Positions 1 through 57,317 of a DNA stretch of 57,317 nt are shown one piece after another. The position numbers and the translations under genes are program-made. Source of the DNA: Terriglobales bacterium (GTDB lineage Bacteria; Acidobacteriota; Terriglobia; Terriglobales; Acidobacteriaceae); NCBI GenBank assembly GCA_030038475.1, contig JASHOU010000033.1, positions 1 through 57,317 of the forward strand, given 5' to 3'. Under the pieces are notes generated by a model that worked only from the letters and a program-made list of their open reading frames with translations, had not been told where the DNA came from and searched no databases. Position 1 is the stretch's first letter. Each line of letters opens with the position of its first letter.

Positions 1-97
1 AGAGAAATTTGCCAATCTCCTGGTAAAGCCGATCAACGTAGGAGACCAGCGTGAGCAGGCCGAAGAGAAGCGCGAGAACGATGCCGACGGCGATCAT
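1..97 (-). CDS. CorC/HlyC-type CBS-domain membrane protein, N-terminus only
   Basis: Only about 32 N-terminal codons lie in the window and the rest runs off the left edge. The ATG at 97 overlaps the ybeY stop by four bases (ATGA), which suggests translational coupling. The visible peptide is a hydrophobic helix (IAVGIVLALLFGLLTLVSY) followed by VDRLYQEIGKF. A short membrane anchor directly downstream of phoH-ybeY is the usual place for a hemolysin/CorC-like CBS-domain protein. The family call therefore rests mainly on gene order; the fragment is too short for domain evidence. Confidence 0.5.
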   Translation of the reverse strand, partial: MIAVGIVLALLFGLLTLVSYVDRLYQEIGKFL

Positions 98-612
98 GAT
101 TCGCGCTTCCTCTTCATCTTTGTGCGGGACCCGATCCCGGTCATCGAAACGACGGGCAGCCGGGGGCGGCTGTCACTACGCGGGCCGGTTCTTTCAATCA
201 GGCCGAGCGGCAGATGGAGTTTTGCGCGCAATTGTTTTTCGCGCCGCGTCATCGCTCCATTGTCGCACTCGTGGTCGTAGCCGCGCAGATGCAGAATGCC
301 GTGCAAGGCGAGAATTTTGACTTCTTCTGCCGGCGTGTGGCCGAGCGCCCGGGCGTTGTGGGCAGCGATCTCTGCCGAAATGGCAATCTCGCCGGCAAAC
401 TGTTTTTGCGAGCCCGGCTCGGCGGGAAAGGAAAGCACGTCGGTCGGTTTGTCTTTCCCGCGAAAACGCCGGTTCAGAGATTTCATCTCCGCGCTCGAAG
501 TGACGAGCACGTTGACCGCGCCCTTCAATGCCGCGGCCCGCCGCGCGCACGCCAGGAAACGGTCGAGGGCCAACTCCGTGAGATCGGGGACGCGCTTTTG
601 AAGGATGACCAA
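94..612 (-). CDS. ybeY: YbeY endoribonuclease, rRNA maturation factor
   Basis: YbeY is a zinc-dependent single-strand endoribonuclease acting in 16S rRNA 3' maturation and late 70S quality control. The protein is 172 residues and carries the family signature HGILHLRGYDH at about residues 104-114, giving the three metal-binding histidines. The upstream motif FRGKDKPTDVLSFP at about 50-63 is also typical. The start is TTG at 612: a stop lies three codons upstream in frame and no ATG fits. The C-terminal tail of about 50 polar residues is longer than in many homologues. It sits 88 bp after phoH and overlaps the next gene by ATGA, so phoH-ybeY-corC looks like one operon. Confidence 0.95.
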   Translation of the reverse strand: MVILQKRVPDLTELALDRFLACARRAAALKGAVNVLVTSSAEMKSLNRRFRGKDKPTDVLSFPAEPGSQKQFAGEIAISAEIAAHNARALGHTPAEEVKILALHGILHLRGYDHECDNGAMTRREKQLRAKLHLPLGLIERTGPRSDSRPRLPVVSMTGIGSRTKMKRKRES

Positions 613-700
613 GCCCCACCATCACCTTTCATGTTGGAGCGATGCGAAAGATCCGATTTCCGTGTCAACGTCTGCGCCGAAGCCTTCTTGTAAGCGCTGC

Positions 701-1804
701 CTAATTCTGCAGGTGCGGTTTTTCCGCCGCTTCTGTCTGCGGCGCTGGGAGCGGCGCAGTTCGCGAAGCCGCATCGCTCCCGTTAGCCGGTGTCGCACCG
801 GACGTCATTCCCAACGGCGCGCCTGGTTTCGGTTCCAGCAGCGACAACTGTTGTTCGGCCAGACGCACCTTGTGCTCGTCGTAAGCGCGGATGATCCTCT
901 GCACGAGATGATGCCGCACCACGTCGCTTTCATCGAAGTGGACAAAAGTCAGTCCGTTGACGCCTTTCAGAATCTCGGTCGCTTCGATCAATCCGCTGCG
1001 GCGCGCCGTGGGCAAGTCGATCTGCGTGATGTCGCCGGTGATCACAGCCTTCGAGTTGAATCCCAGGCGGGTGACGAACATCTTCATCTGCTCCGAGGTT
1101 GTGTTCTGCGCCTCATCGAGGATGACGAAAGAGTCGTTCAGCGTGCGCCCACGCATAAAGGCGATGGGAGCGATCTCGATGATATTTTTTTCGAGGTAGC
1201 GCTCGACGCGCTCGGGATCGAGCATGTCGAACAGTGCGTCATACAACGGGCGTAGATAAGGATCGATCTTCTCCTGCAAAGTGCCGGGCAGAAAACCCAG
1301 GCGCTCACCCGCTTCGACCGCGGGCCGCGCGAGGATGATTCGATTGACCTGCTTATTCAGCAGTGCCGAAATCGCCATGGCTACGGCGAGGTAGGTCTTG
1401 CCGGTGCCAGCCGGGCCGATGCCAAAAACCATGTCATGCTGTTCGATGGCTTCGAGATAGCGCCGCTGATTGGGACTCTTCGGCTGCACCGTGCGCCGTC
1501 CGAAGGAGCGCTGCCGTCCGGCTTCCGCCAGACCGCGCAGAGTCGCGTTCGGATCCGCGACCAGCACGCGCAACATGCTGCCTAAATCGCCGTTCACGAA
1601 CTGGTAGCCGGTGCGGCGCAGGTGCTCGTAATCGGCAAACAACTGTTCGGCGCGAGCCACGTCACGCGGCGCGCCTTCCAGTTCAATGTGGTCCGAGCGC
1701 AGGTCGATGTTGATGTTCAGGCCGTCTTCGAGCACGTGCAGATTTTCGTCGCGCGTGCCAAACAGGGTTTCGATGTTAGGACTGAGTTCGATACTTTTTT
1801 TCAT
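701..1804 (-). CDS. ybeZ: PhoH-family ATPase (YbeZ-like)
   Basis: A cytoplasmic P-loop ATPase of the PhoH/YbeZ family, often linked to YbeY in RNA and ribosome metabolism. The 367-residue product has Walker A GPAGTGKT at about 130-137 and a Walker B-like ILDEAQN near 229-235. The N-terminal 100 residues resemble the KH-like region found before the ATPase domain in this family. The last 40 residues are low-complexity and rich in Pro, Ala and Glu. The ATG start is clear. It heads the leftward operon with ybeY and the CorC-like gene. The name PhoH is historical; a role in phosphate starvation is not implied here. Confidence 0.93.
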   Translation of the reverse strand: MKKSIELSPNIETLFGTRDENLHVLEDGLNINIDLRSDHIELEGAPRDVARAEQLFADYEHLRRTGYQFVNGDLGSMLRVLVADPNATLRGLAEAGRQRSFGRRTVQPKSPNQRRYLEAIEQHDMVFGIGPAGTGKTYLAVAMAISALLNKQVNRIILARPAVEAGERLGFLPGTLQEKIDPYLRPLYDALFDMLDPERVERYLEKNIIEIAPIAFMRGRTLNDSFVILDEAQNTTSEQMKMFVTRLGFNSKAVITGDITQIDLPTARRSGLIEATEILKGVNGLTFVHFDESDVVRHHLVQRIIRAYDEHKVRLAEQQLSLLEPKPGAPLGMTSGATPANGSDAASRTAPLPAPQTEAAEKPHLQN

Positions 1805-2147
1805 TCAGGATGGTGGCGCCGCCTCCAGCAGCAGGGACCGGGCTCACTGGTCATAGCAACGATGAGATGTGGATCGCGGGGAAGTGGTTGATATCCGGGC
1901 CGGGACGAAGTTGTGCCGCTGTTTTTTGCACGAAAATAGCTGTAGGGCACGGTCGAACCGACGGGATTTCGCACCCCGGTTACGGGGCGGTTACCAACCA
2001 TTTGAATCCAGCGTAGCGCGGTCGAGCCGGGGAGTCAATGGGAAGAGCTTGCTGCCGAAATCGCCTTTAGCCGGTCCATGCGATCTTGACCTGATTGGTG
2101 GTTGCGCTTTCAGCGAGTGAATTCATTTTCGTCTGAATTCATCTGGT
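1805..2147. other. Intergenic region between divergent phoH and rpsT
   Basis: This 343-base stretch separates the divergently transcribed phoH and rpsT. No confident gene was found. A leftward 66-codon frame (1801-2001) overlaps the phoH start by ATGA, but its composition is unlike a protein. A perfect short palindrome CGGTCGAACCG near 1951 looks like a T-loop at first sight but does not fit a tRNA fold. The phoH promoter must lie here but no clear -35/-10 pair was picked out. Confidence 0.4.
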
Positions 2148-2177
2148 TTGACCGGTCGGGACTGGCTCCCGTAAAAT
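2148..2177 (+). promoter_or_regulatory. Predicted sigma-70 promoter of rpsT
   Basis: TTGACC at 2148-2153 and TAAAAT at 2172-2177 are separated by 18 bases. Transcription would start near 2184, leaving a leader of about 58 bases before the rpsT ATG. This is a sequence-only prediction. Confidence 0.5.
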
Positions 2178-2241
2178 ATAGTTTCGGTCCCACCCGAACA
2201 TCTTCCTGGCGATTCCAGGACAACGAAGGTAATCAGACCGC

Positions 2242-2505
2242 ATGGCAAATCATTTTTCGGCGCTGAAACGCGCCCGTCAGACCACGAAACGAACCGCCCG
2301 CAACCGGGCCAACACCTCGCAGCTGCGCACCGCTCTGCGCGCCATGCGCGAGAGCCTGGAAAAAGGCGACAAAGCCGCCGCCGGCACCACCTACCGCGCG
2401 ACCACATCGGCGCTCGACAAGGCAATCCAGAAGGGCGTTCTGCACGCCAACACGGCGGCGCGTTACAAATCGCGTTTGTCGGCGCGGCTGAACGCACTGA
2501 AGTAG
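2242..2505 (+). CDS. rpsT: 30S ribosomal protein S20
   Basis: An 87-residue, very basic, all-helical protein that binds 16S rRNA in the 30S body. It has the usual S20 opening ([17 protein letters not shown]) and the ending [17 protein letters not shown], and the length matches the family. It is monocistronic with its own promoter, and the next promoter begins 38 bases after its stop. No clear intrinsic terminator follows. Confidence 0.97.
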
Positions 2506-2833
2506 GTGCCTCCGAGGGTAACCAGCAGACCCCAAATTGTTCTTGACCTGCCCTAGCGGTTTGTTATACTTAACGCCGTTCCGAGGACACAAAGGCAGCG
2601 TTCTGCGGTGTCCCCTACGAACCTCCGCCTGCGGTGTGGAACTCCTTACGAATTGAGCAACTTTCGGGTAGGGCGGGGCATCTATTTGAGTAATTCTGGC
2701 AAATCCCTTTGATTGTGATTCCTTGGAATCTGGCCCGAATTGCAGATTGGCAGACCTTGCCCGACTTTTCCTGCGGGCGGACGATGGGATCGTAGCCTCA
2801 ATTTAATTCTTATCTGAAGGAGAACGACCGAAC
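2506..2833 (+). promoter_or_regulatory. Promoter and long leader of the omega-like/rho unit
   Basis: A strong-looking promoter has TTGACC at 2543-2548 and TATACT at 2565-2570 with a 16-base spacer. Transcription would start near 2577, leaving a leader of about 255 bases before the next ATG. The leader opens with a nested hairpin: GGACAC at 2585-2590 pairs with GTGTCC at 2608-2613, and GCAG at 2595-2598 pairs with CTGC at 2603-2606. The rest holds no recognisable ORF or known riboswitch. GAAGGAG near 2816 is the ribosome binding site for the next gene. Because rho is autoregulated in other bacteria, this leader is a candidate for Rho feedback control (inference). Confidence 0.5.
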
Positions 2834-3049
2834 ATGCGCTCTGATCGCGTTTTTGACGCTCTACAGACTTTGCGGAACCGTTATATGCTTTGCCAGCTTG
2901 CTTCCAAGGCAACGCGCAAGTTTCATAAGCCGAACACCCGCATTCAGGAAACTATGAACGATGTCTTTGACAAGATCGCCGTTGCGGAACGTCATGACAT
3001 CCTAAGCGAACCCGAGAACTTTGCCGAAGCACAACGGCGAGCTGCTTAA
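2834..3049 (+). CDS. Small conserved protein, probable RNA polymerase omega-like subunit
   Basis: A 71-residue protein beginning MRSDRVFDALQTLRNRY, with LASKATRKFH and NTRIQETMNDVF in the middle. The pattern of an Arg-Asn-Arg-Tyr helix followed by a Ser-Lys-x-Ala-Arg helix resembles the Rpb6/omega fold of RNA polymerase. The size also fits omega. It lies directly upstream of rho behind a long leader, so the two probably share a transcript, which fits a transcription-machinery role. The omega assignment is by pattern and context, not by a complete motif. A small orphan acidobacterial protein is the alternative. Confidence 0.5.
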   Translation: MRSDRVFDALQTLRNRYMLCQLASKATRKFHKPNTRIQETMNDVFDKIAVAERHDILSEPENFAEAQRRAA

Positions 3050-3055
3050 GCGGCT

Positions 3056-3077
3056 CCGCCGTGTGCCCGCACGGCGG
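3056..3077 (+). other. Intercistronic hairpin between the omega-like gene and rho
   Basis: CCGCCGTG at 3056-3063 pairs perfectly with CACGGCGG at 3070-3077 around a six-base loop, just after the omega-like stop. A second small GC hairpin, CCCCGACGGGG, follows near 3092. No U-tract follows, so these look like attenuating or RNA-stabilising structures rather than classical terminators. Confidence 0.5.
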
Positions 3078-3146
3078 CAAAGCAAACCATCCCCCGACGG
3101 GGGCACGAGAAATCCCTCCCGAAGAAAATAATCCACGCAGGTAACT

Positions 3147-4397
3147 ATGACCATTGCTGAATTGAAAGAAAAAAACATTACCGAGCTGACCAAGATCGCC
3201 CGATCCTTGGAACTGCCGGGCGCCAGCGGACTCCGCAAACAGGATCTCATCTTCAAAATCCTGCAGGCGCAAAGTGAAAAAGAAGGACACATCTTCGCCG
3301 AAGGTGTGCTGGAGATCCTCCCTGACGGCTACGGCTTTCTGCGCTCGCCCGACTACAACTATCTGCCGGGGCCGGACGACATTTATGTGTCGCCGTCGCA
3401 GATTCGCAAGTTCGACCTGAAGACCGGCGATACCATCAGCGGGCAAGTGCGTCCGCCGCACGAGGGCGAAAAGTATTTTGCGCTGGTCAAGATCGAGGCG
3501 GTCAATTTCGAGTCGCCCGACGAGGCGCGCAACAAGATTCTGTTCGACAACCTGACGCCGTTGTATCCACAGGAGCGGATCAAGCTCGAAACCGTGCGCG
3601 AAAACATCAGCGCGCGCGTGATGGATCTGCTCACCCCGCTCGGCAAAGGCCAGCGCGGGCTGATCGTCTCTCCGCCGCGCGCCGGCAAGACCATGCTGCT
3701 GCAGAACGTCGCAAACTCGATTACTGCGAACCATCCCGAAGTCGTGCTTATGGTGCTGCTCATCGACGAGCGCCCGGAAGAAGTTACCGACATGCAGCGC
3801 TCGGTGAAGGGCGAAGTCATCTCCTCGACCTTCGACGAGCCCGCCGCCCGCCACGTGCAGGTTGCGGAAATGGTGATCGAAAAGGCGAAGAGGTTGGTCG
3901 AACACAAACGGGATGTTGTTATCCTGCTCGATTCCATCACGCGCTTGGCGCGAGCTTATAACACCATAGTTCCGCCTTCGGGCAAAGTGCTCTCCGGCGG
4001 CGTCGATTCGAACGCCTTGCAGCGTCCCAAGCGGTTTTTCGGATCCGCGCGCAACATTGAAGAGGGCGGCTCTTTGACGATTATCGCCACGGCTTTGATC
4101 GACACCGGTTCCCGCATGGACGATGTGATCTTCGAAGAATTCAAAGGCACCGGCAATTCGGAAATTATTCTCGATCGCAAGCTGGTGGATAAGCGAACCT
4201 TCCCGGCCATCGACATCCAGCGCTCAGGCACGCGAAAAGAAGAGCTGCTGATTCCCAAGGAAGATTTGCAGCGCATCTGGGTGCTGCGAAAAGTGCTGAA
4301 CCCGTTGTCGCCGGTCGAAGCCATGGAGTTGCTGATCGAGCGCCTGGCCAAAGCAGCAAGCAACAGCGAGTTCCTGGCCAAGATGAGCCAACTGTAA
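3147..4397 (+). CDS. rho: Transcription termination factor Rho
   Basis: Hexameric RNA-dependent ATPase/translocase that ends transcription at unstructured C-rich RNA. The 416-residue product has the standard layout: N-terminal Rho-N helix bundle, then the cold-shock-like RNA-binding domain ([20 protein letters not shown]), then the ATPase core with SPPRAGKT Walker A at about 176-183. [10 protein letters not shown] and [13 protein letters not shown] are also present. It has no large insertion of the kind seen in Actinobacteria or Bacteroidetes. Its 3' end is intact, but a second damaged copy of its last ~110 bases lies at 5119-5230, beyond the inserted toxin-antitoxin pair. Confidence 0.98.
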
Positions 4398-4427
4398 GAT
4401 TGGACGGTTTTGTGGTAGCGGCTCTCT
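4294..4427 (+). repeat. Direct repeat, copy 1 (rho 3' end, functional)
   Basis: The stretch from GCTGAACCCGTTGTCGCC through the rho stop and the following TAAGATTG...GTGGTAGCGG recurs at 5119-5250 in the same orientation. Copy 1 is inside the intact rho frame and extends about 30 bases past the stop. The pair encloses the MntA/HepT genes. Confidence 0.85.
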
Positions 4428-4454
4428 GCTTTGCCACAATCGGATGAGGACGCC

Positions 4455-4763
4455 GTGAACCCCTTGATCGAGGAAAAGCGTCAAGAACTGGAGCGCGTGT
4501 GCCGTCGCCATCGCGTGCATCGCATTGAGCTGTTCGGATCGGCTGCCCGCCCGGACTTCGACCCCGCACACAGCGATCTGGACTTCATCGTAAGTTTCCA
4601 GGAGTTGGCTCTCGACCAATACGCGGACGCCTACTTCGGACTGCTGGAAGATCTGCAAGCGCTCTTTCAGCGTCCGGTCGATCTGGTAGTCGCCTCGGCC
4701 ATTCAAAACCCCTATTTCCGCGAGGCTGTCGATTCCAGCAAGACGCTCGTCTATGCGGATTGA
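4455..4763 (+). CDS. mntA: MntA-type minimal nucleotidyltransferase antitoxin
   Basis: About 102 residues with the pol-beta nucleotidyltransferase core: FGSAARPDF...SDLDF gives GS at 28-29 and DxD at 41 and 43, and PVDLVV supplies the third acidic residue. Known MntA proteins neutralise the HepT toxin by AMPylating a tyrosine next to its HEPN catalytic motif. GTG at 4455 is preferred because GATGAGGA lies five bases upstream; a TTG at 4431 is an alternative. It overlaps hepT by 11 bases, the classical antitoxin-first arrangement. The pair sits between two copies of the rho tail, implying insertion by recombination. Confidence 0.85.
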   Translation: MNPLIEEKRQELERVCRRHRVHRIELFGSAARPDFDPAHSDLDFIVSFQELALDQYADAYFGLLEDLQALFQRPVDLVVASAIQNPYFREAVDSSKTLVYAD

Positions 4764-5100
4764 ATCGAAGAAATATCTTTACGACATCGTGCAGGCCGCC
4801 AAACAGGCCCTTGAATTTATCGCAGGAAAGACCTTCGCCGACTACAGCGTCAACATCATGTTGCGCTCCGCGGTCGAGAGGCAGTTGGAAATCGTCGGCG
4901 AAGCGCTTGCCCAACTGGCTAGGACCGATCCAGCAACGGCCTCGCAGATCGGCGAATATCAGCGGATCATCGCCTTCCGCAACATTCTCATCCACGGCTA
5001 TGCCGAAATCGATCATCGTATTGTTTGGAGCGTGTTGGAAATCAAGCTGCCAGTAGTCCTCCGCCAGGCCAACAGCCTGCTCGGCGGGGACAATCTTTAG
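4753..5100 (+). CDS. hepT: HepT-like HEPN ribonuclease toxin
   Basis: A 115-residue helical protein of the DUF86/HepT group. The motif RNILIHGY at 76-83 gives the Rx4HxY signature: Arg76 and His81 form the RNase site and Tyr83 is the residue AMPylated by MntA in characterised pairs. All key residues are present, so the toxin is probably active. HEPN toxins of this group cut RNA or tRNA when the antitoxin is lost. The start ATG lies inside the mntA 3' end. Confidence 0.87.
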   Translation: MRIESKKYLYDIVQAAKQALEFIAGKTFADYSVNIMLRSAVERQLEIVGEALAQLARTDPATASQIGEYQRIIAFRNILIHGYAEIDHRIVWSVLEIKLPVVLRQANSLLGGDNL

Positions 5101-5118
5101 GATTTGCGTGTTGCACAG

Positions 5119-5250
5119 CGCTGAACCCGTTGTCGCCAGTCGAAGCCATGGAGTTGCTGATCGATGCGCTTGGCCAAAACAGCAAGCAACAGCGAGTTCC
5201 TGGCCAAGATGAGCCAGCTGTAAGATTGTAAGATTGTGTGGTGGCGGGCG
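5119..5250 (+). pseudogene. Decayed second copy of the rho 3' end (direct repeat, copy 2)
   Basis: In one frame this reads [16 protein letters not shown], then shifts because of an extra base near 5168-5172 (GATGCGCTTGG versus GAGCGCCTGG in rho). It then continues as the frame-shifted remains of the tail through GAGCCAGCTGTAAGATTG. There is no upstream rho body. The copy follows the HepT stop by only 18 bases, so the unit lies exactly between the two repeats. An inverted pair GGCGGGCG/CGCCCGCC (about 5243-5261) at its end resembles the palindromic repeats found elsewhere in the window. Confidence 0.85.
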
Positions 5251-5427
5251 TCTCGCCCGCCCAGGTCGCGTAAGAATAACCCCGCCCGTTTCGCACGTGC
5301 GCTCGTAGAATCGCGCAGGCACCACATTCGAGGAGTGGGTGAAAATCAACTTCGAGGTTTTAGGATCACAAATCCAGTCCAGTCTCTCAACGAACGCCGC
5401 CCTTGCCTCTCGCAGTACAATATCCCC
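5251..5427. other. Intergenic remainder upstream of hicB
   Basis: The 177 bases between the rho-tail relic and the hicB ATG contain no supported gene. CGCAGTACAATATCCCC just before the start includes a TACAAT-like -10, suggesting hicB has its own promoter and a very short leader. Confidence 0.3.
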
Positions 5428-5652
5428 ATGAGGAACTACACGCTGCCGATTATCATCGAACGCGATGCAGAGGGCTTCTATGTCTCCTGCCCGCCCCTCC
5501 AGGGCTGCTACAGCCGGGGAGACACCTACGATGAGGCTTTGAACAACATCAAGGATGCAATTCGGCTACACCTCGAAGACCGGCAAACTGACCGCGATGA
5601 ACTCGTCGAACCAAAATCCTTCAGCCTTTCCACCGTCGAAGTCTCCATCTGA
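5428..5652 (+). CDS. hicB: HicB-family antitoxin
   Basis: A 74-residue protein with the HicB partial RNase-H-like fold. It opens MRNYTLPIIIERDAEGFYVSCPPLQGC, the typical Ile-Glu-x-Asp-x-Gly-x-Tyr strand pair, followed by SRGDTYDEALNNIKDAIRLHLED, the conserved helix. It ends soon after, with no DNA-binding C-terminal domain, so it is the short HicB type. The stop overlaps an ATG by one base (TGATG). That ATG begins a HicA-like peptide, but the toxin is broken, leaving hicB as an apparent orphan. Confidence 0.85.
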   Translation: MRNYTLPIIIERDAEGFYVSCPPLQGCYSRGDTYDEALNNIKDAIRLHLEDRQTDRDELVEPKSFSLSTVEVSI

Positions 5653-5798
5653 TGCCGAGGCTGCCGCGAGTCACCCAGCCAAGCCAAGGCACTCCTCGGG
5701 GACGGTCCCTTCAAGAGCACCGGCACATGTTACTTTCGTCTTCCCTACGTCCTTTCGCCCGTCTTTCGTGCAAAGAAACCGTGCTAAATACTGCTTGA
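5652..5798 (+). pseudogene. Degraded hicA toxin remnant
   Basis: The frame opening at the hicB stop starts MPRLPRVT, the common opening of HicA toxins. It then loses similarity and ends after 48 residues. The HicA core, with its catalytic histidine and the double-stranded RNA-binding-like fold, is missing from this frame and the other two. The position fits a hicB-hicA pair whose toxin has been deleted or frameshifted. The evidence is one short motif plus gene order. Confidence 0.5.
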
Positions 5799-5838
5799 AC
5801 CGCCTCGAAATGCCGACGGTTGATGCAGGAGCACGGCT

Positions 5839-6204
5839 ATGCCGAAACATATTGTTGTCCTGATTCTTTTGCTGGCGCTGTTCGCCGTACCAGCAAATTC
5901 GCAGTCCCAAACAATTCCTGCCGATCTGCAACTGCAAAAAGCCGCACAACGCGAAGCGGCGACTAACGTTTTGCCGAGCAATCCACAGCAGCAAATGGAA
6001 AAAGATCAGATCGCGCGCGCCATGGTGCAGCAACGGGTTCAGCTTCGGCTGGACACCGAAAAATTAGTGAACCTGACGGCGGAGCTCAAGCAGCAGGTCG
6101 ACAAAACCGGCGCTGATATCCTCTCCATGGATGTGATCAAGAAGGCGCAGGAAATCCAAAAGCTGGCCAAGAGCGTTCAAGACAAGATGAAAAACGCCTA
6201 CTAA
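5839..6204 (+). CDS. Secreted small coiled-coil protein of unknown function
   Basis: A 121-residue protein with a clear signal peptide (MPKHIVVLILLLALFAVPANSQ). It is followed by a polar, helix-forming region rich in Gln, Lys and Leu heptads (KLVNLTAELKQQVDKTGADILS) ending KMKNAY. No catalytic motif is visible. It probably acts in the periplasm or at the cell surface. A hairpin with a seven-base stem (6206-6223) follows its stop. I do not recognise a named family. Confidence 0.7.
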   Translation: MPKHIVVLILLLALFAVPANSQSQTIPADLQLQKAAQREAATNVLPSNPQQQMEKDQIARAMVQQRVQLRLDTEKLVNLTAELKQQVDKTGADILSMDVIKKAQEIQKLAKSVQDKMKNAY

Positions 6205-6205
6205 G

Positions 6206-6223
6206 AGGATTGCAGGCAATCCT
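6206..6223. terminator. Hairpin between convergent genes
   Basis: AGGATTG at 6206-6212 and CAATCCT at 6217-6223 form a seven-base stem with a four-base loop just after the 121-residue secreted protein. The convergent hppA gene ends at 6298. There is no U-tract, so termination may be weak or factor-dependent. Confidence 0.4.
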
Positions 6224-6297
6224 GCTTGCGTGCGAAAGCCGCCTGCGGCCATTCAGCGGCTCGAAGAGAGCCGCATCTCGAGCCTACGCGATCCCAT

Positions 6298-8784
6298 TTA
6301 CTCCGAACTGATCCTCATTCCGTAGAATGACCGGATCACAAAGAAGACCGAAACCACAAAGAACGCCAGCGCCAAAATGTGCGTCAGCCCGGTGCCCTGG
6401 TCGCGGGTCAGCGAGACCGCGAGTTCAACCGCCAGCAATCCAAATAGTGTGGTGAATTTGATGACCGGATTCATCGCCACCGAAGAGGTATCCTTAAAAG
6501 GATCGCCGACCGTATCGCCGATGACGGTCGCGTCATGCAGCGGAGTGCCTTTTTGTTTGAGTTTGGTTTCTACGATCTTCTTGGCGTTGTCCCACGCCGC
6601 GCCCGCGTTGGCCATGAAGATCGCCTGGTAGAGGCCGAAGATCGCAATCGAGATCAGGTATCCGATAAAGAAAAACGGTTCGACGAAGGCGAACGTCAGC
6701 GTTCCAAAGAAGACGGCAAGGAAAATGTTGAACATGCCTTTCTGCGCGTACCTGGTGCAGATTTCAACCACCTTCTTGCTGTCGGCGACCGAGGCTTTCT
6801 CTGCGCCTTCGAGTTTGATGTTCGCCTTGATGAATTCGACCGCACGATACGCGCCGGTAGTTACGGCTTGCGTGGATGCGCCGGTGAACCAATAGATAAT
6901 CGCGCCACCGGTGATCAGTCCCAAAAAGAACGGAGCGTGCAGCAATGAAAGCTTATCCACATTCGTGCTCAGCCCGCTCGTCAGGGCCATGATGATGGAG
7001 AAAATCATCGTGGTCGCGCCGACGACGGCCGTCCCAATCAGCACCGGTTTCGCCGTCGCCTTGAAGGTGTTGCCCGCACCGTCGTTTTCTTCCAGCAGGT
7101 CCTTCGAGCGCTCGAAATTCACGTCGAGGTTGAAATCTTTCTTGATCTCGCCCACTACGTTCGGCACCTGTTCGATCAGCGAAAGCTCATAAACGGACTG
7201 CGCGTTATCGGTGACTGGGCCGTAGGAATCGACCGCAATCGTCACCGGGCCCATGCCGAGAAATCCGAATGCGACCAGCCCGAAGGCAAAGACCGGCGCG
7301 GCAATCATGGTGGCCGCGGCCGCCAGCCCCATCTGGCTGAAGAAGTATGCGATCGACATCAATACGACCATCACCAGCCCCAGCCAGTACCCCGAAAAAT
7401 TTCCGGCGACAAATCCGGAGAGGATTCCGAGCGATGCGCCGCCTTGTTTCGCCGAAGTCACCACTTCATTTACATGGCGTGATTCGACCGAGGTAAAAAC
7501 TTTGACCAATTCAGGAATCAGCGCGCCCGCCAGAGTTCCGCAGGAGATGATCGTCGCCAGCTTCCACCACTGCGTCATGTCGCCGCCGAGGTTGGGAATG
7601 ATGACATAGGAAATGAAGTAAGTGGCAACGATTGAAACGATCGATGTAAGCCACACCAGCCAGGTGAGCGGCGTTTCAAAGTTCATTTTGTCGGCATTGC
7701 CGAACCGGGTTTTCGCGATCGCGCCGTTGATGAAGTACGCCAGTGCGCTCGATACTAGCATCATGATGCGCATCACGAAAATCCATACCAGCAACTCGAC
7801 TTGAGTGGAGGGATCTTTTACGCCCAGCAGAATAAAGGTAATCAACGCGACGCCGGTAACGCCGTAAGTCTCAAAACCGTCTGCCGATGGCCCCACCGAG
7901 TCACCGGCATTGTCTCCGGTGCAATCGGCAATCACGCCGGGGTTGCGGGCATCGTCTTCCTTGATCTTGAAAACGATCTTCATCAAATCGGAACCGATGT
8001 CGGCAATCTTGGTGAAAATGCCGCCGGCAATACGCAGCGCGGCCGCGCCCAGCGACTCGCCAATCGCGAACCCGATGAAGCATGGCCCGGCATAATCACC
8101 CGGCACAAACAGCAGGATGAAGAGCATGATGAGCAGTTCGACTGAAATCAACATCATCCCAATCGACATTCCGGCTTCGAGCGGAATCTGATACACGGGA
8201 TACGGTTTGCCAGGGAGCGATGCAAACGCTGTGCGTGAATTCGCGAACGTGTTGACGCGAATTCCGAACCACGCCACGCCGTAGCTGCCCGCGATTCCCA
8301 CGAGGCTGAAGGCAAGGATGATCAATACGCGCGGCACCTCGAAATGCCGCAGCACGCCAAAATACAGGACGATAATGGCGGCAATGAAAGCCCACAGCAG
8401 CATCAGGAACTTGCCCTGCGTGATCAGGTAGGTTTTGCAGGTCTCGTAAATCAGCTCCGAAATGTCGCGCATGGAGCGGTGCACGGGCAGGTTCTTCAAG
8501 CGCATGAAGATGACCATCCCGAATAGCAGCCCGAATACGCAGAAGGCAATGCCAATCAGCAGCAGGTTATGCCCGTTCATCCCGAGGAAGGAAACGGTGG
8601 ACAAATCGGGCAGCTTCAGCGCGGCCTCGCCGCCGGTTTCTTCGCCGCCAGTTCCCCCCATGGGTTGCGCCAGAGCGCAGCCGGCAGTGAGCAGCAGAGT
8701 CGCAAGCAGGGCCGAGGTTTTTGCAAACCAGCTTTTGGCAGGGCAGTGTCGTACAGGCGCAAGATTGACGTTCGACGTGCGCAT
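6298..8784 (-). CDS. hppA: Membrane-bound proton-translocating pyrophosphatase
   Basis: Couples pyrophosphate hydrolysis to cation pumping across the inner membrane. The 828-residue product has about 16 membrane segments. The substrate-binding loop reads IADIGSDLMKIVFKIKEDD...CTGDNAGDSVGPSADGFETYG, the divergent bacterial form of the usual ADVGADLVGK...GDNVGD motif. GNTFKAT carries Lys at the site that is Ala in potassium-dependent enzymes, so a potassium-independent enzyme is predicted. The ATG at 8784 has GGAGGA upstream. An N-terminal extension of about 45 residues looks like a signal peptide (LLATLLLTAGCALAQ) followed by a Gly/Glu-rich linker. Confidence 0.93.
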   Translation of the reverse strand: MRTSNVNLAPVRHCPAKSWFAKTSALLATLLLTAGCALAQPMGGTGGEETGGEAALKLPDLSTVSFLGMNGHNLLLIGIAFCVFGLLFGMVIFMRLKNLPVHRSMRDISELIYETCKTYLITQGKFLMLLWAFIAAIIVLYFGVLRHFEVPRVLIILAFSLVGIAGSYGVAWFGIRVNTFANSRTAFASLPGKPYPVYQIPLEAGMSIGMMLISVELLIMLFILLFVPGDYAGPCFIGFAIGESLGAAALRIAGGIFTKIADIGSDLMKIVFKIKEDDARNPGVIADCTGDNAGDSVGPSADGFETYGVTGVALITFILLGVKDPSTQVELLVWIFVMRIMMLVSSALAYFINGAIAKTRFGNADKMNFETPLTWLVWLTSIVSIVATYFISYVIIPNLGGDMTQWWKLATIISCGTLAGALIPELVKVFTSVESRHVNEVVTSAKQGGASLGILSGFVAGNFSGYWLGLVMVVLMSIAYFFSQMGLAAAATMIAAPVFAFGLVAFGFLGMGPVTIAVDSYGPVTDNAQSVYELSLIEQVPNVVGEIKKDFNLDVNFERSKDLLEENDGAGNTFKATAKPVLIGTAVVGATTMIFSIIMALTSGLSTNVDKLSLLHAPFFLGLITGGAIIYWFTGASTQAVTTGAYRAVEFIKANIKLEGAEKASVADSKKVVEICTRYAQKGMFNIFLAVFFGTLTFAFVEPFFFIGYLISIAIFGLYQAIFMANAGAAWDNAKKIVETKLKQKGTPLHDATVIGDTVGDPFKDTSSVAMNPVIKFTTLFGLLAVELAVSLTRDQGTGLTHILALAFFVVSVFFVIRSFYGMRISSE

Positions 8785-9146
8785 CAAAATCCTCCTACGG
8801 ATCCTATTCAGGGGTCGCAAACGTGTGATTGGCTCCGGTACATTGCCGCTCGCACAATAACTGCATCGGCAACGCCGGAGTTTCCTACACGCTCCGAACG
8901 CGCTTCCACCGCCAGGCATAACAATAAAGAGGATTGCCGATTTGGCCGCGTCGGAAAACCCGTGTCGTTAGTGTTTAGCCAGAGAATCAGCCGCACACCT
9001 CGGCACAAGGCACTTGTTTATAGCAAATTGACAGAAGGCGGGTCAATGATGCGCATCACCGGATCGGAGAGAGACTCTGCCACGAAACCGCACTGAAACC
9101 AATCCATCAAGTAAGGACGGCAAGCCGGAGGGACGTTTCTATGCCT
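8785..9146 (-). promoter_or_regulatory. hppA promoter and leader; otherwise empty intergenic
   Basis: On the minus strand TTGACC (plus-strand 9041-9046) and TATAAA (9017-9022) are separated by 18 bases, giving a transcript start near 9010 and an hppA leader of about 225 bases. No ORF in this 362-base stretch looks real. The leader was not matched to any known riboswitch. Confidence 0.5.
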
Positions 9147-9659
9147 CTAGATAAACATCTCGTCTTGCGGCACGCCCGCGCCGTTTCTGGGTTGCCGCCG
9201 TTTCTGCCCGAGTAAGACTTCCACTCCGGTGCTGATCGCGGCCACGAGCCCATTGACCTTCTGCAACGGCGAAACCACCGTCTTGTGCACGATCTCCGTC
9301 GTATCTTCGACTTTGTCCATCGTGCGATTCAGCAGTTCATCGGCGCGGATGATCTGCAGCCGCGCGCGATCGACCGCGTCGGTTACGGTGGCGTCGATCC
9401 GGGCAAGCTGATTGCGCACCAGGGTGCTCGACTCTGAAACATTCTCGGCCAGCGCTTCGAGCTTTGGCCGCATTTCCACCAACATGCTGAGCACGCTCTC
9501 CGCCGCCGGCAGCGCCTTGGTCTGCACTTCGCCGGCTAGCGCTTCCATTCTGGCCGCGCTCTTGCGCACCGCGAAAAAAAGCGCGATCAGAATTCCCGCC
9601 TGCACCAGAATCGCGATCGTACTCAGCGCGACGAAAATTAATAGGAGATTGTCATTCAT
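9147..9659 (-). CDS. Membrane-anchored coiled-coil protein (DUF948-like)
   Basis: A 170-residue protein with one N-terminal transmembrane helix (LLLIFVALSTIAILVQAGILIALFF). A long amphipathic coiled coil follows (about 35-140) with repeated LAENVSES / VDRARLQIIRADELL heptads and a short basic tail. The layout resembles DUF948 and YtxH-neighbour proteins of unknown function. AGGAGCT lies upstream of the ATG. It follows a YtxH-like gene on the same strand with a 154-base gap, a common pairing in envelope stress-type loci. Confidence 0.7.
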   Translation of the reverse strand: MNDNLLLIFVALSTIAILVQAGILIALFFAVRKSAARMEALAGEVQTKALPAAESVLSMLVEMRPKLEALAENVSESSTLVRNQLARIDATVTDAVDRARLQIIRADELLNRTMDKVEDTTEIVHKTVVSPLQKVNGLVAAISTGVEVLLGQKRRQPRNGAGVPQDEMFI

Positions 9660-9813
9660 ACGCAGCTCCTGCCGCCATTGCCGTTCTGGCCGAGAAAGTT
9701 GGACGTCCAGATTTTGTATCGTCGAACCGGCTTAGCGATACCGCAGACCCCAAAGCCAAGCCGCCCCCTTCAGAGGCCGCCGGTCGAGCTCACATCCGGG
9801 AAGTCACATCCCG

Positions 9814-10125
9814 CTAAATATTCTTCGCTGGTTCGGAGCCTGTCGCCGTTGTCTCGTTGTACGCCTGGCGTCCCGCCTCATAAGCCGAGCGGAAGCGCTC
9901 CTTCTGCTGGTTGAGCACATCGGCTCCGCGATCCACCCAATCGCCCGCCTGCTCGCGAGCCCGGCGCGCCTGCTGTCGCACGCGCTCGCTGCCTTCCTGA
10001 GCCTTGGAACGGATCACCTCGCGCACTTCATCGCCTGAGCGCGGCGCATATAGCACACCCACTACTGCACCAACACCGAGTCCCGCCAGGAACCACAAGA
10101 AGCCGTTGCCGTCACTATCCGCCAT
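9814..10125 (-). CDS. YtxH domain-containing protein
   Basis: A 103-residue protein with an N-terminal glycine-rich membrane helix (FLWFLAGLGVGAVVGVLYAPRSGDEVR), the hallmark of YtxH/GvpP-like small proteins. A charged helical coiled coil follows (VRQQARRAREQAGDWVDRGAD). YtxH proteins are often stress-induced, but their molecular function is unknown. It probably leads a two-gene leftward unit with the coiled-coil membrane protein downstream. Confidence 0.8.
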   Translation of the reverse strand: MADSDGNGFLWFLAGLGVGAVVGVLYAPRSGDEVREVIRSKAQEGSERVRQQARRAREQAGDWVDRGADVLNQQKERFRSAYEAGRQAYNETTATGSEPAKNI

Positions 10126-10401
10126 GACTACCTCCTCAATTCTCGCTACGTCTTCGCCCTACCCCGGATGGTAGCACCGCAATATATGAAACACAATTCA
10201 TCGACCCGTGGGCGTGGACGAACCTTCGTCCGTCCGCGTGTGTGCGGCCACTGCGCAAACTTCGCCTTCGCTTAGAGAATGTTCTTCTCCGTCGGGTTGC
10301 TGCAGCCATCGCTGAACTAAGAAAGAAGCTCTTGTCCCGACGCGCCAAAAGGCGGACAATGAGGCATCTTCAGCAGACCAGTCTTCAATCGGTCATTCTG
10401 G

Positions 10402-10842
10402 ATGGAGGTCTTTTTGTCCGACCGCAAGTATCGCCAGCACGGCTATCAGGATTCCGGCGTCGGCGCAAAAAAGGAGTTCGAAAAACCCTCGGCTTCCAGG
10501 AAAGAAAATACCTTCGGCCCGCGCCCCCTCAAGATGCCCGGAACGCGCACCGTTTCGCGCTGCGCCGAATGCGGCGCGCTGTTGCAGAATCTCGCCGATC
10601 CCTCCGGCCAATGCCCCAAGTGCGGCTTCGCACTCCATTCCTGCAAACAGTGCGAACACTTCGACCCCTCCAGCCGCTTCGAATGCACCCAGCCGATTCC
10701 CGCTCGCATCTCTCCCAAAGATAAAGCCAACAACTGCCAGTTTTATTCCATGCGTGTCATGCTCGAAAAAGAAACATCCAGCAAAGGCAGCGCCCGCCCC
10801 GATGACGCCCGCGCCGCCTTCGACAGTCTGTTCAAAGATTGA
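10402..10842 (+). CDS. Zinc-ribbon protein of unknown function
   Basis: A 146-residue soluble protein. The centre has two Cys pairs typical of a zinc ribbon, CAEC...CPKCG (about 54-76). A second cluster follows, CKQCEHFDPSSRFECTQPIP and NNCQFY (about 81-115), with more Cys/His ligands. The N-terminus is polar and probably disordered. No enzyme motif is visible. It may bind nucleic acid or a partner protein. The start ATG lacks a strong ribosome binding site, so a later start is possible. Confidence 0.65.
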   Translation: MEVFLSDRKYRQHGYQDSGVGAKKEFEKPSASRKENTFGPRPLKMPGTRTVSRCAECGALLQNLADPSGQCPKCGFALHSCKQCEHFDPSSRFECTQPIPARISPKDKANNCQFYSMRVMLEKETSSKGSARPDDARAAFDSLFKD

Positions 10843-10963
10843 ACGGTTCAGCTCTCAACTCTCGCCAATCACCCAAATTCTGGTACTGTCTTAAACACTC
10901 TGGCATGACTTTGTAGTCTGGCTCTCGGCTTGCGCGATTTACGCCCACCCCGAGGTACTGGGA

Positions 10964-11176
10964 TCAAAGTGTGTTGCTGCTCGGAGTTGCGATCCTCTCT
11001 GCTTCCGATCCGGGCCATTGTTCACCCTCTTCGTCTTTCTCTCTGAAGATCGCGGCAGCCTTCGCCAAATCTTTGCTTCTACGCTCGGCATCCTCCGCTA
11101 GGACGATCCAAGGTGATTTTTCCACAATGTTAGACGCTATGTCTAACACTTTTCTCTGGACAATAGTCTTAGACAA
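10964..11176 (-). CDS. Possible 70-residue orphan protein
   Basis: A leftward frame with a TTG start preceded seven bases upstream by GGAGG on the minus strand. The peptide is well-balanced and charged (EDAERRSKDLAKAAAIFREKDEEGEQ) with no family match that I recognise. It is divergent from the 176-residue gene at 11193. An inverted repeat lies within its first codons. Codon choice is plausible, but the short length and TTG start keep this tentative. Confidence 0.3.
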   Translation of the reverse strand: MSKTIVQRKVLDIASNIVEKSPWIVLAEDAERRSKDLAKAAAIFREKDEEGEQWPGSEAERIATPSSNTL

Positions 11177-11184
11177 TAGTAGCC
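11130..11184. promoter_or_regulatory. Operator-like inverted repeat GTTAGAC-N5-GTCTAAC
   Basis: A perfect palindrome GTTAGACGCTATGTCTAAC lies at about 11130-11148. A third half-site with the same TTAGAC core lies at about 11170-11175. Together they occupy the region just upstream of the ATG at 11193, where a regulator would be expected to bind. The regulator is not identified; the gene at 11193 has a winged-helix-like C-terminus and could be it. Confidence 0.45.
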
Positions 11185-11192
11185 TCCATTAC

Positions 11193-11723
11193 ATGCTTGA
11201 AAACATTGATATTAATGGCGTGGCGAAGAGGCTCAACAAAGAATTTGAGGAATTGATAGACGAGCGAAGCAAGATTCGGGCCGAGATGACTAGCCTGACC
11301 GTCCGAGCGGATGAAATTGACCGCAAACTGAGCGGCATTCAGAAAACTCTTCAAGGACTCTCTCTTTACGCGAATGCTCAGGAAACGCCCGCAGAGTTGA
11401 TAAAGAAGTCCCCTGTGGACCTTGACGGGATACTCGGAGGAATGAATGTGCGAATGAAGGCATTTCTCCCTACCGTCGATGTGCGGAAAACATTGACTGA
11501 ATGCTGCCGAGATATTCTCCGGCAAAAGGGAGATTGGATGACTGCGGTGCAAGTACGCGATGCGCTTTTTGCCGCAGGCTTTGATTTTTCCAGCTACACA
11601 TCGAATCCGCTTTCCTCCATACACACGACTCTCAAACGCATGGTTCCAAATGAGCTTGAAACGGAGACCAGAGCCGAGGGACAAGTCTACCGGTCGAAAG
11701 TAGTCGAGGTTGTAGTCAGCTAA
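11193..11723 (+). CDS. Coiled-coil protein with C-terminal winged-helix-like region
   Basis: A 176-residue protein starting MLENIDINGVAKRLNKEFEELIDERSK. Residues 1-60 form a coiled coil (EELIDERSKIRAEM). The middle is a linker. Residues about 105-170 (CRDILRQKGDWMTAVQVRDALFAAGFDFSS...TLKRMVPNELET) look like a HARE-HTH or similar winged helix, as found in regulators and restriction-linked proteins. The frame is open further upstream to 10971, but that part reads poorly, so the ATG at 11193 is preferred. It lies in a patch of orphan genes with lower GC than the surroundings. Confidence 0.55.
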   Translation: MLENIDINGVAKRLNKEFEELIDERSKIRAEMTSLTVRADEIDRKLSGIQKTLQGLSLYANAQETPAELIKKSPVDLDGILGGMNVRMKAFLPTVDVRKTLTECCRDILRQKGDWMTAVQVRDALFAAGFDFSSYTSNPLSSIHTTLKRMVPNELETETRAEGQVYRSKVVEVVVS

Positions 11724-11780
11724 GAGCCTTGCAGAGGAGGAAAGACCAGCCTTAGACTTCACTCCCTTCCGAACCCTTTT

Positions 11781-11957
11781 ATGGTGGATAAAATATTCAA
11801 CGCTGCACTTCTCATCTTGGTAATCGCCTTCGCTCAAGCCATCCTCTTCAAAGGGCCGGTTCTCATAACGCTCCCCGGTCTGATAGTGGGCGTCCTCATT
11901 CTGGTCGTCCTTCGCTACACGCTCGCCCGTCTTCTAAAAAAGAAGTCTGACGTATAA
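11781..11957 (+). CDS. Small two-helix membrane protein (58 residues)
   Basis: The frame from ATG 11781 to TAA 11957 encodes MVDKIFNAALLILVIAF, then a GPVLITLPGL turn, a second hydrophobic helix (VGVLILVVLRYTLARL) and a basic KKKSDV tail. This is a clean two-helix hairpin membrane protein. It ends 11 bases before the next ATG, so the two genes are probably cotranscribed. No family is recognised. A weak ribosome binding site lowers certainty. Confidence 0.5.
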   Translation: MVDKIFNAALLILVIAFAQAILFKGPVLITLPGLIVGVLILVVLRYTLARLLKKKSDV

Positions 11958-11968
11958 TTCGCGGCGTT

Positions 11969-12211
11969 ATGGATACCGATACTAAAGCTGTTCTTTTGCT
12001 GATTCTTGAAACGTTGAAAGATCAGGCTCTATATCTCCAGCGTCAGAGAAAGTGGCTGGCCGCTGTGGCTGATACGGTGAAGAAACATCCCGATCTCGAA
12101 GCCACCCTAAAATCACACCCATATTTCGATCAAGGTCCTCGCCCAGACGAACAAATAATGCGTGATGAGATTCAGCGCATTGACGCGCTAATTCGGAAAT
12201 TGATGGACTAG
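11969..12211 (+). CDS. Small helical protein of unknown function
   Basis: An 80-residue charged, helix-rich protein (MDTDTKAVLLLILETLKDQALYL...) ending in an amphipathic DEIQRIDALIRKLMD helix. It follows the 58-residue membrane protein with an 11-base gap, suggesting a joint product pair. No motif is recognised. Confidence 0.5.
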   Translation: MDTDTKAVLLLILETLKDQALYLQRQRKWLAAVADTVKKHPDLEATLKSHPYFDQGPRPDEQIMRDEIQRIDALIRKLMD

Positions 12212-12264
12212 ACTTTCCGACTGATCGGTCAGCAATAGACATTTAGCCCACTACCCACCCCGAT

Positions 12265-12282
12265 TTTTAACCGATTTGTAAC
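12265..12282 (+). promoter_or_regulatory. Pho-box-like direct repeat upstream of pstC
   Basis: TTTTAAC (12265-12271) and TTGTAAC (12276-12282) are seven-base near-repeats separated by exactly four bases, the spacing of PhoB/PhoP half-sites. They lie 25 bases upstream of the pstC ATG. The match to consensus is partial, so this is a candidate PhoB site and not a proven one. Confidence 0.4.
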
Positions 12283-12306
12283 ACGCCTCTGCTAGCCTCA
12301 GGACGA

Positions 12307-13356
12307 ATGTCCAATCAAGCTCTGCCCCGGCCGCGTTTCAACGCTCCCGAACCGGAGCATGGGCCATCCGAGCGAGGATCAAAGGTCGCCCCGAAAGTCG
12401 AACCGAGAACGGCGCCGTTGCTGCAAGGAAAAGTCAGCGAAATCCCCGATGCCTTTTTTGCCGCGGCCATGCGTCTTTGCGGCTTTGCCGTCGTCGCCCT
12501 GCTCGGCTTGATCGTTTACCAACTGGTTATCGGATCGCATCTCTCCTGGCACGCCTTTGGCTGGAAGTTCTTCGGTCAATCCGACTGGAATCCGGTCGAA
12601 GATCAATATGGCGCGCTGCCGTTCATCTACGGCACGATCATCTCTTCGATCCTGGCGCTGATTATCGCGGTTCCGTTGTCGCTCGGCGTGGCGGTATTTA
12701 TCACCGAAATGTGCCCGGTCACGCTGCGCGGAATTCTCTCGTTCCTCACTGAACTTCTGGCCGCCATCCCGAGCGTCGTCTACGGACTTTGGGCGATCTT
12801 TATTCTTGTGCCGGTGCTGCGCCAGTATGTGCAACCGTTTCTTGCCACCACGCTCGGCTGGACCACGCTTTTCAGCGGACCGCCTTACGGCATCGGTATG
12901 TTGGCTGCCGGCGTGATTCTCGCGATCATGATCATCCCCATCATTTCGTCGATCACGCGTGAGGTGCTTACGGTGGTTCCTCAGCACCAGCGCGAAGGCG
13001 TTCTCGCGCTCGGAGCCACGCGCTGGGAGATGATTCGCCTGGGCGTTCTGCGCAACGCCCGCGCGGGCATCGTCGGCGCCATTATTTTGGGCCTGGGCCG
13101 CGCTCTCGGCGAAACCATGGCCGTCACCATGGTCATCGGCAACCGTCCGGAAATTGCCAAGTCGCTGTTTGCCCCCGGATACACCATGGCCAGCGTTCTC
13201 GCCAATGAGTTCACCGAAGCAACCGGCGATTTGTATCTTTCGGCATTGATCGAGATTGGATTGGCATTGTTCCTCGTGACCATTGTGGTCAACGCGCTTG
13301 CGCGCCTCATGGTGTGGAGCGTTACCCGAGGTCAACCGGCGCGAAGCCTTGCTTAA
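12307..13356 (+). CDS. pstC: Phosphate ABC transporter permease PstC
   Basis: One of two inner-membrane permeases of the high-affinity PstSCAB phosphate importer. The 349-residue product has a 60-residue polar N-terminus, then six membrane segments. The ABC-permease EAA-like loop reads EGVLALGATRWEMIRLGVL near residues 228-246. PSVVYGLWAIF and ALGETMAVTMVIGN are typical of PstC. It heads pstC-pstA-pstB-phoU. The periplasmic binding protein PstS is not encoded beside it. Confidence 0.95.
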   Translation: MSNQALPRPRFNAPEPEHGPSERGSKVAPKVEPRTAPLLQGKVSEIPDAFFAAAMRLCGFAVVALLGLIVYQLVIGSHLSWHAFGWKFFGQSDWNPVEDQYGALPFIYGTIISSILALIIAVPLSLGVAVFITEMCPVTLRGILSFLTELLAAIPSVVYGLWAIFILVPVLRQYVQPFLATTLGWTTLFSGPPYGIGMLAAGVILAIMIIPIISSITREVLTVVPQHQREGVLALGATRWEMIRLGVLRNARAGIVGAIILGLGRALGETMAVTMVIGNRPEIAKSLFAPGYTMASVLANEFTEATGDLYLSALIEIGLALFLVTIVVNALARLMVWSVTRGQPARSLA

Positions 13357-13406
13357 CCATCGAACGCTTGAGAATCAGAATGCTCAAAATAAAACGCTCG
13401 AAATAA

Positions 13407-14291
13407 ATGGCCAATGCGAATTCCAACCCGGCAGCGGCAGGGGTAACGCCGATCGGCTTGCGGCGTCGCATCACCGATCATGTGATGACCGGTCTTGCCG
13501 TGCTCACTGTGATTCTCGTTCTTTTGCCGCTCATCGCCATCTTTGGCTATCTGGTTTACAAGGGAATCGGCTCCATCAATCTTGCCTTTCTTACGCAAAC
13601 GCCAAAGCCGGTGGGTGAAGCGGGCGGCGGCATGGCCAACGCGATCGTCGGCTCCATGCTGATTCTCGCCATCGCCAGCCTGCTGGGCGTGCCGCTCGGA
13701 ATCGGCGCAGGAATTTTTCTCTCCGAATACGGCCGCAATCGTTACGGCGATATTGTGCGCTTCGTTTCGGATGTGCTGAACGGAGTGCCATCGATCGTCA
13801 TTGGCATCGTCGCCTACGGTCTCGTCGTGATGCGCCAAAAGCATTTCTCCGCGCTCGCCGGCGGTGTGGCGCTCGCCATCATGATGGTTCCAACTATCGC
13901 CCGCACCACCGAGCAGATGCTGCTGCTGGTGCCGCAGGCGATCCGCGAAGCGGCCTACGGTCTCGGTGTTTCCCGCTGGCGCACCACGCTCTCGATCACC
14001 CTGCGCACCGCCACCTCGGGCGTCATCACCGGCGTCATGCTCGCTTTCGCGCGCGTCGCCGGAGAAACCGCACCGCTGCTGTTCACCGCCTTCGGCAACC
14101 AATTCTGGAATTTGAAACCCAACCAGCCGACGGCAGCTTTGTCGCTGCAAATCTTCACCTACGCCATTTCTCCATTCGACGAATGGCACCGGCAGGCCTG
14201 GGCGGGAGCGCTGGTTTTGATTATCCTTATTGTCGGAGCGGTCGCGGCGGTTCGCATCGCCGTGCGCCACGGAACCCTAGCAGGAGCATAA
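13407..14291 (+). CDS. pstA: Phosphate ABC transporter permease PstA
   Basis: Second Pst permease, 294 residues, with six membrane segments. Diagnostic stretches are [32 protein letters not shown], the EAA loop [21 protein letters not shown] and [17 protein letters not shown]. It starts 50 bases after pstC and ends 7 bases before pstB. Confidence 0.95.
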
Positions 14292-14298
14292 CGAAGTT

Positions 14299-15057
14299 AT
14301 GGGCGTCGGAATCAACGTCGAACACCTGAATGCCTTCTACGGCAAAACCCAGGCTTTGTTCGATGTCAACATCGCCGTAGCGGCCAATCATGCGACCGCG
14401 CTTATCGGTCCTTCCGGCTGCGGCAAATCCACTTTCATTCGCTGCCTCAACCGCATGCATGAAACCATCCCCGAGGCGCGGGTCGAAGGGGCGGTGCGCA
14501 TCGGCGACCTGGGCGTTTATAACGGAACCTCAGCCACGCAACTGCGCCGCCGCGTGGGCATGGTGTTTCAAAAGCCGAATCCATTTCCTACCATGTCGAT
14601 CTACGACAACGTCGCTGCCGGGCTCAAGCTGAATGGTTTTCGCAAGCGCAAGCAACTGGATGAGATTGTCCACAAGTCTCTGCACAGCTCCGCGCTCTGG
14701 GATGAAGTCAAAGATCACCTTCACAAAAAATCGGGCGCCAGTCTTTCCGGCGGCCAGCAACAGCGGTTGTGCATCGCGCGCGCTTTGGCTGTGCAGCCGG
14801 AGGTTCTGTTGATGGATGAGCCCTGCTCGGCGCTCGATCCCATCTCCACCGGCAAGATCGAAGAATTGATTTTTCAGCTAAAAGAGCAATACACCATCGT
14901 GATTGTGACGCATAATATGCAACAGGCGGCGCGGGTGGCCGAGTTTACCGGGTTTTTCCTGCTGGGCAAAATGATCGAGTTCGATAAAACGGAGAAAATA
15001 TTTACCAATCCCTCCGACAAACGGACGGAAGATTACGTCACCGGCCGATTCGGATAA
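14299..15057 (+). CDS. pstB: Phosphate ABC transporter ATPase PstB
   Basis: Cytoplasmic ATPase of the Pst importer, 252 residues, the normal length. Walker [10 protein letters not shown] lies at about 37-45. The Q-loop reads [10 protein letters not shown], the signature LSGGQQQR, Walker [14 protein letters not shown] and the H-loop [10 protein letters not shown]. All ATPase residues are present. It lies in tight order after pstA. Confidence 0.97.
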
Positions 15058-15096
15058 GACGTGAGTTACAGGGTTTCGACTACGAGGCTCGGATAA

Positions 15097-15792
15097 ATGC
15101 GCACGCGTTTTCAACAACAAATGGAGGACCTCCGCGAGAAACTGCTCCGCATGGGCGGTATGGCGGAACTGGCGGTGGATCGCGCCACCCAGGCGTATAC
15201 GCAACGCGATCTGACTCGGTGTCAACTCGTGCTTGAAAACGAGAGCCTCATCAATGCCGCCGAGCGCGAAATCGACGAACTCGCCTTCGACATCCTGGCC
15301 ACGCAGCAACCGGCAGCTGTCGATCTGCGCTTCATTCTGGCCGTGACCAAAATCAACGCCGATCTCGAACGCGTGGGCGACCAGGCGGTCAACATCGCCG
15401 AGCGCGTGATGGACCTGATTGAGCTGCCGGCGGTCGAATTGCCGGTCGATATCGCGCGCATGGCCACTGCCGTCAGCGCCATGGTGCGACGCGCTCTCGA
15501 GTCGTTTGTCGAGGGCAAAGCCGAGCTCGCCCAAGCCGTGCTTGAAATGGACCACGTTGTCGACCGGATGCGCGACGAAGCTTTTATCGTGCTCGTGCGA
15601 AAGATGAATGAAGAGCCGCAAGTGACACAACAGGCATTGGATGCGCTTCTGGTCGCACGCAACCTGGAGCGCGTTGCCGACCACGCCACCAATATCTCCG
15701 AAGATGTCATCTTCTGGGTGCTCGGAGCCGACGTCCGCCATCACGCCCAGGCCGCCTCTGCCGCTCCACGCCCCGAAACCCGCGAACAATAA
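15097..15792 (+). CDS. phoU: Phosphate-signalling regulator PhoU
   Basis: A 231-residue cytoplasmic protein with two three-helix PhoU repeats. The conserved segments LENESLINAAEREIDELAFDIL and ILAVTKINADLERVGDQAVNIAERV occur in repeat 1, and LVARNLERVADHATNISEDVIF in repeat 2. PhoU couples Pst transport to PhoR and restrains phosphate uptake. No phoR/phoB pair is in the window. A palindrome resembling GACGGGC...GCCCGTC lies 10-30 bases after the stop. Confidence 0.95.
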   Translation: MRTRFQQQMEDLREKLLRMGGMAELAVDRATQAYTQRDLTRCQLVLENESLINAAEREIDELAFDILATQQPAAVDLRFILAVTKINADLERVGDQAVNIAERVMDLIELPAVELPVDIARMATAVSAMVRRALESFVEGKAELAQAVLEMDHVVDRMRDEAFIVLVRKMNEEPQVTQQALDALLVARNLERVADHATNISEDVIFWVLGADVRHHAQAASAAPRPETREQ

Positions 15793-15865
15793 CGAGAGAT
15801 AGGCGCGACGGGCATCCTCGCCCGTCCAGCGTTGACCGTAGCTTGCGATACACTATTCTTCGCCC

Positions 15866-16978
15866 ATGAGCCACAAAATCCGCGTTTTTGCTACTTGCGA
15901 CATCGGACGAGACGCCCTCGACATTCTTCGCCAGAAGGGGTACGGTCTTGAAGTCTATCCGGAGCCCGAAGCTCCGCCCAAAAGCCTGATCGTCGAAAAG
16001 GTGAAGTCGGGTATCGACGGCCTGATCACCACCTTGCGCGATCCGATCGACGCCGAGATTTTTGCCGCCGGACAAGGCACTCTGAAAGTCGTCGCGCAGT
16101 ACGCCGTCGGCTTCGACAACATCAACCGCGCCGACGCCAACAAATATAGAATTCCGTTCACCAACACCCCTGACGTGCTGACGGAGGCGACCGCTGAGTT
16201 CGCCTTCTTTTTGATGGGCGCGCTCGCGCGCAAAATCTGGCCTGCCGAACATCTGACGCGCGAGAATCGCTGGGGCTATTGGCATCCGTATCTGCCATTT
16301 CTCGGAGACGAAGTCACGGGAAAGACCGTCGCCGTCATCGGCACCGGCCGCATTGGCCTCGCCTTCATCAAGAAATGCGCGGGCTTCGACATGAACATCC
16401 TGTGCTTCGATCCCGCCTATCAGAATCACGATTACATTCGCGCCATCCAGGAGGTTAAGGATCTGCGCTTCCAGCGCGGCATCAGCCGCGAGCGAGCCAC
16501 CATTCGTTACACCTCGCTGAACGAAGCCCTGAGCAACGCGGATTTCGTCAGCATCCACGTTCCGCTCTTGCGCGAGGGCGAGAGCGAAACGCCCACCTAT
16601 CACCTGATCAACGAGAAAACGTTGCGCACGATGAAGCCGACCGCCATGATCATCAACACCTCGCGGGGCCCGGTTGTCGACGAGGTCGCGTTGGCGCGCG
16701 CCTTGCGCGAAAACTGGATCGCCGGCGCAGCTCTCGATGTCTATGCGAAGGAGCCGCTGCCGGCCGACTCTCCGCTGCGCGATCCCTCGATTGCTGACCG
16801 CTGCCGGCTGTTACCGCATTTCGCCAGTGCCGCGCGCATCACGCGTCTTTCGTCTGATCCGAACAAAGGCATGGCCGGACGCTGCGTGCAAGGGTTGATC
16901 GATGTGCTCGAAGGCAACCACGGCGGCGACGTCACCAAGATGCCGTACGTAGTAAACAAAGAAGCCTTCGCGAAGTAG
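15866..16978 (+). CDS. D-isomer 2-hydroxyacid dehydrogenase
   Basis: NAD(P)-dependent oxidoreductase that interconverts 2-oxoacids and D-2-hydroxyacids. The 370-residue product has the split catalytic domain and a Rossmann domain with GTGRIGLAF at about 152-160. Catalytic Arg is in NTSRGPVVD, Glu in YAKEPLP and His in LLPHFASAAR. An insertion around GISRERATIRYTS lengthens the Rossmann domain. Glyoxylate/hydroxypyruvate reductase or phosphoglycerate-like activity is possible, but substrate cannot be read from the sequence. Confidence 0.85.
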   Translation: MSHKIRVFATCDIGRDALDILRQKGYGLEVYPEPEAPPKSLIVEKVKSGIDGLITTLRDPIDAEIFAAGQGTLKVVAQYAVGFDNINRADANKYRIPFTNTPDVLTEATAEFAFFLMGALARKIWPAEHLTRENRWGYWHPYLPFLGDEVTGKTVAVIGTGRIGLAFIKKCAGFDMNILCFDPAYQNHDYIRAIQEVKDLRFQRGISRERATIRYTSLNEALSNADFVSIHVPLLREGESETPTYHLINEKTLRTMKPTAMIINTSRGPVVDEVALARALRENWIAGAALDVYAKEPLPADSPLRDPSIADRCRLLPHFASAARITRLSSDPNKGMAGRCVQGLIDVLEGNHGGDVTKMPYVVNKEAFAK

Positions 16979-17119
16979 AAGCCATTCGCAAATATAATTT
17001 GCCGAACGACCTAATTAATAAGACCTAGCTTCGTAAAGCCGGGTTTCGTATCAAGGTATCGTTTTAGTAATACCGTAAGTGCCTTGAAATTCCCGCCAAT
17101 TTTCGGGTTGAGTGCCGGA

Positions 17120-18607
17120 ATGTCGAGTTTTTCGGAAGACTCCCGCACCCTGTCGATCACAGTGTACTTGGGATGCGTTTCTCTATTGTTCGCGCAGATC
17201 GCATTCAACTTTGTCGATATCGATATTTGGCACCAGATGAATTTGATCCGGGCAAGCCTGGCCGCGGGGCACTTGCTCACTGCAGATCCGTTCGCCTATA
17301 CAGCGGCCGTGCATCCGATGATCGATCACGAATGGGGCGCGGGCGTGCTGGCTTTCTTTCTTGGCAAATGGATGGGAGCAGCAGGCATCCTGCTGCTGAA
17401 GTTCGCCGCCGGATTTGGCGCGCTTTGCCTTGCGATGCGGCTCGCGCAATGGCGCGGCACAACCGCACCCGTATTGGGATTCCTGGCTCCGCTGAGTATT
17501 GTGCTCATGGCGCCGGGCTTTCTGCCCGCGGTGCGCGCGCACGCATATTCGTTTCTGTTCACCGCATGCCTCCTATGGGTTCTTGAGTTGGACCGCCGTG
17601 GCGACCATCGCTGGCTCTGGGCGTGGCTTCTCATCTTTCCCTTTTGGGTGAACCTGCACGCAGGGTTTGTCGTCGGTTTGGCATTTGTTCTTCTCTACAT
17701 GGTAGAGCAAGTGCTCCTCGGGAAGCCGCTGCGTCCCGCAGTCTTGATGTTGTGCGCAATGCTGCTTGAGGTTTTCCTCAATCCTTATGGATCCCGATAC
17801 TTCTCCTATCTGGCGCGGGCCTTGACCATGGTTCGCGCTCGCATTCCTGAATGGCGGCCGCTGTGGACGCTGGAATGGACCACGACAGCCCTCTTCGTCG
17901 TTGCAGTTGGGGTGATCTTATACTCAGTCGCCGCATTGCGAACCTGGAGAACTCCTGGAGTGTTGCTGCTGACTGCCAGCGCAATCGAAGCGATCTTGCA
18001 TCGCAAGCTGCTACCGTTTTTTGCAATTACCTGGCTCGTCTATGTTCCCGGCTATTTTCAAGAAACGGCTGCCGGCCAGTGGCTGCAACAATTCGCCCAG
18101 AGGCGCACTCGGTTTCTTCTGCTCGTGTGGACCGTGGTGATCGCAGTCTGCCTCGCAGCCGCGACACGGCAGCGATTTTGGAAGGCCGAGGTACCGCAGG
18201 CAGCCGGTGAAGTATCGTATCCCGTGGGAGCGGTGGATTATCTGGCTGCAGAAAAGTTTCACGGCGACGTCATGGTTCCGTTTCGCAGCGGAGCCTATGT
18301 GTCGTGGAAGTTGTATCCAGCTGTAAGGGTCTCCATCGATAGCCGCTATGAAGTGGCATATCAGGACGAATGGGTCGAACGGATGTTTCGCTTTTACGAA
18401 GCGGGTGAAGGTTGGCGCGAAACTCTCAACGCTTACCCGACCGATCTGGTTCTTGTGCCAAAAACTGCGCCGGTCCGGCAGCTGCTTCGTGAAGCGGGAT
18501 GGAAGCCGGTCTACATCGATGCGCAGTTTGAACTTTATGCGCGGCCGGGAGTGCAGCTTCCCGAGGTGGATCAAAGCGCCGAGTCGTTCTCCGGAGTTTT
18601 CCCTTGA
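17120..18607 (+). CDS. Polytopic membrane protein, GT-C glycosyltransferase-like
   Basis: A 495-residue protein with about ten membrane segments and a soluble C-terminal domain of about 130 residues. Early motifs are DIDIWHQMNLIR, ADPFAYTA and DHEWGAG. Their acidic and tryptophan-rich first loop resembles GT-C enzymes that use polyprenyl-linked sugars. The C-terminal part (DSRYEVAYQDEWVERMFRFYE) resembles the tail found in many acidobacterial and verrucomicrobial proteins of this type. ATG at 17120 is preferred over a TTG at 17084. The next gene's open frame overlaps its stop, but that gene probably starts at 18688. Confidence 0.6.
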   Translation: MSSFSEDSRTLSITVYLGCVSLLFAQIAFNFVDIDIWHQMNLIRASLAAGHLLTADPFAYTAAVHPMIDHEWGAGVLAFFLGKWMGAAGILLLKFAAGFGALCLAMRLAQWRGTTAPVLGFLAPLSIVLMAPGFLPAVRAHAYSFLFTACLLWVLELDRRGDHRWLWAWLLIFPFWVNLHAGFVVGLAFVLLYMVEQVLLGKPLRPAVLMLCAMLLEVFLNPYGSRYFSYLARALTMVRARIPEWRPLWTLEWTTTALFVVAVGVILYSVAALRTWRTPGVLLLTASAIEAILHRKLLPFFAITWLVYVPGYFQETAAGQWLQQFAQRRTRFLLLVWTVVIAVCLAAATRQRFWKAEVPQAAGEVSYPVGAVDYLAAEKFHGDVMVPFRSGAYVSWKLYPAVRVSIDSRYEVAYQDEWVERMFRFYEAGEGWRETLNAYPTDLVLVPKTAPVRQLLREAGWKPVYIDAQFELYARPGVQLPEVDQSAESFSGVFP

Positions 18608-18687
18608 CGTGTGAATTCAGTTCCTTCCACAACTTGTCGGAGTCCGATCTGACCTGCTACGCTCGCAATTCATTCCTCCACTCCTTC

Positions 18688-20898
18688 ATGAATACTGGAA
18701 AATGTATTTCTCTCGCCCTGGTCGTTTTTGTGCCGCTTGCCGCAAACCCCCAGGTCAGCGACGCGGCTCGCGCGCTCAAGCTTCTGCCTGCGCCGAAAGA
18801 AGTTCGTACAGCCGAAGGACGCTTTGTCATCAAACCCTCAACCACGATCCTCATCGGCGGCGCCGAAGACCGCTTCGCCGCCGAAACGCTGCAACGCGAA
18901 GTCGAAGACCGCACCGGAACCAAATTGGCGATCGAGACTATCACGGCCGCGCCGAAAACAACCGGCCACATCTCGCTCGGACGCCTCACTGATCGCGGTC
19001 TCCGAGCCTATCTCGAATCGCAGGGCGTGAAGGTCGATGACCTTGGCAGTCCAGAGCTGGCTAAGCAGGGATACATCATCCGGGTGAGCGATTCCGGAGC
19101 GGTGGTCGCCGGCCGCAGCGCGCAGGGCTTGTTCTACGGAGTGCAAACGCTGCGCCAGTTGCTCCACGCAGAACACCGCGAAGGGAAAACGGCACTCGTC
19201 CCGGCTCTCGTTATTCCCGGGTTGACGATTCGCGACTGGCCGAGCATGGAATGGCGGGGCGTCTCCGACGATATCAGCCGCGGTCCCATCCCCACGCTCG
19301 ACTATTTGAAGAAACAGATTCGCACGCTGGCGGAGTACAAGATCAATCTCCTCGGGTTCAACATGGAGAACGTCTTCGACTTCCAGAGCCAGTCCCTGGT
19401 TTCACCTAAGGACGCCGCGCCGAAAAACGCAGGAGTGAAAGACGCTGTACCGAAAGATGCTGCACCAGAGCGAGCTGCGCTCACGCCTGCCGAGATCAAG
19501 GAACTCGTCGATTACGCGAGCAAGTATTTCATCGCCCTTTTGCCCGAGCAGCAGGGCTTCGGGCATCTGCGCCAATTCTTGAAATACGAGATTTATTCGG
19601 ACTTGGCCGAAACGCCGCACGGGCAAGTGCTCACTCCGACCAATCCCAAAACCTACGATTTTATTCGCCAGGTATACGGCGAAATTGTTCCCTTATTTCC
19701 CGGACCGTTCTTTCACATCGGCGCCGACGAAACGTTTGAGCTGGGACTTGGCCAAACCAAAGAGCTTGCCGCGCAGCAGGGACTCGGCCGCGTCTATCTC
19801 GAACACCTGCAAAAAGTCTTCGAGATCATGCAGCCGTATCACAAACAGCTGATGTTCTGGGGCGATATCGCGGTCAAATATCCCGAACTGCTGAGCATTC
19901 TTCCCAAAGACATGATCGCGATTCCTTGGGATTACGATCCCAAGCCGAGCTACGAGAAGGTTATTACTCCCTACACCAATGCCGGCCTTCGCGTTGTGGT
20001 TGCGCCCGGAGCCGGCAACTGGGGCGTCATCTGGCCCGACTTCGACAGTGCGTTAATGAACATCCGCAATTTTGTTCGCGACGGGCAAAAGCATCAGGCG
20101 CTCGGAATGCTCAATACCAATTGGAACGACGATGGCGAATCGTTGCTCGATTTCACATGGCCGGCATTGGTCTTTGGAGCGGCTGCAGCGTGGCAGCCGG
20201 GTGAATCCAGCATCGACGATTTTAAGGTCAGCTACGATTGGGCTTTCTATCGGAACGACGACGGCGACCGAACCTTTGCCGGCGTTATCGAGAATCTTGA
20301 TCGCGCGAACTCACTGCTTGCCGCGGCGAAACTTGACAACGCGAGCGATGAACTGTTCTGGTCCGATCCGTTCAGCGAGGCGGGCGCCGGGTTGGCAGCG
20401 AAGGCATTGCCTGTAACTCACGATCTGCGCATCAGCGCTGAGCAGGCAGCGGAAACTTTGCTGCGGAGCCGAGCTAAAGCGCATCTTCATGCCGACACTC
20501 TGGACGACATGCTGTTTGCGGCCCAGCGTCTGGATACGTTCGGCATGAAGATTCAATTCACAACCGAAATCAATCATTACTACTGGGACGCCTACGAGAA
20601 TCAAATCGACGAGGCGCGCGCACAGCATGATCTCGACGAAATTGTAGACATCAATGGAAAGCTACAAACCATGCGCGATGCGATCACCGAACTGCGCGGC
20701 ATGTACGCGGAAGCGTGGATGCGTGAAAACCATCGCTACTGGCTCGACAACGTTCTAATTCGCTACGACAATCTGGCCTTGGAAATACAGGCGAAAATCG
20801 TCGCCGTGCTGGCGGCGCAGCGGCAGTATTGGAATACGAAAACCTTGCCTCCGCCAACGGACCTGGGATTTTTCCCGGAAACGGTTTTTCCGAAATAG
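18688..20898 (+). CDS. Secreted GH20 beta-N-acetylhexosaminidase
   Basis: Removes terminal N-acetyl-glucosamine or -galactosamine from glycans. The 736-residue product has a signal peptide (MNTGKCISLALVVFVPLAANP), a GH20b-like N-terminal alpha/beta domain, then the TIM barrel beginning RDWPSMEWRGVSDDISRG. The catalytic motif HIGADETFELG lies at about 343-353, with the Asp-Glu pair at 347-348. A lysine/alanine/proline-rich insertion of about 25 residues (DAAPKNAGVKDAVPKDAAP) interrupts the barrel. The C-terminal 180 residues are helical. Export to periplasm or outside is predicted. The ATG at 18688 gives the signal peptide; an upstream TTG would not. Confidence 0.85.
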   Translation: MNTGKCISLALVVFVPLAANPQVSDAARALKLLPAPKEVRTAEGRFVIKPSTTILIGGAEDRFAAETLQREVEDRTGTKLAIETITAAPKTTGHISLGRLTDRGLRAYLESQGVKVDDLGSPELAKQGYIIRVSDSGAVVAGRSAQGLFYGVQTLRQLLHAEHREGKTALVPALVIPGLTIRDWPSMEWRGVSDDISRGPIPTLDYLKKQIRTLAEYKINLLGFNMENVFDFQSQSLVSPKDAAPKNAGVKDAVPKDAAPERAALTPAEIKELVDYASKYFIALLPEQQGFGHLRQFLKYEIYSDLAETPHGQVLTPTNPKTYDFIRQVYGEIVPLFPGPFFHIGADETFELGLGQTKELAAQQGLGRVYLEHLQKVFEIMQPYHKQLMFWGDIAVKYPELLSILPKDMIAIPWDYDPKPSYEKVITPYTNAGLRVVVAPGAGNWGVIWPDFDSALMNIRNFVRDGQKHQALGMLNTNWNDDGESLLDFTWPALVFGAAAAWQPGESSIDDFKVSYDWAFYRNDDGDRTFAGVIENLDRANSLLAAAKLDNASDELFWSDPFSEAGAGLAAKALPVTHDLRISAEQAAETLLRSRAKAHLHADTLDDMLFAAQRLDTFGMKIQFTTEINHYYWDAYENQIDEARAQHDLDEIVDINGKLQTMRDAITELRGMYAEAWMRENHRYWLDNVLIRYDNLALEIQAKIVAVLAAQRQYWNTKTLPPPTDLGFFPETVFPK

Positions 20899-20922
20899 CG
20901 ATTCAGCATCGTTATCATTCGT

Positions 20923-22140
20923 ATGCGGCAAGATATGCCCGCGGTGGCAAAGTTCGTCCGCAGTCAATTCATGTTTTCGCAACGCACAAACTGGCGGCGC
21001 AGCCCAAACGCACTCACCCGCGCGGTGGAAGAAGCGCGCACTTCCCGGCAGCAGATTCTCGACCTGACGGTTTCGAATCCAACCGAAGCGGGCATTCTTC
21101 CCGATCCCAACGCAGTGCTCGCCGCGCTGGTCGATGCGAAAGCGATGCATTACAATCCGCAGCCGCGCGGCCTGCTTGAAGCTCGCCAGGCGGTGTGCCA
21201 CTATTATCGCGAATCGCACCGCGTCTTCGATCTCGATCCCGAGCGCCTGATTCTTACCACCAGCACGAGCGAAGCTTACTCCTATGTCTTTCGTCTGCTC
21301 GCGAACCCCGGCGACGAAATTCTCGTCCCCAAGCCAAGCTATCCGCTGTTTGAATTCCTGGCCGATCTTGCCGACGTGGAATTGGTTCCGTATCCTCTGC
21401 TCTACGATCACGGCTGGCAAATCGATTTCGATTCGCTATACAAGGCGCGCACCGCGCAATCGCGAGCGGTGATTGTGGTCCATCCCAACAACCCAACTGG
21501 ATCGTATGTTTCCGCATTAGAAGCGACGACTCTCAACCGTTTCTGCAATGAGTTCGGCCTGGCGCTCATCGCCGACGAAGTGTTTCTCGACTATAGCCAC
21601 GACGGCGCTCCGCGCCAGAGTTTCATCACCAATCCCGATGCGCTGACGTTTACCCTCAGCGGCATTTCTAAAATTTCTGCCCTGCCGCAAATGAAACTGG
21701 CCTGGCTCGCGACCAGCGGCCCAAAGGAGTTAGCCGCCGAAGCCGAGGCGCGCCTGGAGATCATCGCCGATACGTTTCTTTCGATGAACGCTCCCATCCA
21801 GCTCGCGGCTTCTGTATTGCTCGAGCAGCGCAAGCAGGTTCAGCCCGTTCTGCTCGACCGCCTGCGTGTCAATCTCGCCGAACTCGATAGCCAGCTCGCA
21901 AGCCGTCCGTCATGCACGCGATTGCAGGTTGAGGGTGGATGGTACGTCGTCCTGCGTGTTCCAGCGGTTGCAACCGACGAAGAGATGGCAATCGATCTAT
22001 TGCGCAAAATGAGCGTCCTTGTGCATCCGGGGCATTTCTACGATTTTCCCAGCGAGGGTTATCTCGTGCTAAGCCTGATCGCCGAGCCAGCCGCTTTTCG
22101 TGACGGGGTTGCGCGGTCGTTGACCGTGGTTGCGGCCTAA
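20923..22140 (+). CDS. Class I/II pyridoxal-phosphate aminotransferase
   Basis: A 405-residue fold-type I aminotransferase. It has the substrate-binding HYNPQPRGLLEAR, the cofactor-pocket TSTSEAYSYVFRLL, VVHPNNPTG, IADEVFLDY and the Schiff-base lysine in SGISKISALPQMKLAW. A C-terminal Arg region (FPSEGYLVLSLI) is divergent. The amino-acid substrate cannot be told. It starts 25 bases after the hexosaminidase and may be cotranscribed. Confidence 0.85.
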   Translation: MRQDMPAVAKFVRSQFMFSQRTNWRRSPNALTRAVEEARTSRQQILDLTVSNPTEAGILPDPNAVLAALVDAKAMHYNPQPRGLLEARQAVCHYYRESHRVFDLDPERLILTTSTSEAYSYVFRLLANPGDEILVPKPSYPLFEFLADLADVELVPYPLLYDHGWQIDFDSLYKARTAQSRAVIVVHPNNPTGSYVSALEATTLNRFCNEFGLALIADEVFLDYSHDGAPRQSFITNPDALTFTLSGISKISALPQMKLAWLATSGPKELAAEAEARLEIIADTFLSMNAPIQLAASVLLEQRKQVQPVLLDRLRVNLAELDSQLASRPSCTRLQVEGGWYVVLRVPAVATDEEMAIDLLRKMSVLVHPGHFYDFPSEGYLVLSLIAEPAAFRDGVARSLTVVAA

Positions 22141-22226
22141 ATGTAGGGAGAACAATTCCGGATAGTCGATAGAGTCCCTTGCCGGTAACTCCTCCTACGT
22201 GTAATATTTCTAGAACGGAGGTTGTT

Positions 22227-22622
22227 ATGAACAGACTCCGGGCCCTCGTTCTTCTCGTCGCCTTAACTTTGTTATCTCTTAGCTGTGGCAGCGGTAGCGG
22301 CAGCAGCCGGCAACTTCAGTCCATAGCTATTAGTCAGGTCGCAAACGGACAACAGATTCAATTTATTGCTACCGGCACTTTTTCCGCGCCTCCCACCACG
22401 GTCACTCCGCTCCCGGTAAATTGGAGCCTTGGCCTTCTCGCGCCGCCGCCGGGGGAAAATCTGCAATACACGCTGACCACCCAGCCCTACCAGTTCGACT
22501 GCACCGGTCAGGGACCGATGCAGGTCAGTACTCTTGCACCCGCGGATCCGAATGCCCCGACGACCGGCTCATTACCATTCGCGCAGATGGTTACGGCGGC
22601 GGCGCCTTTTAGCTGCCCATAG
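22227..22622 (+). CDS. Small lipoprotein with Ig-like repeat
   Basis: A 131-residue secreted protein. The start ATG at 22227 has GGAGG ten bases upstream, giving MNRLRALVLLVALTLLSLSC, a lipobox with the cleavage cysteine at position 20. The mature part begins GSGSGSS and continues SIAISQVANGQQIQFIATGTFS...VNWSL, a pattern seen in bacterial Ig-like (Big) domains. Outer-membrane or surface location is likely. The function is unknown. Confidence 0.7.
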   Translation: MNRLRALVLLVALTLLSLSCGSGSGSSRQLQSIAISQVANGQQIQFIATGTFSAPPTTVTPLPVNWSLGLLAPPPGENLQYTLTTQPYQFDCTGQGPMQVSTLAPADPNAPTTGSLPFAQMVTAAAPFSCP

Positions 22623-22707
22623 TTGTCTTATAAGTAGATTGGCGCGCCGAACCCATCTCGTCTTATGGCACAATGCAGGGGTCGTTTTGCTCGACTTAGG
22701 GGGACTT

Positions 22708-23964
22708 ATGCCCACTTCATACTCTGCGTGGTCAGATATTGGCGCAAGATGTCTGCTGCTTGCAGCCATCTTGGGGTTGCTGGTGACTGCTTCTCAGCTG
22801 GTTGAGGCACAAACGCTGACAACGCTCTACAGCTTCCAGGGGATCCCGGACGGGGCCGTTCCCCTCGCGGGCGTAGTTCTCGACAGCGAGGGTAATCTCT
22901 ACGGTACAACTTCGTATGGCGGAACCATTGGCGGCGGTTCCGGCTGCGGGACGGTTTTTGAGGTGACTCCCAGCGGCTCTGAAAAGATGTCCTACAGCAT
23001 TACGTGCAATCCCTATTATGCAGGCTTGATCCGCGATGACGAGGGAAATCTTTACGGCACAACTGGGGGCGGTGGCACCGGCGCCTGTTTTGATGGCTAT
23101 GGTTGCGGCACGGTGTTTAAGATCTCCGAGGGCGGCGTAGAGACGGTTTTGTACAGCTTCACCGGCGGTACGGATGGGGTATCTCCGAGCGCTGGCTTGG
23201 TCATGGATGATCGGGGCAACCTCTACGGCACCACAAATCTCGGTGGGGGCTCAGGCTGCGGCGGTCAAGGTTGCGGTACTGTGTTCAAGGTTACTGCAAC
23301 CGGAGCGGAAACGGTGCTCTACAGATTTGCCGGCGGGACCGACGCGTACGAGCCCATGGGGGGTCAGCTAGCCCTCGATAGGGAAGGCAACCTCTACGGT
23401 GTAACCGAGTTCGGTGGCGCCTACGGCGTTGGCGCCCTATTCAAAGTCACCCCAACCGGCATTGAGACGATAGTCCACAGCTTTGCCGAAGTGCCGGACG
23501 GCAACTTTCCCTTCGGCACGCTGCTCATTAACGGAGAAGGATATCTTTATGGCACAACAATGAGTGGGGGTGCCCATGGCCGGGGAACGGTTTTTGAGGT
23601 AACTCCATCCGGCGAAGAAAGAGTGCTCTACAGCTTCTGTCCAGCCGGGGAGCCTCCTTGCCCCGACGGCCAAGGTCCCTTGGGAGGTTTGGTGCGCGAT
23701 CTGTATGGCAATTTCTACGGCACAACCCAATATGGCGGCGCTTCGGGCGAATGGGGCACGGTGTTCAAGCTGACTCCAGGCGGTGTGGAAACCGTGCTTT
23801 ACAGCTTCACATTCGGCGCGGACGGGGTGGAGCCTAACGGGGGCCTGGTTCTCGATAGGCATGGCAATCTCTACGGCACAACCTCTGCGGGCGGCGGTTC
23901 CGGTTGTAACGGCTTCGGCTGCGGCACGGTGTTTAAGCTGACCAATAAGTTGATCCCCCCTTAG
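22708..23964 (+). CDS. Secreted GloVer-repeat protein
   Basis: A 418-residue protein with an N-terminal signal segment (CLLLAAILGLLVTASQLVEAQ). Seven tandem repeats of about 50 residues follow. Each carries GNLYGTT or a close variant, a Gly-rich loop often with GCGTVF, then a V.PSG.E.VLYSF strand. This is the GloVer choice-of-anchor repeat family and it probably folds as a beta-propeller-like surface protein. Cysteine pairs in several repeats could form disulfides. No enzyme motif is seen. It is abundant in Acidobacteria; its role is unknown. Confidence 0.85.
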   Translation: MPTSYSAWSDIGARCLLLAAILGLLVTASQLVEAQTLTTLYSFQGIPDGAVPLAGVVLDSEGNLYGTTSYGGTIGGGSGCGTVFEVTPSGSEKMSYSITCNPYYAGLIRDDEGNLYGTTGGGGTGACFDGYGCGTVFKISEGGVETVLYSFTGGTDGVSPSAGLVMDDRGNLYGTTNLGGGSGCGGQGCGTVFKVTATGAETVLYRFAGGTDAYEPMGGQLALDREGNLYGVTEFGGAYGVGALFKVTPTGIETIVHSFAEVPDGNFPFGTLLINGEGYLYGTTMSGGAHGRGTVFEVTPSGEERVLYSFCPAGEPPCPDGQGPLGGLVRDLYGNFYGTTQYGGASGEWGTVFKLTPGGVETVLYSFTFGADGVEPNGGLVLDRHGNLYGTTSAGGGSGCNGFGCGTVFKLTNKLIPP

Positions 23965-24125
23965 TGGCCTCGTGGTCGTGTACTTGTGCATAGTGTGGAA
24001 CGTTTGTGGCCCGCCCCATGAGACGGGTTCGGGGATTTCTGCGGCTCATCACATGCCCGAGCTGATCACTTCTCCTTCGTGTTATCCTTCTCGCCGTTTC
24101 GTCTAATCGTCGCCTCGGAGAAACT

Positions 24126-25373
24126 ATGTCGATAAGCCGTCGCGGATTCTTAGGCTCCGCCATCGCCGCATCGTTCGCCACCACGCTGAATACGAACCTG
24201 TATGCACAGGAACTACCTCTTCCCGCAAATCCCTTCGGCTCAGGCAAGCGCCCCATCATCATCTGCGCCCACAACGGAGTGAATTATCTCGACGATGCCT
24301 TCGCTTTCCTGAAAAACGGCGGCGATACGCTCGACGCCGCTCTCCGCGTGGTCAAAGGTCCCGAAGACGATCCGAACGACGATTCCGTCGGCCTGGGCGG
24401 CCTTCCCAACGAAGAGTGTGTGGTCGAACTCGACGCCTGCTGCATGCACGGCCCGACGCGCCGCGCCGGATCGGTGGGCGGCGTACGTAACATCAAAAAC
24501 GTTTCGCTCGTGTCGAAAGCAGTGATGGAGCACACCGGCCACGTCATGCTGGTCGGCGAAGGCGCTGAACGATTTGCCGTTGCGGTCGGTTTTCCACGCG
24601 AAAACCTTCTCACCGATCGCTCGCGCAAAATCTGGCTGCTGTGGAAAGAATACAACTCGACCGACGACTGGTGGGGTCCGGGACTGGCCGACCCGAACTG
24701 GAAGCCGCCTGCATTGCCATCGGCCACGCCGCAATCCGAGCTCTGGGAACGGCGCATCCAGCGGCTCGCAGAGGGGGCGGCACAACTGGGCATCGAACCT
24801 GAATTTCGCATGGCTGCTATCCGGCGCGTTCTGTCGCCGCCGACCGGCACTATCCACTGCTCGGCTCTCAACGACAAAGGAGAAATTTCCGGCTGCACCA
24901 CCACCAGCGGTCTCGCCTTCAAACTCCCCGGACGAGTCGGCGATTCGCCGATCATCGGCGCCGGCTGCTACACCGATCAGGATGTGGGCTCGGCCGGCGC
25001 GACTGGCGCAGGAGAAGAAAATATCAAGGTCGCCGGAGCCCATACCATCGTGGAGAATATGCGCCGCGGCATGTCGCCGCTCGAAGCCGGCATGGATGCG
25101 CTGCAGCGCATCGTTCGCAATTACAACCACGACATGACCAAGCTGAATTTCCTCGACATGACCTACTACGTTCTGCGCAAGGATGGCGCCTACGCGGGCG
25201 TGTCGCTGTGGGAAGGCTATTCCGAGAAAGAGAAGCACTCGATCGCCGTGCATGACGGAATCCGGCGCATGGAAACTACGGTGGCATTATTCAAGGGCCC
25301 GTCACACGAGTTTCCGCCGTTTCCGGTCAAGGTGCCGGACGAGCTGAAGAAGAATTCGGTGTACGTGAAGTGA
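24126..25373 (+). CDS. Tat-exported N4-(beta-N-acetylglucosaminyl)-L-asparaginase
   Basis: Cleaves the GlcNAc-asparagine bond of N-glycoproteins. The 415-residue product has a twin-arginine signal (SISRRGFLGSAIAASFATTL). The Ntn-hydrolase core begins about residue 40, with CAHNGVNYLDDAF and GGDTLDAAL. The nucleophile threonine is in GTIHCSAL at about residue 242. CTTTSGLAFKLPGRVGDSPIIGAGCY follows. Self-cleavage before this threonine would give alpha and beta subunits. It lies 3.2 kb from the GH20 hexosaminidase on the same strand, which supports a role in periplasmic glycoprotein catabolism. Confidence 0.88.
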   Translation: MSISRRGFLGSAIAASFATTLNTNLYAQELPLPANPFGSGKRPIIICAHNGVNYLDDAFAFLKNGGDTLDAALRVVKGPEDDPNDDSVGLGGLPNEECVVELDACCMHGPTRRAGSVGGVRNIKNVSLVSKAVMEHTGHVMLVGEGAERFAVAVGFPRENLLTDRSRKIWLLWKEYNSTDDWWGPGLADPNWKPPALPSATPQSELWERRIQRLAEGAAQLGIEPEFRMAAIRRVLSPPTGTIHCSALNDKGEISGCTTTSGLAFKLPGRVGDSPIIGAGCYTDQDVGSAGATGAGEENIKVAGAHTIVENMRRGMSPLEAGMDALQRIVRNYNHDMTKLNFLDMTYYVLRKDGAYAGVSLWEGYSEKEKHSIAVHDGIRRMETTVALFKGPSHEFPPFPVKVPDELKKNSVYVK

Positions 25374-25537
25374 GGGCTACGATGGCGTAGGTCAAATGAC
25401 GGCTACGAACCATGGGCTTCTAGTTATGGCCTGCTGGCTCTAGGCTGAGAAGTTTGAGCAAACTGGCCGCTCGCGGCTCATAGCTCGGCGCTCGAAGCAA
25501 CTGTTTGCCCAACGGAATCCGCCCGCTATCTAAACTT

Positions 25538-25573
25538 GGTAGTGGCTGAATTTGGATCGCCTCAGCCACTACC
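25538..25573 (+). promoter_or_regulatory. Twelve-base-pair hairpin before the HPF-sigma fusion
   Basis: GGTAGTGGCTGA at 25538-25549 is perfectly complementary to TCAGCCACTACC at 25562-25573 around a twelve-base loop. It lies 92 bases upstream of the fusion gene start. A TACAAT -10-like box follows near 25606-25611. The hairpin could be a terminator for upstream transcripts or a binding site upstream of the promoter. Confidence 0.5.
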
Positions 25574-25665
25574 CTAAACTTCGCTTCGTCGATTCTGAAC
25601 GGGTGTACAATCAGTTTAGGGATCGCAGCTTCACGGAGTTTCTTCTCCGCGTTCGAGGCTCGAAG

Positions 25666-26718
25666 ATGAACGTTCACGTCAGTTACAAGGTTCACAAGAT
25701 TCCCGGCATCGAAAAAGAAATCAGTCACCAGATTGAAAAGATTCAGAAGCGCCTTCAGGTTTTCCGGCCCGAATTGGTTCATCTAAAAGCTGTCGTCGAC
25801 CAGAATTCCGCGCGCGAAGGCACGCAGGTCGCTTTGAATCTGCGCCTGCCGTCAGGCCAGTTGTCCGCGCAGAAAAAAGCGCGCAGCGCCTCGGCCGCCA
25901 TCAAGGCCGCCTTTGACGAGCTTCTCCAGCAGATCGGTCGCCATAAGGAGTTGCTCCGCTCCAGCCACAAATGGCGGCGCTGGCGCCGAGGTTCGAAGGA
26001 TTCTCCGGAACCCGGCGTCCCGTTCGAAAAGACAATGGCGGTAATGCTTCCGCCGATCATCTCCGCCGATGACATCGGTTCCTACGTGAATGCGAATCTT
26101 TCGCGGCTCGAGCGTTTCGTGGAGCGCGAGCTCTACTTCCGCCGTGCTGACGAGGAGACTTCCCTTTCTGACGACGATCTTTCTACTCCCGAAGTCGTGA
26201 ATGAAGTGATCGCCCGTGCTCTCGGCGACCACGACCGTCCGGAAAAGCTGACGCTCGAACCGTGGCTTTACCATCTTGCCCTGCAAGCCATGAACGAAAT
26301 GACGGCGCGCCTTCAGGAGTTGGACTCGCCTGCCTATGTGCACGTGGAAGAGAGCCGCCGGCGGCAAAACGTGCAGGCCTCCGACGAGGTCAGCTTGCAA
26401 TTCCATCAGCCCGATGAGGATTGGACTCGCGAAAGCGCCATCCCCGATCGCCGCGTGTCGACCCCGGAACAGGACGCATATTCTGACGAAATCATCTCGT
26501 TGATGCAAACCGCGCTCCGCGGCGCTGACCGCACCGACCGCGAAGCTTTTCTGCTTTATGCCATCGAGGGCTTTTCCCTCGACGAAATTGCCGTCATCAC
26601 CGGACGGCGCCAGGAGGCGGTACGCGAATCCGTCCAACGCGCGCGCGACTGCGTCCGCAGCGCGCCTTCCATGGCCCACGAATTCCACCATAACCTCTTA
26701 GTCAAAACTCGAATCTAA
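25666..26718 (+). CDS. HPF/RaiA ribosome-hibernation domain fused to ECF-sigma-like domains
   Basis: A 350-residue protein. Residues 1-105 are an HPF/YfiA fold: MNVHVSYKV, then GIEKEISHQIEKIQKRL, VALNLRLPSGQLSAQ and AIKAAFDELLQQIGRHKELLR. After a basic linker, residues about 130-215 resemble sigma region 2 (YVNANLSRLERFVEREL...EVVNEVIARAL...PWLYHLALQAMN). Residues about 286-332 resemble sigma region 4 (REAFLLYAIEGFSLDEIAVITG...VQRARD). The fusion suggests a protein able to sit in the ribosome mRNA/tRNA channel and also bind promoters or polymerase. It starts a two-gene unit with the eRF1-like protein. The in-frame TTG at 25552 is less likely. Confidence 0.75.
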   Translation: MNVHVSYKVHKIPGIEKEISHQIEKIQKRLQVFRPELVHLKAVVDQNSAREGTQVALNLRLPSGQLSAQKKARSASAAIKAAFDELLQQIGRHKELLRSSHKWRRWRRGSKDSPEPGVPFEKTMAVMLPPIISADDIGSYVNANLSRLERFVERELYFRRADEETSLSDDDLSTPEVVNEVIARALGDHDRPEKLTLEPWLYHLALQAMNEMTARLQELDSPAYVHVEESRRRQNVQASDEVSLQFHQPDEDWTRESAIPDRRVSTPEQDAYSDEIISLMQTALRGADRTDREAFLLYAIEGFSLDEIAVITGRRQEAVRESVQRARDCVRSAPSMAHEFHHNLLVKTRI

Positions 26719-26736
26719 CTGGTTCAAGGAGTCGAG

Positions 26737-27939
26737 ATGATGACCCGGAATGAAATCCGTGAATTGGCGGCTTTTCAAGCCGACGAAAGCAAAGGCACAT
26801 ACGCCCTCTCGTTTTACTTTCAACCCGATCCTCCTCAGGATCGCTCTCATCGCCGTGAGGCAATCGTCGCCAAAGATGTCGTGAAGCAGGCGCTGAAAAG
26901 TGCTGCCGCCAGCGGCAAAAATGGATCGCTGCACGCCGACCTCGATCGCATTCTCGATATCGCGACCAACCTGCGCGGCAACGCACGGGGACGGGCAGTT
27001 TTCGCCTGCTCGGCCCAAAAGTTTTGGAAGGAATACGAACTCCCGCCGCATCTCGGGATCACCACCCACATTTATCTTCAGCCGCGCTTTGAGTTGAAAC
27101 CGCTGGCCGCGTTGCTCGGCGCCCAGCCCGCACTCTGCGTCGCCGTGGTCGATCGCCAACGTGCGCGTTTTTTCGACCTGCGCCTCGACGATCTGCACGA
27201 GCAGGGAGCATTGGTTCACATGCTCTCGCGCAGTGCTTCCAGCTACGGCTTTAAAGGTTATGAGGGCGGACATGCGGAACGCCGCATCTCCGAAGAAGCC
27301 ATCCAGCATTTCAAAGCGATTTCAGAACGCCTGTTGACGGATTTCGAGAGAGGTATTTGGGAGCGGCTCATCATCGGTTGCCACGATGTCAACTGGCCTG
27401 AGTTGGAGTCGCATCTTCATCCCTACGTGAAGCGGCGCATCATTGGCCGGTTCTCGGCCGACGTTGCTAGCGTCTCGAACGAGGAGATTCGCCAGCGCTC
27501 CGACGCGATTCTGAAGCAATGGATCGAGCAACGCGCGGAAACCAAGGTCAACGAAACGGTGGATCTGGCGAAGTCGAACGGACGCGGCGTCACCGGCCTG
27601 CGCCGCGTCCTGCGCGCGCTCGAAGCAGGAGAAGTGCAGGCCTTGTTTCTCAACGAGAATTATTCGGCTCGCGCCGTTGAGTGCACCAACTGCGGGCACC
27701 TCGACCCGCACATCGTCGCGACGTGCGTGGTATGCGGTAAGCCCACGCGCGAACTCGCCGATGTCTGCGATGCGATCATTCCCATCGCCATCCGTCGCGA
27801 CATTGAACTGTTTTACCTCAAGGATAACGAAGCCCTGGATCGCGCCGGCAGCATCGCCGCCCTGCTGCGTTTCCGCTCCGACCAAACCTCAGGACAGAGA
27901 TCAGGCCAAAGCTCAGGAGAGATCGCGGCGGCTTCGTAA
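26737..27939 (+). CDS. eRF1-like bacterial release-factor-fold protein (baeRF type)
   Basis: A 400-residue protein with the layout of archaeal/eukaryotic release factor 1. Domain 2-like features are ALCVAVVDRQRARFFDL followed by YEGGHAERRISEEAIQHFKAI (about 175-195), where the GGQ of true release factors is GGH at 177-179. Domain 3-like features are LRRVLRALEAGEVQALFLNE and a zinc knuckle CTNCGH...CVVCGK with four Cys at about 316, 319, 330 and 333. GTCGAG and AAGGAG lie upstream of the ATGATG start. It is 18 bases downstream of the HPF-sigma fusion and probably cotranscribed, pointing to ribosome hibernation or rescue. Catalytic peptide release is doubtful without Gln. Confidence 0.8.
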   Translation: MMTRNEIRELAAFQADESKGTYALSFYFQPDPPQDRSHRREAIVAKDVVKQALKSAAASGKNGSLHADLDRILDIATNLRGNARGRAVFACSAQKFWKEYELPPHLGITTHIYLQPRFELKPLAALLGAQPALCVAVVDRQRARFFDLRLDDLHEQGALVHMLSRSASSYGFKGYEGGHAERRISEEAIQHFKAISERLLTDFERGIWERLIIGCHDVNWPELESHLHPYVKRRIIGRFSADVASVSNEEIRQRSDAILKQWIEQRAETKVNETVDLAKSNGRGVTGLRRVLRALEAGEVQALFLNENYSARAVECTNCGHLDPHIVATCVVCGKPTRELADVCDAIIPIAIRRDIELFYLKDNEALDRAGSIAALLRFRSDQTSGQRSGQSSGEIAAAS

Positions 27940-28488
27940 AGTTAAATCCGGTTCTCTGCCGTCCGGCCAACTCGGTACGCCTGCATCCAGCTGAATCTTT
28001 GCGCTCTTGGCGAAACCGCACGCCATCCGCCAGAATCCGCCGATTAACAATAGCTCTACCAACTCATCGCGCGCAAAGGCCTTCTCCAGCGTCGCCCACG
28101 TCGCGGGAGTGACTTCAGTGTGTTCGTGCATCTCGTCAGCCAGATCGATCGCCGCGCGATCGACCTCGCTGTATGCGTGGCATTGCTTCGGATCGCGTAC
28201 GCCCAGGATCTCGGCGTCAGGCATTCCCAGCTCGCGTGAAATGCGAACGTGATTGCAAAACACATACTCGGAGCCTGTGCGCCAGCCCATCCGCAGAATT
28301 ATGAGTTCACGCGTGCGAGCCGGCACTTTGTTGTGAAAGAACAGAGCGTCGATTCCCGCATAGAAGCCGGCCGTAGCCGATGGATTGTTAAGCAGCGCGC
28401 GCCATATGTTCGACGTAGCCAGCCAACGCTCGATCCCGAGCTTCTCGCCGAGCCGCGCCGATTCGTCAATCGATACCAACGGAAGCAT
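27913..28488 (-). CDS. Carboxymuconolactone decarboxylase/AhpD-like protein
   Basis: A 191-residue all-helical protein of the CMD/AhpD superfamily. It has ALFFHNKVPARTRELIILRMGWRTGSEYVFCNHVRISRELG, containing the ExxxCxH motif (EYVFCNH) near 90-96. The single Cys suggests a peroxidatic or peroxide-linked role, but many members are unassigned. Its 3' end overlaps the eRF1-like gene by 27 bases in convergent orientation. Confidence 0.8.
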   Translation of the reverse strand: MLPLVSIDESARLGEKLGIERWLATSNIWRALLNNPSATAGFYAGIDALFFHNKVPARTRELIILRMGWRTGSEYVFCNHVRISRELGMPDAEILGVRDPKQCHAYSEVDRAAIDLADEMHEHTEVTPATWATLEKAFARDELVELLLIGGFWRMACGFAKSAKIQLDAGVPSWPDGREPDLTLRSRRDLS

Positions 28489-28591
28489 ACATTCAATCCT
28501 TCAAGGCTTGCATACGCCCGATCTTAGAGTGCCCATTGATGCACAGAAGATGACAAACCGAACCACGCTCCTCATCGACCTTGCCATCAGG

Positions 28592-28828
28592 TTAGTTGGA
28601 AGTCCCCCGAATCTTAAACAAGAAGTACCCGACAAAGAAAATACCACCGAGAAAATACGCTGCGACCTCGTCCCAAAACACTCTCGGTTCTTTTTCGCGG
28701 GAAACCCAGCCGCTGAAACGAACCCAAACCTTGCCAGAATATGCAAAAAGCACAGCCCCACAAATGAAGATGAGGCCGACTGTCAAGAAAACATTCGGCG
28801 GTCTTAAAAGGGAGTCCAAGTCAGGCAT
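28592..28828 (-). CDS. Small two-helix membrane protein
   Basis: A 78-residue protein from ATG 28828, with AAGGAG nine bases upstream on the minus strand. Two hydrophobic helices are seen: NVFLTVGLIFICGAVLFAYSG and EVAAYFLGGIFFVGYFLFKI. Between them is a basic loop VWVRFSGWVSREKEPRV. No family is recognised. Confidence 0.55.
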   Translation of the reverse strand: MPDLDSLLRPPNVFLTVGLIFICGAVLFAYSGKVWVRFSGWVSREKEPRVFWDEVAAYFLGGIFFVGYFLFKIRGTSN

Positions 28829-29238
28829 CAACAGCATCTCCTTTCTGATGCTTGGGCAAATCCCCAACGGTCTCTACTGCGCCGAACGTACCTAATACAG
28901 ACCCGAGCCAGCAGCTTAACCCCCGCAATCCTGCATGAGAAGCGTGGATTTTCAGTGTATCTCAATCACATCCGCGAGCGAAAATCCCATAAATCACATC
29001 CCGGCAAGCCGAACAATTCTCGATACATTTCCATAATATACGTGCACAAATGTATTTACACTCAAATACATATATTAAGCGAACAGAATGCGAAATTGTT
29101 TCACGTGAAACATTTTGTACATATATCTTGTGTACATACAATTATTCGGCAGGAATGGGGAGTGAACCCGCCAGCGTGAGCCGGAGCCCCTGAATTGCCG
29201 CGCCGAAGATCTGGTGAATTGTCGCGCCCTGAGCGAGA
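28829..29238. other. AT-rich intergenic region containing parS
   Basis: This 410-base gap has an unusual AT-rich core (about 28950-29160). The palindrome ATACATTT...AAATGTAT lies around 29020-29056. TGTA/TACA-rich units (CTCAAATACATATATT, TGTACATATATCTTGTGTACAT) repeat through the core. The parS site is listed separately. No protein-coding frame is convincing. The AT-rich core stands out strongly against the surrounding high-GC coding DNA. Confidence 0.6.
29097..29112. promoter_or_regulatory. parS site (ParB centromere-binding sequence)
   Basis: TGTTTCACGTGAAACA is a perfect 16-base palindrome. It matches the universal bacterial chromosomal parS consensus TGTTNCACGTGAAACA. ParB binds it and loads onto flanking DNA to segregate the origin region. 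Its presence suggests this window lies fairly near oriC. Confidence 0.88.
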
Positions 29239-29877
29239 ATGAACCTTATGATCCATCAGATCATCCCCGTCGGCCCGTTGCAGTGCAACTGCTCCATCAT
29301 TGGCGACGAGACCACGCGTGAGGCCATGGTCATTGACCCGGGCGACGATATTGAAGACGTTCTCGCCATCATCCGCCAGCATAAGTTGCAGGTGAAGCAG
29401 ATCGTCATCACTCACGCACACATCGACCACATCGGCGGAGCGATGAAGCTGCGGGCGGCAACCGGCGCGCCGATCCTGCTCAATCAAAATGACTATGCAT
29501 TGCTGAAGATGCTTGATGTGCAAGCTACGTGGATTGGGGTGGCTGCGCCGGGCGAAGTCTCCATCGAAGCGAGCATCGGCGATGGAGAATCGCTCGAAAC
29601 CGGGAAACTCAGGGCGAATGTTCTGCACACGCCCGGCCATACCGAGGGCAGCGTCTGCCTCTATTTCCCTGCGGAGAAGTTGCTGATCGCCGGCGATACA
29701 CTCTTTGCCCGCAGCATCGGACGCACCGACCTGCCTGGAGGATCGTTCGAGAAGATCATGCGCTCGCTGCACGAGCGCGTTCTTGCGCTGCCTGACGAGA
29801 CCGTCGTTATTCCCGGCCACGGGCCTCAAACAACGATAGGAATCGAAAGGGAAGAGAATCCGTTTCTGAAGGGCTAG
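29239..29877 (+). CDS. Metallo-beta-lactamase-fold hydrolase (glyoxalase II-like)
   Basis: A 212-residue zinc hydrolase. THAHIDHIGG gives the HxHxDH metal motif near 60-67. HTPGHTEGSVCLYF supplies the third-metal His, AGDTLF the bridging Asp and PGHGPQTTIG the last His. The short length and GGSFEKIMRSLHERVLAL helix fit the YcbL/glyoxalase II-like group. The substrate is uncertain. Confidence 0.85.
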   Translation: MNLMIHQIIPVGPLQCNCSIIGDETTREAMVIDPGDDIEDVLAIIRQHKLQVKQIVITHAHIDHIGGAMKLRAATGAPILLNQNDYALLKMLDVQATWIGVAAPGEVSIEASIGDGESLETGKLRANVLHTPGHTEGSVCLYFPAEKLLIAGDTLFARSIGRTDLPGGSFEKIMRSLHERVLALPDETVVIPGHGPQTTIGIEREENPFLKG

Positions 29878-30015
29878 GTCTTAGGTCTCAGGAAAACCGT
29901 TCCTCGGACGAGTGCGTCCAGCTTTGCGCACGCGGCAGCCTTGCGCTTACGGCGACAGCGGAACTGGTGTTCTTAGGTATACCCGCGACCTAGGATCTGA
30001 GACCTAAGACCTGAG
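29875..30015. repeat. Palindromic intergenic repeat, AGGTCT family
   Basis: TAGGTCTTAGGTCTCAGG (29875-29892) and the inverted CTGAGACCTAAGACCT (29997-30012) enclose about 104 bases between the convergent MBL and secG genes. A related single-sided copy built of iterated AGGTCTCAGGTGTCAGG lies at about 37333-37370 between nadK and lysA. This looks like a REP-type or MITE-like element. Confidence 0.7.
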
Positions 30016-30017
30016 CT

Positions 30018-30374
30018 TTATTTCTTTGCCGGCGCCTGGTTTTGCGGGACCGTCGGCGGAGCGGCAGGTTTCGGGCTTGCCGGCTGTGATTTTGTCTGCG
30101 ACGGGTGCACTCCCGAAAGCACCGAGGTGGGGCCGGTTCGCCGTGCGGCGAAAATCGAAAGCGTGATCGAGGTGACCATAAAAATGATCGCCGACCAGGT
30201 CGTGGCGCGCGACAGAGCCGAGGCCGCGCCGCGCGGGCCAAATGCCGTCTGGCTGCCCTGGCCTCCAAAGGCCGCAGCCAGATCACCGCTCTTACCGCTC
30301 TGCAGCAGCACGACGGCGATTAGGAAAAAGCAGACGATCACGTGAACGATCGTAATGAGAACTGAAATCCACAT
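30018..30374 (-). CDS. secG: Preprotein translocase subunit SecG
   Basis: A 118-residue small SecYEG subunit that speeds protein export. Two membrane helices (VLITIVHVIVCFFLIAVVLLQ and TTWSAIIFMVTSITLSIFAAR) flank the conserved loop GKSGDLAAAFGGQGSQTAFGPRG. The Pro/Ala/Lys-rich tail of about 40 residues is longer than the E. coli protein. It lies 64 bases downstream of tRNA-Leu on the same strand. Confidence 0.95.
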   Translation of the reverse strand: MWISVLITIVHVIVCFFLIAVVLLQSGKSGDLAAAFGGQGSQTAFGPRGAASALSRATTWSAIIFMVTSITLSIFAARRTGPTSVLSGVHPSQTKSQPASPKPAAPPTVPQNQAPAKK

Positions 30375-30438
30375 ATAGAAAAACTCTCCAAGGAGCCGAA
30401 GCTCAGGTTCGGCGATCTCTTCGTTTCAAGATTAATAC

Positions 30439-30523
30439 TGGTGCGGAAGGGGGGATTTGAACCCCCACGCCTTTCGGCGCCACCCCCTCAAGATGGTGTG
30501 TCTGCCAGTTCCACCACTTCCGC
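30439..30523 (-). tRNA. tRNA-Leu (anticodon GAG)
   Basis: Read on the minus strand, 85 bases fold as a class II tRNA. GCGGAAG pairs with CTTCCGC, then comes the D-arm with GTGGAACTGGCAGAC. The anticodon loop is TTGAGGG with anticodon GAG. A long variable arm (GGCGCCGAAAGGCGT) and the T-arm GGGGGTTCAAATCCCCC follow. The 3' ACCA is encoded. It lies just upstream of secG; the order secG then tRNA-Leu(GAG) occurs in E. coli. Confidence 0.95.
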
Positions 30524-30739
30524 TTTACGAGCAATGATCGTGACAGGCAATGATCATCAGGGCCAGCGGCCGATCTTCGATCTTGCGCCTGAGTCTCTAT
30601 AACGATACACGGTCAAACGAGGCGGTTCAAGTTCACGGTTGAAGGTTATTCGACGCTCGAGAGCCGGTTTTCCAGCCGAGTATTTGCGCGTCCAACCAGC
30701 GTGCATTTATTGTGGGATGCGCTCATTGTCCTTGCCTCT

Positions 30740-32095
30740 ATGAATTCTCGCATTTTTTTCTGGTCGCTCACCTCGGCGCTCGCCGGGTTTTTGTTCGGTT
30801 TTGACACGGTCGTGATCTCGGGCGCAGAAAAGACGATTCAAGCGCTGTGGGGGCTCAGCCCCGGACTGCATGGAATTGCCATGGCCTCGGCGCTCTACGG
30901 AACCATCGTCGGTTCGCTGATCGGAGGCTGGCCCACAGACCGATTCGGGCGCAAGGCCACGCTGCTGTGGATTGGCGTCCTTTACTTTGTTGGCGCGGTT
31001 GGCTCGGCGCTGGCGACCAATGTTTCCGTGTTTATTGCGGCACGGGTAATCGGAGGGCTGGGCATTGGCATCTCGACGGTGGCGGCGCCGCTGTACATTT
31101 CGGAGATTGCGCCGCCGAAACAGCGCGGGCGGCTCGCCGGCATGTTTCAGTTCAATATTGTTTTTGGCATTCTGATCGCTTTCCTTTCAAATTGGCTGCT
31201 CGCCGGAATCGGCGAAAGCGCGTGGCGCTGGATGCTGGGCGTGGCGGCGTTTCCGTCGCTGCTGTATGCCCTGCTTTGTTTTGGAATACCCGAAAGCCCG
31301 CGCTGGCTGCTGGTGAGAAAAGGCGATCGCGAAAGCGGATTGAAAATTTTGCGGCGCATTCAACCGGAAGCCTCCGAGGCGGAGGTGCAGGCGGAGGCGA
31401 ACGAGATCATGGCTGGCTCGTCAGAGCGAGTATCGTCAGAGGGAACGTCGTCGCAGGGAGCGTCGGGCGGCCATTTCTGGACGCGCGGTCTGCGCAAGCC
31501 GATTTTGCTGGCGATCCTGATTGCATTTTTCAATCAACTTTCGGGCATCAACGCCATTCTCTATTTTGCGCCGCGCATCTTCGAACTGACCGGATTGGCG
31601 GCGAAGGCCGCGTTGCTGCAATCGGTCGGCATTGGCATTACGAATCTGGTTTTCACGTTCGTCGGCCTGTGGCTCATTGACCGGTTGGGCCGACGGACGC
31701 TGCTTTACATCGGTTCGTTCGGCTACATTGGCTCGCTGGGCCTGGTGGCGTGGGCGTTTTTTACCGAGCATTTTGCGATCGTGCCGGCGTGCATTTTTGC
31801 GTTCATTGCCGCGCACGCCATCGGCCAAGGAGCGGTGATCTGGGTGTTTATCTCCGAGATATTTCCCAACCGTGAGCGCGCGGAGGGCCAGGCGCTGGGC
31901 AGCTTCACGCATTGGGTCTTTGCGGCGTTGCTCACGACGTTCTTTCCGAAGATGGTTGCGGTGTTTCCGGCCGGGTATATCTTTTCGTTCTTTGCCGGGA
32001 TGATGGTGTTGCAACTCATCTGGGTGAAGACGATGGTTCCGGAGACGAAGGGCGTGCCACTGGAGCAGATTCAGAAGCAGCTGGGGATTGAGTAG
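30740..32095 (+). CDS. Sugar porter-family MFS transporter
   Basis: A 451-residue transporter with twelve membrane segments. Sugar-porter motifs are present: DRFGRKA in loop 2-3, PLYISEIAPPKQRGRL after helix 4, PESPRWLL and RL.RR.LL in the second half, NQLSGINAILYFAPRIF, and VPETKGVPLEQI at the end. It probably imports a monosaccharide by proton symport. ATG at 30740 is preferred over a GTG at 30701. The 3' end overlaps the convergent next gene by 80 bases. Confidence 0.9.
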   Translation: MNSRIFFWSLTSALAGFLFGFDTVVISGAEKTIQALWGLSPGLHGIAMASALYGTIVGSLIGGWPTDRFGRKATLLWIGVLYFVGAVGSALATNVSVFIAARVIGGLGIGISTVAAPLYISEIAPPKQRGRLAGMFQFNIVFGILIAFLSNWLLAGIGESAWRWMLGVAAFPSLLYALLCFGIPESPRWLLVRKGDRESGLKILRRIQPEASEAEVQAEANEIMAGSSERVSSEGTSSQGASGGHFWTRGLRKPILLAILIAFFNQLSGINAILYFAPRIFELTGLAAKAALLQSVGIGITNLVFTFVGLWLIDRLGRRTLLYIGSFGYIGSLGLVAWAFFTEHFAIVPACIFAFIAAHAIGQGAVIWVFISEIFPNRERAEGQALGSFTHWVFAALLTTFFPKMVAVFPAGYIFSFFAGMMVLQLIWVKTMVPETKGVPLEQIQKQLGIE

Positions 32096-33959
32096 CGTAC
32101 GATGACCCGAGCGTCAGCAGTGCCTTTCTTAGTTTTCCGTGGCGCTGCGTTAGATGGAGGTAGAGCATTTCATCGGCCTTGGATTTGGCGCGGATGATTC
32201 GCACGAGGGATTCTTTCTCTTCCCGAGTCCATGCGCGCAATCCCGGGCGACCCATCAGGACGAGCGCGAAGTTGTCGAAGGCTGCTTTCTCGAGCGGCGT
32301 CCAAGAAGAGACGACGCCGTTTGTCAGACCCAGCGCCCGTTCGAGCGCCCGGCGCGCGTGCTCGCGCATCCGCGTGGCGTCGCCGCGGAAATCGCGGGCC
32401 ATGCGGCGGTTGACTTCGAGTCCAATGGTGCGGGTTGAGAAGGTGTCCCACGCGCCGGTTTCACTGCCGGGCAATTCGTAAAATACATGTCCAGTCGCCA
32501 ACCGCTTCAGCACGCGCGCGGGCGTGCGGTACTTCGGATCGGCGGCGATTTTTTGCTCTTCGCGCTCCACTAGTTTTTGCAGATCGGGGCGTCCGGGACG
32601 GAAGCCGAGTTTGCGATAGAACCAGAATGCGCCGGATGCGATCGCCTCCTCGTTATCGTGGCCGAGTTGGTAGGGATAAACGGAGATGCAGGTGGCTCGC
32701 ATGAGATGACAGAGGCAACGGAGGACCTGGGCGTAGATCCATCCGGCTTCGCCGCCGCGGAAGGTGTAGAAGGTGTTGAAGCCGATCTCCATCCACTCGC
32801 AGAGGCCGATGGCTTCGATGTAGTTGATGGGCACGCCGTTCTTCAGCGTGAATCCGGCGACGTAGGCGCGCAAGGGCAAGCGGCGATCGGGAGGCAGGTT
32901 CCAGAGATAGATGACGACGCCGCGGGAGGAATCGGCTGCGTTTTGATTTTTGCCGGGATCGGCGCTTTTGCCGAGGTTGTCGCAGTTAAGATCGGTCCGC
33001 ATGACTGACGCCGGATCGCCGAGCGTGGTGCCGTAGAGTTCGCGGTAGCGAACCAGCATGACTTCGCGGATCAGGTCCATGCTCTCTTCGCCCTCGCGGC
33101 GTGAAAGCCGCGTCAGTTGAGGCGGACGGCGCGCCAGTTCATGGGCGAGCGAGACCTCGCTGCGCGCGATCAGTGGTTCGGTGTGGTAGAAAAATTTGCG
33201 GACCGGCTGACGGTTTCGCGTGCGAGTGAGCGTGGAGTTGTTGAGGTTCCAACGCAGGGGAAGGCGCAGTGATTCGTAGAGTTCGGCCTTTTGTTGGATG
33301 GGCAGCGGGAGGCGCTCGAAGCAAGAAATCAGCCACTCGGCGGTGGGGTTGTTTTTTGGGGCGGCGGTCGTTCTGGCGGCCGTTGTTTCTGCTGCAGTCT
33401 TTCGTGCGGTCGTACTGCCGGCGGCCGTCTCGAGCCATTTACGCCACGGCGTATCGGCTTCGACGTAGGCATCGTCTTCGAGCAGAGGCATGAAACGAGG
33501 GCCGATTGAGCCGAGCGCGCGTCCGGGATCGTAATCTTCATTGCTTTCGTTAGCACCGTTGTCGTTGCCCCATGCGATTTCGACGTGGCTTCTCATGCGC
33601 TTGACGAGCCAGCGGGCGAGGTCGAAGCTGAGCGTGTCTTGCATCTCGGTGCCGGCGATGCCGGAGAATTCAAAAGTATCGAAGTCGTCCATATCGGCGC
33701 CGGATTCGCGTAAGGCTTCGACTTTTTTGTAGAAAGTATTGAGAATGCGATCAGCGGCGCGGACGACGGCTGGACCTTGCGGGAAGGCGCGCAAGAAAAG
33801 AAGCGATTCGTGGAAGCGAATCAGCGATGCGGGATCGGGGAAGCGGGCGGCGTCGAGTTGTGTCAGCAGGTTCACGATGCGAACGGCTTCTCCGAATCCG
33901 AATTTGAAACGGCAGGCTTCTAGTTGGGCGAGTTGACGGTCGAGGATGATGGAGGCCAT
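32016..33959 (-). CDS. Large conserved protein with a GNAT-like segment, function unknown
   Basis: A 647-residue soluble protein that I do not recognise. The N-terminal 240 residues are helical. A low-complexity TTAARTTAA stretch lies near 185-200. Residues about 345-470 (GVVIYLWNLPPDRRLPLRAYVAGFTLKNGVPINYI...GAFWFYRKLGFRP) resemble the core of a GNAT acetyltransferase, with the FYRKLGFRP helix typical of its end. The C-terminal 150 residues are helical and basic. The tail overlaps the MFS transporter stop by 80 bases. An acyltransferase-like activity is inference only. Confidence 0.6.
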   Translation of the reverse strand: MASIILDRQLAQLEACRFKFGFGEAVRIVNLLTQLDAARFPDPASLIRFHESLLFLRAFPQGPAVVRAADRILNTFYKKVEALRESGADMDDFDTFEFSGIAGTEMQDTLSFDLARWLVKRMRSHVEIAWGNDNGANESNEDYDPGRALGSIGPRFMPLLEDDAYVEADTPWRKWLETAAGSTTARKTAAETTAARTTAAPKNNPTAEWLISCFERLPLPIQQKAELYESLRLPLRWNLNNSTLTRTRNRQPVRKFFYHTEPLIARSEVSLAHELARRPPQLTRLSRREGEESMDLIREVMLVRYRELYGTTLGDPASVMRTDLNCDNLGKSADPGKNQNAADSSRGVVIYLWNLPPDRRLPLRAYVAGFTLKNGVPINYIEAIGLCEWMEIGFNTFYTFRGGEAGWIYAQVLRCLCHLMRATCISVYPYQLGHDNEEAIASGAFWFYRKLGFRPGRPDLQKLVEREEQKIAADPKYRTPARVLKRLATGHVFYELPGSETGAWDTFSTRTIGLEVNRRMARDFRGDATRMREHARRALERALGLTNGVVSSWTPLEKAAFDNFALVLMGRPGLRAWTREEKESLVRIIRAKSKADEMLYLHLTQRHGKLRKALLTLGSSYATQSPAASESAPVARPSSPEPSSSPR

Positions 33960-34116
33960 GGAAAGTCCTCCTCAGAGTACAACATGGGACATTGGGCACG
34001 TTCCCCGCTCATTCGCAGCGAACGCGAGTAATGGTAGTGGGCTCATGGTTGAAAATTAGCCCACACCTGAATGAGTGGGCAGTCGCCGCCTAGGTCGATT
34101 ATGGTAGGCTTTCGCG

Positions 34117-34365
34117 ATGCGAAACTCTCTGGTTGTAGCCTTATGCTGTGTCACCCTTCTGGCGGTTCTCATTGACATTAGCCTGTGGCACAATGGTACT
34201 GTTCACGCTCAAAGCGGTCACACGATCTACGTCGACCCTATGAGGGGGTCCACCTTCGATACGCTAGGCCCCACGGTTAAGGTTCGCGGAACAAAGATCG
34301 TAGGATTCGCGTGCGGCGGACGCACAAGCGTCGGTGGTCCTGATTGCTTCGTCGCTTCAGAGTAG
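34117..34365 (+). CDS. Small secreted protein of unknown function
   Basis: An 82-residue protein with a signal-like N-terminus (MRNSLVVALCCVTLLAVLIDI) and a cysteine-containing mature part (FACGGRTSVGGPDCF). A hairpin GTTGAG-N6-CTCAAC follows the stop. No family is recognised. It is probably periplasmic or outside the cell. Confidence 0.55.
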   Translation: MRNSLVVALCCVTLLAVLIDISLWHNGTVHAQSGHTIYVDPMRGSTFDTLGPTVKVRGTKIVGFACGGRTSVGGPDCFVASE

Positions 34366-34417
34366 TAGTTGAGCCGCGACTCAACGGTCGAGGCAACGTT
34401 GGGGCGCCGCCCCATGC

Positions 34418-34423
34418 TATAAT
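34418..34423 (+). promoter_or_regulatory. Candidate -10 box upstream of yebC
   Basis: TATAAT at 34418-34423 matches consensus, but no good -35 is seen at the expected distance. If used, it would give a yebC leader of about 140 bases. The GC hairpin GGGGCGCCGCCCC immediately upstream would belong to the previous unit. Confidence 0.35.
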
Positions 34424-34571
34424 CTCCATTCGCCTGAACGATTTACGTCGAGGCTGATCCTGTGATTTCCTCCGCGGGCGGAATCCGCAGTTTCCGTGAA
34501 GGTTCCGATAAGGTTCCGAAAAGGCGCCGTAAATGAGCGCAATTCAAGTAATCTAGACACGAGGTAGAGCT

Positions 34572-35321
34572 ATGTCCGGCCATTCCAAGTGGGCGACAAT
34601 CAAACATAAAAAAGGCGCACTCGACGCCAAGCGCGGCAAGATTTTTACGCGCCTGATCAAAGAAATTGCGATGGCGGCGAAGTCGGGCGGCGACCCGGAT
34701 ATGAATCCGCGGCTGCGCACGGCGATTGCGGCGGCGAAGGCGGAGAACATGCCGGCCGACAACATCAAACGCGCCATCCAGCGAGGCACGGGCGAACTGC
34801 CGGGCGCGACCTACGAAGAATTTGTGCTCGAGGGATACGGGCCGGGCGGGGTTGCATTACTGGTGGAGATTTCAACCGACAACCGCAATCGAACGGTCAG
34901 CGAAATCCGGCACGTGTTCGGCAAAAACGGCGGGAACATGGCGTCGGCGGGCGCGGTGTCGTACATGTTCCACAAGAAGGGCGACATCATTATTCCCAAG
35001 TCGGCTGCCACGGTGGACGATTTGATGAACATTATCATCGAGGCGGGCGGCGAGGATGAACCGATCGACGATGGTGAGAATTGGGAAATTCTGACGACGA
35101 CTGCCGCCTACGAGGGCATGCTGGAGGCGCTAAAGAAGGCTGGCATTACGCCCGCGTCGTCCAGCGTGACGATGGTCCCGGACACCTACATCAAGCTCGA
35201 AGGGCAACAGGCTGCGACGATGATTCGCCTGCTCGAAGCGATGGAAGACCATGACGACGTGCAGAACGTACACGCCAACTTTGATATCGACCAGAAAGTG
35301 CTGGAAGAAGTTGCAGGCTAG
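34572..35321 (+). CDS. yebC: YebC/PmpR/TACO1-family protein
   Basis: A 249-residue protein starting [32 protein letters not shown], the canonical family opening. Diagnostic internal stretches are [35 protein letters not shown] and the late MVPDTYIKL. Members were called transcription regulators, and recent work links the family to translation of difficult peptides. Both roles are possible. Confidence 0.97.
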
Positions 35322-35341
35322 AGAATCATCTAGCGATCTGC

Positions 35342-35457
35342 CATCGGGTGATCGGGTCATCGGGTGATCGCAAGTCAAGAACGACAATCAAAACACGGAG
35401 CCGTTGCTTACTTCAGATCACCCAACCACCCGATGACCCGATCACCAGATCACGCGA
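35342..35457. repeat. Palindromic intergenic repeat, ATCGGGTG family
   Basis: ATCGGGTGATCGGGTCATCG and following units (35342-35370) recur inverted as GATCACCCAACCACCCGATG and on (35415-35457). The unit is about 8-10 bases, iterated three times in each arm. It lies between yebC and tlyA and may form a long hairpin. Confidence 0.7.
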
Positions 35458-35604
35458 TAATTTTCCAAACTTTTCAACATGGCTGAGGAAAAGTTTGTGG
35501 AAAAGCGGGACCTTACTCTTGTAACCTTCTGTTAAAGAGTAGCTTCAGCATTCTGCACTGCGTCGGGTGCTTGCTGGATTGATTCTCCGTAAATCATTCA
35601 ATCC

Positions 35605-36402
35605 GTGAAGACGCGTCTCGACAAGTTGCTCGTCGATCGAGGATTGACGCCATCGCGCGAACGCGCGCAAGCGCTGATTCTGGCGGGAAAAGTTCTCGTC
35701 AATAACCAGAAGATCGAAAAGGCGGGTGCGGCGATTGAAGTGGATTCGACGCTGCGATTGCTGGGCGACGATCTCCGCTATGTGAGCCGTGGCGGGCTCA
35801 AGTTGGAGAAGGCTCTCGAACATTGGCAGATCGATCTTGGTGGCAAGGTTTGTCTGGACGTTGGCGCTTCGACCGGCGGCTTCAGCGACTGCATGTTGCA
35901 GCATGGCGCGGCCAAGGTGATTGCTGTGGATACCGGTTATGGCCAGATGGATTTCGGGCTGCGCAATGATCCACGCATGCGGCTGCTGGAGAAAACCAAT
36001 GCGCGCTACCTCAAGGCTGGCGATCTTCAATTGGATGATGCTGAGTCCAACGATATCAGCCAGGCGATTGCTTTTGTTGCCGTAGACGTTTCGTTCATCT
36101 CCGCTACTCTAGTGCTGCCTGCGGTGACTCACGCCGTTTTTTGCTCAAGCCAGATGACAAATGCCACGCGACAGATCGTGGTGTTAGTCAAACCGCAGTT
36201 CGAAGTGGGCAGGGAACTGGTGCGTAAAGGCGGAATCGTGCGTGACGAATCGGCGCAACGAGCGGCTGTGGCCAAGGTGGAAGCGGCGCTGGCCGAACTT
36301 GGATGCGCACGGACCGAATGGATCGAGTCTCCCATTCTGGGCGGCGAGGGCAATCGCGAATTCCTGCTGCATGGTGAGTTTTCGACGACGGCCCGCGGCT
36401 GA
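35605..36402 (+). CDS. tlyA: TlyA-family rRNA 2'-O-methyltransferase
   Basis: Methylates 16S/23S rRNA cytidines. The 265-residue product has an N-terminal S4-type RNA-binding domain (TRLDKLLVDRGLTPSRERAQALILAGKVLVN). The FtsJ-like methyltransferase follows with SAM motif DVGASTGGFSDCML near 87-100. AVDTGYGQ and VVLVKPQFEVGRE carry the K-D-K-type catalytic residues. The start is GTG. It lies 41 bases before nadK, a common actino- and acidobacterial pair. Confidence 0.93.
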   Translation: MKTRLDKLLVDRGLTPSRERAQALILAGKVLVNNQKIEKAGAAIEVDSTLRLLGDDLRYVSRGGLKLEKALEHWQIDLGGKVCLDVGASTGGFSDCMLQHGAAKVIAVDTGYGQMDFGLRNDPRMRLLEKTNARYLKAGDLQLDDAESNDISQAIAFVAVDVSFISATLVLPAVTHAVFCSSQMTNATRQIVVLVKPQFEVGRELVRKGGIVRDESAQRAAVAKVEAALAELGCARTEWIESPILGGEGNREFLLHGEFSTTARG

Positions 36403-36443
36403 TTCTGTACAATCGAAATCCAACATCAGAAAAAGCCGCAGAC

Positions 36444-37328
36444 ATGTCCGAATCCGCTCCGAGAAAAACCCGTAAGAAGACAGTCGCTATTATTTCGAAG
36501 CCGGGACGTCCCGAACTCTCCGAGATACTGCCGGCGCTTGAAAAGTGGCTCGTCGAGCGCAACTACACGGTGGTGATGGACCGGGAAAGCGCGGCCTATT
36601 TTTCAGGGTCGAACGTGGTGCCGCGAAACGAATTGGCCCAGAGCTCGCCCGATCTGGCGCTGGTATTGGGCGGTGACGGCACTCTGCTTTCGGCGGCGCG
36701 CGCAGTGGCAAAAGCGGGAACGCTGATTCTGGGAGTCAATCTCGGCACGCTCGGATTCATGACCGAGTTGAACATGGCCGATCTTTATCCCGCGCTGGAA
36801 TCGATCGAAAAAGAGAAGTACATCGTCGACAGCCGCTCCATGCTGAGCGGTTCGCTGATTCGGGGTGGCAAGACGATCGTCAATCATGCGGCCTTGAACG
36901 AGGTTGTCGTGAGCAAGAGCGCCATCGCGCGCCTGAACCACTTCGAGCTTTTTGTGAACAGTGAATTCGTTTCGAGTTACCGCGCCGATGCTTTGATCAT
37001 CGCAACGCCAACGGGATCAACCGCGTATTCGCTGGGAGCGGGTGGGCCGATTCTCAATCCCGATGTCGATGCGTTCCTGATTACGCCGGTTTCACCTCAT
37101 GGATTGACGCATCGTCCGGTGGTGGTGCGCGATACGGTAGAGGTCGAAATTCACGTCAAGACGGGGAAGGAAGAAGCGTATTTGAGTTTTGATGGGCAGG
37201 TTGGACTGCCAGCAGGCGGGGGCGATGTTGTGCGGTGTGTGAAGGCAAAGCATCAAGTTCGGCTGTTGCGTTTTCAGAAGACATTTTTTGAGGTGCTGGC
37301 CACGAAGCTCAAGTGGGGAGAACGGTAA
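36444..37328 (+). CDS. nadK: NAD kinase
   Basis: Makes NADP from NAD using ATP or polyphosphate. The 294-residue product has the kinase motif LGGDGTLLSAAR (GGDGT at 76-80), NLGTLGFMTE, NEVVVSK and the NAD-binding TPTGSTAYSLGAGGP. The length and all core motifs are normal. It follows tlyA closely and precedes a palindromic repeat. Confidence 0.97.
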   Translation: MSESAPRKTRKKTVAIISKPGRPELSEILPALEKWLVERNYTVVMDRESAAYFSGSNVVPRNELAQSSPDLALVLGGDGTLLSAARAVAKAGTLILGVNLGTLGFMTELNMADLYPALESIEKEKYIVDSRSMLSGSLIRGGKTIVNHAALNEVVVSKSAIARLNHFELFVNSEFVSSYRADALIIATPTGSTAYSLGAGGPILNPDVDAFLITPVSPHGLTHRPVVVRDTVEVEIHVKTGKEEAYLSFDGQVGLPAGGGDVVRCVKAKHQVRLLRFQKTFFEVLATKLKWGER

Positions 37329-37332
37329 GGGG

Positions 37333-37370
37333 CAGGTCTCAGGTGTCAGGTGTTAGGTCTCAGGGCTTAG
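37333..37370. repeat. AGGTCTCAGG-type repeat
   Basis: The run AGGTCTCAGGTGTCAGG, then TGTTAGGTCTCAGGGCTTAG, iterates a unit of about ten bases. It is related to the arms of the element at 29875-30015. It lies between nadK and the convergent lysA. Confidence 0.65.
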
Positions 37371-37381
37371 AATCCGCGCCG

Positions 37382-38719
37382 CTAGCGTTCCAGGCGGATT
37401 TGGTCGCTTGCGGTTTCGCGGTTGCGGATCAAACGCGAGCGGATGCCATCGACCAGCACCTCGGCGGCGCGGCCGCGGGTATTGTAGTTCGAAGCCAGCA
37501 CTGCGCCGTATGCGCCCGTGTCAAGAATAGCGAGCAGGTCGCCTTCCTGCATCACGGGCAGTTGGCGATCGCGCGCGAAAAAATCGCCAGTTTCGCAGAT
37601 CGGGCCGACGACATCTGTAATCTCTGTCTCACGTGGCGCTCGTTTCAGCGGCACAATTTCGTGATAGGCGCCATAGAGGGATGGGCGCAGCAGATCGTTC
37701 ATGGCGGTATCCACAATCAGAAAACGCTTGCCATTGTTCGTTTTGCGGTAAAGGACCCGGGTCAGCAACGTTCCTGCCGCGCCGACGATTGAACGGCCCG
37801 GTTCGAGCAGCAGATGAACATTCAATCTTTGACCATGCAATCTGTGAACATGCAATGAAGCGAGCACCGCTTTCGCGTAGGCCGTAATTTGTTTTTCGAA
37901 ATTCTGCCGCGGTTGCTCGTAGGAAATTCCCAGACCTCCGCCGGCATCGATGTAGCGAATCTCGTGACCTTGTTCGCGCAAGGCGTGAACGAGATCGGCC
38001 ACGCGGGTGAGCGCATCTCTGAAGTTGCTGACATCGGTGATCTGTGAGCCGATGTGAACGCTGACTCCAGCGACTTTCAAATACGGATGCTTTGACGCCT
38101 CGGCGTAGAGCTTCGTCGCATCGGGAATCGGCACGCCGAACTTATGCTGTTGGAGTCCGGTGGAAATGTAGGGATGAGTCTTGGCGGAGACGTCGGGATT
38201 GACGCGAACGGCCACGGCCGCGGGCGTTTTTAATCGCGTGGCGATGGAAGCAAGCAGGTTCAATTCCGAAGAGCTTTCAACGTTGAACAGAAGAATGCCC
38301 GAGCGCAGGGCAAGTTCCATCTCCGACGCGGTTTTACCCACGCCGGAAAACACAACTTTATGGGCGGCGTTGCGATTCACGCGCAGCACACGTTCGAGTT
38401 CTCCACCGGAAACGACATCGAAGCCTGCGCCTTCGCCAGCAATCAGGCGCAGGATCGCGAGCGTTGAACTGGCTTTGACGGAGTAGCACAGCGTATGCGG
38501 AATAGAGCGAAAGGCGCGAGCGAAGGCGCGCAGGCGGGCGCGAATCATGGCCGTGGAATAGACGTACAGCGGAGTTCCGTGGCGTGCGGCGAGGGCTTCG
38601 AGCGATACGGACTCGCAGTAGAGGGCCTGGTCGCGTACGTTTGTGCGTGTTCGCGAAGAAGCATTTCGATAAGCGAACGCGGAAGGACGTAAGTCCTGCG
38701 ATGTGCGGGATCGGCTCAC
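37382..38719 (-). CDS. lysA: Diaminopimelate decarboxylase
   Basis: Last step of lysine synthesis: meso-diaminopimelate to lysine. The 445-residue PLP enzyme has the Schiff-base lysine in CYSVKAS (K82), HIGSQITD, the phosphate-binding GGGLGISY, EPGRSIV and the CETGDFFA active-site Cys segment. The GTG start overlaps the SpoIIE phosphatase stop by four bases (GTGA), so it is translationally coupled to a signalling gene. The first 30 residues are polar and a later start is possible. Confidence 0.95.
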   Translation of the reverse strand: MSRSRTSQDLRPSAFAYRNASSRTRTNVRDQALYCESVSLEALAARHGTPLYVYSTAMIRARLRAFARAFRSIPHTLCYSVKASSTLAILRLIAGEGAGFDVVSGGELERVLRVNRNAAHKVVFSGVGKTASEMELALRSGILLFNVESSSELNLLASIATRLKTPAAVAVRVNPDVSAKTHPYISTGLQQHKFGVPIPDATKLYAEASKHPYLKVAGVSVHIGSQITDVSNFRDALTRVADLVHALREQGHEIRYIDAGGGLGISYEQPRQNFEKQITAYAKAVLASLHVHRLHGQRLNVHLLLEPGRSIVGAAGTLLTRVLYRKTNNGKRFLIVDTAMNDLLRPSLYGAYHEIVPLKRAPRETEITDVVGPICETGDFFARDRQLPVMQEGDLLAILDTGAYGAVLASNYNTRGRAAEVLVDGIRSRLIRNRETASDQIRLER

Positions 38720-40488
38720 TTGCGTTTGCCCGCTTCGGCTTTCACCCTGATGGCGACCACAGTCTGGTCATCGAATGCATCGACGCCAGCGGTGTACTCG
38801 CACACGGCCTTGAAGATTTCGTTCACCACGCAGTCGGCGGATTTGGAAGCGCAACCGGCGACGATTGCTTCCACACGCTGCGACCCGAAGGAGTGGCCGG
38901 TGCGATTGCGCGCATCGAGAATGCCATCGCTGTAGAAGACGAACAGGTCGCCGGGCTTGGCCTTGAAAGTGAATTCGTCGTAAGTGGTTTCGTCAAACAG
39001 CCCGAGGGGCAGGCCGGTTGCTTCAATAAATTCAATCTTGCCGTCATGGTAATAGATGGGCCGTGGCAAGCCCGAGTTTGCCAACGACAGCGTCCGCGTC
39101 TCGTCATCCCATACGGCGTAAATGATGGAAACAAACTGCGCGGCAATGCGGCGTTCGGCGAGCGACAGATTCACGGCCGAGAGCATTTCCGCCGGGGCAG
39201 GCTCAATCGGTGCGTGGGAACGCAGAATTCCGCTGACCAACGCGGCATAGATGGCGGCTGGTGCGCCTTTGCCGCTCACGTCGCCGACTGCGATGCCGAG
39301 GCGCGACAGCGAATAGGGAACGAAATCGTAGAGATCGCCGCCAATAGCGCGGGCGGGGACAAACTTGGCCTGAACTTCAAGATTTCGCATTTTGGGAAGC
39401 GTAGGTGGGAGCAAGCGAAATTGCAGTTCGCGCGCCAGCGCCAGATCGTGTTCGAGGCGGCGCTCCTGCCGGGCGATCTGCTCATAAAGGCGCGCGTTTT
39501 CAATGGCGATGGCGAGTTGCGCCGCCAGCGTGGTCAGGATGCGTTTGTGATCGTCGGTGAAATAGCCGCGGCGCGTGTGCTCCAGATCGAGCACCCCGAT
39601 GACCTTTTCCTGATAGATCAGCGGAACGGCCAGTTCGGAGCGCGTTTCGGGATTGGCGGCGATGTAAAGCGAATTCTTGGCGACATCGGGGACGAGCACG
39701 GCTTCTTTGGCCTGCGCAGCGTAGCCGACCACGCCGCGGCCGAGCGGAATGTCGTGCTTCAGATGCAAGGTTTCTTCGAAGCGCCGGGCGAAGCGGTGCT
39801 GCAGTTTTTCTCCTGTCTCGTCGAGCAGAAGAATGCTGAACATCTGGTAGTCGATCAGCCGCTTGAGCAGCTCGGCGATGCGTCTGAGCAGTTCATCGAG
39901 ATACAGAATGGAGGTGAGTTCGCGCGCAATCTCGTTCAACAAGAGCAAAGTCCGCGCCTGGCGCGTGATGCGGGTGTGCAGGCGCGCGTTCTCGATACCG
40001 ACGGCCATGCGTGAGGCAATCAGCGTAAGCAGGCGTTTGTGCTCTTCGGTGAAGAAATTTTTTTCGCGCGCCTCGATGTCGATCACGCCAATCACCCGGT
40101 TCTTGACGATCAGCGGAATCGCCAGCTCGGAGCGAACGTTGGGCAGGGCATCAATGAAAAAATGGTCCTCTGTTGTATCGGCGACGAGTACCGCCTCGCG
40201 AGTTTCAGCGGCGCGTCCGATAACGCCCTGGCCGATTTTCACGCGCAGGCGTTCGGCCATTCCCGGGGGATAGCCGACGCTGAAGCGGACGTAGAGTTTC
40301 TGAAGATGTTCGTTGAGCAACAGGATGGCGAAAATTTCGTAATCGATGACTTTGCGCACCAGTTCGGCGACGCGGCTCAGGGTGGTTTCGAGATCGAGCG
40401 TGGTATTGACCACGTCGGCCACTTCGAGCAGGAGTTTCACCTCGGAGGGGTGCAAAGTTGGCGAGGCGGTCGAGTTCACAGGGTCCAT
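38716..40488 (-). CDS. GAF-GAF-SpoIIE (PP2C) serine phosphatase
   Basis: A 590-residue soluble regulator. Two GAF domains lie at about 15-170 (LLEVADVVNTTLDLETTL...GVIGRAAETREAVLV) and 185-345 (LLNEIARELTSILYL...GVVGYAAQAKEAVLV). The C-terminal PP2C/RsbU phosphatase has ARAIGGDLYDF, AVGDVSGKGAPAAIYAALV and FYSDGILDARN, giving the metal-binding aspartates, and ends DDQTVVAI. Such proteins dephosphorylate anti-sigma antagonists in response to ligands or redox. ATG at 40488 is chosen. It is cotranscribed with lysA. Confidence 0.9.
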   Translation of the reverse strand: MDPVNSTASPTLHPSEVKLLLEVADVVNTTLDLETTLSRVAELVRKVIDYEIFAILLLNEHLQKLYVRFSVGYPPGMAERLRVKIGQGVIGRAAETREAVLVADTTEDHFFIDALPNVRSELAIPLIVKNRVIGVIDIEAREKNFFTEEHKRLLTLIASRMAVGIENARLHTRITRQARTLLLLNEIARELTSILYLDELLRRIAELLKRLIDYQMFSILLLDETGEKLQHRFARRFEETLHLKHDIPLGRGVVGYAAQAKEAVLVPDVAKNSLYIAANPETRSELAVPLIYQEKVIGVLDLEHTRRGYFTDDHKRILTTLAAQLAIAIENARLYEQIARQERRLEHDLALARELQFRLLPPTLPKMRNLEVQAKFVPARAIGGDLYDFVPYSLSRLGIAVGDVSGKGAPAAIYAALVSGILRSHAPIEPAPAEMLSAVNLSLAERRIAAQFVSIIYAVWDDETRTLSLANSGLPRPIYYHDGKIEFIEATGLPLGLFDETTYDEFTFKAKPGDLFVFYSDGILDARNRTGHSFGSQRVEAIVAGCASKSADCVVNEIFKAVCEYTAGVDAFDDQTVVAIRVKAEAGKRK

Positions 40489-40510
40489 GATAGCAGCCGG
40501 AGAATTTGCG

Positions 40511-40590
40511 ATTGGTAGTTTGTAATTGGTAATTTCACAGCAAAAACGCAGGGTTTTCAGATTACAAATTACCATTGCCAATTGCAAATC
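40511..40590. repeat. Palindromic repeat, ATTGGTAATTTG family (copy 1)
   Basis: ATTGGTAGTTTGTAATTGGT and on (40511-40535) pairs with ATTACAAATTACCATTGCCA and on (40561-40590). It lies upstream of the SpoIIE phosphatase, after hpt. The same element recurs at 52751-52827. Confidence 0.75.
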
Positions 40591-41147
40591 TAAGGGTTCT
40601 CGATCACGCAGATATCGGGCAGGTTGCGATAGCGCTCGGCATAGTCCAAGCCATAGCCGACGACGTAAGCATCGGGAATGGTGAAACCGATATATTGCGC
40701 GACAATCGGCTGCTTACGGCGCGAAGGCTTGTCGAGCAAGGCGGCAATGCGCAGGGTTCTTGGGCGATGAGCCTGGAGCAGCTTGGAAATGTAGTTGAGC
40801 GTGAGGCCGGTGTCGAGAATATCTTCAACCAAAATCACATTACGGTCGACGAGCGACTGATCTAAGTCTTTGGTGAGGCGGACTTCGCCGAGCGAATCCC
40901 AGGCGGCGTGGCCGGCGGGGTCGTCTTTGGCGCTGGGGCGATTGCCGTAACTGGAAACGCCGATGAAGTCGAAGGTGGCGTCGAGCGGAACGTGCCGCGC
41001 AAGATCGCTGAGAAAAATGGCCGCGCCTTTAAGAACGCCGACAAAGATGATCGATTGGCCGCGAAAATCGCGCGCGATTTCTTCTCCCAGTTCGGCAACC
41101 CGCCTGGCAATGGCTTCGCGCGAGAGCAATACTTTGAGTTCGGACAT
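40590..41147 (-). CDS. hpt: Hypoxanthine phosphoribosyltransferase
   Basis: Purine salvage: hypoxanthine or guanine plus PRPP to IMP/GMP. The 185-residue product has FVGVLKGAAIFLSDL, the PRPP loop VILVEDILDTGLTL near 105-118, KPSRRKQPIVAQYIGF and a DAYVVGYGLDYAERYR C-terminal loop. Length and motifs are normal. It reads leftward and the UPF0173 gene reads rightward, so they are divergent. Confidence 0.95.
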   Translation of the reverse strand: MSELKVLLSREAIARRVAELGEEIARDFRGQSIIFVGVLKGAAIFLSDLARHVPLDATFDFIGVSSYGNRPSAKDDPAGHAAWDSLGEVRLTKDLDQSLVDRNVILVEDILDTGLTLNYISKLLQAHRPRTLRIAALLDKPSRRKQPIVAQYIGFTIPDAYVVGYGLDYAERYRNLPDICVIENP

Positions 41148-41289
41148 TGAGCAACATGTTATACACGAGTTTGAGGCAACCGAGAACGGGGAAAATCAGA
41201 CTAAACCTTTTTGCGTATTCCCTGAAGCGTTGCGCGGCTTCAATGCCGTCGTTAGAATTCTAGTTCTCAACTTAATCGGGAGCGTTTTC

Positions 41290-41991
41290 ATGAATCTCAA
41301 AGGAGTGAAGCTGACATGGCTGGGCCATGCTACCTTTCGCATCGAAACGCCGGAAGGCAAGACCCTGTATGTCGATCCGTGGATTGGCGGGAATCCGAAG
41401 TGCCCGGAGAGCGAGAAGAATGTGAAGAAGGCCGATGCGCTGATCTGCACGCACGGACACGGCGATCATATCGGCGACGCGGTCGAGGTAGGCAAGAAGG
41501 TGAATCCGGTCGCGGTGGGCATTTATGAGCTGTGCTCGTGGCTGCAGAAAAAGGGAGTGAAGCAGATCGCTCCCATGAACAAAGGCGGCACGCAGACCGT
41601 CGCCGGTGTGAAGATTACGATGGTGCACGCGGTGCATTCCTGCGGAATTCAGGATGGCGATGAGATCGTGTACGGCGGCGAGGCGTGCGGGTATGTGCTG
41701 GAGTTTTCGAATGGCGTCAAGATGTATCACGCGGGCGATACCAACGTGTTCAGTGATATGGCGATCATCCGCGAGCTTTATGCGCCGAAGATTGTGATGC
41801 TGCCGATTGGCGACCATTTCACCATGTCGCCACGCGAGGCGGCTTATGCCTGCAAACTGCTGCAGCCGGAAACTGTCATTCCCATGCACTTCGGCACGTT
41901 TCCGCAATTGACGGGAACTCCGGCGGAATTGCAAAAGCTGGTGCCGGATGTAAAGGTGCTGGAAATGAAGCCGGGGCAGACGATTAGCTAG
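41290..41991 (+). CDS. UPF0173 metal-dependent hydrolase
   Basis: A 233-residue MBL-superfamily enzyme of the UlaG/YtkL type. It starts MNLKGVKLTWLGHATFRIETPEGKTLYVDPWIGGNP. The THGHGDHIGD metal motif, VHAVHSCG, HAGDTNVF and IPMHFGTFP are present. The substrate is unknown. Confidence 0.9.
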   Translation: MNLKGVKLTWLGHATFRIETPEGKTLYVDPWIGGNPKCPESEKNVKKADALICTHGHGDHIGDAVEVGKKVNPVAVGIYELCSWLQKKGVKQIAPMNKGGTQTVAGVKITMVHAVHSCGIQDGDEIVYGGEACGYVLEFSNGVKMYHAGDTNVFSDMAIIRELYAPKIVMLPIGDHFTMSPREAAYACKLLQPETVIPMHFGTFPQLTGTPAELQKLVPDVKVLEMKPGQTIS

Positions 41992-42050
41992 CCGCGGGAG
42001 CGTAATAGCTTTTCACGACTTTTCAAACTCTTAGTACGGGCAACTCCAGC

Positions 42051-42773
42051 ATGAACGAACGCCGAAAGCAACTCACGCGAACCACAGCCACTCCGCCAGC
42101 GAATCCAACGTCAGCAAATCCGGCCGCAAGGCGCGACTGGCGCATGGGTGGAATCACCGTTCCTGAAGTGGAAGATTACTTCTACGCCCTGCTGCCGCCT
42201 CGCGACGACGTGCTGGCGGAGATGGAAGTTGAAGCCGGCAAAAATAACGTGGCCATTGTGGGTCCGGCGGTCGCCCGCGTGTTATATCAACTGGCCATCA
42301 TCGGCGGCGCGAAGAAGATCTTCGAAATGGGCTCGGCCATCGGCTATTCCACGATCTGGTGGGCGCGGGCGGCGGGCGAGGGCGGACGCGTCATCTATAC
42401 CGACGGCGACCCCAAGCGCGCAGAAAAGGCGCGCCGCTACTTCGACCGCGCGGGCGTCAGCGAGCGCATCACGGTTCGCGTAGGCGATGCGCTGGAGATT
42501 CTTTCGGAAGAGAAATCGCAGTATGACATTATCTTCAACGACGTCGATAAGGTCGATTATCCGCGGGTGTTTCGCTTAGCCCTTCCACAGGTGAAAAGTG
42601 GAGGCCTTTTCATCAGCGATAACGTGCTCTGGAGCGGCAGAGTCGCCCGACCGAATCCCGATGCGCAAACCAAGGCGATCCTGGAATTCAATAAACTTAT
42701 TTGCGAGTCAAAGGATCTTTTTACGACCATCCTGCCGATTCGCGACGGGCTTGCGGTTTGCGTGAAGAAGTAG
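42051..42773 (+). CDS. SAM-dependent O-methyltransferase
   Basis: A 240-residue class I methyltransferase resembling catechol O-methyltransferase. FEMGSAIGYSTIWWARA is the SAM-binding loop, TDGDPKRAEKARRYFDRAG follows, then IIFNDVDKVDYPRVF and ISDNVLWSGRVA with likely metal-binding acidic residues. The N-terminal 30 residues are polar. The physiological substrate is unknown. Confidence 0.87.
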   Translation: MNERRKQLTRTTATPPANPTSANPAARRDWRMGGITVPEVEDYFYALLPPRDDVLAEMEVEAGKNNVAIVGPAVARVLYQLAIIGGAKKIFEMGSAIGYSTIWWARAAGEGGRVIYTDGDPKRAEKARRYFDRAGVSERITVRVGDALEILSEEKSQYDIIFNDVDKVDYPRVFRLALPQVKSGGLFISDNVLWSGRVARPNPDAQTKAILEFNKLICESKDLFTTILPIRDGLAVCVKK

Positions 42774-42859
42774 GGAAGCGGAACCCGGCGCGGGTGGTGC
42801 GGGCGGTGTTAGAATTGTCGCTTTCCCGTCGTCCGGCACACATCGCCCAGCGCACACTC

Positions 42860-43954
42860 ATGACGCCCCTGACCCATTCGTCTTCGCCTATTGAACAGAT
42901 ACCCGAGACTCTGCCGCGCACGCTGGCCAAAGAGCCGCCGGAAGCCTCGAGCGACGTGCTGGTGGTGGGCGCGGGCCCTACCGGCCTGGCCTGCGCGATC
43001 GAGGCGCAGAAGGTGGGCTTCAAGGCCATCATCCTCGACAAAGGATGCCTGGTCAATTCTCTCTACCGCTATCCGACGAACATGGTCTTCTTCACCACGC
43101 CGGAGTTGCTGGAGATTGGCGACGTTCCTTTCACCACAGCGCTGGCCAAGCCGACGCGTCTGGAGGCGCTCGAATATTACCGGCGGGTCGCCGAGCACTA
43201 TCAGTTACACATTCGCCTCTACGAATGGGTGAAGACCATCACGGGCGAAGATGGAGATTTTCGCGTCACCGCAACCAACCGGCACGGCGCGATTTGCGAC
43301 TACCGCGCGCGCAAGATCGTGCTGGCCACCGGCTACTACGATCTCGCCAACCAACTGGATATTCCGGGCGAAGATCGGGAAAAAGTGTTTCACTACTATC
43401 GCGAGCCGCATCCGTATTTCGACACCGATGTGCTGGTGATCGGCGGCAAGAACTCGGCGGCCGAGGCGGCGCTGGATTTGTGGCGGCACGGGGCGCGCGT
43501 AACACTCGTGCATCGCGGAGCGCAGATCCACAACCACGTCAAGTATTGGGTGCGTCCGGATATCGAAAACCGCATCAAGGCGGGCGAAATCACGGCCTAT
43601 TTCAATAGCACGGTGCAAGAGATCGGAGACGATTGCGTTGTGGTGCGAACTCCGTCGGGCGTGCTCCGGCTGCAGAACGATTTTGTATTTGCCCTCACCG
43701 GTTACCATCCGGACTTCGATTTTCTGCGCAGCGCGGGTATTGAACTGTCGAGCGAACAACTTCGCCCCGTCTGCGATCCGGAAACGCTCGAATCGAACGT
43801 GCCCGGAATGTACGTGGCGGGAGTGATTGTCGCGGGATCGAGGACGAGCGAAATCTTCATTGAGAATGGGCGCTTCCACGGCAAGCTGATCGCCGCCGAC
43901 CTGAGCCAGAAGCTGGGGCGGGGCAACCCGAACGTTCCGCTGGACGCGACGTGA
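42860..43954 (+). CDS. ypdA: YpdA-family putative bacillithiol disulfide reductase
   Basis: A 364-residue FAD/NADPH flavoenzyme. It has the FAD-binding VLVVGAGPTGLACAIEAQ, the family segment YPTNMVFFTTPELLEIGDVPF, GKTVTGY-type ATGYYDLANQLDIPGED, the NADPH loop VLVIGGKNSAAEAALDL and a late GMYVAGVIVAGSRTSEIFIENGR. YpdA recycles oxidised bacillithiol. It implies low-molecular-weight thiol redox of the Firmicutes/acidobacterial type. Confidence 0.88.
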   Translation: MTPLTHSSSPIEQIPETLPRTLAKEPPEASSDVLVVGAGPTGLACAIEAQKVGFKAIILDKGCLVNSLYRYPTNMVFFTTPELLEIGDVPFTTALAKPTRLEALEYYRRVAEHYQLHIRLYEWVKTITGEDGDFRVTATNRHGAICDYRARKIVLATGYYDLANQLDIPGEDREKVFHYYREPHPYFDTDVLVIGGKNSAAEAALDLWRHGARVTLVHRGAQIHNHVKYWVRPDIENRIKAGEITAYFNSTVQEIGDDCVVVRTPSGVLRLQNDFVFALTGYHPDFDFLRSAGIELSSEQLRPVCDPETLESNVPGMYVAGVIVAGSRTSEIFIENGRFHGKLIAADLSQKLGRGNPNVPLDAT

Positions 43955-43979
43955 TTTTCTCCTCATTCCAATTTTTCTC

Positions 43980-44016
43980 TTGACAACGAAATATGCGTAA
44001 CCGTATAGTTACGCAT
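43980..44016 (+). promoter_or_regulatory. ArsR-family promoter with overlapping operator
   Basis: TTGACA at 43980-43985 and TATAGT at 44004-44009 have an 18-base spacer. The perfect inverted repeat ATGCGTAAC-N6-GTTACGCAT (43993-44016) overlaps the -10. The ATG of the regulator is at 44018, so the transcript would be leaderless or nearly so. This suggests autorepression by the ArsR-like product. Confidence 0.65.
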
Positions 44017-44017
44017 T

Positions 44018-44398
44018 ATGCGGAACCGATCGGTTACATATTCGACGGAGAACACGTTTCGGGCGCTGGCTGATCCTACGCGGCGCGCCGTTCTTGATCT
44101 GCTCCGCAAAGGCTCGCAACCGGCGGGGCAAATTGCTGAAGCCTTCCCGGTATCGCGGCCGGCGATTTCGAAACATCTGCGGCTGTTGCGCAGAGCGCAC
44201 CTGGTGACCGAGCAGCAGCGCGGCCGACATCGGATGTACCAGCTCAATCCTGCGCCGCTGAAAGCGGTGGATTCGTGGCTGGCAGACTATCGCCGTTACT
44301 GGCAGATGAATCTCGCCAATTTGAAGACTTTTGTGGAGAGCGAATACGCCCGCGAGTTGGGCGAGAATGCGGTCAAGAATCCAAGCAGCAAGAAATAA
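44018..44398 (+). CDS. ArsR-family winged-helix repressor
   Basis: A 126-residue dimeric DNA-binding protein. It has FRALADPTRRAVLDLLRKGSQPAGQIAEAFPVSRPAISKHLRLLRRAHLVTEQQRGRHRMYQLN, the ArsR HTH with recognition helix SRPAISKHLRLL. No metal-binding Cys cluster is seen, so it probably belongs to the SRPBCC-linked SdpR-like group. A clear operator overlaps its promoter. A SRPBCC protein is encoded 1.1 kb downstream. Confidence 0.9.
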   Translation: MRNRSVTYSTENTFRALADPTRRAVLDLLRKGSQPAGQIAEAFPVSRPAISKHLRLLRRAHLVTEQQRGRHRMYQLNPAPLKAVDSWLADYRRYWQMNLANLKTFVESEYARELGENAVKNPSSKK

Positions 44399-44414
44399 GT
44401 CTCAGGAGGAATTT

Positions 44415-44945
44415 ATGAAATTGTTTCGCAGGGCCATCGTGCTTCGCAAGACCATCACATCTGCCGCGATTTTGATCGCCATCCTGTCGGCCGGGGTTGC
44501 CCTGGCGGAGTCGGATGCGCACAAATCGTTCGACCTGCTGAAGGGAATGCAAGGGGAGTGGGCAGGGAAAAACCAGCAGGGACAGCCGATTCAAGTCACT
44601 TTTCGGGTGACTGCGGGCGGCTCGGCGTTAATGAGCGAAATTCACGAGCATGGAATGGATGGCGGCCCGGAGAACATGATCACCATGTTTCACATGGACG
44701 GCGACCGCCTGATAATGACGCACTATTGCGGAGCCGGCAATCAGCCGCGGATGAAGGTCGTGGCGGCGGACGCGAAGTCGGTGAGCTTCGAATTCTTTGA
44801 TGGCACCAACATCGGCCCGGGCGATGGACATATGCAGCAGGTGACCTTCAGGGAGCCAGACGCCGATCACCACGTGGAAGAGTGGGTGTTTGTCGATCAC
44901 GGCAAGGAAATGAAAGACCTGTTCACGCTGGAGCGGGTGAAGTGA
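44415..44945 (+). CDS. Secreted DUF1579-like protein
   Basis: A 176-residue protein from ATG 44415, which has AGGAGGA upstream. The signal peptide is TSAAILIAILSAGVALAES. The mature part begins LLKGMQGEWAGKN and continues VTFRVTAGGSALMSEI, LIMTHYCGAGNQPRM and HVEEWVF, a lipocalin-like eight-strand barrel pattern common to DUF1579. It may bind a ligand. It follows the ArsR gene by 16 bases, so they are cotranscribed. Confidence 0.7.
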   Translation: MKLFRRAIVLRKTITSAAILIAILSAGVALAESDAHKSFDLLKGMQGEWAGKNQQGQPIQVTFRVTAGGSALMSEIHEHGMDGGPENMITMFHMDGDRLIMTHYCGAGNQPRMKVVAADAKSVSFEFFDGTNIGPGDGHMQQVTFREPDADHHVEEWVFVDHGKEMKDLFTLERVK

Positions 44946-44998
44946 GGCAACTGGAGAACAATCGGCGAAGCGACGCCGTGAGAGATGAGGAGGAAGGA

Positions 44999-45277
44999 AT
45001 GACTTACATGCTCTGCCGTAATCGCGTGGCGGATTTCGCACGCTGGCGGGCGGTGTTCGCTTCGCACGAAGCGGCTCACCAGAATGCTGGGTTGCGGTTG
45101 GTGTGGCTGGGAGTGGAGGAACAGAAGAATGTTTTCTTCTTGTTCGAGGTTGCCAGCATGGAGAAGGCGCGGCAGTTCATCGGTGATCCCGCGGCGGGCA
45201 AAGCGGCGGAAGCCTCGGGCGTGATCGAGGGTGAATACCATTTTGTGGAAGATGGCGGAGGGTATGGGCGTGGGTGA
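44999..45277 (+). CDS. Small dimeric alpha/beta-barrel-like protein
   Basis: A 92-residue protein starting MTYMLCRNRVADFARWRAVF. LRLVWLGVEEQKNVFFLFEVASMEKARQFIGDPAAGKAAEASGVIEGEYHFVE follows, a ferredoxin-like fold typical of ABM/EthD-like domains. GAGGAGGAAGG lies upstream. It is in the same operon-like run as ArsR and DUF1579. Confidence 0.65.
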   Translation: MTYMLCRNRVADFARWRAVFASHEAAHQNAGLRLVWLGVEEQKNVFFLFEVASMEKARQFIGDPAAGKAAEASGVIEGEYHFVEDGGGYGRG

Positions 45278-45298
45278 GTGCTGGGTCGTCCCTCCGGG

Positions 45299-45375
45299 AC
45301 TTTGACAATTTATCTTGCTTTTCCCAGCGCTGAAGCGCTGGGAAAAGGTGGATCGTCCCTCTGGGACTGGGTTCG
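45299..45375. repeat. CCCAGCGCT palindrome with flanking direct repeats
   Basis: TTCCCAGCGCT and AGCGCTGGGAA (about 45324-45347) form a perfect palindrome around two bases. GTCCCTCCGGGACT and the near-copy GTCCCTCTGGGACT flank it. A related CCCAGCGCT unit lies near 54873 and 54892. This is an intergenic element that could act as a terminator. Confidence 0.6.
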
Positions 45376-45544
45376 CGGATCCTCGTTTTCCCGGATCGCC
45401 CGAAAATGAGTTCTCGCGCAGAGGCGGAATGGCGCAGCGGTTCGCGGGGGAAACTCGCAGCTAAATGCAAGGGTAGTCGAAATCGTGCGCTTGTTCTTTT
45501 TCAGAGAAGTTTACATCGTCGAGAAGAGAAAGGATTATTTCACC

Positions 45545-46075
45545 ATGGCAACGACAGCAATTACTCCCGAGCAAGATACCGTTACTGGAGAAGTTTTTGT
45601 AGCGGCGCCGCCAGCGCGGGTTTTCGCGGCGCTCACCGATCCTAACCAGGTTCCGCGCTGGTGGGGGCAAGAGGGGATGTATCGAATTACAGAGTGGAAG
45701 GCCGATGTGCGGCCGGGAGGCAAGTGGTCGAGCGTTGGCGTGGGAGCCGATGGCAGCTCTTTCCGCGTCGACGGTGAATACCTGGAAATTGATCCGCCGC
45801 GTGTGCTCTCGCATACCTGGATTGCCAGTTTCGCGGGCAACCTGGAAACGGTTGTGCGGTGGGAGTTGGAACCGACCGATATTCACGGACTGCATCCCAG
45901 CGGGCCGAAGCGGGCGGGGACGGGAACGTTGGTTAAGCTGCGCCACACGGGATTCGCCGGTGCGCCACAGGCGGCGAAGGGTCACTCCGAGGGATGGACA
46001 CTAATTCTTGGATGGATTCAAGCTTTTGTGGAACATGGCGAGACGGTCGACAGCAGGTCGGTGGTTAGCAAGTAG
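45545..46075 (+). CDS. SRPBCC/AHSA1-family protein
   Basis: A 176-residue START-like fold protein. GEVFVAAPPARVFAALTDPNQVPRWWGQEG, then DVRPGGKWSSVGVGADGSSF and VDGEYLEIDPPRVLSHTW, are the family pattern, ending HSEGWTLILGWIQAFVE. Its pairing with an ArsR repressor is common in Proteobacteria and Acidobacteria. It probably binds a hydrophobic ligand. Confidence 0.88.
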   Translation: MATTAITPEQDTVTGEVFVAAPPARVFAALTDPNQVPRWWGQEGMYRITEWKADVRPGGKWSSVGVGADGSSFRVDGEYLEIDPPRVLSHTWIASFAGNLETVVRWELEPTDIHGLHPSGPKRAGTGTLVKLRHTGFAGAPQAAKGHSEGWTLILGWIQAFVEHGETVDSRSVVSK

Positions 46076-46161
46076 GGCCAGTCCGAGGGAGCGCAAATCG
46101 AGGAACGGAGATCGGCGGCTCGCGAGATTCGCGGGCCGCTGAAACTCTCTCTGTTTCTCGC

Positions 46162-47502
46162 TCAGTGGTTGAAGGGGTACTCCTGGACCCAGTGGAAGCC
46201 GCGGCTGACGAGCAGGAACTTACTGGTATCGGCCAGGCGTAGATGCATGTGCAGCCTGTGACCGTCCATTTCGCCGTCGAGAATCAGTTGATCGGTGGCG
46301 GGCCGCTGGAAGGCGAAGCTGGCTTTCCAGGTCTTGTCGTTTGGTTTCGTCAGGGCAATCGTCTGCCCGCTCGCGTTAATCGAGGCTCCGAAAGTGACGA
46401 AGGAATCGTCCATGCGCTGAAAGACCGCTCTCTGCGGGAAGTCGAAGACGGCGCGGCGGAAGCGGTCATAATCGGTGACGAGCGGCGAGCGAAGCTGACC
46501 GTCGAGGGAAAGCTCGTCGACGTTCCAGATCCCGTAGAGCGGCGACTTCGGGCGCGCGCCGCCGTAGCGATACCAGTCGCCGCGGGCGGAATAGAGGCTG
46601 CTTCCGACCATCCAGAGGCCAAAGAGAATCTGGAGAGTGAGCGCGATGCGATTGGCGCGTCTTGTGGAGAACAGTTGCGGCTGCGGCGAGGGTGCGACGC
46701 TGCGATTGAGCAGAAGGAAATCGGCCAGGCGCTCGAGATCGGGCGCGAGTAAAAACAGGGCCATCAGCAACAAATGGAATGAGAAGAGTTTTACGGGAAC
46801 ATCGTAGGTCATGTTGAGCATGAAGACCTGGGTCATGTCGGCCATGGCGACGAGCGCGCCGAGCATGGTGAGGCGGGGGAAGATGAGGAGAATTCCACCC
46901 AGCAGTTCGGCAGAGCCGGCGAAGGTTTCATAGGCCGGCGAAGCGCCGATCGACGACCAGAGAACGCCCATGAGAGAGAAGTTGCCATAGGGCTCAAGCA
47001 ACCGGACAAGCGATGGAAAAGGCATCTGCATGGGAATGACTTTGACGATTCCGTAGCCGATCAGTTGCGAGGCGAGGGCGAATCGGATGAAAACGCGAAA
47101 CCACTTGTAGAGAATTGTGTAGTTTTCGCGACGCCGGTCGAGGAGCGACCATATCCCAGATGCGACTGCGGAGAAGACCAGCAGGAAAAACGCCAACACC
47201 CAATCGAAGGTCTTGTCGCCGCTTCCGCTGCCGGAGTAAACCAGGGGCAACTGGGCGTGGAAGAGATGAGAGGCGATCCAGAAGACAATCGGCGGAATCG
47301 GCCAGTGGGAGGATGGATCCCATGCTTCCATGTTGGGGATGGAGATGAGGGCGGGTAAGATTTGCGTGTAGATGCAGAACAATGAGAAGTAAACGAAGCA
47401 GAAGCGAAATGCGACGCGGGTGGCGGGGTTCCAGTGCGGGGCACGGATTTCGGGTTGCGGCTCGGCGGTCGAGGCTGGCGCACCTACGGCGAGATTGCCC
47501 AT
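46162..47502 (-). CDS. DoxX-like membrane protein with C-terminal domain
   Basis: A 446-residue protein with about seven to eight membrane segments. YGIVKVIPMQMPFPSLVRLLEPYG and YETFAGSAELLGGILLIFPRLTMLGALVAMADMTQVFMLNMTYDVPVKLFSFHLLLMALFLLAPD resemble DoxX. After residue ~305 a soluble domain follows (GIWNVDELSLDGQLRS...FPQRAVFQRMDDSFVTFGASI). It probably lies in the inner membrane with the soluble part outside. The function is unknown. Confidence 0.75.
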   Translation of the reverse strand: MGNLAVGAPASTAEPQPEIRAPHWNPATRVAFRFCFVYFSLFCIYTQILPALISIPNMEAWDPSSHWPIPPIVFWIASHLFHAQLPLVYSGSGSGDKTFDWVLAFFLLVFSAVASGIWSLLDRRRENYTILYKWFRVFIRFALASQLIGYGIVKVIPMQMPFPSLVRLLEPYGNFSLMGVLWSSIGASPAYETFAGSAELLGGILLIFPRLTMLGALVAMADMTQVFMLNMTYDVPVKLFSFHLLLMALFLLAPDLERLADFLLLNRSVAPSPQPQLFSTRRANRIALTLQILFGLWMVGSSLYSARGDWYRYGGARPKSPLYGIWNVDELSLDGQLRSPLVTDYDRFRRAVFDFPQRAVFQRMDDSFVTFGASINASGQTIALTKPNDKTWKASFAFQRPATDQLILDGEMDGHRLHMHLRLADTSKFLLVSRGFHWVQEYPFNH

Positions 47503-47664
47503 GGCGTTGGAGTTTACACCAGGATCTGGCTGGGATTTGCGGTTTGCTGAAAAGCTCGCGTTGAAGACCTCAGTGGCTGAAGCCCTCGCGGAAGGAAAGG
47601 CTTGATCGCAGCGCCGAAAGCACTACACCCCAGCGTGCCAAAACCGGACCCTCTGGGGCCGCGG

Positions 47665-47741
47665 CGCTACGCCACCCAAAATCGAGCTTTTCAGCAAATT
47701 GCTTACTTTTCAGCAAATTGCTTAAATGTTACTGGGTGGCC
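47665..47741. repeat. Tandem 19-base repeat within an inverted repeat
   Basis: CTTTTCAGCAAATTGCTTA occurs twice head to tail (47687-47705 and 47706-47724). GCCACCC (47671-47677) and GGGTGGC (47734-47740) flank it as inverted arms. It lies between the DoxX-like gene's 5' end and the redoxin 3' end. Confidence 0.7.
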
Positions 47742-47751
47742 TTCCCTCGCC

Positions 47752-48402
47752 TTAACGGACATCCGAATACTTGACCGAACAGCCATAGGGACGCGTCACC
47801 GGCGTTGCCACCGGCTTACCCGACATCGACTCCTCGAGCGCTAGGCTCACGTAATTGGTCGCTCCGGGAACATCCGCCAAATCGGTCGTGGGCTTGTCGT
47901 CAATCGCGCCGTTGTAAATCACAACTCCCTGGGGGTTGATGACAAACATGTGCGGCGAAGTCTTGGCGTCATACAAATGTCCAATGGTTCCGGTCGGATC
48001 GAGCAGAGCAGCCGTGGGCGCTGCCTGCATCTTCGCCATGAAGTCGTTTTCTTCACCCGCTGTCGCAAACCCCTGTTTTCCCGGTGCCGACGAGAGAATG
48101 GTGAACCACGCCACGCCCTTCGCCGTCCATTCTTTTTGCAGCTTCTGCATATTTCCGCTGTTGTATTGCTTGCGCACAAACGGACAACCGTTGTTGTGCC
48201 ACTCCAGCACGACATACTTTCCGCGATAATCCGCCAGATGAATTGTCTGGCCGCTGCTGGCGAGGCCGGTAAAATCGGGAGCCGCGGCTCCTACGGTTGC
48301 CGCCGCGTAGAGTGGCTGTGCCGCGAGAAGCGCCAGAGCAACGAGGAAGAAACAAGCCGACGTAATGTAAACCAGCGTAGTGTAATGATTCGATCGCTTC
48401 AT
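47752..48402 (-). CDS. Secreted thioredoxin/AhpC-TSA-like redoxin
   Basis: A 216-residue protein with an N-terminal signal segment (FFLVALALLAAQPLYAAA). The redoxin core is APDFTGLASSGQTIHLADYRGKYVVLEWHNNGCPFVRKQY with the CPFV single/vicinal Cys site. ILSSAPGKQGFATAGEENDFMAKMQAAPTAALLDPTG and FVINPQGVVIYNGAIDD follow, then PYGCSVKY. It lies downstream of a DsbD-like protein on the same strand, suggesting disulfide or peroxide chemistry in the periplasm. Confidence 0.8.
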   Translation of the reverse strand: MKRSNHYTTLVYITSACFFLVALALLAAQPLYAAATVGAAAPDFTGLASSGQTIHLADYRGKYVVLEWHNNGCPFVRKQYNSGNMQKLQKEWTAKGVAWFTILSSAPGKQGFATAGEENDFMAKMQAAPTAALLDPTGTIGHLYDAKTSPHMFVINPQGVVIYNGAIDDKPTTDLADVPGATNYVSLALEESMSGKPVATPVTRPYGCSVKYSDVR

Positions 48403-48557
48403 ACCGCCATTGCCTCCTGCAACCCAGATGAGTAGCGCCGATGTTCTCGGCGGCTGTTGGAGCGTTTCGCCCCGGTTTTCAATGTGACGTTCAATGTGTC
48501 GACGTTTCAATGTAAGGCCGGTTCGCGAAGAGGCGAACCGAGCCGGAACAGTTATAG

Positions 48558-49502
48558 CTATTTTACTGCCGCACCGGTTTTTGTTCCGCCAGGCTTTTGT
48601 TCGCCGCTCCGTCGGACCGGCGCATCTACCAAATATCCCTGATCACCAATCGCCAACACGCCCTTCAGGCGGTCGACGGGCTTTTGCAGCTGATTCGATT
48701 TCTGCACGGCCAATCGAAAGCCCAGACCGGTCAGTGTCAGCTTCTGCTCGGCGGCGTTGTCGATCTGCAATTCTTCGAGCGGAAAAAAATTCGCCTGCGT
48801 TGCTTCCCGCGTGACTTTCTGCGTTAACCCGGGTCGAGGATTCGCATGATCGCTATGATCAGCCTGGTGAACACGGGTAGCGTCAATTACGAACGCATCC
48901 TTCGCATCGACCACGGTGAATTTCCACTCCTGCGCGGGGCGGGGCAGTGACGCGTGCGCCGCAGCAAACAATTGCCGCATACCGTCTTGCTCTGGGGCTG
49001 CGGCTGTCTTCACCGGCAAGGCAATCGAGAGATCGGCCTTGCCCGGAATGCACATCTCATGGCTGCAAACCAGCAGCTTCACGTGTGCGCTCAATTGTGT
49101 TGACGGCTGTGCTGCCAGAGTCGTTTCCGAGTGCATCGGCACAATCAGCAGCACTGAGCTTTCATACCCGTAATCGACGACGCTTTCGCTTCCCAGCCGC
49201 CGAGGCGTCGGCCACTCGATTGCGCCAGCGCTGATTCCCTTCGGCAACTGCCACTCCACCCGCGGAGGCTCGCCCGAATCCCCTGGATTGACCCAGTAAA
49301 TGTGCCATCCGTTTTCCAGTTCAAACCGCAAGGCCAAATCAAACGAATGCCCAGACTGAATCCACTGCTTATCAGAGACGAGTTCCAGAGTCCCATGCGT
49401 AATCGGGGTGGGCGTAGCGCAGGCAATTGCAGCGCGAAGAAGCAGGACGACGCCAAGCACGAGCGGAAAACGAAACCGTGAACGTGTTCGGGGCTGGAGC
49501 AT
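48558..49502 (-). CDS. Secreted DsbD N-terminal-domain-like protein
   Basis: A 314-residue protein with a signal peptide (FPLVLGVVLLLRAAIACATP). WIQSGHSFDLALRFELENGWHIYWVNPGDSGEPPRVEWQLPKG matches the DsbD/ScsB immunoglobulin-like N-domain. VCSHEMCIPGKADLSIALP carries the paired Cys seen in this family. No transmembrane domain follows, so it is a stand-alone soluble domain. ATG at 49502 gives the signal peptide; a GTG at 49565 is an alternative. Confidence 0.8.
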   Translation of the reverse strand: MLQPRTRSRFRFPLVLGVVLLLRAAIACATPTPITHGTLELVSDKQWIQSGHSFDLALRFELENGWHIYWVNPGDSGEPPRVEWQLPKGISAGAIEWPTPRRLGSESVVDYGYESSVLLIVPMHSETTLAAQPSTQLSAHVKLLVCSHEMCIPGKADLSIALPVKTAAAPEQDGMRQLFAAAHASLPRPAQEWKFTVVDAKDAFVIDATRVHQADHSDHANPRPGLTQKVTREATQANFFPLEELQIDNAAEQKLTLTGLGFRLAVQKSNQLQKPVDRLKGVLAIGDQGYLVDAPVRRSGEQKPGGTKTGAAVK

Positions 49503-49580
49503 TTCCTGTTTGATGCGCGATTGGGCGAGCAGGAACCTGGTGGAATTGCGAAAGCCACTTGGCACGCTCGAACCCGAGAT

Positions 49581-50306
49581 TCAGAAGCCCTGTTGTACCA
49601 GTTCTTTGACGGTCAGCGGACGCCGTGGCGGTTCGGCCTTCATCATTTTTTCCACGTATTTGGCGATCAGATCGGTTTCCAGGTTCACCGCGTCTCCGGG
49701 TTGGAGCGATTTAAGATTTGTCATCTCAACCGTATGCGGAATGATGGCGACGGTGCAGGTGAACGCCGATCGATCTTTTCCCAGCTTCTTCTTTTCCAGC
49801 GTTTTCCTTTCCAGCTTGGCGACCGTCAGGCTGATGCCCTCGATGGAAATTGATCCCTTGTACACGGTGTATTTCTCGACTTCCGGAGGGATTTCAATGT
49901 ACAGCCAGCGGTTGCCGGAGTCGCGGCCTTGCGAGTCGAGGTCTGAATTGACGTCTGAATTAAGGATGGGCTCGAAGGCGATCAGTTTGCCGACGCCATC
50001 GACGTGCCCCTGAACGATGTGACCATCGAAGCGGCCATCGGCCTTCATCGGCAATTCGAGGTTTACCAGCGCGCCTTCGGTCATGCGCGAAAACGAGGTT
50101 CGCATCCAGGTTTCGGGAGCGAGATCGGCGCAGAATGAATTCGGTTTGATATCGAGCGCAGTCAGGCAAACGCCGCTCACGGCAATGCTGTTGCCAGTTT
50201 TCAATTCTTTCGGAGTGTTGGCCGCCTGTATCGTGATGCGGCGATTTTCGCCCGCTTGCTGGATTCTTACGACCTTGCCAACTTCTTCAATAATTCCGGT
50301 GAACAT
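49581..50306 (-). CDS. ribE: Riboflavin synthase alpha chain
   Basis: Final step of riboflavin synthesis, joining two lumazines. The 241-residue product has two Lum-binding repeats. MFTGIIEEVGKV opens repeat 1 with NSIAVSGVCLTA. GHIVQGHVDGVGKLI opens repeat 2 with GSISIEGISLTVAKL. An insertion NSDVNSDLDSQGRDSGNR lies in the second. It lies 82 bases after ribD on the same strand. Confidence 0.95.
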   Translation of the reverse strand: MFTGIIEEVGKVVRIQQAGENRRITIQAANTPKELKTGNSIAVSGVCLTALDIKPNSFCADLAPETWMRTSFSRMTEGALVNLELPMKADGRFDGHIVQGHVDGVGKLIAFEPILNSDVNSDLDSQGRDSGNRWLYIEIPPEVEKYTVYKGSISIEGISLTVAKLERKTLEKKKLGKDRSAFTCTVAIIPHTVEMTNLKSLQPGDAVNLETDLIAKYVEKMMKAEPPRRPLTVKELVQQGF

Positions 50307-50388
50307 AAGAGTTATAACTCCTGTTCGAGATGGTCATGCTTCGCGAGATGGTTATCTTGACCGAAGAGAACGGTCGACAACGTTGATT

Positions 50389-51555
50389 TTAAGTCGCGTA
50401 TGGGTCGCGAAGATAGCCTTCAACGGCGAAGTCCTCGTCGAAGCGGTGCAGTTCGAAGCGCCGCAGGCACTGCGCGTTGCCGCGCAAAGTCTCGCCGGCA
50501 AGAAAAGGAACTGCGCCTTCGCCAAAGATCTTCGGCGCATAGTAAAGAAATACTTTGTCGACTTCGCCTGATGCCAGAGCGGCACCATTGACCAGCGCTC
50601 CGCCTTCGATGAGCAGACTGGTGATCTCGAGTTTTCCCAAGGCCTGAACGATGGCCGCGAAATCGGGCCTGCCATCGGCGGTCGCCGATATCTGTTGCAG
50701 ACGGACACCCTTGGCTTCGAGCACGGCTTTGGTTTGTTCTTCGGCCGTCGAATACAGAACTAGAACATCGTTCTCGGCGGTTTGAACCAGGCGCGACTCG
50801 GGCGGAATGCGGAGGTAGGAATCGAGAATCACACGAAGCAGCTTGCGTCGGCGCGGCAAACCACTGCGGTCGGTCAGGAGTGGATTGTCAGCCATCACTG
50901 TGCCAACGCCAGCGAGAATGGCGTCGTTCTGATGGCGCAGTTGCTGCACGTGGGCGCGCGCTGCTTCGCCGGTGATCCAATGATAGCCGCTGCGGGCGCC
51001 CTCGGATGCAGGCGCGGGAGAGCCAGGTTCTGTGCCGGGTTTCGTTGCGTCGGCGATTTTGCCATCGAGGGTCATGGCCGATTTCAGCGTCACCAGCGGC
51101 TTGCCGAGGAGAATGTACTTGGCAAAACTCTCGTTCAGCTTTTTGGCTTCCGTCTCGCATAAGCCGACTTGCACTGCGATTCCCGCGGCGCGGAGCTTGG
51201 CAAATCCCTGGCCCGCTACGCGAGGATTGGGATCCTCCATGGAGCAGACGACGCGGGAGATTCCGGCGGCGATTACGGCATCGGCGCATGGCGGAGTTCG
51301 GCCCTGATGGGAGCACGGCTCAAGATTCAGGTAAAGAGTTGCGCCGCGCGCAGCGTTTCCAGCATGTTCGAGCGCGAGAACCTCGGCGTGCTGGACGCCA
51401 TCGTAGGTGTGCGTGCCTGCGCCAACTTCGCGGCCGGACGTATCGACGATAACCGCGCCGACGGCCGGGTTTGGCGACGCCAGGCCGACGCCAGCTCGGG
51501 CCAGATCGAGCGCCCGGCGCATGGATTGTTCGTCGGACGAAGCAGCTTCTTTCAT
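50389..51555 (-). CDS. ribD: Bifunctional diaminohydroxyphosphoribosylaminopyrimidine deaminase/reductase
   Basis: Early steps of riboflavin synthesis. The 388-residue product has an N-terminal deaminase with zinc ligands HAE (56-58) and PCSHQGRTPPC (Cys81, Cys90). The C-terminal reductase begins RPLVTLKSAMTLDGKIA-like LGKPLVTLKSAMTLDGK. An insertion DATKPGTEPGSPAPASEGARSG precedes the reductase NADPH region. ATG overlaps the stop of a 57-residue ORF by ATGA. Confidence 0.95.
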   Translation of the reverse strand: MKEAASSDEQSMRRALDLARAGVGLASPNPAVGAVIVDTSGREVGAGTHTYDGVQHAEVLALEHAGNAARGATLYLNLEPCSHQGRTPPCADAVIAAGISRVVCSMEDPNPRVAGQGFAKLRAAGIAVQVGLCETEAKKLNESFAKYILLGKPLVTLKSAMTLDGKIADATKPGTEPGSPAPASEGARSGYHWITGEAARAHVQQLRHQNDAILAGVGTVMADNPLLTDRSGLPRRRKLLRVILDSYLRIPPESRLVQTAENDVLVLYSTAEEQTKAVLEAKGVRLQQISATADGRPDFAAIVQALGKLEITSLLIEGGALVNGAALASGEVDKVFLYYAPKIFGEGAVPFLAGETLRGNAQCLRRFELHRFDEDFAVEGYLRDPYAT

Positions 51556-51725
51556 TCTTCATCCAGTTCGGCGACGGCGGCTCCACTTCGGCCCTTCGGG
51601 GGACGCTGCAGCGGCGCGGTGCGATAGGCGTACGGGTCTTCGGGCTCGGGCTTGCGGCGGAACATCCGTTTTAGCCGTTCCAGCAATCTCTTCATATACG
51701 AGGGAGCGCGCGATTTGTTTTTCAT
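51552..51725 (-). CDS. Small basic protein coupled to ribD
   Basis: A 57-residue frame from ATG 51725: KNKSRAPSYMKRLLERLKRM, then a proline- and charge-rich PEPEDPYAYRTAPLQRPPKG and AELDEE end. It lies between ftsY and ribD and overlaps ribD by ATGA. The basic amphipathic helix suggests RNA or membrane contact. Its tight fit in the operon favours a real gene; it is not a recognised family. Confidence 0.55.
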   Translation of the reverse strand: MKNKSRAPSYMKRLLERLKRMFRRKPEPEDPYAYRTAPLQRPPKGRSGAAVAELDEE

Positions 51726-51761
51726 AGTTAGTGGATTCCTGCGTTTTAACGTGTTGTTGCC

Positions 51762-52718
51762 TCAAGCGAACAGCGACTCCACAAACTCTTGGGGATCGAA
51801 GGGCAACAAATCTCCAGCCTTTTCGCCAACGCCGACATAGCGCACTGGCAATCCCAACTCACGCGAGATTGCGACCACCACGCCGCCTTTGGCTGTGCCA
51901 TCGAGTTTGGTGAGCACAATTCCCGTGACGCCGGAGGATTGCGTGAACTGTCGCGCTTGCTGCAGTCCATTCTGGCCGGTGGTGGCATCCATGACGAGCA
52001 GGGTCTCGTGCGGCGCGCCGGGCACGATGCGTTGCGCCGTGCGCTTCATCTTTTCGAGTTCGAGCATGAGGTTTTGCTTGGTGTGCAAGCGGCCGGCGGT
52101 ATCGACAATCACGTAATCGGTTTTGTGCGCCGTGGCCGACTGGAGCGCGTCGAACAACACTGCCGCCGGGTCGCCTCCAGCTTTTGTCTTGATCACTTCC
52201 GTTCCCGTGCGCTGTCCCCAGATTTCGAGTTGCTCGATGGCGGCGGCGCGGAAGGTATCAGCCGCGCAAAGTAATACCGACTTGCCTTGCCCACGAAATA
52301 CCTGCGCTAATTTTCCGATGGTCGTCGTTTTGCCGGTGCCGTTTACACCGACGACGAGGATCACTTCGGGCGCGCTGTCGACTTTTGCGATCGGATGCGA
52401 AGCGGTCGAGGTGAGGATGGCTAGGATTTCTTGTTTCAGCAGGCGTTTGAGTTCGTTGACATCCTTGATCTGCTTGCGGTCGGCTTTGTCGCGCAGCTTT
52501 TGCAGAACTTCGTGAGTGGTGGTGGTGCCGAGGTCGGCGCCAATCAGCGTGGCTTCGAGATCGTCGAGAGTAGAGCGGTCGATCTCCTTGGCAATGGAAA
52601 CGACATCTTCGATGCGCTCGGCCAGGTTCTCGCGCGTGCGCGCGACAGCCTCTTTCATGCGCTCGATAAAACTCGGTTTCCGTTCTTCGTCCAGACTGCC
52701 AAACAGAGTTTGAATCAT
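51762..52718 (-). CDS. ftsY: Signal recognition particle receptor FtsY
   Basis: GTPase that docks SRP-bound ribosomes at the Sec translocon. The 318-residue product has the N domain (ERMKEAVARTRENLAERIEDVV) and G domain with Walker A GVNGTGKTTT near 124-133. CAADTFRAAAIEQLEIW, VDTAGRLHTKQNLMLELEKM, TKLDGTAKGGVVVAI and GVGEKAGDLLPFDP follow. It lacks a long acidic N-terminal A domain. It lies 36 bases before the 57-residue ORF and ribD. Confidence 0.97.
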   Translation of the reverse strand: MIQTLFGSLDEERKPSFIERMKEAVARTRENLAERIEDVVSIAKEIDRSTLDDLEATLIGADLGTTTTHEVLQKLRDKADRKQIKDVNELKRLLKQEILAILTSTASHPIAKVDSAPEVILVVGVNGTGKTTTIGKLAQVFRGQGKSVLLCAADTFRAAAIEQLEIWGQRTGTEVIKTKAGGDPAAVLFDALQSATAHKTDYVIVDTAGRLHTKQNLMLELEKMKRTAQRIVPGAPHETLLVMDATTGQNGLQQARQFTQSSGVTGIVLTKLDGTAKGGVVVAISRELGLPVRYVGVGEKAGDLLPFDPQEFVESLFA

Positions 52719-52750
52719 GATGTAAGAACGATTATAGGAGAAGCGGAAGG

Positions 52751-52827
52751 ATTGGTAATTTGTAATTGGTAATTTGTAATTTGAAAACCAATTGCCAATG
52801 GGTTCGAAATTACCAATTACAAATTGG
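52751..52827. repeat. Palindromic repeat, ATTGGTAATTTG family (copy 2)
   Basis: ATTGGTAATTTGTAATTGGT and on (52751-52772) pairs with GAAATTACCAATTACAAATT (52806-52825). It lies between ftsY and the HD-GYP gene. Copy 1 lies at 40511-40590. Confidence 0.75.
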
Positions 52828-52828
52828 T

Positions 52829-54667
52829 TTACGTCCGCGAGATTTCTACGCTGAGAGCATCGGCGGGTTGAAGCGGCTGCGGCGTCACGGGCGGTTGCGG
52901 TTGGGTGTTGAGGGTTACGGGCAGCGGCTTCTGAATGCGAATTTCTCCACGGTAAAACACGGCCAACAGTGCCGTCACGGCGTTGGGATCAAGGCGCTGA
53001 CCGGAGAGTTTCTCAATGATTCGGAGAGCTTCGAGGGGATCATGTTCCTGCTGGTAAGGACGGTTGGTGGTCAGAGCATCAAATGTGTCGGCCACGGCGA
53101 TTACCCGCGCCAGCAGCGGAATCTGATCGCCTTTCAGACCGTAAGGATAGCCGCGGCCGTTCAGCGCTTCATGATGCAGTTCGATACCGGGCAGCATCTC
53201 GCGCAGCTGAGGCACAGGGCGCAGAATATTCGCACCCTTGGTGGTGTGCGTCTTCATGATCTCGAATTCTTCCGGAGTCAGTGCGCCTGGTTTTTTCAAA
53301 ATGCGGTCTTCGATGCCGATTTTGCCGACATCGTGAAGTTGCGCGGAGATGCGCAGGATCTCCAGAAATCCCGGATCCAATCCCATTTCTTTTGCGATGA
53401 GGAGGGAATATCTTGTGACCCGATCGGAGTGGCCGCGGGTATAAGGATCCTTTTCGTCGACCGCGCCGGCCAGCATCTGGATCGATCCCATGAAGAGCGC
53501 TTTGTTTTCCTCGGCGGCGCGTTTGAGATCTTCGACGAACTGCTCGAGCTCTTCGGACATGGTGTTGAAGGTGGAGGCGAGCTCGCCGATCTCGGTGCGC
53601 GTTTTCAGATGCACGCGCTGGGAGAAATCTCCGCGCGCAATGGCTTGGCTCGACCGCGTCAACACCTGAAGCGGGCTAGTGATGCGGCGTGCCGATAAGA
53701 TGCTCAATCCCACGCTGACAAACACGGCCAGCCATGCCAGCAAGCGCCCGGCGCGCTGCATCTCATAGATTCCGCGATAGGCTTCTTCGCGCGGTTTTTG
53801 CACTACGACAGCCCAGTCCAAGGAGGTTACGGGGCTGTAAGTTCCGAGCATTTCGGTGGATTTCGTGGCATCTCTGACTGTGAATTCGCGCGTCTCGGCC
53901 AACTGCGCTTTGGCGCCCTCGCCGACAAAGCTGCGCACGATCTCGAAATGGGTCATGTCCTGCCCGGTGGCATATTGGGCGGTTGCCGCCGCCACCAGCC
54001 TTCCCTGGCTATCGACGACATAGGGCATCAATCCGGTTGCGCTGACCTGTTGCAGGCGGCGGATCAGATACTCCAAATCCACGACCGACCCGATCATGCC
54101 GAGAAAACGATTGTCGTAATTGATGGGCGAGCTGACGAGCATCACAGTTCGCGCAGACTTGCCGCTACCCTCCATCAACGGCTGACCGCTGTAGATGCGG
54201 CCTTCGCGAGCGGCTTGAAAGCCCCGTTCCAGTTCGCGCTGGAGAAAGGCGTCGGGTTCGATGCGGCCGGCCGAAACGCCCTTAGCATCGGCATTGAGCA
54301 GCGTGGCATAGGCAATGTCGTTCGAAGATGAGACAAAGTTTTCAACCATCGCGCGCAGTTCCGGTGTCAAGAGCTTTTGCGCGCTAAGGTCGTTGCCGCT
54401 GGCATTGGCCAGCATCATCACCTGAATGGACGATGACAAGTTGCCCAGCATCATCTGGAGCGCTTCCCGATGCTGCGAAATATCGTCGGCGAGCGAGCGC
54501 GTTACCGTATTTTGCAGCAGCATTTCATTGGTCTTTAGCCGCTCGCGGTTCATGGTTTCGATCTGCTCGGAGTAGAAGTACATGGGCAGGACGCTGATCG
54601 GCAGCAGCACGCCAAGAATGACGTAGAGCAGAGGAATCCGCGCGGGAATGGGAAGCTTTAAAGACAA
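52829..54667 (-). CDS. Cache-HAMP-HD-GYP cyclic-di-GMP phosphodiesterase
   Basis: A 612-residue membrane receptor. An N-terminal membrane helix is followed by a periplasmic double-Cache-like sensor (about 40-310), a second membrane helix (LLAWLAVFVSVGLSILSA), and HAMP (SPLQVLTRSSQAIARGDFSQRV). HD-GYP follows at about 390-570 with GHSDRVTRYS, HDVGKIGIEDRIL, THTTKGANIL, HHEALNGRGYPYGL and AVADTFDALTTNRPYQ. The full catalytic set suggests activity. The start is TTG with AGGA upstream. Confidence 0.93.
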   Translation of the reverse strand: MSLKLPIPARIPLLYVILGVLLPISVLPMYFYSEQIETMNRERLKTNEMLLQNTVTRSLADDISQHREALQMMLGNLSSSIQVMMLANASGNDLSAQKLLTPELRAMVENFVSSSNDIAYATLLNADAKGVSAGRIEPDAFLQRELERGFQAAREGRIYSGQPLMEGSGKSARTVMLVSSPINYDNRFLGMIGSVVDLEYLIRRLQQVSATGLMPYVVDSQGRLVAAATAQYATGQDMTHFEIVRSFVGEGAKAQLAETREFTVRDATKSTEMLGTYSPVTSLDWAVVVQKPREEAYRGIYEMQRAGRLLAWLAVFVSVGLSILSARRITSPLQVLTRSSQAIARGDFSQRVHLKTRTEIGELASTFNTMSEELEQFVEDLKRAAEENKALFMGSIQMLAGAVDEKDPYTRGHSDRVTRYSLLIAKEMGLDPGFLEILRISAQLHDVGKIGIEDRILKKPGALTPEEFEIMKTHTTKGANILRPVPQLREMLPGIELHHEALNGRGYPYGLKGDQIPLLARVIAVADTFDALTTNRPYQQEHDPLEALRIIEKLSGQRLDPNAVTALLAVFYRGEIRIQKPLPVTLNTQPQPPVTPQPLQPADALSVEISRT

Positions 54668-54953
54668 AGGGCAATCCTGTCGGCCAAACCCGGGGGATGG
54701 GGCTGTTCCGTGGATTCATTCTAAGTTGGTGGGCGCGGGAGGACTGAGGTGCTTAAGGTACAACGTACCGTTACGCAAGTACTCACGCGGCCGGTTACCA
54801 TGAATGGCGGTTTTTGGATTTCCAGTTGCCGGTTTTTAGTGAAAACGCAGAGATTTCCAGCAAACTGTTTAGCCCAGCGCTAAGAATGCCCCAGCGCTGA
54901 AAGGGCGTAGCTGAAGGACGGCGGCAACCTTTGTGCTCGACACCGGGTCTATA
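54668..54953. other. Intergenic region with CCCAGCGCT repeats
   Basis: This 286-base gap between the HD-GYP gene and the next secreted protein contains two CCCAGCGCT-like units near 54873 and 54892. No gene is seen in it. Confidence 0.4.
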
Positions 54954-56012
54954 ATGGCTAAAGTCGTTCCGGGGTGTGGCATGTTGTCCTCGTGCATTGG
55001 TTCTCGGCGGTTGACCATCCTCGTGATTTTCTCGTCGTTAATTTTCTCCCCGTTGGCGCTTGCCGATAATTCTCAGCCGCCAAGACTTTCGAGGGGAACG
55101 CGCGAACAGATCATGCACGCCTTTAATGACGAACTGGTCTATATCCGCACCAACTTTCCCATGGGACGGACCGGCCTGACGCTAAGAGATGGAAAGCTAA
55201 CGCCGAGCGGCGAGCAGCTGCGGCAGATGATGGCGCTGTGGGGGCCGGCGGCAAAACCGGGCGATATGGCCCGCATCAGCGATGTCACCATCAAGAACGA
55301 CTACATTCGTTTTGAGATTAACGGCGGTCCGCTCAAGAAGCAGAAATGGTATGAGCACATCACCATTGTCGGCGCAGATGCCCAGGTACCCGTGAAGCCG
55401 TCGGATCCTTCGACGAACGCACGTGGCTCGTTTGTCGATCTCTACTTTGATAACTACGTGCCGGAGATGACCGGGCCGGAGTTGAAGCGGTTGCTGCGTC
55501 CGGTGTTCGATTTCGATTCCAAATCTGCGCGCGATGCCTATCTTGAAACCGTCTCTCCGAAGCTCAAAGAAGCGATCGTGAATCACCATGTGCTGGTGGG
55601 AATGAACCAGGAGATGGTGATCTATGCCATGGGACGTCCGCCAAAAAAAGTGCGCGAGAAAGCCAACGAAGTCGAGTATGAAGAATGGATCTATGGCACT
55701 CCTCCGGATGATGTGGATTTTGTGCGCTTCGTGGGCGACGAAGTGGTGCGCGTGGAGACCATGAAGGTGGATGGCGAGAAGATCGTGCGCACCGAGAAAG
55801 AAGTTGAAGTTGAGGGAACAGCGGTTGCGAAGAAGCAAGACCGTCCGGCGAACGCGCCCACGCTGCGGCGTCCGGGAGAAGAGATGCCCGAGTCCGGGCC
55901 GGCCAATCCGAATGCCACGCCGCCAGTCGCGCCGCCGCAACCGCCGCCGGGCGCTCCGAGTGGAGATCCGGGGCCGAACTGGAGTTTACCGCCTACGCCG
56001 TCTGCCAATTAG
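54954..56012 (+). CDS. Secreted protein of unknown function, Pro-rich C-terminus
   Basis: A 352-residue protein with a signal segment (RRLTILVIFSSLIFSPLALAD). The middle 250 residues are mixed alpha/beta with no recognised motif (FEINGGPLKKQKWYEHITIVG, FDNYVPEMTGPELKRLLRPV, MGRPPKKVREKANEVEYEEWIYG). The last 80 residues are proline-rich (PPVAPPQPPPGAPSGDPGP). Such tails are often surface exposed. ATG at 54954 is chosen; ATG at 54981 is also possible. Confidence 0.65.
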   Translation: MAKVVPGCGMLSSCIGSRRLTILVIFSSLIFSPLALADNSQPPRLSRGTREQIMHAFNDELVYIRTNFPMGRTGLTLRDGKLTPSGEQLRQMMALWGPAAKPGDMARISDVTIKNDYIRFEINGGPLKKQKWYEHITIVGADAQVPVKPSDPSTNARGSFVDLYFDNYVPEMTGPELKRLLRPVFDFDSKSARDAYLETVSPKLKEAIVNHHVLVGMNQEMVIYAMGRPPKKVREKANEVEYEEWIYGTPPDDVDFVRFVGDEVVRVETMKVDGEKIVRTEKEVEVEGTAVAKKQDRPANAPTLRRPGEEMPESGPANPNATPPVAPPQPPPGAPSGDPGPNWSLPPTPSAN

Positions 56013-56166
56013 AGGTAGGAGTAATGGTGGTCAGCGGAATCGGATGCTGCAGCTTATTTGCGTCACGTTAGTTACGTTGTTCCACATCGCGCAGTTAGCG
56101 CCTGCGCTATCGGCCGCTCGACATCGGGACTCGACCTTCAGTGGCTCGACCTTCTAAACTAGAAGT

Positions 56167-57317
56167 GTGAAGATTGCCCTCGGCCAGATCAATCCAACGG
56201 TTGGGGATTTTTCTGGCAATTCCGCAAAGATCATCCAGTTTGCGCTGCAGGCGCAGAGCGCCGGCGCCGGGATGATTCTGTTTCCTGAGCTCGCCGTCTG
56301 CGGTTACCCACCGCGCGATCTAGTGGAGTGGCCGTGGTTTGTGGCGCGCTGCCGCGCGAGCGTCGAGAAGATTGCGGCGGAAACTGTGGGAATTGCTGTG
56401 ATCTGCGGGACGGTGACTCCGGCTCATGCGGAATCCGGCAAAAAAGTCATGAACTCGGCTGCGTTGCTGCGCGACGGACGCGTCGAGTTCATCCAGTCGA
56501 AGATGCTGCTGCCGACGTATGACGTCTTCGACGAGATGCGCAACTTTGCTCCTGCGAAGAGCCAGCAGCTGTTTGGTTTTTGCGGCAAGCAGATGGCTTT
56601 GACCATTTGCGAAGATGCGTGGAACGACAAGCGTTTCTGGAACCGGCGATTGTATGGCGTCGATCCGGTGGAAGAACTGGTGAAAGCGGGCGGCAATTTC
56701 GTGCTCAACATCTCGGCCTCGCCGTTTTGGCTGGGTAAACGCGAACTGCGGCGCGACATGCTCGCCTCGATCGCGCGCAATCATAAAGTTCCCGTGGCGA
56801 TGGTCAATCAAGTCGGAGGAAACGACAGCCTGGTGTTCGATGGATCGAGCGTGGTGATTTCGCCGGAGGGCGAGGTCATCGCGCAGGCGAAGTCGTTCGC
56901 GGAAGATCTGATTTATTTCGATTCGCAGAAGCTCACGGGAGAGATGCATGAGCAGATTGCGGGCGAGGAGGCGAGCGCTTATGAGGCGCTGGTTCTCGGC
57001 ACGCGAGATTACGTTTACAAATGCGGCTTTCAGCGAGCAATCATCGGACTCAGCGGGGGCATCGATTCCGCGCTTACCGCGGCAATTGCAGCGGATGCGC
57101 TGGGATCAGAGAACGTTATTGGCGTCGGAATGCCAGGTCCGTACTCTTCGCCAGGGTCGATTGACGATGCGCGGGATCTGGCTGCGAACCTCGGGATGCG
57201 TTTCGAACTAATGTCGATTGACGGCATCTACGATGCGGCGCGCGAAGCGCTCGCGCTGGCGTTTGCGGGAATGCCGCAGGATGTGACCGAAGAGAATATT
57301 CAGTCGCGCGCTCGCGG
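56167..57317 (+). CDS. nadE: Glutamine-dependent NAD synthetase (partial at right edge)
   Basis: Amidates nicotinate adenine dinucleotide to NAD using glutamine. The GTG start at 56167 gives KIALGQINPTVGDFSGN. A nitrilase-like glutaminase domain has catalytic Glu in LFPELAVCGYPPRD, Lys in IQSKMLLPTYDVFDE and Cys in MALTICEDAW. The synthetase P-loop IGLSGGIDSAL lies at about residues 294-304, and SIDDARDLAANLGM follows. About 383 codons are present; the C-terminal end is outside the window. Confidence 0.95.
   Translation, partial: MKIALGQINPTVGDFSGNSAKIIQFALQAQSAGAGMILFPELAVCGYPPRDLVEWPWFVARCRASVEKIAAETVGIAVICGTVTPAHAESGKKVMNSAALLRDGRVEFIQSKMLLPTYDVFDEMRNFAPAKSQQLFGFCGKQMALTICEDAWNDKRFWNRRLYGVDPVEELVKAGGNFVLNISASPFWLGKRELRRDMLASIARNHKVPVAMVNQVGGNDSLVFDGSSVVISPEGEVIAQAKSFAEDLIYFDSQKLTGEMHEQIAGEEASAYEALVLGTRDYVYKCGFQRAIIGLSGGIDSALTAAIAADALGSENVIGVGMPGPYSSPGSIDDARDLAANLGMRFELMSIDGIYDAAREALALAFAGMPQDVTEENIQSRAR

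Follow-up and report, generated by a model that had tools for sequence, protein, structure and literature searches.

The window analysed here is a 57,317-nucleotide stretch of DNA from the soil bacterium Terriglobales bacterium (GCA_030038475.1, contig JASHOU010000033.1, positions 1-57,317 of the forward strand). It contains a two-gene operon encoding a fusion of an HPF/RaiA domain to sigma factor-like segments (HPF-sigma) and a Balon-like protein of the baeRF clade, with the following features.

25600..25611, + strand: conserved -10-like box CGGGTGTACAAT, which contains TACAAT, upstream of the operon
25623..25663, + strand: leader hairpin pairing GAGG, the likely Shine-Dalgarno sequence, upstream of the HPF-sigma start
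25666..26718, + strand: HPF-sigma fusion gene, 350 aa
25666..25980, + strand: HPF/RaiA (S30AE) domain, residues 1-105 of the fusion
26056..26325, + strand: sigma2-like domain, residues 131-220 of the fusion
26398..26448, + strand: QPDE linker motif QFHQPDEDWTRESAIPD between sigma2 and sigma4, residues 245-261
26464..26664, + strand: sigma4-like helix-turn-helix domain, residues 267-333 of the fusion
26719..26736, + strand: intergenic gap of 18 bases between the fusion and baeRF genes, read from the sequence
26737..27939, + strand: Balon-like baeRF_family10 protein gene, 400 aa, assigned by Pfam and Foldseek
27265..27273, + strand: GGH at the release-factor GGQ position, residues 177-179 of baeRF, with G178 and H179 invariant in 19/19
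27682..27735, + strand: four-Cys zinc knuckle (C316, C319, C330, C333) of baeRF, invariant in 19/19

A preliminary description of this DNA had placed the two genes 18 bases apart and had noted the GGH at residues 177-179 and the four-Cys knuckle of the second protein. These observations hold, the first Gly of GGH being the one variable position of that loop ([GA]GH).

The N-terminal half of the fusion is recognizably an HPF domain. Its S30AE match exceeds the Pfam cut-off (29.2 vs 23.7 bits), it misses the NCBIfam yfiA equivalog cut-off (27.7 vs 40.9 bits), and the structure model of the window protein contains the HPF fold, in whose last helix the HKxxLR motif is invariant. S30AE_C, the C-terminal dimerisation domain of long HPF, is not in the Pfam list to an E-value of 10, at which HMMER filters may drop very weak matches. 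The window genome encodes a separate 195-aa long-HPF-like protein (L191), and several genomes of group f1, that of the window included, keep such a protein besides the fusion. In the family-level group f2, every S30AE match lies within the fusion in 13 of 14 genomes, the other having no match at all.

The same model contains sigma2- and sigma4-like folds, as the preliminary description had anticipated, and the confinement of an HPF/RaiA domain and sigma region 2- and 4-like segments to one frame is confirmed both by this model and by recurrence. The arrangement of the domains is not defined by the model because its pTM is 0.33, and two-domain sigma matches to it have an rmsd above 13. Against the sigma superfamily model TIGR02937 the window fusion scores just under the cut-off (42.8 vs 42.9 bits); three of six relatives lie above it, one (L149) is level and two fall below, and some clades keep a strong ECF score, such as L137 at 63.6 bits. 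Pfam also lists a PhyR_sigma-like match (29.0 vs 27 bits) and no receiver domain in the window fusion.

To place these segments among sigma factors, we compared 56 fused Acidobacteriota proteins and eight plasmid-borne modules (described below) with 21 canonical ECFs, 15 from the window genome and six from the phylum; the canonical set excludes the primary sigma L108 as well as L124-L136 (L124 gave no match and L125 was omitted by choice). The Gln of region 2.2 is present in 20/21 canonical ECFs and in none of the 56 fusions or eight plasmid modules, which carry Asp or Asn instead, and the Asn of region 2.3 follows the same pattern (17/21 vs 0/56 and 0/8). Mean net charge across regions 2.3-2.4 falls from +4.0 in canonical ECFs to +0.8 in fusions and -1.1 in plasmid modules, and in the recognition helix from +3.6 to +0.75 and -1.25, although fused and canonical proteins overlap in range and the relatedness of the rows inflates the p-values. 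Basic residues of regions 2.4 and 4.2 have mostly disappeared from the fusions, again with overlapping charge ranges, and the recognition helix of the window protein retains several Arg. We take the 2.2 Gln, the 2.3 Asn and the basic 2.4/4.2 residues to be the core- and promoter-contact positions of ECF sigmas. Judged from these alignments, the sigma half looks repurposed, with its core-binding and promoter-reading positions eroded.

The linker between the two sigma folds behaves differently. The pattern Q[PA][DG][ED] occurs in 44/56 Acidobacteriota fusions (it is missing from the other 12), in 8/8 plasmid fusions and in 0/21 canonical ECFs. When distant Acidobacteriota fusions are compared with those on plasmids, identity is 57% in the linker and 24-38% in the other five segments, whereas among canonical ECFs the linker is the least conserved segment (17%). 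Conservation thus looks inverted across the deepest splits. This lead disappears when the window's own group is compared with the other two sets, where the linker reaches 37% and 39% and the first sigma2 helix 39% and 39%. The preliminary description of an ECF-sigma-like module stands as regards the sigma2 and sigma4 folds, but the protein probably differs from an ordinary ECF sigma, its contact positions being eroded and its linker the piece most conserved between distant lineages.

We also considered the linker as a copy of the sigma finger. With hhalign it aligns with the finger region of the genome's own primary sigma, which from its sequence we take to be RpoD, and in 26/64 related sequences (counted by eye) the best finger placement precedes the sigma4 anchor by 40 residues, the spacing found in the primary sigma. 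Likeness to the finger exceeded that of shuffles at p<0.01 in only 4/64 sequences, one of them elsewhere in the sequence, and in 0/21 controls, and the 40-residue spacing also appears in one canonical ECF. We rejected this origin since the per-sequence likeness is not significant against shuffles and the spacing also occurs in a canonical ECF.

The fusion recurs widely in Acidobacteriota. Among near genomes, 37/41 match it, some through partial or sigma-only hits. The profile hits 137/396 genomes of a phylum sample at 1e-8. Most of the hits listed cover the sigma-4 part only; counted by eye, 22 places in 21 genomes span the HPF and sigma parts. A class sample gave matches at 1e-25 in 49/299 genomes, of which, by eye, 19 include the sigma part (the sigma4 part of G445 was identified separately) and 30 match in the HPF part only. 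Once duplicates of identical sequence had been removed, the collection comprised 76 fusions, 10 HPF-only orthologues and, outside the 76, 10 partial rows. In an HPF tree, which has few columns and many weak forks, the HPF-only proteins are partly nested among the fused ones, suggesting that the sigma part has been lost more than once.

Relatives also lie on plasmids. A tblastn search with an Acidobacteriota fusion returned 21 plasmid records, all from Proteobacteria by organism name, at 22-28% identity and with at least 80% query coverage in 19. Among the 17 annotated copies, 13 carry the name sigma-70, sigma-28, sigma-like HTH or FliA, while four are hypothetical. For each of four plasmid relatives Pfam gives an S30AE match and a sigma-4 family match, mostly below cut-off; only the S30AE match of L186 and the Sigma70_r4 match of L182 exceed it. 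We inspected nine plasmid regions, eight from the tblastn list and one (L189) from a further search. Stress genes (Hsp20, FtsH, AAA ATPase, HdeD, YfdX, GroEL or DnaK) are listed in all except L189, which carries no annotation, and genes of the type found in the transmissible locus of stress tolerance surround several relatives. By eye, the Hsp20/FtsH/AAA/HdeD/YfdX set of that locus is absent from the frames at 23000-31000 of the window. In the passages available, a sigma-24-like factor is named as a hallmark of one stress island (PMC8290217), and those of PMC8407380 mention neither ribosomes nor a sigma factor of a stress island. One relative (L184; NC_012811.1 867374-868369), matched over 98% of the query, lies on the megaplasmid of Methylorubrum extorquens AM1 near a predicted yfdX1 heat-resistance gene; this species is one of those used in PhyR/NepR studies (PMC4814048). 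A search for plasmid genes with the sigma part and linker and no HPF domain gave 25 records, 21 of which were accounted for: 19 were already among the fused matches and two were Piscirickettsia genes annotated RpoE, and this candidate class was dropped.

An assembly or annotation artefact joining two genes, one of the outcomes that the preliminary description had named as fatal to the fusion, is refuted to near certainty by the 76 distinct Acidobacteriota fusions together with the 19 plasmid records of at least 80% coverage. We found nothing in its support, and separate halves were seen only as the ten HPF-alone orthologues.

The second gene product matches Pfam PF18854 (baeRF_family10; E 6.8e-17, 62.5 bits vs a cut-off of 27.1). 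Its structure model (pLDDT 81) has as best Foldseek match the Balon Msmeg1130 (8v9j_z, E 1.9e-21), with 8v9l_z at a TM of 0.71/0.75, followed by aRF1 and Balon. It lies far below the cut-offs of the NCBIfam Balon equivalog models (44, 35 and 32.7 vs 480, 320 and 330 bits). In place of GGQ it has [GA]GH, whose His is invariant in all 19 aligned partners, and no NIKS was found in its translation; the conserved loop Gln of family 10, as given in the accessible text of PMC6514570, is replaced by this His. Four more distant baeRFs (L137, L165, L172 and L175) have other loops, none of them GGQ. A release or rescue role, the latter raised in the preliminary description, is disfavoured by the missing Gln and the Balon-like fold; the partner is closer to a Balon-type hibernation factor.

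The neighbourhood search across Acidobacteriota that the preliminary description had proposed shows that the pairing recurs. At least 700 bp of downstream sequence was available for 74 fusions; 37 of these are followed by a baeRF gene and 37 are not. By our own grouping, such pairs are found in 34/40 window-like fusions, 0/14 of f2 and 3/20 elsewhere. Computed distances of 19-82 correspond to 15-78 bases from stop to start, and reach 317 and 324 where a small gene lies between. Only one of the ten HPF-only orthologues (L165) adjoins a baeRF gene. The pairing itself is not new: the portions available of Burroughs and Aravind (PMC6514570) describe baeRF genes lying beside HPF genes and a Gln conserved in family 10, and those of Helena-Bueno et al. 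(PMC10901736) describe Balon binding to the A site and raiA as the commonest neighbour gene, with sigma70 genes among the others.

In the operon leader, GGTGTACAAT is identical in 17/17 aligned genus-level leaders, and by eye we found no conserved -35 or ECF-type promoter pair in 18 aligned upstream regions. A TACAAT box without a conserved ECF-type -35/-10 pair gives no sign of autoregulation, and we rejected ECF autoregulation of the operon on this ground. Across 17 sequences the leader hairpin has 95.9% of cells paired, and 100% in the outer helix. Two inner pairs show double changes, a number reached by 112/500 shuffles, and single-sequence energy z-scores are only -0.7 to -1.6 (four sequences); Rfam has no match in 25000-28500. 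Such a hairpin might hide the ribosome-binding site, as a thermometer would.

Neighbours that recall anti-sigma systems are rare, and all those seen lie in the family-level group f63. Scanning same-strand frames within 3 kb for H-x3-C-x2-C, we did not find zinc-finger anti-sigma genes beside most fusions. There is one convincing case, L137/L085, and a second in another species of the same genus; in these two f63 species a 95- or 97-aa H-x3-C-x2-C protein lies between fusion and baeRF. A STAS gene, noted without systematic search, follows the fusion at three other f63 loci (L149 and L151 by Pfam, L176 by eye). These five loci, two with a zinc-finger gene and three with a STAS gene, suggest a connection to anti-sigma biology for at least one lineage. 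No frame beside the window pair was read, by eye, as an anti-sigma-type (zinc-finger or STAS) gene. L149 is a second fusion copy in genome G416, whose other copy has the zinc-finger gene and baeRF; downstream of L149 lie the STAS gene and then, by eye, an Hsp20-like frame (about 4000-4360 and 4396-4734). Elsewhere, a class I/II aminotransferase-like gene directly follows the fusion in other Acidobacteriota families (L138, L140 and L142), and a lytic-transglycosylase/LysM-like gene lies directly 3' of it in f2 (L022, L030 and L032), both as read from sequence.

From what is known of their families, HPF-sigma and its Balon-like partner would each bind the ribosome. With roughly even confidence, we read the two as a ribosome-hibernation pair in which the sigma-derived half serves as a protein-docking module, RNA polymerase being its likeliest partner. 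The two genes would form one hibernation unit: the HPF domain would occupy the mRNA/tRNA channel of the small subunit, while the partner would enter the A site, where a loop without the catalytic Gln would block rather than release. The sigma-derived half, with its two sigma folds and QPDE linker, would be an inherited docking module that now serves to bind proteins, most of its promoter-reading chemistry being gone; docked on RNA polymerase, it would leave transcription silenced or held beside sleeping ribosomes. In an ECF sigma, the linker between sigma2 and sigma4 runs through the polymerase, and we favour this partner because the piece best conserved across phyla sits at that position; an anti-sigma factor would be the next candidate. 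The domains, folds, recurrence, operon and residue changes are what the data show; both the docking partner and its effect are what we infer. Against this reading stand the loss of the region 2.2 Gln in 56/56 fusions, which could weaken core binding, and the dispensability of the sigma part, which is absent from the ten HPF-alone orthologues, one of them followed by baeRF. The linker's lack of a lead towards the window's own group, the 12 fusions without the QPDE pattern, the finger likeness that shuffles do not support, the overlapping charge ranges, the Arg kept in the recognition helix, the low pTM and the 37 fusions without a neighbouring baeRF also weigh against it. We entertain more tentatively that HPF-sigma is a dual hibernation factor, in which HPF silences the ribosome and a promoter-blind sigma module with its conserved linker docks RNA polymerase, both being held together or inactive in dormancy, with the sigma-annotated relatives acting likewise in proteobacterial mobile stress-tolerance islands.

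The sigma half might instead be no more than an added piece that serves structure or ribosome binding, comparable to the C-terminal dimerisation domain in long HPF and unconnected with transcription. The window protein lacks that domain, the fusion is the only HPF found in f2, and HPF-alone orthologues nest partly among fused forms, as for a dispensable tail; yet two phyla retain both sigma folds and, for the most part, the linker motif, a long-HPF-like protein is also kept by several f1 genomes including the window's, and the anti-sigma-like and STAS neighbours would be coincidence. We regard this reading as rather unlikely. The likeness to PhyR raises an anti-anti-sigma adapter, in which the sigma-like half captures an anti-sigma factor and frees a real ECF sigma, with ribosome binding by HPF as the regulator. 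The rarity of anti-sigma-type neighbours, seen at five f63 loci and not read by eye beside the window pair, and the lack of a receiver domain in the fusion make it unlikely. About equally unlikely is a genuine sigma factor whose availability depends on ribosomes, the HPF half keeping it on idle ones and its release letting it direct stress genes: the strong ECF scores of some clades and the sigma-type names of 13/17 annotated plasmid copies amid stress genes speak for it, but the 2.2 Gln and 2.3 Asn are missing from 56/56 fusions, the basic 2.4/4.2 residues are largely lost, and the window leader has its TACAAT box without a conserved ECF-type promoter pair.

The preliminary interpretation is, overall, partly supported, and the connection it proposed between the state of the ribosome and transcription is a reasonable hypothesis. 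The usual view is that signals such as ppGpp couple ribosome dormancy to transcription. Binding of the sigma half to RNA polymerase or to an anti-sigma factor would join the two directly and physically, and a group of sigma-annotated proteins on stress-tolerance plasmids would probably act on ribosomes and call for re-annotation. Among the titles and abstract openings of the matches listed in the literature searched, where most subscription papers lay outside reach, we found no description of an HPF-sigma fusion.

Several known systems resemble parts of this locus. The fusion shares the N-terminal S30AE fold and invariant HKxxLR with HPF/RaiA and long HPF, and differs from the latter in carrying a sigma2-linker-sigma4 module in place of the C-terminal domain. 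With ECF sigma factors it shares the sigma2 and sigma4 folds and a TIGR02937 score about the threshold, but its core- and promoter-contact positions are eroded and an HPF domain stands in front. PhyR, too, has sigma2/sigma4-like folds, to which the PhyR_sigma-like match corresponds, and these have no promoter-reading role; PhyR bears a receiver domain where the fusion has an HPF domain and the QPDE linker. The partner resembles Balon/Msmeg1130/Rv2629 in its aRF1-like fold, lack of GGQ and adjoining HPF gene, and departs from Balon in its baeRF_family10 assignment, [GA]GH loop, four-Cys knuckle and low Balon model scores. HibA, an archaeal HPF-CBS fusion, likewise joins an HPF domain to an unrelated module, a CBS module that contacts the large subunit rather than a sigma-derived one as in this bacterial fusion; on the available part of that report (PMC13324472), HPF domains do acquire new modules. 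For hibernation of RNA polymerase itself, the accessible portion of PMC11102965 offers a precedent in HelD, a possible functional analogue if the sigma half blocks the polymerase.
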